Virus record (IMG/VR): IMGVR_UViG_3300044634_003261 | Coordinates: 1 to 25,637 of that record | Length of the DNA stretch: 25,637 bases | Reading direction: 5' to 3' (one strand) | Origin: a virus | Program-made: the position numbers and the translations under genes | In this document: piece by piece, positions 1-25,637 of the stretch | Position numbering within the stretch: the stretch's first letter is position 1 | Layout of the letters: each line of letters starts with the position of its first letter | Notes under the pieces: generated by a model | The model's input: only the letters and a program-made list of their open reading frames with translations | What the model was told of the DNA's origin: nothing | Database searches by the model: none

Positions 1-79
1 TAGTAGGAGTAGGTGTGATCGTAGGGGTAGGCGTAATCGTTGGCGTCGGGGTAATCGTTGGCGTAGGAGTAGGCGCGGC
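1..79 (-). repeat. 18-bp tandem repeat coding TPTPTI linker
   Basis: An 18-base unit recurs about four times at the left edge and encodes the hexapeptide TPTPTI in the lectin-like protein. The copies differ mostly at third codon positions, so the peptide is better conserved than the DNA. Pro/Thr tracts like this act as extended linkers between domains. The array continues beyond the window, so its full copy number is unknown. Confidence 0.85.
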
Positions 80-787
80 CGGAAACCACTTATTGATTAA
101 ATAATTTGAATTAGCGGATACTTCAGAATAAGATAATACTCTATTATAAACTAATACTTCATATATATCACCAACAAAGAATCCTTCGGCGCTCTCTAAT
201 CCGCCAAGGCCGTAATAGCCTTGAGCTTTAGTGTTAGTAAACGTACCAGTTGCAGAGGTATTAGTATAAAATGTACCAGAAGTGTCAGGGTTAACAGACA
301 TACTCACAACATACGGGGCATTTAAATTCATAGCGCTAGCAGATGCTGTTGTTACTATACCACCGTATGTACCCCAGTTATTAAACCCTCCCACATTATT
401 ATTGTTGGTAATAGAAAATAAAGAAACCCCTTTAACTCCGCGACCAGTATTATAAAAAGGTAGACTAAATAAGCCCTGCCAACCATTAGTGTAGCTTGCT
501 CCGGTACGTTTAGCAGCTATTGTTACAGTTATTGCATTATAGTTTAAGTAATCGTTAAAATTACTCGGGGTTAAGTTGCCAGTTACAAACCGAATAACAG
601 GTTTATCGCCTAATGGGCTAGCGTTAGTAACAACATACATACTATAACCGTTTGAGCCGTGCCAAGTGTTTGTACCTACTTGATCAGGCACAAATGAATC
701 TAGCAACGTTTGATTATTACTAAACCCAGAAAGAGATAGTATACTAGCATCTAATTGATTAATTAAACCGTTTGTTACGAGTGCCAT
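1..787 (-). CDS. LamG/concanavalin A-like virion protein, C-terminus cut by window edge
   Basis: The gene starts at the ATG at 785-787 and runs off the left edge, so only about 262 residues are visible. The opening (MALVTNGLINQLDAS), the later run EVLVYNRVLSYSEV and the closing NYLINKWFP are typical of LamG/concanavalin A-like jelly-roll domains in phage structural proteins. The fold is followed by a Thr/Pro-rich linker of repeated TPTPTI that continues to the edge. Such a protein probably sits on the virion surface and binds glycans, for example as a fibre or decoration protein. It begins one base after the stop of the gp15-like tail gene, so the two are likely co-transcribed as late genes. 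The domain assignment is by pattern; the exact virion location is inference. Confidence 0.7.
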   Translation of the reverse strand, partial: MALVTNGLINQLDASILSLSGFSNNQTLLDSFVPDQVGTNTWHGSNGYSMYVVTNASPLGDKPVIRFVTGNLTPSNFNDYLNYNAITVTIAAKRTGASYTNGWQGLFSLPFYNTGRGVKGVSLFSITNNNNVGGFNNWGTYGGIVTTASASAMNLNAPYVVSMSVNPDTSGTFYTNTSATGTFTNTKAQGYYGLGGLESAEGFFVGDIYEVLVYNRVLSYSEVSANSNYLINKWFPAAPTPTPTITPTPTITPTPTITPTPT

Positions 788-788
788 A

Positions 789-1898
789 TTATATTACTTG
801 TACGCCTGATATATAAGGATACTGGGTACTTAAATTAATGTTATAAGAATCGACAGACAATTTAGTGTAGCCAGCATCGTTAACGACAATAACATCAAAG
901 AAACCGATTGCTGAGGGCGCTGGGTAGTTTACTACCATTTTGTTATCACTTTGTACACTGTAGCTAACTACCGGGATTACTCCAGATAAAGCTGGATACC
1001 CGGCAGACAACGAAGGAGATAATGCAAATGGGTTAATAATAAATGTTGTACTTAGCGGGCCAAACATACAATTGTTACCACTAAGAAATACACTTGTTGT
1101 GTGGGTGTACATATCTCCATACAACTCTACTGTACCTGGAAGAGTAATAGGTGTAATCCAGCGATTCGCATAAGGTATACGTGGTATTGCAGAAAGTACA
1201 AATGATTCAGTACTAGTCGGGTCTGTGAGATATTCTATATTCTGTAAAGTTGGCGTGCCAGATACCGCATAAAAATTACTATCAATTTTAAATATTCTTC
1301 CAACCGGATCAGCATCTGCTTTAAACAACCACCCTTTAATTGTAAAGGATGTGTCGCATATTACCCGAGTGGGCTGAGTTGCAGCTTGCTCAACCGGGTA
1401 CGTCATCGCGAGTGTTCCACTCCAGAGAACCTCAGAACGTATTTCTAGATCAGCCATTCCTTCCCGAGTCCAGGAAATTATAAAGTAAGGGTCACTATAT
1501 GGAACAAAGTTACTTAAAATTTGATCCATATCAGATTGAAATTTAGTTAATATAGAAACTGATACTTCTATATTAATAGGTACTGGCTGTAGGTTTTTTT
1601 CTGAAGAAGATTTATTAAAACCGTTGTTCCAGTACTGACCGTAAAGTTTATTAAAAACCCGTCCTGAGTCTCTACTAATAGAATTTATCCAAAATGATAC
1701 AGCTGGTAAAGTTATATGTTGTGCTTTATCTACAAGATCAAAAAGCACTCTTTGCTTTGGAGAGTATACATAACGAACACCTACCGTTTGTCCGGCTCTT
1801 CTGGTGTTATCATATCTTTTAACAATAGCACCGTCAAAGGCCTGGAGAAACTGCGTTAATAAATCCTTTACTTCCCAGTGGTATGTATACTTCTGCAC
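789..1898 (-). CDS. gp15-like tail completion / sheath-stabilising protein with C-terminal extension
   Basis: In T4, gp15 caps the tail tube and sheath and joins the tail to the head. Residues 1-225 follow T4 gp15 in order: an N-terminal YHW helix and the segment IVKRYDN; a strand with YSPKQRVLFDL; then PVPINIEVSVSI followed by SDMDQILSNFVPYSDPYF (T4: PSPIKMIYELSI, then DDMFQIVEQILPYFQPHF); and a late FTIKGWLFKADADPVG block (T4: FEVNGWMYPPVDDAEG). At 369 residues it is about 100 longer than T4 gp15; residues about 230-369 look like an added beta-rich, Ig-like domain ending in VIVVNDAGYTKLSV. The start codon is GTG, as no nearer ATG fits the conserved N-terminus. A late-promoter-like octamer lies 5 bases upstream. 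The assignment rests on remembered T4 sequence. Confidence 0.7.
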   Translation of the reverse strand: MQKYTYHWEVKDLLTQFLQAFDGAIVKRYDNTRRAGQTVGVRYVYSPKQRVLFDLVDKAQHITLPAVSFWINSISRDSGRVFNKLYGQYWNNGFNKSSSEKNLQPVPINIEVSVSILTKFQSDMDQILSNFVPYSDPYFIISWTREGMADLEIRSEVLWSGTLAMTYPVEQAATQPTRVICDTSFTIKGWLFKADADPVGRIFKIDSNFYAVSGTPTLQNIEYLTDPTSTESFVLSAIPRIPYANRWITPITLPGTVELYGDMYTHTTSVFLSGNNCMFGPLSTTFIINPFALSPSLSAGYPALSGVIPVVSYSVQSDNKMVVNYPAPSAIGFFDVIVVNDAGYTKLSVDSYNINLSTQYPYISGVQVI

Positions 1899-1903
1899 GA
1901 GTA

Positions 1904-1911
1904 TACTTACA
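1904..1911 (-). promoter_or_regulatory. late-promoter-like octamer TGTAAGTA before tail gene
   Basis: On the minus strand the octamer TGTAAGTA ends 5 bases before the GTG start of the gp15-like gene and overlaps the helicase stop codon. It matches the degenerate form N(A/G)TAA(A/G)TA seen before other likely late genes here, and resembles the T4 late promoter TATAAATA. Position and recurrence are observed; promoter function is inference. Confidence 0.4.
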
Positions 1912-3514
1912 CAACACGATCTAAAAAGTGTTTAGGAAGTATTCTCTTATTATCAATAATAGTGTTAGCGGATAATCCGTCTAAGATATATGTAACGCTT
2001 TCGTCTTCAGCACTTCGCGTACACCGGCCACATGCTTGAATTAATGCAATAAACATACGCATTTTATACCAGCTAGGATCTTCATCAAACAGCTTTTTGA
2101 CTCTCTTACTTGCCAAAGAAGGGTAAGGTAGTTTAATAATAATCTGCCACTTACCGAGATCTCCTTTAAGATCTAAGCCCATAGTTAACGAGGGACTAAT
2201 TAGTACAGTATCATCCTGTCGAAGAGTGTGTTCTCTGATAATCGATTCATTAGTTGAGCCTTCCTCTCTATATAGGTATCTTTTACCTTTAAGTTTCTTT
2301 TGAACAGCTTGAGTAATTACAAACGAATGAGTATGTATAATACCCTTTTCCCCTTTATGACTTTCAGCTAAAGTGTTAGCAATCTCCACCACTTGAGGTA
2401 GATTCTTATCGAGTGTTTTATAGTTTAATGGAAACTTTGTATGACAGTAAATAGGACTCTTCTTAGGGTCAAACGTAGACTCAATCTCGACATATTCAAA
2501 CTCTTTAATACCTAGAGTCTTTGCAAAGATGTTCTTGTCTACGATAGTAGCACTCATTAAAATTACTACATCTGCAAAATCAAACAAACAGTGACTCAAT
2601 GCATCAATCTTAAGAGGTGTGAACGTCGCCTTCTCTGCGTCTTTCTCAATGATATATTGAGTTTTATCCCAATGGTCTATAGTATGTACAATAGACTCAT
2701 AAAGATCTTTACGGCCCTGCTGCATAATAAGCTCCATCTTATTATTCTCATACCGTGTACGGTTAGCTCTCGAATCAATAACCTCTTTAATAGAGTTAGC
2801 GAGATCAGTTAGCCAGCCTAGCGCTTTTGCAGGTAATTCAGAAGTAAGCTTAGTAAATTTTACGTCGCTTTGAGTCAACTTACGATAATCAATAACTGTT
2901 GAGAAGTTCTTTACCATTTCATCTTCAAGCTCCGAACATTCATCGGCAACGATCATTTGTCTACGTTTTAAATGGTCAGGTAAGTTAAAAAACGAGGCGT
3001 AGTTAAGAACTGTAAAGCGTTCAATTAATGCGCTGTTACGAGATTCGTAATAAGGACAGCGATGTTCCTCCCAACAAGACTTTCTTAAACTTTGAGATAT
3101 AACGCACGGCGCCATATCTACAGTAAAGCTTTCGTCTACATCGCATTGATAATTACTCTTACCTTTAAAAACAGAAGACTCTTTAAACAAGTCTTTATAC
3201 TGATTTTGTAATGCTTTAGTAGTAGTAAGCGCAAATAGACCGTGCGGATGAAACTTCCTCATCGCTCCATCGTAATCTTCGTCAAAAGCATGATAGTTAA
3301 ATACTAAATTCTTGTACTCTGCTTCACACTCATTAGTAGTATTAGAAAGAGTCTTACTAATAAACGATTTACCAGAACCAGTAGGGGCCTGTACGATGAT
3401 AAACTTAGCACCCTTTCGAATTGCTGCTTCAATATCTTCGAGACCTTTTACTTGATGTGGTCGAGGCGTAAAGCCTTGCGGAAAGTAATCAAGTAACGGT
3501 TTATTAAGTAGCAT
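1907..3514 (-). CDS. XPD/DinG-like superfamily 2 DNA helicase with possible Fe-S cluster
   Basis: A 535-residue ATP-dependent helicase, probably acting 5' to 3' on DNA in phage replication or repair. Residues 16-22 form a Q-like motif (TPRPHQV), Walker A is APTGSGKS at 43-50, motif II is DECS at 191-194 (a variant DEAH box), MSAT is motif III, and QACGRCTR at 493-500 is motif VI. Between motifs Ia and II four cysteines (124, 137, 147, 153) are spaced like the 4Fe-4S ligands of XPD, FANCJ and DinG, so a cluster is likely. The ATG at 3512-3514 is the obvious start. The next leftward gene is the gp15-like tail gene, but that one has its own promoter-like motif, so the helicase may belong to an earlier class. 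T4 itself has Dda, UvsW and gp41 but no enzyme of this type. Confidence 0.82.
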   Translation of the reverse strand: MLLNKPLLDYFPQGFTPRPHQVKGLEDIEAAIRKGAKFIIVQAPTGSGKSFISKTLSNTTNECEAEYKNLVFNYHAFDEDYDGAMRKFHPHGLFALTTTKALQNQYKDLFKESSVFKGKSNYQCDVDESFTVDMAPCVISQSLRKSCWEEHRCPYYESRNSALIERFTVLNYASFFNLPDHLKRRQMIVADECSELEDEMVKNFSTVIDYRKLTQSDVKFTKLTSELPAKALGWLTDLANSIKEVIDSRANRTRYENNKMELIMQQGRKDLYESIVHTIDHWDKTQYIIEKDAEKATFTPLKIDALSHCLFDFADVVILMSATIVDKNIFAKTLGIKEFEYVEIESTFDPKKSPIYCHTKFPLNYKTLDKNLPQVVEIANTLAESHKGEKGIIHTHSFVITQAVQKKLKGKRYLYREEGSTNESIIREHTLRQDDTVLISPSLTMGLDLKGDLGKWQIIIKLPYPSLASKRVKKLFDEDPSWYKMRMFIALIQACGRCTRSAEDESVTYILDGLSANTIIDNKRILPKHFLDRVV

Positions 3515-3539
3515 CCCGTTATTATAGGACCACTCTTAA

Positions 3540-3875
3540 TTAGTTCAATGATGTAATTGTAAGGATTGCGTTATAAAACTTACAATTTTTAACTTGCGAG
3601 GTTGATTTCAAATTAACATGCAAATCATAATCTTGCTCAGCTAGGGTACTTAAAGTGTAGTCAAACACCAATTTTCCATTAATTGTTTTAATCGCATACG
3701 GGAACGGAATTTCGAATGTTTCTTTCTTTTTTTCCGTTAACATAACTAACGACAAGTAACAACCTGAAAGCTTAAAATTAATTAACTTACCTTTTTTATA
3801 AGGTTTATTTTTAAGCGTGAGTTGAACGTCTTTTTGAAAAAGTTCTTTAAAGCTGTTGTCGAGATTAAGTAGCAT
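3540..3875 (-). CDS. hypothetical protein, 111 residues
   Basis: Not recognised. The protein is lysine-rich and beta-strand-like, with alternating hydrophobic and polar runs (GCYLSLVMLTEKKKETFEIPF), no signal peptide and no membrane segment. It lies 25 bases upstream of the helicase start and begins one base after the stop of the preceding 127-residue gene. This is the tail of a compact leftward operon that also holds the co-chaperonin and clamp-loader subunit. The close packing supports it as a real gene. A small SH3- or OB-like nucleic-acid-binding fold is possible but unproven. Confidence 0.7.
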   Translation of the reverse strand: MLLNLDNSFKELFQKDVQLTLKNKPYKKGKLINFKLSGCYLSLVMLTEKKKETFEIPFPYAIKTINGKLVFDYTLSTLAEQDYDLHVNLKSTSQVKNCKFYNAILTITSLN

Positions 3876-3876
3876 C

Positions 3877-4260
3877 TTATTTGTCCATAAACTGTTCTTT
3901 ATCAGTTGCGGACATTCTACTTAGTACCTCACTAAAATACTTCCAGAACTCTTCTGGAGGCGTGGTTGGTATAACACTTACTACATCGACGGATTCCGCC
4001 GGAACTAAGCGATAATCCTGCATAAAGATATCCCAAGTAAGTACCAATCCTTTTTGTAACGGATTAAATTTAAGTCGACCGGTTGCAGTTCTAAAGTTTA
4101 GAGCAGTTCTACCAGCTGCGCTGTTTAACAGCATACCATCATTAGTTGCAAGCATTCTTCTAGTGGGAGGAGAGCCCGCAATAGGGCGACGCCGTGTGAA
4201 CCTAAGTTCCACGGCGTTTTTTTCTAAAAGCTTAGTAAGAGCTGACTGGGATATTCTCAT
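3877..4260 (-). CDS. small SH3-like protein, possibly DUF2693-related
   Basis: A basic 127-residue protein. The N-terminus ISQSALTKLLEKNAVELRFTRRR is followed by a glycine/arginine-rich turn. Then comes a strand pattern FNPLQKGLVLTWDIFMQDYRLVPAESVDVVSV. That hydrophobic-WD-polar-YR-V pattern resembles phage and Bacteroidota DUF2693 proteins, in which a short barrel follows a threonine/arginine-rich segment. The resemblance is weak and the function is unknown. The C-terminal 30 residues look helical and charged. Its start overlaps the co-chaperonin stop by four bases (ATGA), which implies translational coupling. Confidence 0.65.
   Translation of the reverse strand: MRISQSALTKLLEKNAVELRFTRRRPIAGSPPTRRMLATNDGMLLNSAAGRTALNFRTATGRLKFNPLQKGLVLTWDIFMQDYRLVPAESVDVVSVIPTTPPEEFWKYFSEVLSRMSATDKEQFMDK
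4189..4223 (+). terminator. hairpin plus T-run on the strand opposite the genes
   Basis: On the plus strand ACGCCGTG and CACGGCGT form a GC-rich stem extended by GAAC/GTTC with one bulged T and a CTAA loop, followed by seven T residues. This has the form of an intrinsic terminator. It lies inside the leftward 127-residue gene and reads against it, so it could only stop rightward antisense transcription. It may also be a chance product of the codons. Confidence 0.35.
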
Positions 4261-4706
4261 TCCGGTTCTGCAACACCGAAGATACGATCTTCATTTAAAA
4301 ATACGATGTGCTTAAGATTATTTATGTTATTAGCTTTCAAACCAAACGTACTCGGAAAGATAACGTGTTGACCGACTTTTACCTTAGCCCGAGGGCCTGC
4401 AAGCAATACTTTACCAACACGCCATGCTTGCATACCGGTATGAATAGGTACCCAAATACCACCTCTACAAATCTCAGTACCATCTGCGCTAATATCAACG
4501 AACTGACACATTAAAATATCATCGAGAACCCCAGTCAGCTTCCAACCAGTAAGATTGAGATCACTATTAGTATAGTCTTCAAGCTTTACCATACCTTTAA
4601 CTCCATCATGCTCAATATTTTCATTAGCATCAAGTGCTTGGTTACGCTCTTCTTTGCTTAAATGTGAAAGGCCTCTTTCGATTTTATGTTGCAGTCTTTT
4701 TTTCAT
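4257..4706 (-). CDS. GroES-like co-chaperonin (T4 gp31 role)
   Basis: Co-chaperonins cap the host GroEL ring; T4 gp31 replaces GroES so that the major capsid protein can fold. Residues 55-149 read like a GroES barrel: a strand (LTGVLDDILMCQFV); a loop carrying the hydrophobic tripeptide within GGIWVP at 82-87, where GroES has the GroEL-binding GGIVL-type mobile loop; the strand AWRVGKVLLAGP; VKVGQHVIFPSTFG (GroES: VGDKVLFP-type); and the terminal strand HIVFLNEDRIFGVAE (GroES: ILREDDILAVIE-type). Residues 1-54 are a charged helical extension absent from GroES and T4 gp31, giving 149 residues instead of about 97-111. The gene overlaps the end of the gp62 gene by 23 bases. If correct, a major capsid protein dependent on host GroEL is expected elsewhere in the genome. 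Confidence 0.68.
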   Translation of the reverse strand: MKKRLQHKIERGLSHLSKEERNQALDANENIEHDGVKGMVKLEDYTNSDLNLTGWKLTGVLDDILMCQFVDISADGTEICRGGIWVPIHTGMQAWRVGKVLLAGPRAKVKVGQHVIFPSTFGLKANNINNLKHIVFLNEDRIFGVAEPE

Positions 4707-5079
4707 ATGGTAGTTCTAATTTAAATTGTTCTATGTATTGACTTACCTCACGAGAAGATATTTCAAGGCTGTTTGCAACCTTAAGCAAAGTGTCTTTATT
4801 TTTTATTGCTACTTCAGCCTCTTTTTTCTTTTTAATATAAGAAATACGTTTAAATTTGCATTGCGGTATAACTCCGTGCATATAGTTAAACCAAATCTCT
4901 TTGTCTCCGAGTGCAGACCACACTCTATTGCTCGTACAGTTTATAAGAGTAGCAATTTGAGGAGAGTGCATCGAGCACCAACGCTGTACCATATAAGGTA
5001 CAAACTCGTCACTCTCCTTAATATTGCTCGTATCAGGTCCTTTAGTTTTATAAAGAACCTTATTAATATAATCGAACAT
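4684..5079 (-). CDS. clamp-loader small subunit, gp62-like
   Basis: T4 gp62 joins four gp44 ATPases to load the gp45 sliding clamp onto primer-template DNA. This 131-residue protein has the compact form seen in T4-like phages of marine hosts: an N-terminal MFDYINKV helix, the segment FVPYMVQRWCSMHSP, then KEIWFNYMHGVIPQCKFKRI, where the (M)NYxxxxVP(R/Q)xKR pattern matches T4 FNYLMAAVPRGKRYGKW. The lysine-rich IKKKKEAEV and a C-terminal helical half follow. Its start overlaps the stop of the DUF366-like gene by one base, and its end overlaps the co-chaperonin start by 23 bases. The gp44 and gp45 genes are not in the window. Confidence 0.68.
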   Translation of the reverse strand: MFDYINKVLYKTKGPDTSNIKESDEFVPYMVQRWCSMHSPQIATLINCTSNRVWSALGDKEIWFNYMHGVIPQCKFKRISYIKKKKEAEVAIKNKDTLLKVANSLEISSREVSQYIEQFKLELPYEKKTAT

Positions 5080-5660
5080 TAAACAATAACTTTAGTGGTA
5101 GCAATAAAGATATTATCTACCATGCTATAGAATCGGTCGATAACAGCTTTTTGGAATTGCTCGGTTTGTTCCGGGGTGAGATTGGTGCTATAAGCAAAAG
5201 CGGGTGCACGTTTACCAGCTGAAACATTAACCCCGGTATGACCGATAGCTACATTCTCCTTAGAGTAGGTAATGCTTACTGAGGCCTTACCTTTTTGCTG
5301 AACGATACCGCCTTGATTATGCTCGGCATATACCATAATATCATCGCCCTTCATTTCAATAGGCTTGTTAATTATCTTATGTAGAATATTAGCGATTGCA
5401 GTATTAAATAGACGCTGAAAGCAAACTGCTCCGAAGGGATCAAGGTTAGGAATCTCCCAGCAGAAATTGACCATAGAGTCGCTATAGATATAATCCTTCT
5501 CGAGTGAATCCTCAAGGTCAATAAGATTGAGAGTAACCTCCACGGGCGCAGCGAAAGAAACGATATTACCGATAGGTAGAGTACGATCCCGAAAGTACTT
5601 ATAAGCAAATCGCTTGTGAATAAAAGAGCCGTCATAGTTTTGTTGATCTTTAATAATCAT
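5079..5660 (-). CDS. DUF366-like protein
   Basis: A 193-residue soluble protein that resembles the DUF366/COG2029 family of archaea and bacteria. The opening YDGSFIHKRFAYKYF, the segment GNIVSFAAPVEV and the segment LIDLEDSLEKDYIYSDSMVNF fit the family pattern YDGSQL..HWAY, IVAFxGPxxV and MVDLEDxxxxxxIxSxDMLHF as I remember it. The family has no established function known to me. It is translationally coupled to gp62, which suggests an early or middle expression class. No membrane segment or signal is seen. The assignment is by eye and a role in nucleotide or base modification, although tempting given the Que genes here, would be speculation. Confidence 0.6.
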   Translation of the reverse strand: MIIKDQQNYDGSFIHKRFAYKYFRDRTLPIGNIVSFAAPVEVTLNLIDLEDSLEKDYIYSDSMVNFCWEIPNLDPFGAVCFQRLFNTAIANILHKIINKPIEMKGDDIMVYAEHNQGGIVQQKGKASVSITYSKENVAIGHTGVNVSAGKRAPAFAYSTNLTPEQTEQFQKAVIDRFYSMVDNIFIATTKVIV

Positions 5661-5686
5661 ATTGTGTGTGTATGGTAAAGTAAAAA

Positions 5687-6370
5687 TTAGTATTCTCCAC
5701 GGTTATATTTGTCTAAAAACCAAGCTTCTCCTTTAAGCCAGTCTTGAGTATATTCTCTTAGACCAGGAGAGCAATGAGTAGCACTAATATTAATAGTCCC
5801 GAGTTTAAATTTATTTTTATTACAAGTTAAACTAAAATCGATATCGTAAAAATGCGCAATGCAAGGGTTGCTCTCATCAAACTTTATACCCCTATTAAAA
5901 AGCTTCTTAGGATTAAAAGCTAAAAATATTCCGTCTAAAATAAGTACGCGACCGTTTTTACCAAAATGAGTATTAAACGTACTATCGTTACCGAGATTTA
6001 CATGAGTAACAGTACCGCTTCGATTTGCACACATAACATGCCACAGACAGGGCTTAGTAATAGTAGTGTCAGCGCCACCCGCTAAACCGACTACGTCATA
6101 CGTTTCAAGTGCTTTATGCAATTTATTGACCCAACCCTTGTCAGTAATTACTAGATCATCGTGAGTCAATACAAGTACACAATCTTCGTGTCTATAAGAT
6201 TTAATTAGTTGATTATACCTCTCGGGTAACTTTTTTGTATTCTCGTAATACGGAGAAACTATATCGATATCTGAAATCTGTTCACTATTAAGTATGCTAT
6301 ATTTACCGTATCTTTTTTTTAAAGATTCCCCGGTACTACTTTGAGTACAGAACCCCAAATACGTTTTCAT
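5687..6370 (-). CDS. GT-A fold glycosyltransferase (Glyco_tranf_2_5 type)
   Basis: A 227-residue cytoplasmic glycosyltransferase of the GT2-like type. The segment LVLTHDDLVI (64-75) puts an acidic pair where GT-A enzymes hold the metal-bound nucleotide sugar. LDGIFLAFN (145-153) and HFYDIDFSL (173-181) match the LDG(V/I)F and HFYDxD(F/L) motifs of the PF13712 family. A conserved histidine follows in ATHCSPG. It stops one codon-overlap before a GT-independent upstream gene: the 87-residue gene's stop shares one base with this start. The acceptor could be phage DNA, a virion protein or host surface glycan; nothing here decides. It is far from the large glycan cluster at 20547-25637 but may use the same nucleotide sugars. 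Confidence 0.75.
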   Translation of the reverse strand: MKTYLGFCTQSSTGESLKKRYGKYSILNSEQISDIDIVSPYYENTKKLPERYNQLIKSYRHEDCVLVLTHDDLVITDKGWVNKLHKALETYDVVGLAGGADTTITKPCLWHVMCANRSGTVTHVNLGNDSTFNTHFGKNGRVLILDGIFLAFNPKKLFNRGIKFDESNPCIAHFYDIDFSLTCNKNKFKLGTINISATHCSPGLREYTQDWLKGEAWFLDKYNRGEY

Positions 6371-6633
6371 TAGTCAATAATAATACCGTTACGGGGAAGA
6401 TTAGGAAACATCTTCTTAGTGTATTCTGCAAGTTTAGGGTTGTTAAGTACTCCTTCATCAAACAAATAAACATTTTCTAGCTTGGTATCATCATCATTTA
6501 GCTTTGCAGCTAAATCAACCATTTGTTTCTCGTGCTTACGAGTCCATTCAGCACAGACATCTGTTATGCTAGAAAAAAGTAAAGCTTCTATAACCAGCTG
6601 TTTTTCTTCTGTAGTAAATTGTATACCCTTCAT
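6370..6633 (-). CDS. hypothetical protein, 87 residues
   Basis: Not recognised by function. The N-terminal half is helical and amphipathic (FTTEEKQLVIEALLFSS) and contains VCAEWTRKHEKQMVDLAAKL. The C-terminus has LENVYLFDEGVL and a hydrophobic end NGIIID. Small proteins of this appearance are common next to core genes in T4-like phages of marine hosts. The ATG at 6631-6633 is preceded by a 33-base gap, and the stop overlaps the glycosyltransferase start by one base, so the two are coupled. Confidence 0.7.
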   Translation of the reverse strand: MKGIQFTTEEKQLVIEALLFSSITDVCAEWTRKHEKQMVDLAAKLNDDDTKLENVYLFDEGVLNNPKLAEYTKKMFPNLPRNGIIID

Positions 6634-6666
6634 ATGAGAGGAGTATAACGGTTTATCTTAATAAAT

Positions 6667-7002
6667 CTACTTATTATTTAAAAGCTGTATAACAACCCCT
6701 GTCACACTAGTAATAAGCGCTACCCAAACAGCTGTTTTAAACTGCCAGGATAGTCTATCTTTTTCTAAATGAGCTACCCGGCAAACGTTTATGCTGCTTC
6801 TTAAATTTTCTAATTCTTTTGAAAACTCTAATTCAAAATGAGCAAGTTCATTACCTAATGTAGCCGTTTGCTGCATTAAACTAGGCTGTCCATTACCATC
6901 TCGAATAAGTTTACTTAAATTTTGTAACTCACTCTTAATGTTGACTATATCTCGATTGATATAATCAATTGCAGTGTTTCTTTCTGTGGGGGTACGAGCC
7001 AT
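6667..7002 (-). CDS. coiled-coil protein with C-terminal membrane anchor, XhlA-like
   Basis: A 111-residue protein. Residues 10-85 are a heptad-rich coiled coil (IVNIKSELQNLSKLI, LGNELAHFELEFSKELENL), followed by a charged WQFK turn and a single hydrophobic segment at about 90-107 (TAVWVALITSVTGVVIQLL) ending in NNK. Coiled coil then tail anchor is the architecture of XhlA-type lysis accessory proteins and of some spanins or holins, so a role in lysis or in anchoring at the inner membrane is plausible. It has no lipobox or N-terminal signal. A late-promoter-like TATAAGTA sits 5 bases upstream, which fits a late lysis gene. No sequence-family match is claimed. Confidence 0.72.
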   Translation of the reverse strand: MARTPTERNTAIDYINRDIVNIKSELQNLSKLIRDGNGQPSLMQQTATLGNELAHFELEFSKELENLRSSINVCRVAHLEKDRLSWQFKTAVWVALITSVTGVVIQLLNNK

Positions 7003-7007
7003 ATTTA

Positions 7008-7015
7008 TACTTATA
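7008..7015 (-). promoter_or_regulatory. late-promoter-like octamer TATAAGTA
   Basis: TATAAGTA on the minus strand differs from the T4 late promoter TATAAATA by one base and ends 5 bases before the ATG of the coiled-coil membrane protein. It overlaps the end of the glutamine amidotransferase gene. The surrounding bases 7004-7020 also form an inverted repeat (TTTATAC/GTATAAA). If transcription starts where it does in T4, the mRNA would begin at or next to the start codon. Confidence 0.45.
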
Positions 7016-7664
7016 GTATAAAGTACGGGGACTTGGACTCTATTTTTACTGGCATTTCCACTAATGCACCACCAGACAAAGTATAAACAGAGTTTTCCTC
7101 CAGTAATACACTACCTTCAAATGCGGTAGATGAAAAATCTCCGGTTTTTATATTAGCATATAGTGTACTTGAATTACGAGATATAAACAAAGTATCAAAT
7201 TTAGTATTGTAAGCCCAGACTGCAAATGTTCCTTCAAGTTTACTCAACCCATCAGTAATACCAAACTTATACATTAACCGAGGTATAATGCAGCTATCAG
7301 TTGCGCCAGTAAGGTCTTCTTCTGGAAAGTGTTCTCTAGCTAATTTTTCAAAATTGCTTACAATACCGTTATGTGATACTACCCACTGATTATAATAGAA
7401 CGGGTGGTTGTTTACGAGCTCGTAGCTCTTTGTCTCCACTGTTGGTCCTCGAGAGTGATATAAATAATAACACAACCCTGGAAAGTTATTGGTAGGGCTT
7501 TGCCATTGTGCTGGTTCATTAAAGCAACCTGAACGTTTAAACAAAAGATGATGTCTACGGTCTGCTGTAATTATAGCACCAGAGCTGTAGTAACCTCGAT
7601 TGAGATTGCTTTTATAGAGCTCAAACGCTCTCTCTTTGTTAAAAGATCCCGCTATACCGCACAT
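7011..7664 (-). CDS. class II glutamine amidotransferase, partner of QueC (Gat)
   Basis: A stand-alone N-terminal-nucleophile glutaminase domain of 217 residues that would release ammonia from glutamine. It begins MCGIAG, so Cys2 is the nucleophile after Met removal. Further family signatures are HSRGPT (70-75, the glutamine-binding Arg), NNHPF (85-89), SHNGIVSN (97-104, oxyanion and substrate) and GATDSC (120-125). There is no attached synthetase domain. It lies 3 bases downstream of queC in the same operon. In archaea and some phages a GAT domain is fused to a QueC domain (GAT-QueC) and turns preQ0 in nucleic acid into archaeosine (G+). A split Gat plus QueC here suggests the same chemistry, or direct ammonia supply to QueC. 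The function of the pair is inference; the domain itself is clear. Confidence 0.85.
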   Translation of the reverse strand: MCGIAGSFNKERAFELYKSNLNRGYYSSGAIITADRRHHLLFKRSGCFNEPAQWQSPTNNFPGLCYYLYHSRGPTVETKSYELVNNHPFYYNQWVVSHNGIVSNFEKLAREHFPEEDLTGATDSCIIPRLMYKFGITDGLSKLEGTFAVWAYNTKFDTLFISRNSSTLYANIKTGDFSSTAFEGSVLLEENSVYTLSGGALVEMPVKIESKSPYFIL

Positions 7665-7667
7665 ATA

Positions 7668-8387
7668 TTAAAGGTATGTAAGTTCTTTGCAGTTATACTT
7701 TGACCACGGTATATCTTTGGAGTATCCAATAGGATCAATGGTCTTATTGTCGATAAAGGCCTTGATACGAGCTGAACACGATACACATTCTCCGCATGCA
7801 GGATCAGTACCTTCATAACAGGTATGAGTCTGTCTAAAGTCTACTTGTAAATCGATACCTTTCTTGACGACAAGGTCCTTAGAGTAAGACATAAACGGAG
7901 CATTAACCTTAATCGTGTTCTTACGATTTAAATTATAAACATCGTTTACCTTATTCAGAAAAAGAGACGTAGTATCCCAATAACCGGAGAAGTCGTCAGT
8001 TTGTACCGCGCCGTAGTGTAGGTCGCTTGCACCGATGCTTTCAGCCCAACCAGCAGCTGTCGTAAGTAGTAATAGGTTTCTGAAAGGAACATAACTTAAA
8101 GGCTGGGCGTTGCCGATATCATCTCGGGCTTTTGGAATAGCAAGGTTAGTGTTAGTTAAAGCAGACATTGTAGAGATCTCTCTAAAGAAATCCATATTAA
8201 TGATCTTATGTTCTTTTACGTTGCAAGCTTTAGATTGATACTTAGCACATTCAATTTCTCTTATAATACGCTGTCCATAGTTAAAAGTGATAGCGTAAAC
8301 CTCGTCATATTTAAGTTCTTTTGTAACATAATGCAGTAGGATAGAGCTGTCCATACCGCCTGAAAGGATTACGAGTGCTTTTGACAT
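7668..8387 (-). CDS. queC: 7-cyano-7-deazaguanine (preQ0) synthase QueC
   Basis: QueC converts 7-carboxy-7-deazaguanine, ammonia and ATP to preQ0 in the cytoplasm. The 239-residue protein has the PP-loop SGGMDS at 9-14, the family motif YVPFRN at 99-104, and a zinc site formed by C190, C198, C201 and C204 (C...CGxCxxC). The normally well-kept stretch SGYPDCRPEF reads SGYWDTTSLF here (134-143), so the substrate pocket may be altered. The gene starts at the ATG at 8385-8387, divergent from the head-protein gene at 8447, and is followed 3 bases later by the glutamine amidotransferase. With QueD and QueE encoded near 13-14 kb, the phage carries three of the four steps from GTP to preQ0; FolE is not in the window. 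Confidence 0.9.
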   Translation of the reverse strand: MSKALVILSGGMDSSILLHYVTKELKYDEVYAITFNYGQRIIREIECAKYQSKACNVKEHKIINMDFFREISTMSALTNTNLAIPKARDDIGNAQPLSYVPFRNLLLLTTAAGWAESIGASDLHYGAVQTDDFSGYWDTTSLFLNKVNDVYNLNRKNTIKVNAPFMSYSKDLVVKKGIDLQVDFRQTHTCYEGTDPACGECVSCSARIKAFIDNKTIDPIGYSKDIPWSKYNCKELTYL

Positions 8388-8429
8388 AGGGGTATTTTAA
8401 CTTATAGATGAGAAAATTCAAGTTGATTT

Positions 8430-8437
8430 GATAAATA
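8430..8437 (+). promoter_or_regulatory. late-promoter-like octamer GATAAATA
   Basis: GATAAATA differs from the T4 late promoter TATAAATA only at the first base, and ends 9 bases before the ATG at 8447. It lies in the 59-base gap (8388-8446) between the divergent queC and head-protein genes. On the minus strand the same gap holds TATAAGTT near 8399-8406, a weaker match facing queC. Function is inferred from position and recurrence. Confidence 0.5.
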
Positions 8438-8446
8438 ATAGTACAT

Positions 8447-9079
8447 ATGTCTAAGTTTGCAAATTCATTTCTAAAAACCCTTAACGAAGACGTTGAAGGT
8501 AATGCTTTCACCGCGGGACTCGCTAAAACTAAAAAAGGCAGTACGTTTAAAATAGGCAATAAAAAAATTAAAGACACTAGTAACTATGACTCTTCGGTAA
8601 AAAAAGAAGGGGACAGTAAGCTTCTCCTTGGCAAAAAAATTGCCGAAAAAAAGAAAACCATGAAAGAAGCAGCAGGAGATGAAATGGATGTCCCTAGTGC
8701 AGCAGCAATAGACGCACCTGACGACGGAGATAGTCAAGCTTGGAAGAAATCTTTAGACAAAGGTACTAACCCAGAAGACTTCGATGTAGCTGATAACCCC
8801 CAGCATGATGTTGATACTAGTGGTATTAAAGCTGCTCATGAATGGATTAAAAAATTAGTCGAGGTAGCTGAATTCGTTAACGGTACCGGCCCAGAAAGTC
8901 TTAACTCTCAAATCAATCAACTAGAATTAAAGAACTCAGTACCATTTCGTGGTGTTGTACGTCGTGAAGAGAAGCGCATTACTAAACTCGCAGAAAACCT
9001 TCGCGGATTAGCAGAAGTGCTCAAGTCTGTTGTCATTACTTCCGAAAAGAAAGTAAAAGACGCAACTAGCCCTCGCTAA
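8447..9079 (+). CDS. candidate internal head protein with capsid-targeting N-terminus
   Basis: Not recognised as a family. The first 14 residues, MSKFANSFLKTLNE, form an amphipathic helix ending in L-N-E, the pattern of T4 capsid-targeting peptides that the prohead protease gp21 cuts after (L/I)-x-E. Residues 25-85 are lysine-rich and low-complexity, 85-125 acidic and probably disordered, and 125-210 helical (HEWIKKLVEVAEFV, ITKLAENLRGLAEVLKSVV). This mix of charged, helical, protease-susceptible sequence fits an internal or scaffold-core head protein. GATAAATA lies just upstream, and a strong terminator hairpin follows at 9097 inside thyX. The 3' end overlaps the convergent thyX by 14 bases. 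The head location is inference. Confidence 0.75.
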   Translation: MSKFANSFLKTLNEDVEGNAFTAGLAKTKKGSTFKIGNKKIKDTSNYDSSVKKEGDSKLLLGKKIAEKKKTMKEAAGDEMDVPSAAAIDAPDDGDSQAWKKSLDKGTNPEDFDVADNPQHDVDTSGIKAAHEWIKKLVEVAEFVNGTGPESLNSQINQLELKNSVPFRGVVRREEKRITKLAENLRGLAEVLKSVVITSEKKVKDATSPR

Positions 9080-9740
9080 TCTCTTGTAACGCTTTGAACG
9101 TCTCGGGGAATAATACCTCGAGACGTTTTTTTATGTCTAAAGCTATGTCTCTATGCTCTTTTTGTGTTTCGATTGCACAACGAAGCTCTAGATAATGAAT
9201 CCAGCTGCGCAATGAACCAGTCATATAGATAGTGGTTTGAGTATTAAGAGGCAAAATCATACGTGCACACTCTTTAGCAATACCGCTTTGTACAAGAGTG
9301 TCGTATGTACTCTTAATGAGCTTTTGTAGATTGTATACGGTGTTCTTAAGATGTGCTTCAAGCTCTATAGGCTCATCTCCTACTTGACGATTAGTTTTAC
9401 CTTGTTTACGCCATTCAATCTCTTCTAGTTCGGTTACTTCAGCATAACGCTGACTAAATTCTTGAAAGGTAAATGAGCGGTGCCGTAAAATTTGAGCTGC
9501 AATCGCTCTTGAGGTTTTAATCTCAAACGTGCATGATACATGTTCAAACGGACTAAAATGCTTATGTTTAATAAGATACCGAAGAAGCTTATGGCCCGTC
9601 TCTGTATTCATTTGATTAGCCGGGTTACTAACTCGGGCTATGTATACAATAAATTCTTCAGGACTAAGGGCGCCGTATTCCCGGCCCAGACTCGTTGCTA
9701 CAATTTGAGTACCTGTATAAGCTATTAATTTAGTTTGCAT
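9066..9740 (-). CDS. thyX: flavin-dependent thymidylate synthase ThyX
   Basis: ThyX makes dTMP from dUMP using methylene-tetrahydrofolate and FAD, here presumably to supply thymidine for phage DNA. The hallmark RHRx7S motif is at 86-96 (RHRSFTFQEFS), followed by QRYAE. Other family features are FEHVSCTFEIKTSRAIAAQILRH and the C-terminal QTTIYMTGSLRSWIHYLELR, which resembles the FAD- and dUMP-binding segment TxxxxTxNLRSLxHFLxLR. At 224 residues it has normal length. The ATG at 9738-9740 lies inside the end of the primase gene (overlap 11 bases), so the two are coupled. The 3' end is convergent with the head-protein gene and contains that gene's terminator. Confidence 0.93.
   Translation of the reverse strand: MQTKLIAYTGTQIVATSLGREYGALSPEEFIVYIARVSNPANQMNTETGHKLLRYLIKHKHFSPFEHVSCTFEIKTSRAIAAQILRHRSFTFQEFSQRYAEVTELEEIEWRKQGKTNRQVGDEPIELEAHLKNTVYNLQKLIKSTYDTLVQSGIAKECARMILPLNTQTTIYMTGSLRSWIHYLELRCAIETQKEHRDIALDIKKRLEVLFPETFKALQEISEG
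9097..9132 (+). terminator. intrinsic terminator for the 8447-9079 gene, inside thyX
   Basis: On the plus strand AACGTCTCGGGG (97-108 of the 9000 block) pairs with CCTCGAGACGTT (9116-9127), allowing one G-U pair, with loop AATAATA and a run of seven T from 9126. It begins 18 bases after the stop codon of the rightward gene and lies within the 3' coding part of the leftward thyX. This is a textbook intrinsic terminator for the rightward transcript. Confidence 0.8.
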
Positions 9741-10752
9741 TTTTAATTTGTGAAAATTGTAAAAGGCCTTTCATGCCTGTGTATAAATGTTTTATAACAA
9801 ACTCAGGTTTAATCTCGTCTTTCTTTAAATGTACACAAAGATCGTTGAGATCTTTAAAGTGTTCAAGTCCTTTAGGCCAGATAAACACTGTATGCCCTCT
9901 ATCTAACAGTTCTTTAGTTACCTTATATGAAGTCTTATCTACCCATTGATTATCTAATACATAAGCGACTTTATGCATAGGGAAGCTATTGGTAATGCTT
10001 TCTAATTGATCTTCTGTAGGTTTGATACCTGCAAGCGCTACACTATTACGTAAAAACATAGCGTCAATCGGGCCTTCTTGTAAAAAGATATATTCAATCT
10101 CAGGAGTAACTCGATCTATATTAAAAATACCTTTATCTGAATTGGTCTTTGAAAGATACTTAGCCCGCTCTTCATCTTCTTTATAGAGCGCTCGGGTTTG
10201 GTAAAAGTCTATCTTAGGGCTACCGTCAATGACGTAAAATGGAAATACCACTCTGTTCTTATGGGTGTAGTCAGTCAGACTTAACCACAGTGCTCTTGGT
10301 TTATTAACGGCTGTATCCAGGCGTCTCTTAGAGATAAACTCAAGTGCATCTTTTATTACAGGGGTCTCTTTATAGAATGAGACTTGATTAGTATCAAACA
10401 AATTGATACTATCGTCTGGTAGGCTCTTTGGATTATATTTCTTATACGTTACCGATTTTTTAATAAGGTCCTCAACAGACTCGGTATGCTGTTCGGATTC
10501 TGCTAAAATCTCAGGAATAGTCATACCGGATACGTCTTTAACGAAATCTATTCCAGACTTACTTGTGTTACAGTTATGACAGTATGCAAAACCTTCTTCA
10601 GGTATATAAAAGAAGCGTCTCTTCTTACCAGCACTTGCTCCTTCGTGACAATACGGACACTCAGAGGTATACGTACCGGCATTTTTTTTGAATATCGGTC
10701 GCTTGCAGTACTGGAAGAACGTACGTATAACTAAGTTTTGAGATATCTGCAC
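9730..10752 (-). CDS. DNA primase, T4 gp61 / DnaG type
   Basis: The primase makes RNA primers for lagging-strand synthesis together with the replicative helicase. The N-terminal zinc ribbon has C32, C35, C58 and C61 (CPYC...CHNC). The TOPRIM domain follows, with the catalytic glutamate in LQEGPIDAMF (E226) and the metal aspartate in YVLDNQWVD (D267). A KNRVVFPFYV strand (165-174) precedes it, as in DnaG. Length is 340 residues, close to T4 gp61 (342). The start is GTG at 10750-10752; only 20 bases separate it from the divergent gp4 gene. The helicase gp41 is not in the window. The primase ends inside the thyX start, so primase and thyX are one transcription unit. Confidence 0.88.
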   Translation of the reverse strand: MQISQNLVIRTFFQYCKRPIFKKNAGTYTSECPYCHEGASAGKKRRFFYIPEEGFAYCHNCNTSKSGIDFVKDVSGMTIPEILAESEQHTESVEDLIKKSVTYKKYNPKSLPDDSINLFDTNQVSFYKETPVIKDALEFISKRRLDTAVNKPRALWLSLTDYTHKNRVVFPFYVIDGSPKIDFYQTRALYKEDEERAKYLSKTNSDKGIFNIDRVTPEIEYIFLQEGPIDAMFLRNSVALAGIKPTEDQLESITNSFPMHKVAYVLDNQWVDKTSYKVTKELLDRGHTVFIWPKGLEHFKDLNDLCVHLKKDEIKPEFVIKHLYTGMKGLLQFSQIKNAN

Positions 10753-10772
10753 AGGGGAGTAATTAACAGTAT

Positions 10773-11225
10773 ATGGGCGCCTCTAAAAATAACAAGTACA
10801 TTCAAGGAATTTATAACCCAATTAACAAGTCAAAGTATATAGGTAATACGAATCCTTCATATCGTTCTTTGTTAGAGAGAAAGTTTTTTTATCATTTCGA
10901 TAACAATCCGAACGTAACAGCTTGGGCAAGTGAATCAATAGTGGTGCCGTACTACAATGATGTCGACAAAAAAGTACACAAATATTATATAGACTTAATT
11001 GCCGCTATTAAAGACAGCACTGGGGTGTCTCAAAAGTATTTAATTGAGTTAAAACCGTTTATGCAGACTCAACCCCCGGTGCAATCTAACAAGAAAAAAC
11101 AAAGCACTGTTCTGTATGAAAACTTAATGTATCATCAGAATCAGTGCAAATGGAATGCTGCAACTGAATATGCAGCTAAAAAAGGAATGAAGTTTATTGT
11201 ACTAACCGAAAAGTTTTTTGGTTAG
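10773..11225 (+). CDS. head-completion protein, T4 gp4 (gp50/65) homologue
   Basis: T4 gp4 is needed to finish DNA-filled heads before tail joining. This 150-residue protein follows it almost from end to end: SYRSLLERKFFYHFDNNPNVTAW (T4: TYRSNWEKFFFEWLDKNPEIIAW), SESIVVPYYND, HKYYIDLIAAIKD, YLIELKPFMQTQPPV (T4: FFIEIKPKKETQPPV), then CKWNAATEYAAKKGMKFIVLTE (T4: DKWKAAQSLAEKRGIKFRILTE). E35, D74 and E92-x-K94 form a TnsA-like PD-(D/E)xK nuclease arrangement, so it may trim DNA at the portal. It is a late gene on the rightward strand between two leftward blocks; only a weak AGTAATTA lies before its start. Its last four bases overlap the convergent gene. Confidence 0.92.
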   Translation: MGASKNNKYIQGIYNPINKSKYIGNTNPSYRSLLERKFFYHFDNNPNVTAWASESIVVPYYNDVDKKVHKYYIDLIAAIKDSTGVSQKYLIELKPFMQTQPPVQSNKKKQSTVLYENLMYHQNQCKWNAATEYAAKKGMKFIVLTEKFFG

Positions 11226-11929
11226 TTTTTATCAAGCTCGTCGAGCTCTGGCTCTTCTTCATCATCTCGCTTCATACCTTTGAGATAGCTTTTAACGTAG
11301 GGATCAGATTCTTGTTCTCCGTTCTCCTCATCTTCCTCGTCTTCCTCGTCTTCAGACGAAGACCTACCTTTGCGTGCAAGATAAGCATCCCGATCGCCGC
11401 GATTCATCGACATAAATTTACGAAGTCGAGCAAACTTAGCTTTCTTTTCAGCGTCAATATCAGAACCAGAAGGGTCAGCCATATCTTGTGGTTTTTCACT
11501 GGCTTCCATTTCTTTAATACCTGAAACCATCTTATTAATTTCCTCAGCATCAGTTATATAGCTTGTCTTAAGAGTAATACCCTGATCATTAAGTCCTTTA
11601 AGGTGATCAACTAAATCAGACACTGAAGCATCTGGATGTCCAGACATAAATGACTCAATTGCAGCTTGAGTTTTAAGTTCACTTGCGGACATTGACCCTA
11701 CTTCATCTGTTTCAATCGGTTCTTTAGTACTTGCTTCTACATCCCCTCCGAGCTTCTTAGCTCTCTGCATTTTAAAAAATTTATAAGTCGGTACTCCAGG
11801 GTTTTCTGCTTTCCATTTCTGGAACTCAGGATTGGGGGCACGTCCTTCATATTCTTCATTAGTAGCATCATTAGCAATGGAAGGATCGATATTCTCGACT
11901 AAGGTATTGGCAAGCTTGTTGAAGTTCAT
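11222..11929 (-). CDS. acidic candidate head/scaffold protein with capsid-targeting N-terminus
   Basis: A 235-residue protein of no recognised family. The opening MNFNKLANTLVE ends in L-V-E at residue 12, matching the T4 capsid-targeting and prohead-protease pattern. Residues about 30-60 contain NPEFQKWKAENPGVPTYKFF, then a helical middle part with further charged residues, and a C-terminal tail made largely of Glu and Asp (from about 195). Acidic, helical, low-complexity sequence is also seen in T4 prohead core proteins such as gp67 and gp68, so a scaffold-core or internal role is plausible. AGTAAGTA lies 14 bases before the ATG, overlapping the stop of the upstream kinase gene. The head role is inference. 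Confidence 0.75.
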   Translation of the reverse strand: MNFNKLANTLVENIDPSIANDATNEEYEGRAPNPEFQKWKAENPGVPTYKFFKMQRAKKLGGDVEASTKEPIETDEVGSMSASELKTQAAIESFMSGHPDASVSDLVDHLKGLNDQGITLKTSYITDAEEINKMVSGIKEMEASEKPQDMADPSGSDIDAEKKAKFARLRKFMSMNRGDRDAYLARKGRSSSEDEEDEEDEENGEQESDPYVKSYLKGMKRDDEEEPELDELDKN

Positions 11930-11943
11930 ACGGGTATAATATA

Positions 11944-11951
11944 TACTTACT
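11944..11951 (-). promoter_or_regulatory. late-promoter-like octamer AGTAAGTA
   Basis: AGTAAGTA on the minus strand ends 14 bases before the ATG of the acidic head-protein candidate and spans the stop codon of the kinase gene. It fits N(A/G)TAA(A/G)TA and would separate a late gene from the preceding queD-queE-kinase unit. Promoter function is inferred. Confidence 0.42.
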
Positions 11952-12636
11952 TCCCCCCAGTCAAGTTTTTTCTTAAAAATTCTTGTTGTACAAAATCAGA
12001 TACTAGTGAATCACTTTCTCCGAAGAAATCCCCTTTTTCATTAATATACATACTCATTAGAGCAATACGTTCTTGACGATTACCGTACAACGGTATAAAT
12101 GCCGGGCAATCATCAGTATCAAAAAAGCGAGAACCCGTCTTCTCCCATGCTTTATAAATCCCCTCAAAAAGATGTCCAATTTCAGAACGGTAAATTGGAT
12201 CTATGTCTCTGTTAGGGGCGCTTGTTAGTAACACATCGTTTTCTGCGCAGAATGGAATATAAAAAATAATTGAATAAAATTTAATTGATTGACGAAGAGT
12301 GTTAACTGTCTTGTCGATAAACGCTTCATCGATATCGGATTTACCTTTCTCATACAACCAAAGAGAGTAAACTAAGTTATCAATCGGGGTACGATCAAAG
12401 ACCATTTTCTTTTTACTGTAATTAGCCATTGCTTCATCTACAAGGAAATTAAGAATTGCTTCCTGAGAAGCTCTAGTACCTTCCTTATTAATTGGAAGGT
12501 TTTTCTCTTTAATCAGATCTCTATAAGACTTTTCAGGGGAAGAGAACATTGGCCACTTGTCTTTCATATCTTGGATAAGAGTAGACTTACCAACACACTG
12601 AGTACCGATAATACCGATTTTATTAAGCTTTTCCAT
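11947..12636 (-). CDS. P-loop nucleoside/nucleotide kinase-like ATPase (AAA_28 type)
   Basis: A 229-residue soluble P-loop protein. Walker A is GTQCVGKS at 11-18, directly after a short N-terminal strand KIGIIG. The segment VFDRTPIDNLVY (79-90) matches the DRSP(L/I)DxxxY motif of AAA_28 and NadR- or deoxynucleoside kinase-like enzymes, where the aspartate and arginine sit near the substrate phosphate. A lid-like basic region (NRDIDPIYRSEIG) follows. It probably phosphorylates a nucleoside, a nucleotide or a related small molecule; the substrate cannot be read. It is the last gene of the queD-queE-orf75-kinase unit, so a role in supplying a modified nucleotide is an interesting but unproven option. 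The start overlaps the previous stop by one base. Confidence 0.78.
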   Translation of the reverse strand: MEKLNKIGIIGTQCVGKSTLIQDMKDKWPMFSSPEKSYRDLIKEKNLPINKEGTRASQEAILNFLVDEAMANYSKKKMVFDRTPIDNLVYSLWLYEKGKSDIDEAFIDKTVNTLRQSIKFYSIIFYIPFCAENDVLLTSAPNRDIDPIYRSEIGHLFEGIYKAWEKTGSRFFDTDDCPAFIPLYGNRQERIALMSMYINEKGDFFGESDSLVSDFVQQEFLRKNLTGGK

Positions 12637-12863
12637 TATGGAGTAGACTTAGGTTCGTCCGTATCGTTATCAACGTAGTCAAGATGGGCATTCTCAGGTG
12701 GAACATATCCTACTCCCTTCATAAAAAAATCAAACTGCTCTAAAAGCTGAGATATACTCATATCTCCAGGTAGTTCAACTACGAGCTTACGCTCAGTGCC
12801 GCAATGACCTGTAAAGGCATCAGTGTACTCGTTTTCGTAGATTAATGTAATTTTTTGCTTCAT
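12636..12863 (-). CDS. hypothetical protein, 75 residues
   Basis: Not recognised. A short acidic protein with an N-terminal strand pair (KITLIYENEYTDAF, RKLVVELPGD), a helix (ISQLLEQFDFFMKGVGY) and a disordered C-terminus DYVDNDTDEPKSTP. It begins in a four-base ATGA overlap with queE and ends with a one-base overlap onto the kinase gene, so it is tightly coupled to both. Tight coupling supports a real gene that works with, or is dosed with, QueE or the kinase. Confidence 0.72.
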   Translation of the reverse strand: MKQKITLIYENEYTDAFTGHCGTERKLVVELPGDMSISQLLEQFDFFMKGVGYVPPENAHLDYVDNDTDEPKSTP

Positions 12864-13669
12864 ACTTTTAAAGCTTTATCCCAAACTTGTAAGTGCATTC
12901 TATTAGAGAATTTAAGGTTATATTTCTTACAAATATCGGCTACAGCAGGAGCAATCTTAATAAGCTCTTCTCTAGATCCACACATTGGCATAATCCAAAT
13001 CAACTCTTCTGGAAGATTAATCTCAGGGTTGTTTACAAACTTCTCATACATTTCATCCAGATCTGATTCCTGTTTAGCAACAAACTTAAAGCAAGCCTTG
13101 TGCTTAATAAGGTAGCGAATAACTTCTGGTTTAAAGCGCTTGTCTTCCGGGTCACCGTTAACAGAAAGCTTAGGAGAAGTAGTGTAGGTTACTTCGCAGC
13201 CAGTTGTTAGCCAACCTGCATCAGGTAAAATAGTACCATTAGTTTCAAAGTCTATGTATAAGGTCGGCCCGATAGGGTTATCAGAAGATGCGTTAAGTGG
13301 TTTACTATAGTCCGCAAATCCCCACCGGTCTCTAATAAAATGTACAAATTCTAAGAGATTCTTTTGCTGAATAAAAGGCTCTCCGCCAGTAAGCTTAAGA
13401 AGTGCACCCTCTTTAAGACGGTTATGATAGTCGTTCTTTTCATAGAATTGTGCAATCTCTTCAAACGTCATCTTGTTCTTCTTAGACCACGAAATATAAC
13501 TATCACAACCGAAAGGTGCGTCTGGGCTCTTAAAACCAATACAGGTAAGATTGCACATTGACAATCTCATGAACACTGAAGGATAACCGATATACTTACC
13601 TTCCCCCTCTAGGGTGTAAAATACAAAATCGTCACTCAAAAAGAGTGTTTTATTAGGATCAATAGTCAT
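12860..13669 (-). CDS. queE: 7-carboxy-7-deazaguanine synthase QueE (radical SAM), variant cysteine motif
   Basis: QueE rearranges 6-carboxy-tetrahydropterin to 7-carboxy-7-deazaguanine using a 4Fe-4S cluster and S-adenosylmethionine. Family marks are YTLEGEGKYIGYPSVFMRLS (18-37; QueE: SIQGEG..G.P..F.R), the SAM-binding TGGEP at 94-98, and the closing FSNRMHLQVW. The cluster cysteines are C39, C43 and C55 followed by Asp56, i.e. Cx3Cx11C. This differs from standard Cx3Cx2C and from the Cx14CxxC of Burkholderia QueE. The length of 269 residues is slightly above typical bacterial QueE (about 210-230). It lies 21 bases after queD and runs into the 75-residue gene through ATGA. A TATAATA stretch lies just before the ATG. 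Confidence 0.88.
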   Translation of the reverse strand: MTIDPNKTLFLSDDFVFYTLEGEGKYIGYPSVFMRLSMCNLTCIGFKSPDAPFGCDSYISWSKKNKMTFEEIAQFYEKNDYHNRLKEGALLKLTGGEPFIQQKNLLEFVHFIRDRWGFADYSKPLNASSDNPIGPTLYIDFETNGTILPDAGWLTTGCEVTYTTSPKLSVNGDPEDKRFKPEVIRYLIKHKACFKFVAKQESDLDEMYEKFVNNPEINLPEELIWIMPMCGSREELIKIAPAVADICKKYNLKFSNRMHLQVWDKALKV

Positions 13670-13690
13670 ATGTTATTATACGCTGTTAAA

Positions 13691-14161
13691 TTAGCTTTTC
13701 CATACATGATCCGGAGAAGTCTTCTCGTAGATCGCACTATTGCCTTCGTGTTCCCAGACTTCTACTTTCTGTACCCAGCAACGACCATAAGTTGACTCCT
13801 TAATATAATCATCGGCTACTTCAAAGCAAAAGTTTGCAAATTTCTCGATACCAACACCGTCTGCCATAATTACAAGTTCGATCATATCGCGTTTATCAAG
13901 TTCTTTAAACATATCGAGATCAGGGTCGGTACCTGAGACCACAGTCTTATGGTCGAACGTCTCTTCTAGTATATTCTTAAGCTCTTTAAGAGCTCCAAAG
14001 TCAACGACCCAGTTATTACTATCAAGCGAGCTACAGGTAAACCAGAACTTAGCTTGTAAACGATAACCGTGAATAAAACGGCAATGACTTTTAGCAAGCG
14101 GCTGTCTGAATGCACAGGAGCCGAGCGGTATAACCTTGGTAGAAACGTATCTGTTGCTCAT
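13691..14161 (-). CDS. queD: QueD-like 6-carboxy-tetrahydropterin synthase with altered zinc site
   Basis: QueD converts dihydroneopterin triphosphate to 6-carboxy-tetrahydropterin, the step before QueE. This 156-residue protein keeps the fold marks of the PTPS/QueD family: catalytic-type C27 three residues before HG (CRFIHGY, 27-33), VVDFGALK (52-59; family: VxDFxxLK), the pair D70-H71 in TFDHKTVV, and the terminal VEVWEHEG (family: VxVxET). The zinc site is unusual: the family AAH motif reads CAFRQ (16-20), so the first His is Phe18, and HGH reads HGY, so the last His is Tyr33. His26 and His31 remain. It is therefore either a divergent QueD with other ligands or an enzyme of altered chemistry. 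It is followed by queE, so pathway membership is well supported. Confidence 0.82.
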   Translation of the reverse strand: MSNRYVSTKVIPLGSCAFRQPLAKSHCRFIHGYRLQAKFWFTCSSLDSNNWVVDFGALKELKNILEETFDHKTVVSGTDPDLDMFKELDKRDMIELVIMADGVGIEKFANFCFEVADDYIKESTYGRCWVQKVEVWEHEGNSAIYEKTSPDHVWKS

Positions 14162-14184
14162 AATACGTATAGTAACGTATTATA
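14160..14184 (-). promoter_or_regulatory. inverted repeat and TATAAT box before queD
   Basis: ATAATACG (14160-14167) and CGTATTAT (14176-14183) form an 8-base perfect inverted repeat with an 8-base spacer. The left arm covers the queD start codon. On the minus strand TATAAT lies at 14179-14184, a consensus host sigma-70 -10 box, though I see no convincing -35. The arrangement suggests a promoter with an operator-like palindrome; this is inference. Confidence 0.35.
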
Positions 14185-14192
14185 GCTAAAAC

Positions 14193-14546
14193 TCAACTAA
14201 GTTCGTCTAGGTTTTTTTCAACCCATTTTAAAAGTACAGCTTCATCAATATCTGGCGGGCTACAGAGCATTGCATTGTTTCCTTCAACGTTACTATCAAA
14301 TAAGCTTTTTTGTAAAATTTTCTTTTCCTCTATATTTTCTATATTAAAGTAAATATTGGCACGTTTATCCTTTATTATAGTGTTGCCGGCTAGAATAGAA
14401 TGTATACTCTTTATGAACCTAAATGTGCCGACCTTATAATCATTGAGGTCATTTAAAAAATTCTGACGATTAATATCCGTTTTAAAATATACAAATATCG
14501 GTATGTCTTCACTTTTGTAAAGTTTGTTACGGTATTTTATATTCAC
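14193..14546 (-). CDS. hypothetical protein, 117 residues
   Basis: Not recognised. The product is rich in Asn, Ile and Lys with alternating strands and helices (IPIFVYFKTDINRQNFLNDL, TFRFIKSIHSIL, ANIYFNIENIEEKKIL), and has an acidic C-terminus (LLKWVEKNLDELS). It has no signal or membrane segment. The start is GTG at 14544-14546; no ATG offers a better beginning. AGTAAATA lies 4 bases upstream, in a 34-base gap shared with the divergent SleB gene, so it is likely a late gene. Confidence 0.68.
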   Translation of the reverse strand: MNIKYRNKLYKSEDIPIFVYFKTDINRQNFLNDLNDYKVGTFRFIKSIHSILAGNTIIKDKRANIYFNIENIEEKKILQKSLFDSNVEGNNAMLCSPPDIDEAVLLKWVEKNLDELS

Positions 14547-14550
14547 TTTC

Positions 14551-14574
14551 TATTTACTTATTTAAACATAAGTA
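14551..14574. promoter_or_regulatory. back-to-back late-promoter-like octamers
   Basis: The 34-base gap 14547-14580 between divergent genes holds AGTAAATA on the minus strand (14551-14558, 4 bases before the GTG at 14546) and CATAAGTA on the plus strand (14567-14574, 6 bases before the ATG at 14581). Having one motif per direction in so short a gap is the clearest positional support here for the motif being functional. Confidence 0.5.
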
Positions 14575-14580
14575 TAGTTA

Positions 14581-15102
14581 ATGCAATTATTAGAAAAAAG
14601 TAGATTTGATCAAAAATATAAATATATAATAGAGGCTATGGATATGCCACCACCAACCGTACATTTTAGTATGCCACCTGCATACGTACAATCTGTAGAC
14701 ACCTTTAAAGGGTATGCTCGAAGCGACGAAATGCGTCAGTTAGAGACAGTAGTTGCATGTTTAGTGTTAGAAGCAGGCGGGGAAGGGACAGTAGGGATGG
14801 AGGCTGTAAATGAAGTAATTCATAACAGATCAAAAAAGCAAAAAAAATCTCTTTATCAAATAGTAACTGCGCGTAAACAATTTTCATGCTTTAACGGGGG
14901 GGTATATGCAGCTGTACAACAAGCAAAAAAACATCCTAAGTGGACTGAAGCAACTCGTATACTTAGAAATGAATTAACTAACCATACGAGAGGCGCAGAT
15001 CACTATCACACTCTTTCAGTACGGCCGTCCTGGGGTAAAGAACTATTAAAGCGTGGTGCAAAAACAATAACGATTAAGCACCATATATTTTACCACTTTT
15101 AA
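14581..15102 (+). CDS. SleB-type cell wall hydrolase with capsid-targeting-like N-terminus
   Basis: A 173-residue peptidoglycan hydrolase of the SleB / Hydrolase_2 family (lytic-transglycosylase-like). The catalytic domain spans about 50-173: LVLEAGGEG with the catalytic Glu64, VNEVIHNRSKK (77-87), QFSCFNGG (100-107), WTEATRILRNEL, and GADHYHT near the end. These match SleB signatures (A.tIyaEArGEp, VA.vilNRv, QFsc..). There is no secretion signal or membrane segment. The N-terminus is instead MQLLEKSRFDQKYKYIIEA, with I-I-E at 16-18 followed by Ala, which fits prohead-protease cleavage, and then a Pro-rich linker. It could be an endolysin needing a holin, or an enzyme carried inside the virion. 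CATAAGTA 6 bases upstream supports late expression. Confidence 0.85.
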   Translation: MQLLEKSRFDQKYKYIIEAMDMPPPTVHFSMPPAYVQSVDTFKGYARSDEMRQLETVVACLVLEAGGEGTVGMEAVNEVIHNRSKKQKKSLYQIVTARKQFSCFNGGVYAAVQQAKKHPKWTEATRILRNELTNHTRGADHYHTLSVRPSWGKELLKRGAKTITIKHHIFYHF

Positions 15103-15459
15103 TTAACTCTCTACTTCTGTTTGAGCAGGATTAATTCTATCAACTATATCGGTAAGCTGTTGCTGTTTTTCTAAAGCGTTTTGAATTGTTACCTTGTCGT
15201 TGAACACAGACTTGTCAGCTGCATCTAAAGAGTCGGGAGAAATAACTAACGCTCTTTGTACTAAGTCTATAAGATTTCTTAATCCTTCTGACGAGACCGG
15301 TTTGGGTACTTCTACTGGAGCAGCGGGGGCAGGAGCGGCTGGGGCTGGGGCTGCGTCAGGGGGAGGATTACCGCCGGTTTGATCTAAACCCGGAGTGGGG
15401 GGTGCTTCAGACAAAATCTTAGTGTATACCTCGTTAACTAGTGTATCAAATTTTTTCAT
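15103..15459 (-). CDS. small candidate head protein, Pro/Ala-rich, with capsid-targeting N-terminus
   Basis: A 118-residue protein with no recognised family. The N-terminus MKKFDTLVNEVYTKILSE is an amphipathic helix ending in L-S-E at 16-18 followed by Ala, close in style to the T4 peptide MKTYQEFIAE. Residues 19-55 are rich in Pro and Ala (repeated APAAP), and 57-118 are helical (LRNLIDLVQRAL, VTIQNALEKQQQLTDIV). After cleavage a Pro/Ala arm plus helices would remain, as expected of a small internal or decoration protein. It begins in a four-base overlap with the preceding 97-residue gene and is convergent with SleB, with adjacent stops. Confidence 0.72.
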   Translation of the reverse strand: MKKFDTLVNEVYTKILSEAPPTPGLDQTGGNPPPDAAPAPAAPAPAAPVEVPKPVSSEGLRNLIDLVQRALVISPDSLDAADKSVFNDKVTIQNALEKQQQLTDIVDRINPAQTEVES

Positions 15460-15749
15460 GAGGCTTTACCTGCTATAATAGCTTTTAATTGATTAATTTC
15501 TGCTTCTTGAGCTGGTTGACTGTTTTTATTAGCAGCTCGCGTGGTCATTATAGCGGTTAATTTTGCTTGAGCCGCTTTTTTATTAGCATCAAGTACTTTC
15601 GGATCTACGGCTTGGGTTTGAGTCGGCCGGGTGCCTGGATTAGCACCAGACATAGTAGCTGTTGTAGGCTGACCACTTAAATTCGTATACTCTTCAGCAA
15701 TTCTTAAAAACTTGCTATTAGCTTTAACTTTTTCGTAAATAGGATCCAT
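15456..15749 (-). CDS. small candidate head protein with capsid-targeting N-terminus
   Basis: A 97-residue protein of no known family. The N-terminus MDPIYEKVKANSKFLRIAE ends in I-A-E at 17-19. A Thr/Gly/Pro-rich middle follows (TNLSGQPTTATMSGANPG), then two alanine-rich helices (LDANKKAAQAKLTAIM and EAEINQLKAIIAG). No membrane segment is present. AGTAAATA lies 7 bases upstream, and a further perfect TATAAATA lies about 200 bases upstream. It is coupled by ATGA to the next leftward gene, another candidate of the same type. Confidence 0.7.
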   Translation of the reverse strand: MDPIYEKVKANSKFLRIAEEYTNLSGQPTTATMSGANPGTRPTQTQAVDPKVLDANKKAAQAKLTAIMTTRAANKNSQPAQEAEINQLKAIIAGKAS

Positions 15750-15756
15750 TTGCTAT

Positions 15757-15764
15757 TATTTACT
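15757..15764 (-). promoter_or_regulatory. late-promoter-like octamer AGTAAATA
   Basis: AGTAAATA on the minus strand ends 7 bases before the ATG at 15749. The following ATAG is shared with the motif before the 8447 gene (AAATAATAG in both), although the two genes are on opposite strands and code for unrelated bodies behind similar N-termini. Confidence 0.45.
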
Positions 15765-15778
15765 ACGTTACAACAAAT

Positions 15779-15859
15779 TTAAACAAACAAAGTTGATTTT
15801 TTTAAATCCGAACTATATAATACATCGGGGGTAGAAAGACGAGGCTTATATAAATTCAT
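15779..15859 (-). CDS. possible 26-residue small ORF
   Basis: In the largest gap an ATG at 15857-15859 opens 26 codons starting MNLYKPRLSTPDVLYSSDL and ending in LFV before TAA. An in-frame stop lies just upstream, so it is not the end of a longer gene. Its ATG lies in the loop of the AT-rich hairpin. It may be a leader peptide or chance. There is no supporting ribosome-binding site. Confidence 0.2.
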   Translation of the reverse strand: MNLYKPRLSTPDVLYSSDLKKSTLFV

Positions 15860-15869
15860 AAATTTATAT
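15848..15869. repeat. AT-rich perfect inverted repeat
   Basis: ATATAAATT and AATTTATAT form a 9-base perfect stem around a four-base loop (CATA). Neither strand has a T-run directly after it, so it is not an obvious terminator. It may be an operator or a structure in the leader RNA of the small head-protein genes. Confidence 0.5.
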
Positions 15870-15947
15870 CATCGTATTATAAGGGGCGCCCGTTTTCTTT
15901 GTATACTTTTAATAGGTTCGCTTCGCTCACCTTAATCCACTTACGTA

Positions 15948-15955
15948 TATTTATA
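15948..15955 (-). promoter_or_regulatory. perfect T4-type late promoter TATAAATA
   Basis: The minus strand reads TATAAATA exactly, the T4 late promoter consensus recognised by gp55-RNA polymerase. It lies in the intergenic gap, 28 bases after the stop of the 15983-16444 gene and about 200 bases before the next ATG at 15749. Transcription from here would give a long untranslated leader. Confidence 0.5.
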
Positions 15956-15982
15956 TAATATATATATCTCGGGACGGATATG

Positions 15983-16444
15983 TTAAAAGGGAAAGGTTAG
16001 CTTGATTCCGTGCTTTTCGAAAAAAGACTTCATCTTGCGAGTAGAAAATCTATTAAAATCAAAGTTATATCGGCAATCTCTGATTAATAGGGAGAGTTCT
16101 TCACCGCTACCACCACTCTGCTTCAAACAATTAAACTCTAGAGTATTGGTGTAAACTATAACTGGAAACACCTTGCATATCTTTGCAAGAGCTTTTGGAA
16201 ACCTAATTCCTAGGTTAACATTCGAATCGATATAAAATATAACATTCTTACGGTTATCGCTATCCTTAAAACAATTAATCAGGCGATTTAAAGTATGATA
16301 CAGGTATAACTTGTCACTATCTTTATCTTTAATCTCAAGCCCGTATATTTGCGTCAAATCTTGGTAATAGCATTTTTCAATTTCAGCAGCAAAGGACTCA
16401 GCGTCCACCACTGTCAGACCGAGTGCTATTTTCTGTATACGCAT
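15983..16444 (-). CDS. hypothetical protein, 153 residues
   Basis: Not recognised. The product starts MRIQKIALGLTVVDAESFAAEI, has a strand VIFYIDSNVNLGIRFPKAL and another (FPVIVYTNTLEF), and ends in a basic segment FNRFSTRKMKSFFEKHGIKLTF. The alternating strand and helix order with a DSN after the second strand looks like an alpha/beta (Rossmann- or PIN-like) fold, but no catalytic motif is certain. I use the ATG at 16442-16444; a GTG one codon earlier is possible. The start lies 47 bases inside the upstream GIY-YIG gene, an unusually long overlap for this window. Confidence 0.68.
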   Translation of the reverse strand: MRIQKIALGLTVVDAESFAAEIEKCYYQDLTQIYGLEIKDKDSDKLYLYHTLNRLINCFKDSDNRKNVIFYIDSNVNLGIRFPKALAKICKVFPVIVYTNTLEFNCLKQSGGSGEELSLLIRDCRYNFDFNRFSTRKMKSFFEKHGIKLTFPF

Positions 16445-16898
16445 CACTCTTTATTGTAGCTTCTAATCTGGATTGTTCAAGTAGTTTCTTTAGTAAAGCA
16501 TCAGGCGCTCTACCTATTCTACAGTTAATAATACCATTGTAAAACCCTTCTTTAAGAAGCACATCATTATCAAATTGTTTTTTAGCTTCATAGTAAGCCA
16601 GCTCAAACTTACTATCACAAAGCCATACTATTTCAAACGTAAATTTGTCTTTACCTATAGCCTGGATATCAGCGTTTAAGTCATTAGACGAAGACATATA
16701 GGTCTTCCAATCAGTCTCAATATCAAAATGGCGTTTATTCTTTTTACCCTTTAATGGTTTAAGCTTTTTAACAGACTTCATCTGTTTCTTACCAATATAC
16801 CGCTTTTTATTTACAGTATTAGTAATAACGTAAATAAAACCGTAAGGTAAATTACCTTCTTCAATAGTAAGCTTAGTAGTCCAGTGGCCGAGATCCAT
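16398..16898 (-). CDS. GIY-YIG family nuclease-like protein
   Basis: A basic 166-residue protein with the GIY-YIG core: GFIYVITN at 20-27 (the GIY strand, with Phe for Ile), KRYIGKKQ at 32-39 (YIG strand), the catalytic-type glutamate E104 in AYYEAKKQF, and the Asn of FYNGIIN (119-125). A lysine-rich insertion (41-57) would contact DNA. GIY-YIG enzymes cut one or two DNA strands. Free-standing copies in T4-like phages include homing endonucleases (Seg) and the host-DNA-degrading endonuclease II. Unlike the mobile copies, this one sits in an ordinary operon with AATAAGTA 6 bases upstream. It ends 47 bases inside the next gene. Whether it is a homing or a housekeeping nuclease is open. Confidence 0.7.
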   Translation of the reverse strand: MDLGHWTTKLTIEEGNLPYGFIYVITNTVNKKRYIGKKQMKSVKKLKPLKGKKNKRHFDIETDWKTYMSSSNDLNADIQAIGKDKFTFEIVWLCDSKFELAYYEAKKQFDNDVLLKEGFYNGIINCRIGRAPDALLKKLLEQSRLEATIKSDAYTENSTRSDSGGR

Positions 16899-16904
16899 TA
16901 ACCC

Positions 16905-16912
16905 TACTTATT
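16905..16912 (-). promoter_or_regulatory. late-promoter-like octamer AATAAGTA
   Basis: AATAAGTA on the minus strand ends 6 bases before the ATG of the GIY-YIG gene and touches the stop codon of the upstream small head-protein gene. Same degenerate form as the other sites; function inferred. Confidence 0.4.
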
Positions 16913-17159
16913 ACATGCCTGGAGGTGTTCTACGGATAACCTTACCCTTTTTAAAACCTGGTGGTTTAAACTTAGATCCAGGAGGGGTAAACTTGTTTTT
17001 TTGTTTAGAGCCAAATAAGTTCCGGGCATCTCCTGGAGCGTAAAAGTCCCCACTTTGCCCTATCTGAAAAGCATGAGCTTGACCTGCACCAAAAGCACCT
17101 GCAGAAGTGTTACCCATATCTTCAAGTAAAGCGAGTATTCTTTTATCAAAATTTTTCAT
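16911..17159 (-). CDS. small Gly/Pro-rich candidate head protein with capsid-targeting N-terminus
   Basis: An 82-residue protein of no recognised family. MKNFDKRILALLE is an amphipathic helix ending in L-L-E at 11-13, closely like the T4 capsid-targeting peptide MKTYQEFIAE. The middle (NTSAGAFGAGQAHAFQIG) is Gly/Ala-rich, then SGDFYAPGDARN, and the basic C-terminus carries three PPG units (FTPPGSKF, FKPPGFKKGK, RTPPGM). A small basic Pro/Gly-rich tail suits DNA or capsid binding inside the head. CGTAAGTA lies 25 bases upstream. The gene is divergent from uvsY. Confidence 0.7.
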   Translation of the reverse strand: MKNFDKRILALLEDMGNTSAGAFGAGQAHAFQIGQSGDFYAPGDARNLFGSKQKNKFTPPGSKFKPPGFKKGKVIRRTPPGM

Positions 17160-17174
17160 GTTGAATATTATCTA

Positions 17175-17192
17175 AAGTATACTATACTTACG
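17175..17192 (-). promoter_or_regulatory. palindrome plus late-promoter-like octamer CGTAAGTA
   Basis: AAGTATA and TATACTT (17175-17181 and 17183-17189) form a perfect inverted repeat around one base. The right arm overlaps CGTAAGTA on the minus strand (17185-17192), 25 bases before the small head-protein start. It lies in the 42-base divergent gap with uvsY and could serve as an operator for both directions. Function is inferred. Confidence 0.38.
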
Positions 17193-17201
17193 GTGTTAAT
17201 T

Positions 17202-17603
17202 ATGGAACTACCAGATTACGATACATTATTTATTAATTACCAGACTGAAATACTGGGAGATATTAAAGTGGATGAGCTATCTTTAAAGGATAAAGCCATG
17301 CTCGTGCCTGTAATTAAGCACAAGTGGGTCGCTCGTTTAATGACGCATAAAGATCAGATACGTAGACTGATTAACGCTAAGAAAGCAGCAATTAAAAAGT
17401 GTACTGCAGATGTACCGGTTGCATTGAGTAAGCAAGCTCTAGAACAGTCCGCATTAAATGATCCCACTGTAGCTAAGCTTGATGAAAGTATTGAAAAGCT
17501 TAAAATTATTATCGAATACCTGGAGAAAGTAGAAAAACTTACGGGCTCGTTAACCTTCGATTGCAAAAACGTAATTGACTTACAGAAACTTGAAACCACG
17601 TAA
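17202..17603 (+). CDS. uvsY: UvsY-like recombination mediator
   Basis: UvsY loads the UvsX recombinase onto gp32-covered single-stranded DNA in T4 recombination-dependent replication. This 133-residue, highly charged, helical protein matches T4 UvsY (137 residues) in layout: an N-terminal segment ILGDIKVDELSLKDKAMLVPVIKHKWVARL (T4: KLQYEAANNVMLYSKWL), a Lys/Arg-rich helix with IRRLINAKKAAIKK, then DPTVAKLDESIEKLKIIIEYLEKV (T4: DVLKVDTSLQYWGILLDFC) and NVIDLQKLE (T4: KHIQDMRAFE). The ATG at 17202 is preferred; an in-frame GTG lies 9 bases earlier. It is directly followed by uvsW, as in T4 where the two genes are neighbours. Confidence 0.8.
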   Translation: MELPDYDTLFINYQTEILGDIKVDELSLKDKAMLVPVIKHKWVARLMTHKDQIRRLINAKKAAIKKCTADVPVALSKQALEQSALNDPTVAKLDESIEKLKIIIEYLEKVEKLTGSLTFDCKNVIDLQKLETT

Positions 17604-19051
17604 TGAAGGTAAGCTTTGAATATGATTCTAAGAGAAAAGAGGTAAAGATAGTCTCAGACTACCTCAACAATATTAAAGAGCGGTTCTCTGTAAAGAATCC
17701 CGGGGCTCGGTTTAATCGTTACTCGCGTTTTATGCCCCAACGCATTTATGCTATAACCCCGCAAGGGTATTGCGGTATTGGCTTGGTACCAGAAATTGTT
17801 AAGTTTCTTAATAGTCAAACTATACCGTTTGAAATAACGATGAACAATGAGCTGATTTCAGCACTTGAGCAATTACGCTTTCAGGTATTAAATAAAGAGG
17901 TACTTAAGAGTGAGTATGCCTTGAGAGACTATCAAGAAGAAGCTGTCAATAAAGCTTTAACATTTGGTCACGGTATAATCGAGCTTGCTACCGGTGGCGG
18001 TAAGACATTTATTATTGCAAATCTCGTTTACACTGCTACTCAAGTAATGAGTAATAAGGAGCGAGTATTAATTGTAGTACCTGACATTGGTCTTGTTGAG
18101 CAGACCTATAAAGATTTTATTAGTTACAACTATCCGATGGATACCGTAACTAAGTGGTCAGGTAATAATGAGATTGATACTAATGCCCAGGTTATTATAG
18201 CCAATATGGGTATTTTGCAAAGCGAGAAATCAGATCTGAGTTGGTTTAAAGAAGTCGGTATGCTAATTGTAGACGAATGTCATAAGCTTCGTAGAGGTAA
18301 CAAAGTTAATAAACTTATTGATAAAATACCTACTTTAAGACGTTTTGGCTTTACAGGCACTTTACCGGAAAGCGATATTGATACCTGGAACATTAATAAC
18401 TTTATCGGCCCGGTTATTTTTAAAAGAACTACTACCAATTTAAGAGAAGCTGCTGGGGGAGAGTACATAGCTAATGCCCAGGCCCTTGCAGTACACTTAG
18501 AGTACGGTATTAAACCTGACTATACTGCAGTTGCAGCATCTCAACGCTATTTAACAGAATTAGACTTTATACATAATAACAAGTTTCGGTATATGGTTAT
18601 AAAGAACATAGTTAATAAGCTTAAGAACAACTGTCTTATTCTTGTGGACCATATTATTCATGGAGATAATATGTTTAAAGAGTTATCTGCATTAAGTGAT
18701 AAGCAAGTATATTTTATACAAGGAAGTGTTGAGGTAGAAGAACGTAGAAAGATACAGCAACTAATGGAGACCAATAACGATGTTGTATGTATTGCAATAA
18801 GCAAGATATTCTCTACTGGCATTTCTATAAAAAACATACATTATATTATGTTTGCAGCAGGTGGTAAGTCTAAGATTAAAACTTTACAGTCTATCGGTCG
18901 TGGTCTACGTGTTCATGAGAACAAGGATGTACTCACTATAATCGACCTGGTAGATGAATTAATTTATGGCGGAAAACACTTCGACAAACGCAAAGAATTC
19001 TATGACCTTGAAAAAATCCAAGTCAGCGACAAGATTATCACCGAAACCTAA
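17603..19051 (+). CDS. uvsW: UvsW-like DNA/RNA helicase
   Basis: UvsW unwinds R-loops and branched DNA and helps shift T4 from origin-dependent to recombination-dependent replication. The 482-residue superfamily 2 protein has an N-terminal domain (1-105), the Q-like RDYQEEAV at 108-115, Walker A ATGGGKT at 129-135, the DECH box at 224-227 within LIVDECHKL, TGTLPE at 251-256 (motif III) and QSIGRGLR at 429-436 (motif VI). T4 UvsW is 503 residues, so the length is normal. It starts one base-overlap after uvsY (TAATG). Its last 86 bases are shared with the annotated start of the sigma-factor gene. Confidence 0.92.
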   Translation: MKVSFEYDSKRKEVKIVSDYLNNIKERFSVKNPGARFNRYSRFMPQRIYAITPQGYCGIGLVPEIVKFLNSQTIPFEITMNNELISALEQLRFQVLNKEVLKSEYALRDYQEEAVNKALTFGHGIIELATGGGKTFIIANLVYTATQVMSNKERVLIVVPDIGLVEQTYKDFISYNYPMDTVTKWSGNNEIDTNAQVIIANMGILQSEKSDLSWFKEVGMLIVDECHKLRRGNKVNKLIDKIPTLRRFGFTGTLPESDIDTWNINNFIGPVIFKRTTTNLREAAGGEYIANAQALAVHLEYGIKPDYTAVAASQRYLTELDFIHNNKFRYMVIKNIVNKLKNNCLILVDHIIHGDNMFKELSALSDKQVYFIQGSVEVEERRKIQQLMETNNDVVCIAISKIFSTGISIKNIHYIMFAAGGKSKIKTLQSIGRGLRVHENKDVLTIIDLVDELIYGGKHFDKRKEFYDLEKIQVSDKIITET

Positions 19052-19511
19052 GGAGCCTAAAGCCCCTAAAGTTCTAAGCGCCTCTGCTAAGGCTAAAAAG
19101 GTATACTATGTAAGTCCAGCAGACTTTACTGCCGAGCTTAAGAAGTACTATGAGACTGATGTCATTACTAATGAACTTGCCCTTATGATTAAAAATATTG
19201 CATACGGCTTAGCACATGCATCTAATTTTATTAATTATACCTTTAAAGAAGACGCCATTGGTGATTCTTTGATTAACATGTTTAACGCACTTAAACAAAA
19301 GAAGTACCGCTTTGATAGAGGCAATAATCCTTTTTCATACTTTAACTCGATCTCTTTTAATTGTTGGCGTAGTCGTATTAAAAAAGAAAAGCGTATGAGA
19401 GATACGCTTGCAGCTTATCAAGAAGAAGTATATAGTGTTATTGGGCCAGGGGTTGGAGTTGAAGACCCTGTGAATCCGGCTGTTACATACAAAAGCAATG
19501 AAAATTATTAA
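18966..19511 (+). CDS. gp55-like late sigma factor
   Basis: T4 gp55 directs host RNA polymerase to TATAAATA late promoters. Residues 53-142 match it: DFTAELKKYYETD, NELALMIKNIAYGLAHASNFINY (T4: [23 protein letters not shown]), FKEDAIGDSLINMFNALKQ (T4: WKQEMIADGIEASIKGLHN), and NPFSYFNSISFNCWRSRIKKEKR (T4: [23 protein letters not shown]). The 181-residue length is close to T4 (185), but 1-52 is a Lys/Pro-rich extension. The start lies inside uvsW; 18966 or the ATG at 19002 are the only candidates, giving an 86- or 50-base overlap. The C-terminus VTYKSNENY lacks the hydrophobic clamp-binding tail of T4 gp55 (SLDFLYE), so coupling to the sliding clamp may differ. Confidence 0.85.
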   Translation: MAENTSTNAKNSMTLKKSKSATRLSPKPKEPKAPKVLSASAKAKKVYYVSPADFTAELKKYYETDVITNELALMIKNIAYGLAHASNFINYTFKEDAIGDSLINMFNALKQKKYRFDRGNNPFSYFNSISFNCWRSRIKKEKRMRDTLAAYQEEVYSVIGPGVGVEDPVNPAVTYKSNENY

Positions 19512-20550
19512 TTCAGAAGTAGGGATCTTTTCAGATCCACATTACGGAGTACATCGTAATAGTGAAACTTGGCATAAAATTGCACTTGAACATGCTAAGT
19601 GGGCTGCTGAACAATTTCGCCAAAGAGGCATTAAAGATATAATTATACCCGGAGACATATTCCATGATCGAAACGATATTGCTGTTAATACTCTTCATAA
19701 TACTACCGATATTTTTGATTGTCTGCGCGAGTTTAATATTATCATTACTGTGGGCAATCATGACGCTTTTTATAAAGATAAGTCTGATATTAATTCAATT
19801 TCTATTCTCAGAGGCTGGTCTAATATTAGTGTTGTTGACACTCTTATGGTGGTTGACACGCAAGGCAAAAAAATAGCTTTCTGCCCGTGGGGTCAAGATG
19901 TAGAAGCAGTTCCAAAATGTGATATTATTTTTGGTCATTTTGAAATTAATAGCTTTAAGATGAACAGCTTTAAGATCTGTACTAACGGACTCAAGGCCTC
20001 TGACTTAACAAGTCGCGCACCTCTCACTATTACCGGACACTTTCATCACCGAGAAGAAAGAAAGTACGACGATGGTACTATTCTTTATGTAGGGTGTCCG
20101 TACCAGCAAGATTGGGGTGACTATGGTACCACTAAAGGCTTATACATATTAGATCTAGATACTCTTAAATACGAGTTTATCGAGAATATTATATCCCCGC
20201 GTTATAATAAAATTAGATATTCTGATATTGCTAACGGCACTTATACTGCTGAATCTCTTCGAGGGTTTATTAAAGGCAATATAGTTAAGTTTTTTATTGA
20301 CAAACAGCTAGAACCTAACGTAGTTGACTCAATTATTAGGAAGCTTGTCTCTATTAAGCCAGCTGAATTTACAATAGAGTATGACTACACAGAGTTATCT
20401 AAAATAAATGCTGAAGAAGCTAATTCTAAAGATTTTAATGTTAGTGTAGAGAATTCTATATCTGAATTTATTGATTTACTTGATGTTAAGTATAAGGATA
20501 AAGTAAAGACTTACGTAACTGAGTTATACCACAAATCTACAAACGCATGA
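19498..20550 (+). CDS. gp47-like recombination nuclease subunit (Mre11/SbcD family)
   Basis: T4 gp47 and gp46 form the Mre11-Rad50-type complex that resects DNA ends for recombination. The phosphoesterase motifs are all visible: FSDPHYG (D13, H15), IPGDIFHDR at 50-58, VGNHDAF at 85-91, and ITGHFHHREE with its metal histidines. The capping region follows to residue 350. T4 gp47 is 339 residues, so length is normal. The start at 19498 overlaps the sigma-factor gene by 14 bases. The partner gp46 (Rad50-like ATPase) does not follow; the next genes are glycosyltransferases, so gp46 must lie elsewhere. Confidence 0.93.
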   Translation: MKIINSEVGIFSDPHYGVHRNSETWHKIALEHAKWAAEQFRQRGIKDIIIPGDIFHDRNDIAVNTLHNTTDIFDCLREFNIIITVGNHDAFYKDKSDINSISILRGWSNISVVDTLMVVDTQGKKIAFCPWGQDVEAVPKCDIIFGHFEINSFKMNSFKICTNGLKASDLTSRAPLTITGHFHHREERKYDDGTILYVGCPYQQDWGDYGTTKGLYILDLDTLKYEFIENIISPRYNKIRYSDIANGTYTAESLRGFIKGNIVKFFIDKQLEPNVVDSIIRKLVSIKPAEFTIEYDYTELSKINAEEANSKDFNVSVENSISEFIDLLDVKYKDKVKTYVTELYHKSTNA

Positions 20551-21353
20551 AAATTGGAGCTGCTATAATTGCCTGTGATCGGGTTGAATACACTAAACAA
20601 TGTGTTGCTAGCCTTATGGCTAATAAAGGACCTCTTGATGAGATTGTTCTGATTAATGATGGTCTTAAATTACCAGAAGGAATTATACCAGAAGGTATTC
20701 ATGTAATCGAAAACAGACCACCTTATCAAACGGTAGGTAAAGCTAAGAATAAAGCTCTTAAATATCTTATAAATGCAGGCTGTGACCATATTTTCTTAAT
20801 TGAAAATGATATCATTATTAAATCTTCTGATGTATGGAAGAAATATATTGATGCTGCTCAAGGGTCTGGTATTACGCATTTGAATTTTGGTTATCATGGC
20901 CCGGCTAACAGAACACCAGACTACAAGAAACCTAACCCTAGATATATTGTAGAGTATCCAAACAATATTAAAATAGCTTTAAATGCTCATAGTGTTGGTG
21001 CATTTTCGTATTTTAATCCTATCTATATTAAAAAAGCCGGGGTACATGATGAATACTTTAAGAATGCCTGGGAGCATGTAGAACTTTGTCAACGCGGTAT
21101 TAAAGCTAATTTGTTACCAGCGTTCTGGTGGTTTCCAGATGTTGAAGGTAGCGATGAGCTGTTAACGGAGATTCCAGGCTCTATTCAGAACAGTTCTATT
21201 ACTCATACCGAGACTTGGACTACTAATATGAAGAAAGGTGCAGATTATTATAGAAAGCAACATGGCGTATCTGCTATAGAAAATCCTGATACACCCTTAG
21301 ACGTAGTACTTTCAAGACTTAAAGGCATTTATTTAACTTGTAAAGGGGTATGA
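20547..21353 (+). CDS. family 2-like glycosyltransferase
   Basis: A 268-residue GT-A glycosyltransferase, first of the rightward glycan cluster. The N-terminus KIGAAIIACDRVEYTKQCVASL is the standard nucleotide-binding opening; VLINDGL (34-40) gives the base-contact acidic residue; FLIENDIII (83-91) has END in place of the DxD metal motif; and a central AFSYFNPIYIKKAGVHDEYF and AWEHVELCQRG match the acceptor-side ED motif region. It starts in a four-base ATGA overlap with gp47 and ends the same way with the GT11 gene, so these genes are translated as one unit. Substrate and acceptor are unknown. Confidence 0.83.
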   Translation: MKIGAAIIACDRVEYTKQCVASLMANKGPLDEIVLINDGLKLPEGIIPEGIHVIENRPPYQTVGKAKNKALKYLINAGCDHIFLIENDIIIKSSDVWKKYIDAAQGSGITHLNFGYHGPANRTPDYKKPNPRYIVEYPNNIKIALNAHSVGAFSYFNPIYIKKAGVHDEYFKNAWEHVELCQRGIKANLLPAFWWFPDVEGSDELLTEIPGSIQNSSITHTETWTTNMKKGADYYRKQHGVSAIENPDTPLDVVLSRLKGIYLTCKGV

Positions 21354-22156
21354 TTACGTTTTCCAAATTAGGTCGTCATGGTAACCTAGGAAACTCAATG
21401 TTTCAGCTGGCTGCTACTGTAGGGGCAGCTATTAAGAAAGGTTATGAGGTAAAATTACCACGTCATGAGACTTATTTTGATATACACTATAACTGTAACA
21501 ACGTATCTATTTTTGACGGTTTTGATGTAGATATACCTGTTTTAGCCCCAGAGGATCTAAAAAAAATAAAATATATTCACGAAGAGCCTCATTTTCATTA
21601 TAGTTCTAGTATAGATAATATACAAGACAATACAGATTTAACTGGTTACTATCAATCTGAACGTTACTTTAAGCATGCAAGTAAACAAATAAGAGACATA
21701 TTTAAATTTAAGCAGCAACATGTTAACTCTAGTAACGATCTTTTTGGTTATCTGGAAATAGACCCCCAAGAGACAACCTCTTTACATATACGCAGAGGGG
21801 ACTTCGTTAATAAGCAGCAGTTTCACCCTTTGCAATCATCTCAATACTTTTTTGAAGCTACTGTATCAGCGCGCTTAAAAAACGTTCTTGTCTTTTCAGA
21901 TGATATACAATGGTGTAAAGATAATATAAAGAGTAAGAATGTATATTATTCAGATTTAACTTCATGCTTTTCAGATATGAAAGCAATGTCAATGTGCCGG
22001 AACAATATTATCGTTAACAGTACGTTTGGGTGGTGGGGTGCATGGTTAAATGAGCATCCCAATAAGATTGTAATTGCCCCTAAGGTGTGGTTCGGCCCAG
22101 GCAACGCACATTTAAATTCTTCTGATGTTATACCTTCAGATTGGATAAAATTATGA
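21350..22156 (+). CDS. alpha-1,2-fucosyltransferase-like glycosyltransferase (GT11)
   Basis: GT11 enzymes transfer fucose from GDP-fucose to galactose-type acceptors in surface polysaccharides. The 268-residue protein has the N-terminal motif LGRHGNLGNSMFQLA (7-21; GT11: GGLGNQMFQYA), the GDP-sugar motif SLHIRRGDFV (144-153; HxRRGD), VFSDDIQWCK (181-190) and the C-terminal NSTFGWWGAWL at 223-233, which is the family's third motif. All core residues are present, so it is probably active. It is joined by ATGA overlaps to the genes before and after. Fucosylation is the family activity, but related sugars are possible. Confidence 0.88.
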   Translation: MITFSKLGRHGNLGNSMFQLAATVGAAIKKGYEVKLPRHETYFDIHYNCNNVSIFDGFDVDIPVLAPEDLKKIKYIHEEPHFHYSSSIDNIQDNTDLTGYYQSERYFKHASKQIRDIFKFKQQHVNSSNDLFGYLEIDPQETTSLHIRRGDFVNKQQFHPLQSSQYFFEATVSARLKNVLVFSDDIQWCKDNIKSKNVYYSDLTSCFSDMKAMSMCRNNIIVNSTFGWWGAWLNEHPNKIVIAPKVWFGPGNAHLNSSDVIPSDWIKL

Positions 22157-22959
22157 AAGAAATACATATAAGAGATTCCTCTTTTGCGCATTGCGTATAT
22201 AGCAATAACCCGATGCCACCTAAAACGTTTTCAAAACATATTAAATGGAATAGAGAATCAGGAGACCCTAAGAATACCGTATACACTGACTACCATGTAC
22301 AAGAGTGTGACGGGGGTATTGGCTGGTTGTTAGAACCACGCGAGTTAATCCCTCACGTTTATAACTATGTAGAGCAAAATACTCACAAATTTAGAGAGAT
22401 ATGGTCCCACGATACAAAGTTTATTGAAAAGGTTAACGGTACGTTTGTACCGTTTGGTGGTTGCTGGATTGACGAGCAAGACTACGCAATACACCCTAAG
22501 TGTAAAAACTTTTCTATTATAGCATCAGGTAAGAGACAATTACCTGGTCATTTGTTGAGGCATCAAATCATACAAGCTGGTGGTTCAAACATTGATGTAC
22601 TTGGTAACGGGTATAGACCTATTAAAGATAAGATTGAAGGATTGAAAGACTATAGATATCATTTTGCTATAGAGAATTGCAAGAAAGACGTATGGTTTAC
22701 CGAAAAGCTTATTGATTGCCTGGTTACTGGTACTATCCCGGTATACTGGGGGTGTCCTTCTATTTCTGCTTACTTTAACGATGAGGGGTTTATTATTTTT
22801 AATGACCTTGTGGAATTAAAAGATAAACTTAAATTATGCACCCCTGAGTACTACGAAAGCAAGTTACCGGTTATTAGAGAGAATCTTGAATTAGCAAAAA
22901 AATACCTTTTATCGGAAAATTGGATACACGAACATGAACTTTATATCTCACAGAGGTAA
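22153..22959 (+). CDS. GT10 fucosyltransferase-like protein
   Basis: GT10 enzymes are alpha-1,3/1,4-fucosyltransferases. The C-terminal half of this 268-residue protein carries the family signature: YRYHFAIENCKKDVWFTEKLIDCL (167-190; GT10: FxLxFENSxxxDYVTEKLxxxL) and TGTIPVYWGCPSI (192-204; GxxPVxxGxxxx). The N-terminal half has no detectable motif and is a divergent acceptor domain. I chose the ATG at 22153, which overlaps the GT11 stop by ATGA; a TTG four codons earlier is less likely. Its end overlaps the next start by 26 bases. Sugar specificity is inferred. Confidence 0.82.
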   Translation: MKEIHIRDSSFAHCVYSNNPMPPKTFSKHIKWNRESGDPKNTVYTDYHVQECDGGIGWLLEPRELIPHVYNYVEQNTHKFREIWSHDTKFIEKVNGTFVPFGGCWIDEQDYAIHPKCKNFSIIASGKRQLPGHLLRHQIIQAGGSNIDVLGNGYRPIKDKIEGLKDYRYHFAIENCKKDVWFTEKLIDCLVTGTIPVYWGCPSISAYFNDEGFIIFNDLVELKDKLKLCTPEYYESKLPVIRENLELAKKYLLSENWIHEHELYISQR

Positions 22960-23440
22960 TTTAACCGGTAAAGGGGACCGGGAAAATCACCCCGATCAAA
23001 TCAAACTTTGTGTAGACCAAGGTTATGAGGTAGAGATAGACGTATGGGCTATAAATGATAAGTTTTTTCTAGGTCATGATAACGCTCAATATCCTATTGA
23101 CTTTATGTTTCTATGCAACACTCCAGGGCTCTGGATACATTGTAAAAACATTGAAGCATTAAGAATTTGCAAGTTGCCATACTACAATTTAAACTGCTTT
23201 TCAATAGACAAAGACGATTTTGTAGTTACCACCCGTGGTAATATATGGTTGAGTCCTACTTATCAAGAATTTTATAAACAATCTATATGTGTTATGCCAG
23301 AGGATACGCGTTGGCACTTTTCTAAAGAACAATTAGCAGATTTTGATGGAATTTGTTCAGATAACATATATCATTATAAGAATTATGTTACTAATCTTAG
23401 ACGTAGACGGGGTACTCACGAACGGAAAGAAGTATTATGA
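22934..23440 (+). CDS. glycerophosphodiester phosphodiesterase-like protein
   Basis: A 168-residue protein that keeps the GDPD-type catalytic set: SHRGNL (H6, R7), YEVEIDVW with E34 and D36 (the GDPD ExD metal pair), and FFLGHD with H48. A barrel-like continuation follows (WIHCKNIEALRIC; MPEDTRWHFS; DFDGICSDNI). It is shorter than typical GDPDs (about 240 or more), so the barrel may be incomplete or compact. Small GDPD-like genes of this kind occur within sugar and LPS gene clusters. Here it could trim a phosphodiester-linked glycan precursor, but this is inference. The 3' end overlaps the phosphatase gene by 56 bases. Confidence 0.72.
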   Translation: MNFISHRGNLTGKGDRENHPDQIKLCVDQGYEVEIDVWAINDKFFLGHDNAQYPIDFMFLCNTPGLWIHCKNIEALRICKLPYYNLNCFSIDKDDFVVTTRGNIWLSPTYQEFYKQSICVMPEDTRWHFSKEQLADFDGICSDNIYHYKNYVTNLRRRRGTHERKEVL

Positions 23441-23912
23441 TAGTACCGGTAAAGCGGTATTAAAATCTTTTAATGACCGAGACTTTACAGCTATTAAAAA
23501 ATTTAGAGCTACAGGGTGGAATGTTGTATTCCTTTCAGGGGATCCTAATATTAACCAAAAGGTAGCTGAAAACCGCAACATACCGTTTTATACTAACCGT
23601 AAAGACGGGGTAATGAGTAATAAGGCTACGTTCATTACTCAATTCGAAAAAGAGTATAACGTCACCACTCAAGAAATGGTTTACGTTGGGGATGATATAT
23701 TTGATATCGGCATTATGAATTTAGTTAAATATAAATTTTGCCCGCAGGATTCACCTCGGGAAGTACGTAACGTATCTGACATCCGTATATTACGTAGCAA
23801 AAGCGGTGAAAATTGTTTAACTGAACTATACGAGCACCTTTTTTATATGAAGCTAGTTAAAAGTGTAACCGTAGAGGAGGTCGAAGCACTTGATCGTAAT
23901 GAAAAGTTTTGA
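23385..23912 (+). CDS. KdsC-like HAD phosphatase
   Basis: A 175-residue haloacid dehalogenase-type sugar phosphatase related to KdsC. Motif I is LDVDGVLTNG (5-14), motif II FLSGDPN (49-55), the conserved lysine is near K80, and motif IV is VGDDIFDIGIM (101-111). Like KdsC it has almost no cap domain. The ATG at 23385 gives the natural N-terminus before motif I; earlier in-frame starts would add an unlikely tail. It overlaps the GDPD-like gene by 56 bases and the kinase-like gene by 14. In the cluster it could remove a phosphate from an intermediate of nucleotide-sugar synthesis. Confidence 0.85.
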   Translation: MLLILDVDGVLTNGKKYYDSTGKAVLKSFNDRDFTAIKKFRATGWNVVFLSGDPNINQKVAENRNIPFYTNRKDGVMSNKATFITQFEKEYNVTTQEMVYVGDDIFDIGIMNLVKYKFCPQDSPREVRNVSDIRILRSKSGENCLTELYEHLFYMKLVKSVTVEEVEALDRNEKF

Positions 23913-24579
23913 TATAGCAATTTACGGTCATTTAAGCTATGACAACATTTACGAAGGTTTTAATTATAAGTCTTCGGTAGGATGTATGGGTAATGTCTGG
24001 AATCAGCTCAAGATAATAAATCCAGATCTTAAAGTAAAGCTTGAGCCTACTGACATTGGTGAGTCATTGATCTTAGCAGACGTAGAACAGTGCAAAAGAA
24101 CGAGTGTATCCCGTTTATCACTTAAAACTCAAGCACCTTCTATACATGATAGTAAAGTTAGTCACGTAATGTATATTAACGAACTATCCGATACTAGCTT
24201 TATTAAAGATCTTAAGGGTTTTGTTACTGCAGATGTGTGTAACGGCAAGTCTTTAAACTTAAACGATAAAAACTTACAATATATTGATCTTTTATTAATC
24301 TCAGATGAAGATATGTTCGTGGACATTGCCACGCTTTGTAGTGTCATTCGAGGCTCGGTATTAATGCATTATCCTACCGGTAGCACGCTTTACAAGCAAG
24401 ATTTGCATTTTACTAAACAAAACGCTACGCTTGTATCCGGAATAAACGTATTAGGTGCTGGAGACAAACTTGCTGCTTATATACTTGCAGGATTACTTGA
24501 TAGTACCAACGCTCTTCCTAAAGTAATACAGCACGCTCACAGCGCACTTACCAATTACTATATAAATGAAAAAATATAA
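23899..24579 (+). CDS. PfkB/ribokinase-like sugar kinase
   Basis: A 226-residue member of the PfkB carbohydrate kinase fold. The opening FDIAIYGHLSYDNIYEG (4-20) is the family's first strand, and GAGDKLAAYILAGLL (186-200) is the PfkB signature with the catalytic base D189. A Gly-rich VGCMGNVWNQL lies where the substrate-side GG motif usually is. It is about 70 residues shorter than typical PfkB enzymes (around 300), so the lid is reduced. The ATG at 23899 fits better than an upstream TTG. With the isomerase, phosphatase and nucleotidyltransferase around it, it resembles the kinase step in heptose-type nucleotide-sugar routes. Confidence 0.75.
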   Translation: MKSFDIAIYGHLSYDNIYEGFNYKSSVGCMGNVWNQLKIINPDLKVKLEPTDIGESLILADVEQCKRTSVSRLSLKTQAPSIHDSKVSHVMYINELSDTSFIKDLKGFVTADVCNGKSLNLNDKNLQYIDLLLISDEDMFVDIATLCSVIRGSVLMHYPTGSTLYKQDLHFTKQNATLVSGINVLGAGDKLAAYILAGLLDSTNALPKVIQHAHSALTNYYINEKI

Positions 24580-25637
24580 TCTTTTAGTACCACTTGCCGG
24601 TCGAGGTCAACGCTTTGTAGATGAAGGCTTTGTTGTTCCGAAGTATATGATTACTGCTTATGATAAGCACCTTATTGACTGGGCGTTAAGTTCTATTGAT
24701 ATATCTGAATGTAATCTTATATTTTGTTTAAGACAAGACCATATTAATAATTTCGGAGTTGATGAAATATTTCGTAAAAAGTTTGGTAATGATATTAAAA
24801 TTGTAGTAATAGATCGCATCACAGACGGTAGTGTATCTACTTGCTTATTAGCTAAAGAATACATCGATAATGAACTACCACTATACATTTACACTGTAGA
24901 TGTGCACTTTGGTCCTAAATTTAAACCAGCTGAAATGGTTAATGATGGGCTCATTCTTACATTCAAGAGTAATAATCCGGCATATAGCTACGTTAAGCTT
25001 AACGAGGAAGGATATGCTTTGCTTGCTGCTGAAAAAGAGGTAGTGAGCAGTAATGCCTGTGTTGGGGTGTACGGCTTTAAAAGTGGTAGTAAGTTTGTAG
25101 AATACGCCGAGTCAATGATTATGCACAATATGCGTACTCGTAACGAGTTTTACATTACCCCTATGTATAACTTAATGATTGAAGATGGTCTTAAGATCTC
25201 TATCAAAGAAGTAGATGAGATGTACATTATGGGTACCCCAGAAGAATATAAGTTTTTTACTACTCGAGTGTTAAATCAATTCGGTAAAGGTAAAGTGGCT
25301 CTTGCGTGCGATCATAGCGGCTACGAATTAAAAGAGCAGTGCAAAAAAATACTTGAAAGACATGGCGTGGAATACGTAGACTTAGGTTGTTTCACTAAAA
25401 AAGATTGCGATCAATTTGATTACATCTCTCAAGCTGTGCAGTTTATTAAAAACGGTACTTGTACTCACGGTATTGGTTTTTGCTGTACCGGTCAAGCAGT
25501 CAATATTGCTGCTAATAAGACTGACGGTATTAGATCGGCTTTAATTTACGATGCATATAGTGCTGAATACTCAATTAAGCACAATTGCTGTAATTTCTTT
25601 GCAATACCCGCTCGTATCACTACTCCAGAAATATTAG
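24566..25637 (+). CDS. fusion: sugar nucleotidyltransferase plus RpiB-like isomerase, cut by window edge
   Basis: One open frame with no stop, 357 complete codons to the edge. Residues 1-235 are a nucleotidyltransferase: LLVPLAGRGQRF (6-17; GxGxRF), VVPKYM (23-28; the PK motif), the metal aspartate in YTVDVHF (D112), and EVDEMYIMGTPEEY near its end. Residues 242-357 are an RpiB/LacAB-type isomerase: VALACDHSGYELKE (244-257), GIGFCCTGQAVNIAANK (302-318) with the catalytic Cys at 306, and YSAEYSIKHN and PARIT. The His that opens the sugar ring in RpiB is Tyr328 here, so the substrate is probably not ribose 5-phosphate. The two activities together could make a nucleotide sugar from a ketose or pentose phosphate. 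It overlaps the kinase gene by 14 bases. Confidence 0.85.
   Translation, partial: MKKYNLLVPLAGRGQRFVDEGFVVPKYMITAYDKHLIDWALSSIDISECNLIFCLRQDHINNFGVDEIFRKKFGNDIKIVVIDRITDGSVSTCLLAKEYIDNELPLYIYTVDVHFGPKFKPAEMVNDGLILTFKSNNPAYSYVKLNEEGYALLAAEKEVVSSNACVGVYGFKSGSKFVEYAESMIMHNMRTRNEFYITPMYNLMIEDGLKISIKEVDEMYIMGTPEEYKFFTTRVLNQFGKGKVALACDHSGYELKEQCKKILERHGVEYVDLGCFTKKDCDQFDYISQAVQFIKNGTCTHGIGFCCTGQAVNIAANKTDGIRSALIYDAYSAEYSIKHNCCNFFAIPARITTPEIL

Follow-up and report, generated by a model that had tools for sequence, protein, structure and literature searches.

A stand-alone glutaminase encoded beside a variant QueC in T4-like phages: probable second subunit of a glutamine-dependent preQ0 synthase

What does a free-standing glutamine amidotransferase do next to the QueC of a phage? 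The question is posed by a 25,637-base IMG/VR fragment (the window: the whole stretch of DNA analysed here) of a T4-like phage, recognizable as such by a tail sheath stabilizer, a UvsW-type helicase and a late sigma factor. Its minus strand carries queC (positions 7668-8387; 239 aa), which codes for a predicted preQ0 synthase, an ATP-dependent enzyme that forms first an amide and then a nitrile, and, 3 bases further on as a separate ORF, gat (7011-7664; 217 aa). Also on the minus strand are queE (12860-13669; 269 aa), for the radical SAM enzyme CDG synthase (PHROG 2076 QueE-like, E 2e-40), and queD (13691-14161; 156 aa), for CPH4 synthase (PF01242, E 1e-16; PHROG 2389 QueD-like, E 2e-35). An earlier note, made from the letters and reading frames, had put queD and queE at 13-14 kb, and the PHROG matches across 12860-14161 bear this out. 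It had further suggested a possible archaeosine-type outcome: the separate Gat and QueC might act like the fused Gat-QueC of phage 9g and archaea and convert preQ0 to archaeosine (G+) in phage DNA. As it had also said, FolE and DpdA are absent from the 25,637 bases of the window, and so is QueF.

The gat product is an active-looking class II glutaminase of the Ntn type. Its ORF, Pfam matches (GATase_6, E 2e-10; GATase_7, E 2e-7) and motifs (Cys2; HSRGPT, residues 70-75; SHNG, 97-100; TDS) confirm the earlier reading of an intact enzyme 3 bases after queC, and C2, R72, H98-N99-G100 and D123 are invariant across 26 aligned relatives. An AlphaFold (AF2) model shows a confident Ntn fold (pLDDT 90), with the glutaminase domain of GlmS (1xff, TM 0.72) as its nearest structural neighbor, and a median dN/dS of 0.098 over 127 pairs places the gene under purifying selection. 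The protein ends in the tail SPYFIL (residues 212-217; 7014-7031, minus strand), of which S212-P213-Y214 is invariant in 26 relatives, and all 14 of the divergent Gats listed have the pattern [NSH]P[YF] close to their C-terminus; the model drops below pLDDT 50 at residues 215-217, the very end of the tail. Our guess is that this NPY/SPY-type tail is a peptide that docks on QueC.

Comparison of the loci indicates that the queC-gat arrangement is genuine and ancient, and that it extends to familiar phages. A QueC search yielded 69 related IMG/VR loci, 58 of them with complete queC and gat ORFs; all 58 have gat behind queC and in the same orientation, and the spacing ranges from a short overlap to 20 bases in all but L052, some of the longer overlaps stemming from an upstream start codon. 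A Gat profile reaches more divergent lineages, in which the two genes adjoin (L184/L185) or have two genes between them (L183), and the linkage also holds in further marine lineages such as the deep L357-L363. In two loci of different lineages a GIY-YIG homing-endonuclease-like gene lies between queC and gat (L052, 10707-11405; L363, 815-1459), and Gat has not been lost despite these insertions. L183 (830-4672) has a GMP-reductase-like gene, identified by eye, after queC and before gat. Among cultured phages the pair is found in Pseudomonas phage pf16 (pf16_78/77) and in Vibrio phages, KVP40 and nt-1 (VPFG_00172/00173) among them, and the pairs of KVP40, nt-1 and pf16 agree with that of the window in gene order, QueC clade and C-terminal Gat motif. 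The nt-1 Gat (VPFG_00173, annotated as hypothetical) matches the profile with E 2e-12, and when it is used as a tblastn query all 51 matches in cultured phages lie 12-63 bp after the QueC match. Gat is likewise labelled hypothetical in KVP40 and pf16, and in phage 2.275.O it is annotated as a nucleophile aminohydrolase. The 349-kb record of Vibrio phage V07 (MT135025.1) holds a QueC-Gat pair plus a 9g-like Gat-QueC fusion; perhaps it is two phages in one assembly.

This linkage bears on the reading that Gat has no link to QueC and is an amidotransferase subunit for sugars or nucleotides, its neighborhood having been inherited by chance. While the nearest relatives of Gat in fold and sequence are GlmS glutaminase domains and glycosyltransferase genes lie near it, it lacks the GlmS isomerase domain and stays with queC as the other neighbors change between lineages, so that we regard such an origin as highly improbable. 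Gat homologues consistently beside non-Que genes, a pattern that the earlier note had named as contrary to its proposal, are not what the loci display: Gat follows queC. One scan of cellular genomes for a stand-alone Gat returned three GlmS proteins only, and weak matches in Staphylococcus and Enterococcus phage records proved to be bacterial GlmS.

The QueC of the window is a canonical family member in most respects (PF06508, E 6e-59): it has the SGGMDS loop, VPFRN and the four zinc cysteines of a preQ0 synthase. Two motifs depart from the canon: alignment and motif tables place YWDT at residues 136-139 (7971-7982, minus strand) in place of the YPDC substrate motif, and YxQxHxxE reads YGQRIIRE, with the histidine replaced. 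The tyrosines of both are kept; in E. coli QueC these tyrosines are essential, and the YPDC motif is located in the substrate pocket (PMC13329287). Three types of QueC can be told apart: those with YPDC or a near variant and no Gat, those with Y[WH]D and a separate Gat, and the fusions with xxDN and YxC. The second signature is present in all 78 loci with a readable motif among the 80 Gat loci. YPDC itself is found in Flavobacterium phage immuto, E. coli and other phages, with FPDC in Campylobacter phage CP220 and YADC in Sour. Two loci outside the set from which this rule was formed, L349 and L354, share the DpdA context, lack Gat and have a YPDC-type QueC, the room for Gat in L349 being only 830 bases. 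Likewise, among phages with the DpdA-like gene, L357-L363 combine a Y[WH]D QueC with an adjoining Gat and L364-L369 have YPDC and no Gat. The immuto-type QueCs (L110, 4519-5400; L364-L369) have lost all four zinc cysteines while keeping YPDC and VPxRN, and the QueC of L183 has lost three of the four.

Gat thus goes with one kind of QueC and not with the downstream genes. The groups with and without Gat have QueF and the DpdA-like gene in common, so that the presence of Gat is not tied to the downstream chemistry; in the Gat group itself Gat is constant, although the phages differ in their transglycosylase (DpdA2 or DpdA3-like) and in the last gene (QueF, ArcS or none found). In the QueC tree the Gat-linked QueCs form one clade (support 100/99), apart from the fused Gat-QueCs (100/100), of which only two entered the tree and the signature comparison; on this tree we reject a simple split of the 9g-type fusion. 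As the linkage arose once on the tree, the correlation of motif and Gat represents one retained event rather than repeated ones, and its weight therefore rests on retention.

Two known arrangements invite comparison. Like the window, the fused Gat-QueC of 9g and some archaea unites a class II glutaminase and a QueC-type ATP pyrophosphatase in a phage 7-deazaguanine pathway. The window, however, has two proteins, a QueC of a separate clade and the signature YWDT with YxQ instead of YPDN with YxC; its Gat does not group with the fused Gat domain, and its relatives encode QueF. The archaeal two-subunit GMP synthetase similarly couples an ATP pyrophosphatase of the QueC superfamily with a glutaminase from a separate, adjoining gene (PMC13329287), but that glutaminase is of class I (PF00117), whereas the Gat of the window is of class II (Ntn).

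Since the window is a fragment, we infer the presence of QueF, FolE and DpdA in its own phage from relatives. The nearest large ones, G001 (QueC 96% identical) and G002 (88%), carry a DpdA-like gene and QueF; FolE was not found in these two partial contigs and is encoded in 4 large relatives of the clade. The DpdA-like protein (268-274 residues) is present in all 6 large contigs searched, its gene lying directly after that for DNA polymerase in relatives whose contigs extend there. The family first came to light as a weak TGT match and then by tblastn, and the evidence from its sequence alone is weak: phage 9g DpdA as a query matches nothing in the relatives, and a search of PDB sequences with the DpdA-like profile gave no match. 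Its AF2 model (pLDDT 89.5, from an alignment of 31 diverse relatives) has a TGT fold: each of its 24 best PDB matches is a tRNA-guanine transglycosylase (best E 2e-8). The protein is 49% identical to an immuto protein annotated as DNA guanine transglycosylase and 41% identical to a protein of CP220, and we take it to be of the DpdA3 type. The clade differs in this from nt-1, KVP40 and pf16, which use DpdA2-type transglycosylases. A second, weaker TGT match occurs at L071. DpdA3-like proteins are very common in aquatic phages, with at least 556 occurrences in IMG/VR, and many of the loci L285-L356 have a single cluster in the order QueE-FolE-DpdA-formyltransferase-QueF-QueC-Gat-QueD.

Among 73 loci with room after the DpdA gene, QueF comes after it in 72 and a formyltransferase in 71. 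Aligned with E. coli QueF, the QueF of the relatives has the NADPH motif ESKSxKL[YF] and the catalytic SNCxxTxQPD. The formyltransferase, which adjoins DpdA, is PurN-like (PF00551, E 3e-7) and keeps the N-H-D residues; it may be DpdN, the dPreQ1 formyltransferase. A related module occurs in immuto, with DpdA (49%), formyltransferase, QueF, QueD, QueE and FolE, but the QueC there retains YPDC, no longer has the zinc cysteines and is without Gat. The search for folE and a DpdA/TGT-like gene that the earlier note had proposed has therefore turned up both in close relatives of the phage, and in place of the absence of dpdA that it had held to be damaging there is a TGT-fold DpdA-like gene. The presence of FolE and this protein in close relatives supports a pathway to 7-deazaguanines in DNA.

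On these grounds we propose that Gat and QueC probably constitute a two-subunit, glutamine-dependent preQ0 synthase, in a pathway whose end product is probably a base of the dPreQ1 type and not archaeosine. QueC is known to use free ammonia (PMC13329287, PMC13060819), and a glutaminase partner is hence the simplest job for Gat. In the proposed route FolE, QueD and QueE would make CDG, Gat would hydrolyse glutamine and pass the ammonia to QueC, and QueC would convert CDG to ADG and then to preQ0 at the cost of two ATP. QueF would reduce preQ0 to preQ1 in the phages of this clade, the DpdA-like transglycosylase would exchange guanine for preQ1 in the phage DNA, the PurN-like formyltransferase beside dpdA would probably formylate the base, and the modified base would protect the DNA against restriction. 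The likely base is dPreQ1 or its formylated form, because QueF and the formyltransferase accompany DpdA. The earlier note had a single QueC both making preQ0 and possibly amidating it; preQ0 synthesis with glutamine nitrogen suffices, and such a second activity is unneeded.

We consider it unlikely that the separate Gat and QueC make archaeosine in DNA as the 9g and archaeal fusions do. Gat is indeed an active-looking glutaminase adjoining QueC, and fused Gat-QueC together with DpdA yields dG+ in E. coli, where plasmids with the 9g proteins carry dG+ at roughly 9-18% of G (PMC6884629). The L184/L185 lineage also fits: its 125.7 kb contain QueC-Gat and DpdA, and a search there for QueF, the formyltransferase, FolE and ArcS found none. 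Against this stands QueF, an enzyme that uses up preQ0: 13 of 19 records in one set and 15 of 17 in a second have it as well, and so do pf16, KVP40 and 2.275.O. Moreover, QueC of the window type lacks the xxDN and YxC of the fusions and belongs to a different clade. The DNA of nt-1, a phage that shares the QueC-Gat pair and in addition encodes an ArcS homologue, contains per million nucleotides 232 dPreQ0, 72 dADG and 44 dG+ (PMC6884629), a trace of dG+ that amounts to only ~0.02% of G. QueF-L, the relative of QueF that makes archaeosine, reportedly takes free ammonium and not glutamine (PMC5485725). With QueF and formyltransferase genes beside DpdA, QueC in a clade of its own and nt-1 DNA almost devoid of dG+, neither archaeosine as the outcome nor the idea of a 9g-type enzyme split in two is supported, while the other part of the earlier proposal stands: Gat and QueC appear to act together, in a pathway most likely directed at DNA.

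It is very improbable that the amide is as far as Gat and QueC go, so that ADG is made and inserted as dADG, a base reportedly found in the DNA of Campylobacter Firehammerviruses. Such an outcome would agree with the 41% identity of the DpdA-like protein to that of CP220, with the position of the altered YPDC motif in the substrate pocket (PMC13329287) and with the dADG of nt-1 DNA (PMC6884629). The QueC of CP220, however, is YPDC-like (FPDC) with no Gat near its gene, and most of the group has QueF, which requires preQ0.

A third reading, which we judge quite improbable, is that the pathway serves host tRNA, raising the supply of preQ1 or queuosine to aid translation. A role in tRNA modification was proposed for pf16 in 2017 (PMC5587285), and a TGT fold by itself cannot separate a DNA from a tRNA substrate. 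DNA as the substrate is suggested instead by three features: the DpdA-like family and fold, with kinship to the immuto protein annotated as DNA guanine transglycosylase; the place of the TGT-like gene just after that for DNA polymerase; and the resistance of pf16 DNA to PvuII, EcoRV, BamHI and HindII, with DraI cutting slightly (PMC5587285).

A stricter version of the two-subunit proposal, with an obligate nitrile synthase in which QueC is the docking site of the NPY/SPY tail of Gat and is adapted by its altered YPDC motif to channelled ammonia, seems to us evenly poised between right and wrong. Gat evolves faster than QueC, and in L005 the QueC is 97% identical to that of the window and Gat only 53%, the neighboring genes being mostly 88-97% identical. 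Gat alleles thus seem, from these identities, to have been exchanged separately from QueC in some loci; one would not expect this of a tight partner, and it counts against the reading as paired subunits.

If the two-subunit proposal is right, a large group of aquatic bacterial viruses carries a separate Gat that probably feeds glutamine nitrogen to QueC, in a variant of the known 7-deazaguanine pathway of which we found no description in the literature that we could search. There would be a glutamine-dependent route to the nitrile base beside the known QueC that uses free ammonia, and, within the same literature, the first QueC known to take glutamine nitrogen would occur across many aquatic T4-like phages. 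A gene called hypothetical in the well-studied KVP40 and nt-1 would gain a function. It would also separate two kinds of Gat, both otherwise read as archaeosine genes, and predictions of the DNA base from gene lists could therefore be corrected. The cultured phages pf16 and nt-1 make the proposal directly testable.

Two further features of the window deserve mention. Four genes after gat lies a DUF366 (PF04017) gene (5079-5660, minus strand). All 55 clade loci with room for this gene keep it (75-100% identity), and so does the deep L184/L185 lineage; its sole match in a cultured phage is in Microcystis phage MaAM05. Its product may act in the pathway of Gat and QueC. Positions 20547-25637 (plus strand) hold a glycan-synthesis-like cluster, most genes of which were identified by eye: several glycosyltransferase-like genes, a HAD-like phosphatase, a sugar-kinase-like gene and a nucleotidyltransferase-like protein fused to an RpiB-type isomerase.

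Follow-up and report, generated by a model that had tools for sequence, protein, structure and literature searches.

The head of bacteriophage T4 can be reached by proteins that carry a very short N-terminal tag. PMC9026906 describes a 10-residue propeptide that directs a protein to the T4 head, cleavage by the gp21 protease after L/I-x-E, and internal proteins that end up in the cytoplasm, and PMC5694885 gives CTS propeptides as short, at 10–20 residues. The internal-protein leaders in NC_000866 end ITE↓A, IAE↓A and IAE↓A (the arrow marks the cut). The idea that a hydrolase may be carried in the head is not new: precedents are T7 gp16 (PMC8954989) and the PF07486 domain of polyvalent proteins, which is postulated to help breach the wall at entry (PMC5512222). 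A literature search, with most subscription journals outside its scope, returned no report of a SleB or an endolysin targeted to the capsid of a T4-like phage. Here, we analyse a SleB-type gene whose product begins with a leader resembling those of the T4 internal proteins.

A SleB-type hydrolase in a T4-like phage

The gene lies in a 25.6-kb virus record, hereafter the window (the whole stretch of DNA that was analysed), which is a fragment of its genome. Its gene content identifies the phage as T4-like. The window encodes a T4 gp15-type tail sheath stabiliser and is syntenic with a 51-kb record, G003, whose SleB is 75% identical. G003 carries a T4-type (S77) prohead protease and gp23, together with a gp22-like scaffold called from position and sequence. 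Its gp23 has LNE↓A at residues 58–61, the likely processing site, next to the weaker LLE↓N. Judged by gp23, the closest isolates are distant, at 31–34% among the matches listed, and are mostly cyanophages. Of 18 close-group records, 6 yielded S77 and gp23, as against none of the 30 records of a second set (27 Sec-type and three short close-group fragments); the records surveyed are fragments, so that single absences count little.

Two side observations concern the wider gene content. Window positions 5079–5660, 7668–8387, 12860–13669 and 13691–14161 hold DUF366 and QueC-, QueE- and QueD-like genes (the Que assignments by eye), and a relative, the 140-kb T4-like record G009, encodes QueF and the GTP cyclohydrolase FolE2; taken together, these genes probably serve 7-deazaguanine DNA modification. 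G009 also has CsgG and CsgF, four proteins that match Trp_halogenase and several 2OG-FeII oxygenases.

The features of the SleB gene are the following:

14581–15102, + strand: SleB/Hydrolase_2 peptidoglycan hydrolase gene, 173 aa, ATG start
14581–14634, + strand: leader, residues 1–18 (MQLLEKSRFDQKYKYIIE), in a predicted detached helix (3–20), with a putative prohead-protease cut at E18↓A19
14635–14718, + strand: Pro-rich linker, residues 19–46, predicted disordered
14779–15093, + strand: catalytic domain, Pfam match over residues 67–171, with E64 just upstream

By sequence and predicted fold, the product is a SleB-type peptidoglycan hydrolase, with cleavage activity as a prediction. Hydrolase_2 (PF07486) matches residues 67–171 in Pfam with an E-value of 8.4e-14 and a score of 52.5 bits (cut-off 27), and PHROG 938, annotated 'endolysin', matches the ORF at 1.3e-17, with PHROG 15649, also 'endolysin', among the further matches. 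An AlphaFold model built from 12 aligned phage sequences is confident over the catalytic domain from about residue 50, and the top two Foldseek matches to it are the SleB structures 4fet and 4f55 (probability 1.00; E-values 7.7e-3 and 2.1e-2). A profile of the 12 SleB relatives matched no solved structure at E ≤0.001, only weakly at E ≤10. E64 is invariant in all 12 aligned sequences and pairs, in a weak match, with the YGESRGE glutamate of the solved SleB enzyme, which we take to be the catalytic residue. Scanning bacterial genomes with SleB returned at least 80 loci at no more than 41% identity, mostly aligned over the catalytic domain alone, which makes them uninformative on the leader.

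Two codons before the SleB ATG, the identical record L002 has a stop codon, which excludes a longer start, and the MQ start is kept in most relatives. An internal start at M20 or M22, served by the SD-like word AGAGG, was considered and rejected: M22 is not conserved, and SD-like words are not commoner than in shuffled sequence, preceding 2 of 25 ATG genes in the window, 2 of 50 in G003, 4 of 121 in G009 and 13 of 206 in G016.

A leader without export signal

A first-pass annotation of this DNA had described an enzyme that lacks a signal sequence and starts with a leader ending I-I-E, followed by Ala and a Pro-rich linker. Both parts of this description are borne out. Residues 16–19 read I-I-E-A and run into a Pro-rich stretch; in the AlphaFold model, helix 3–20 has low confidence, and segment 22–46 of the linker has a pLDDT below 50 and is disordered. 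No hydrophobic signal was detected: the best 15-residue hydropathy within the first 40 residues is 0.34, whereas two Sec-type homologues reach 2.27 and 2.62. The same measure rules out a signal peptide or SAR domain, both of which had been considered as candidates for this N-terminus.

With 18 residues and an IIE↓A end, the leader has the length and terminus of a T4-type CTS propeptide (10–20 residues, L/I-x-E), and the Ala after it agrees with the small residue found there in the T4 examples. T4 IPIII has its aromatic targeting residues at positions 4 and 7, whereas the F and Y of the SleB leader stand at 9 and 13, and for this reason the window SleB is not filed as a T4-type CTS member, only as a protein that may work like one.

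Neighbours with similar leaders

Several other proteins of the window begin in a comparable way:

15103–15459, − strand: convergent neighbour, putative head protein, with leader MKKFDTLVNEVYTKILSE↓A followed by a Pro/Ala-rich stretch
15456–15749, − strand: small neighbour with weaker leader likeness, N-terminus ...KFLRIAEE
16911–17159, − strand: 82-aa protein, with leader MKNFDKRILALLE↓D and, behind it, a segment resembling the mature gp23 N-terminus
8447–9079, + strand: leader-type protein of 210 aa and no known family, MSKFANSFLKTLNE↓D
11222–11929, − strand: leader-type protein of 235 aa and no known family, MNFNKLANTLVE↓N

SleB has a small convergent neighbour of the type MKKFD...ILSE↓APP in the window, as it does in those group A loci that extend far enough downstream to show it. 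The group B loci L019, L022, L023 and L024 have a similar short neighbour on the opposite strand (ILE↓G, LLE↓G, LAE↓A, LTE↓A), and nearly every SleB locus examined has a convergent small leader-type neighbour. The 82-aa protein aligns with G003 gp23 from gp23 residue 58 onwards (14 of 35 positions identical, E-value 2e-05 in a single BLASTP comparison), and the likeness begins at the predicted gp23 cut (GDFYAPGDAR versus SDFYASGDAR), which connects the window's LxE leaders with a gp23-type processing site. This protein is possibly a duplicate or mimic of the gp23 N-arm. As a separate observation, several adjacent genes of G009 (32470–36472, locus L100) begin like MR[NDS].YKVL.EAY..V.E, an unnamed family with a common leader of its own.

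How far the leader is conserved

The putative site varies among the relatives, reading LLE↓A or ILE↓A (L003–L006), LNE↓A (L012, L013), LKE↓A (L017), IDE↓A (L132), MSE↓A (L140), LME↓V (L015, L016) and IKE↓V (L007–L010); [LIM]xE[AGSV] is missing from the leaders of L139 and L141. A codon listing shows E-A retained across several otherwise unlike leaders. When one sequence was taken per divergent leader type, [LIM]xE[AGSV] occurred within residues 5–24 in seven of nine types against a shuffled mean of 0.41, and the strict [LI]xE[AGS] in four of nine against 0.22; since the types share ancestry and the looser pattern was chosen with the sequences already in view, these counts measure conservation rather than independent events.

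A single [LI]xEA motif is weak, because 1.27% of internal 20-residue windows carry one. Over the 820 predicted proteins of nine records of the phage group, 32 have it within residues 5–24, a 3.07-fold enrichment, and for [LI]xE[AGS] the N-terminal enrichment is 1.78. Replacing E brings the ratio to 0.54 (D with A), 1.16 (K with A), 1.16 (Q with AGS) or 1.02 (R with AGS). The near-miss [LI]xxE[AGS] is likewise enriched at N-termini, 2.0-fold, which means that part of the signal may come from N-terminal helix composition. It could then be argued that the leader likeness reflects chance or such composition and has no targeting role, as the motif is short and two leader types lack it. This explanation is very improbable in view of the E-specific enrichment, the E-A kept across different leaders and the ranking of SleB by a held-out profile. 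The profile spans nine positions and was trained solely on the neighbouring leader-type proteins, which were removed from each ranking. SleB came 1st of 34 proteins in the window, 1st of 60 in G003, 2nd of 41 in G011 and 8th of 168 in G009, and in the distant relatives 13th of 51 (G012) and 23rd of 55 (G006). Judged by sequence, the leader likeness is thus strong within the clade of the window but weakens beyond it. The earlier claim that the SleB leader is like those of the candidate head proteins stands for the window and its closest relative G003, where SleB ranks first, but the likeness is weaker in G012 and G006, and two of nine leader types lack the motif.

Expression and the endolysin question

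One further element precedes the gene:

14568–14574, + strand: ATAAGTA element just upstream of the SleB start, a possible late-promoter variant

ATAAGTA lies close upstream of SleB in all six group A records examined. Within 45 bases of a start codon, it precedes five genes in the window (0.27 expected) and five in G003 (0.28 expected). In G003, the gp15-type gene and that of the gp22-like scaffold have it close upstream as well. The T4 late-promoter word TATAAATA is absent from the 45 bases upstream of all 38 window ORFs. The position of ATAAGTA before SleB suggests late expression, which fits packaging and lysis alike.

An alternative explanation is that SleB is an ordinary late endolysin, cytoplasmic and reaching the wall via a holin, with an N-terminal helix that has another role (membrane contact, or inhibition until release) or none. 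The two PHROG families that match it are called 'endolysin', and its leader degenerates in some relatives. Phage_lysozyme and Amidase_2 were not found in any of 10 records, and in G009, where 157 of 170 ORFs were compared with Pfam, Hydrolase_2 is the sole peptidoglycan hydrolase among the matches listed, which for one part of these ORFs are the 25 best of 37 families by E-value. Either SleB is therefore the endolysin, or the endolysin of this lineage escapes these models. The window offers one holin-like candidate:

6667–7002, − strand: small protein, hydrophobic in a single C-terminal segment; the sole holin-like candidate noticed in the window

It has no family match above cut-off and lies about 7.6 kb from SleB, with which it shares the ATAAGTA word; it could be a holin. 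What an ordinary endolysin leaves unexplained is why SleB should share a leader class with its neighbours and match the prohead-protease motif, and why it should lack the Sec peptide that other phage SleBs have. On balance, we consider this explanation unlikely, though it is the chief competitor to packaging. The first-pass annotation had named absence from virions, coupled with SleB being the only endolysin, as the outcome that counts against packaging; the second half of this pair is what G009 points to, no second endolysin being among the matches listed for its 157 of 170 ORFs.

A division of labour would reconcile these data, with part of the SleB pool packaged and acting at entry and the rest remaining cytoplasmic as the endolysin. 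This would join the leader evidence with the position of SleB as the only hydrolase among the matches listed for G009, but both pools have to be supposed; it is less economical, and we regard it as improbable.

SleB homologues with other front ends

The same catalytic family occurs behind quite different N-termini. The SleB loci L025–L069 have Sec-type signal peptides, as judged by eye, with the exception of L051, and most additional homologue loci likewise have a Sec-type start by eye. The sister clade L018–L022 begins M.FS.YY.LDE↓S and continues with a weakly hydrophobic stretch, which was noted for L018–L024. In L018–L022, a cut at LDE↓S would leave the N-terminus S[LF]KTKLKALGLAGLAALTPY.KA, which is Sec-signal-like. 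Aromatic starts of this type are enriched in G016–G018, at 10 of 456 N-termini against 14 of 5253 internal windows, with a pattern chosen afterwards. A T7-like head-tail connector, sought in order to place the Sec-type group, was found in none of 37 records, a result without weight since no control matched either. Comparison of five proteins from L027, a Sec-type locus, with PHROGs gave one match to a terminase family and one to a DnaB-like helicase, neither of which identifies the group.

A model for head packaging

Altogether, the leader, its neighbours and the T4-type head genes of G003 lead to a model in which SleB is packaged in the head as its main role, to which we give a probability of about 0.48. 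Packaging in any form, alone or combined with a role in lysis, is somewhat better than an even proposition. SleB would enter the prohead via a T4-style capsid-targeting propeptide, and the T4-type protease gp21 would cut it after E18 (IIE↓A) as the prohead matures. The mature protein of about 155 residues would then remain within the DNA-filled head and exit through the tail together with the DNA. Once ejected, it would most likely open the peptidoglycan at the entry site; we infer each of these steps, from targeting to site of action, from the features described above. The entry site is favoured because the hub-like protein of the relative G009 matches an OB domain alone and shows no lysozyme domain. 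Against this site, the T4 internal proteins end up in the cytoplasm, from which a hydrolase lacking an export signal could not reach the wall. The proposal of the first-pass annotation that SleB may ride in the capsid is therefore retained in a reduced form: the leader likeness and the prohead protease of G003 speak for it, while packaging is only plausible and the leader degrades in the distant members.

A broader scenario, which we regard as doubtful, is that, in a T4-like lineage, the head has taken over from the tail spike as the carrier of the entry hydrolase. SleB would then be an internal protein, processed by the prohead protease and ejected, that replaces the missing lysozyme domain of the hub. 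In L018–L022, the LDE↓S cut would expose the Sec-like N-terminus, and the newly infected host could then export the injected enzyme to the periplasm.

If head packaging is correct, a T4-type phage with a long tail carries a wall hydrolase in its head and delivers it from there. Such a route has been described in T7, whose tail is short, and is postulated for the giant polyvalent proteins; here it would rely on a simple cleavable tag. One enzyme family would be redirected by a swap of its N-terminus, between a Sec peptide and a prohead-protease leader. The leader profile would also provide a means to list more head-packaged cargo in uncultured T4-like phages.

Comparison with known systems

The nearest parallel is offered by the T4 internal proteins IPI, IPII and IPIII, which, like SleB, have a short N-terminal propeptide ending [LI]xE↓A and are small cargo. 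The S77 protease of T4 type is also present in the window's phage group, and the leader of the L140 SleB (SFKEYYISTIMSE↓A) resembles that of T4 IPI (TFKEF...STITE↓A). The two differ in their cargo, which is anti-restriction in T4 and a peptidoglycan hydrolase, with putative packaging, in the window. The phage SleB endolysins of Vequintavirus FV3 and phage Eos share the catalytic family and a similar size with the window SleB, but have a Sec-type signal peptide (by eye) that the window enzyme lacks. The DarB-like or polyvalent proteins of the rhizobial phages POI1126, Atu_ph08 and PBC5, annotated as antirestriction proteins, contain a SleB domain as the window enzyme does, located N-terminally in POI1126 and Atu_ph08. 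These are giant multidomain proteins in which no short cleavable leader was recognised, whereas the window SleB has 173 aa and one domain. T7 gp16 (PMC8954989) is a head-borne hydrolase for DNA entry, as proposed here for SleB, yet it is a 1318-residue core protein of a short-tailed phage with a transglycosylase domain, and its packaging route is unrelated.
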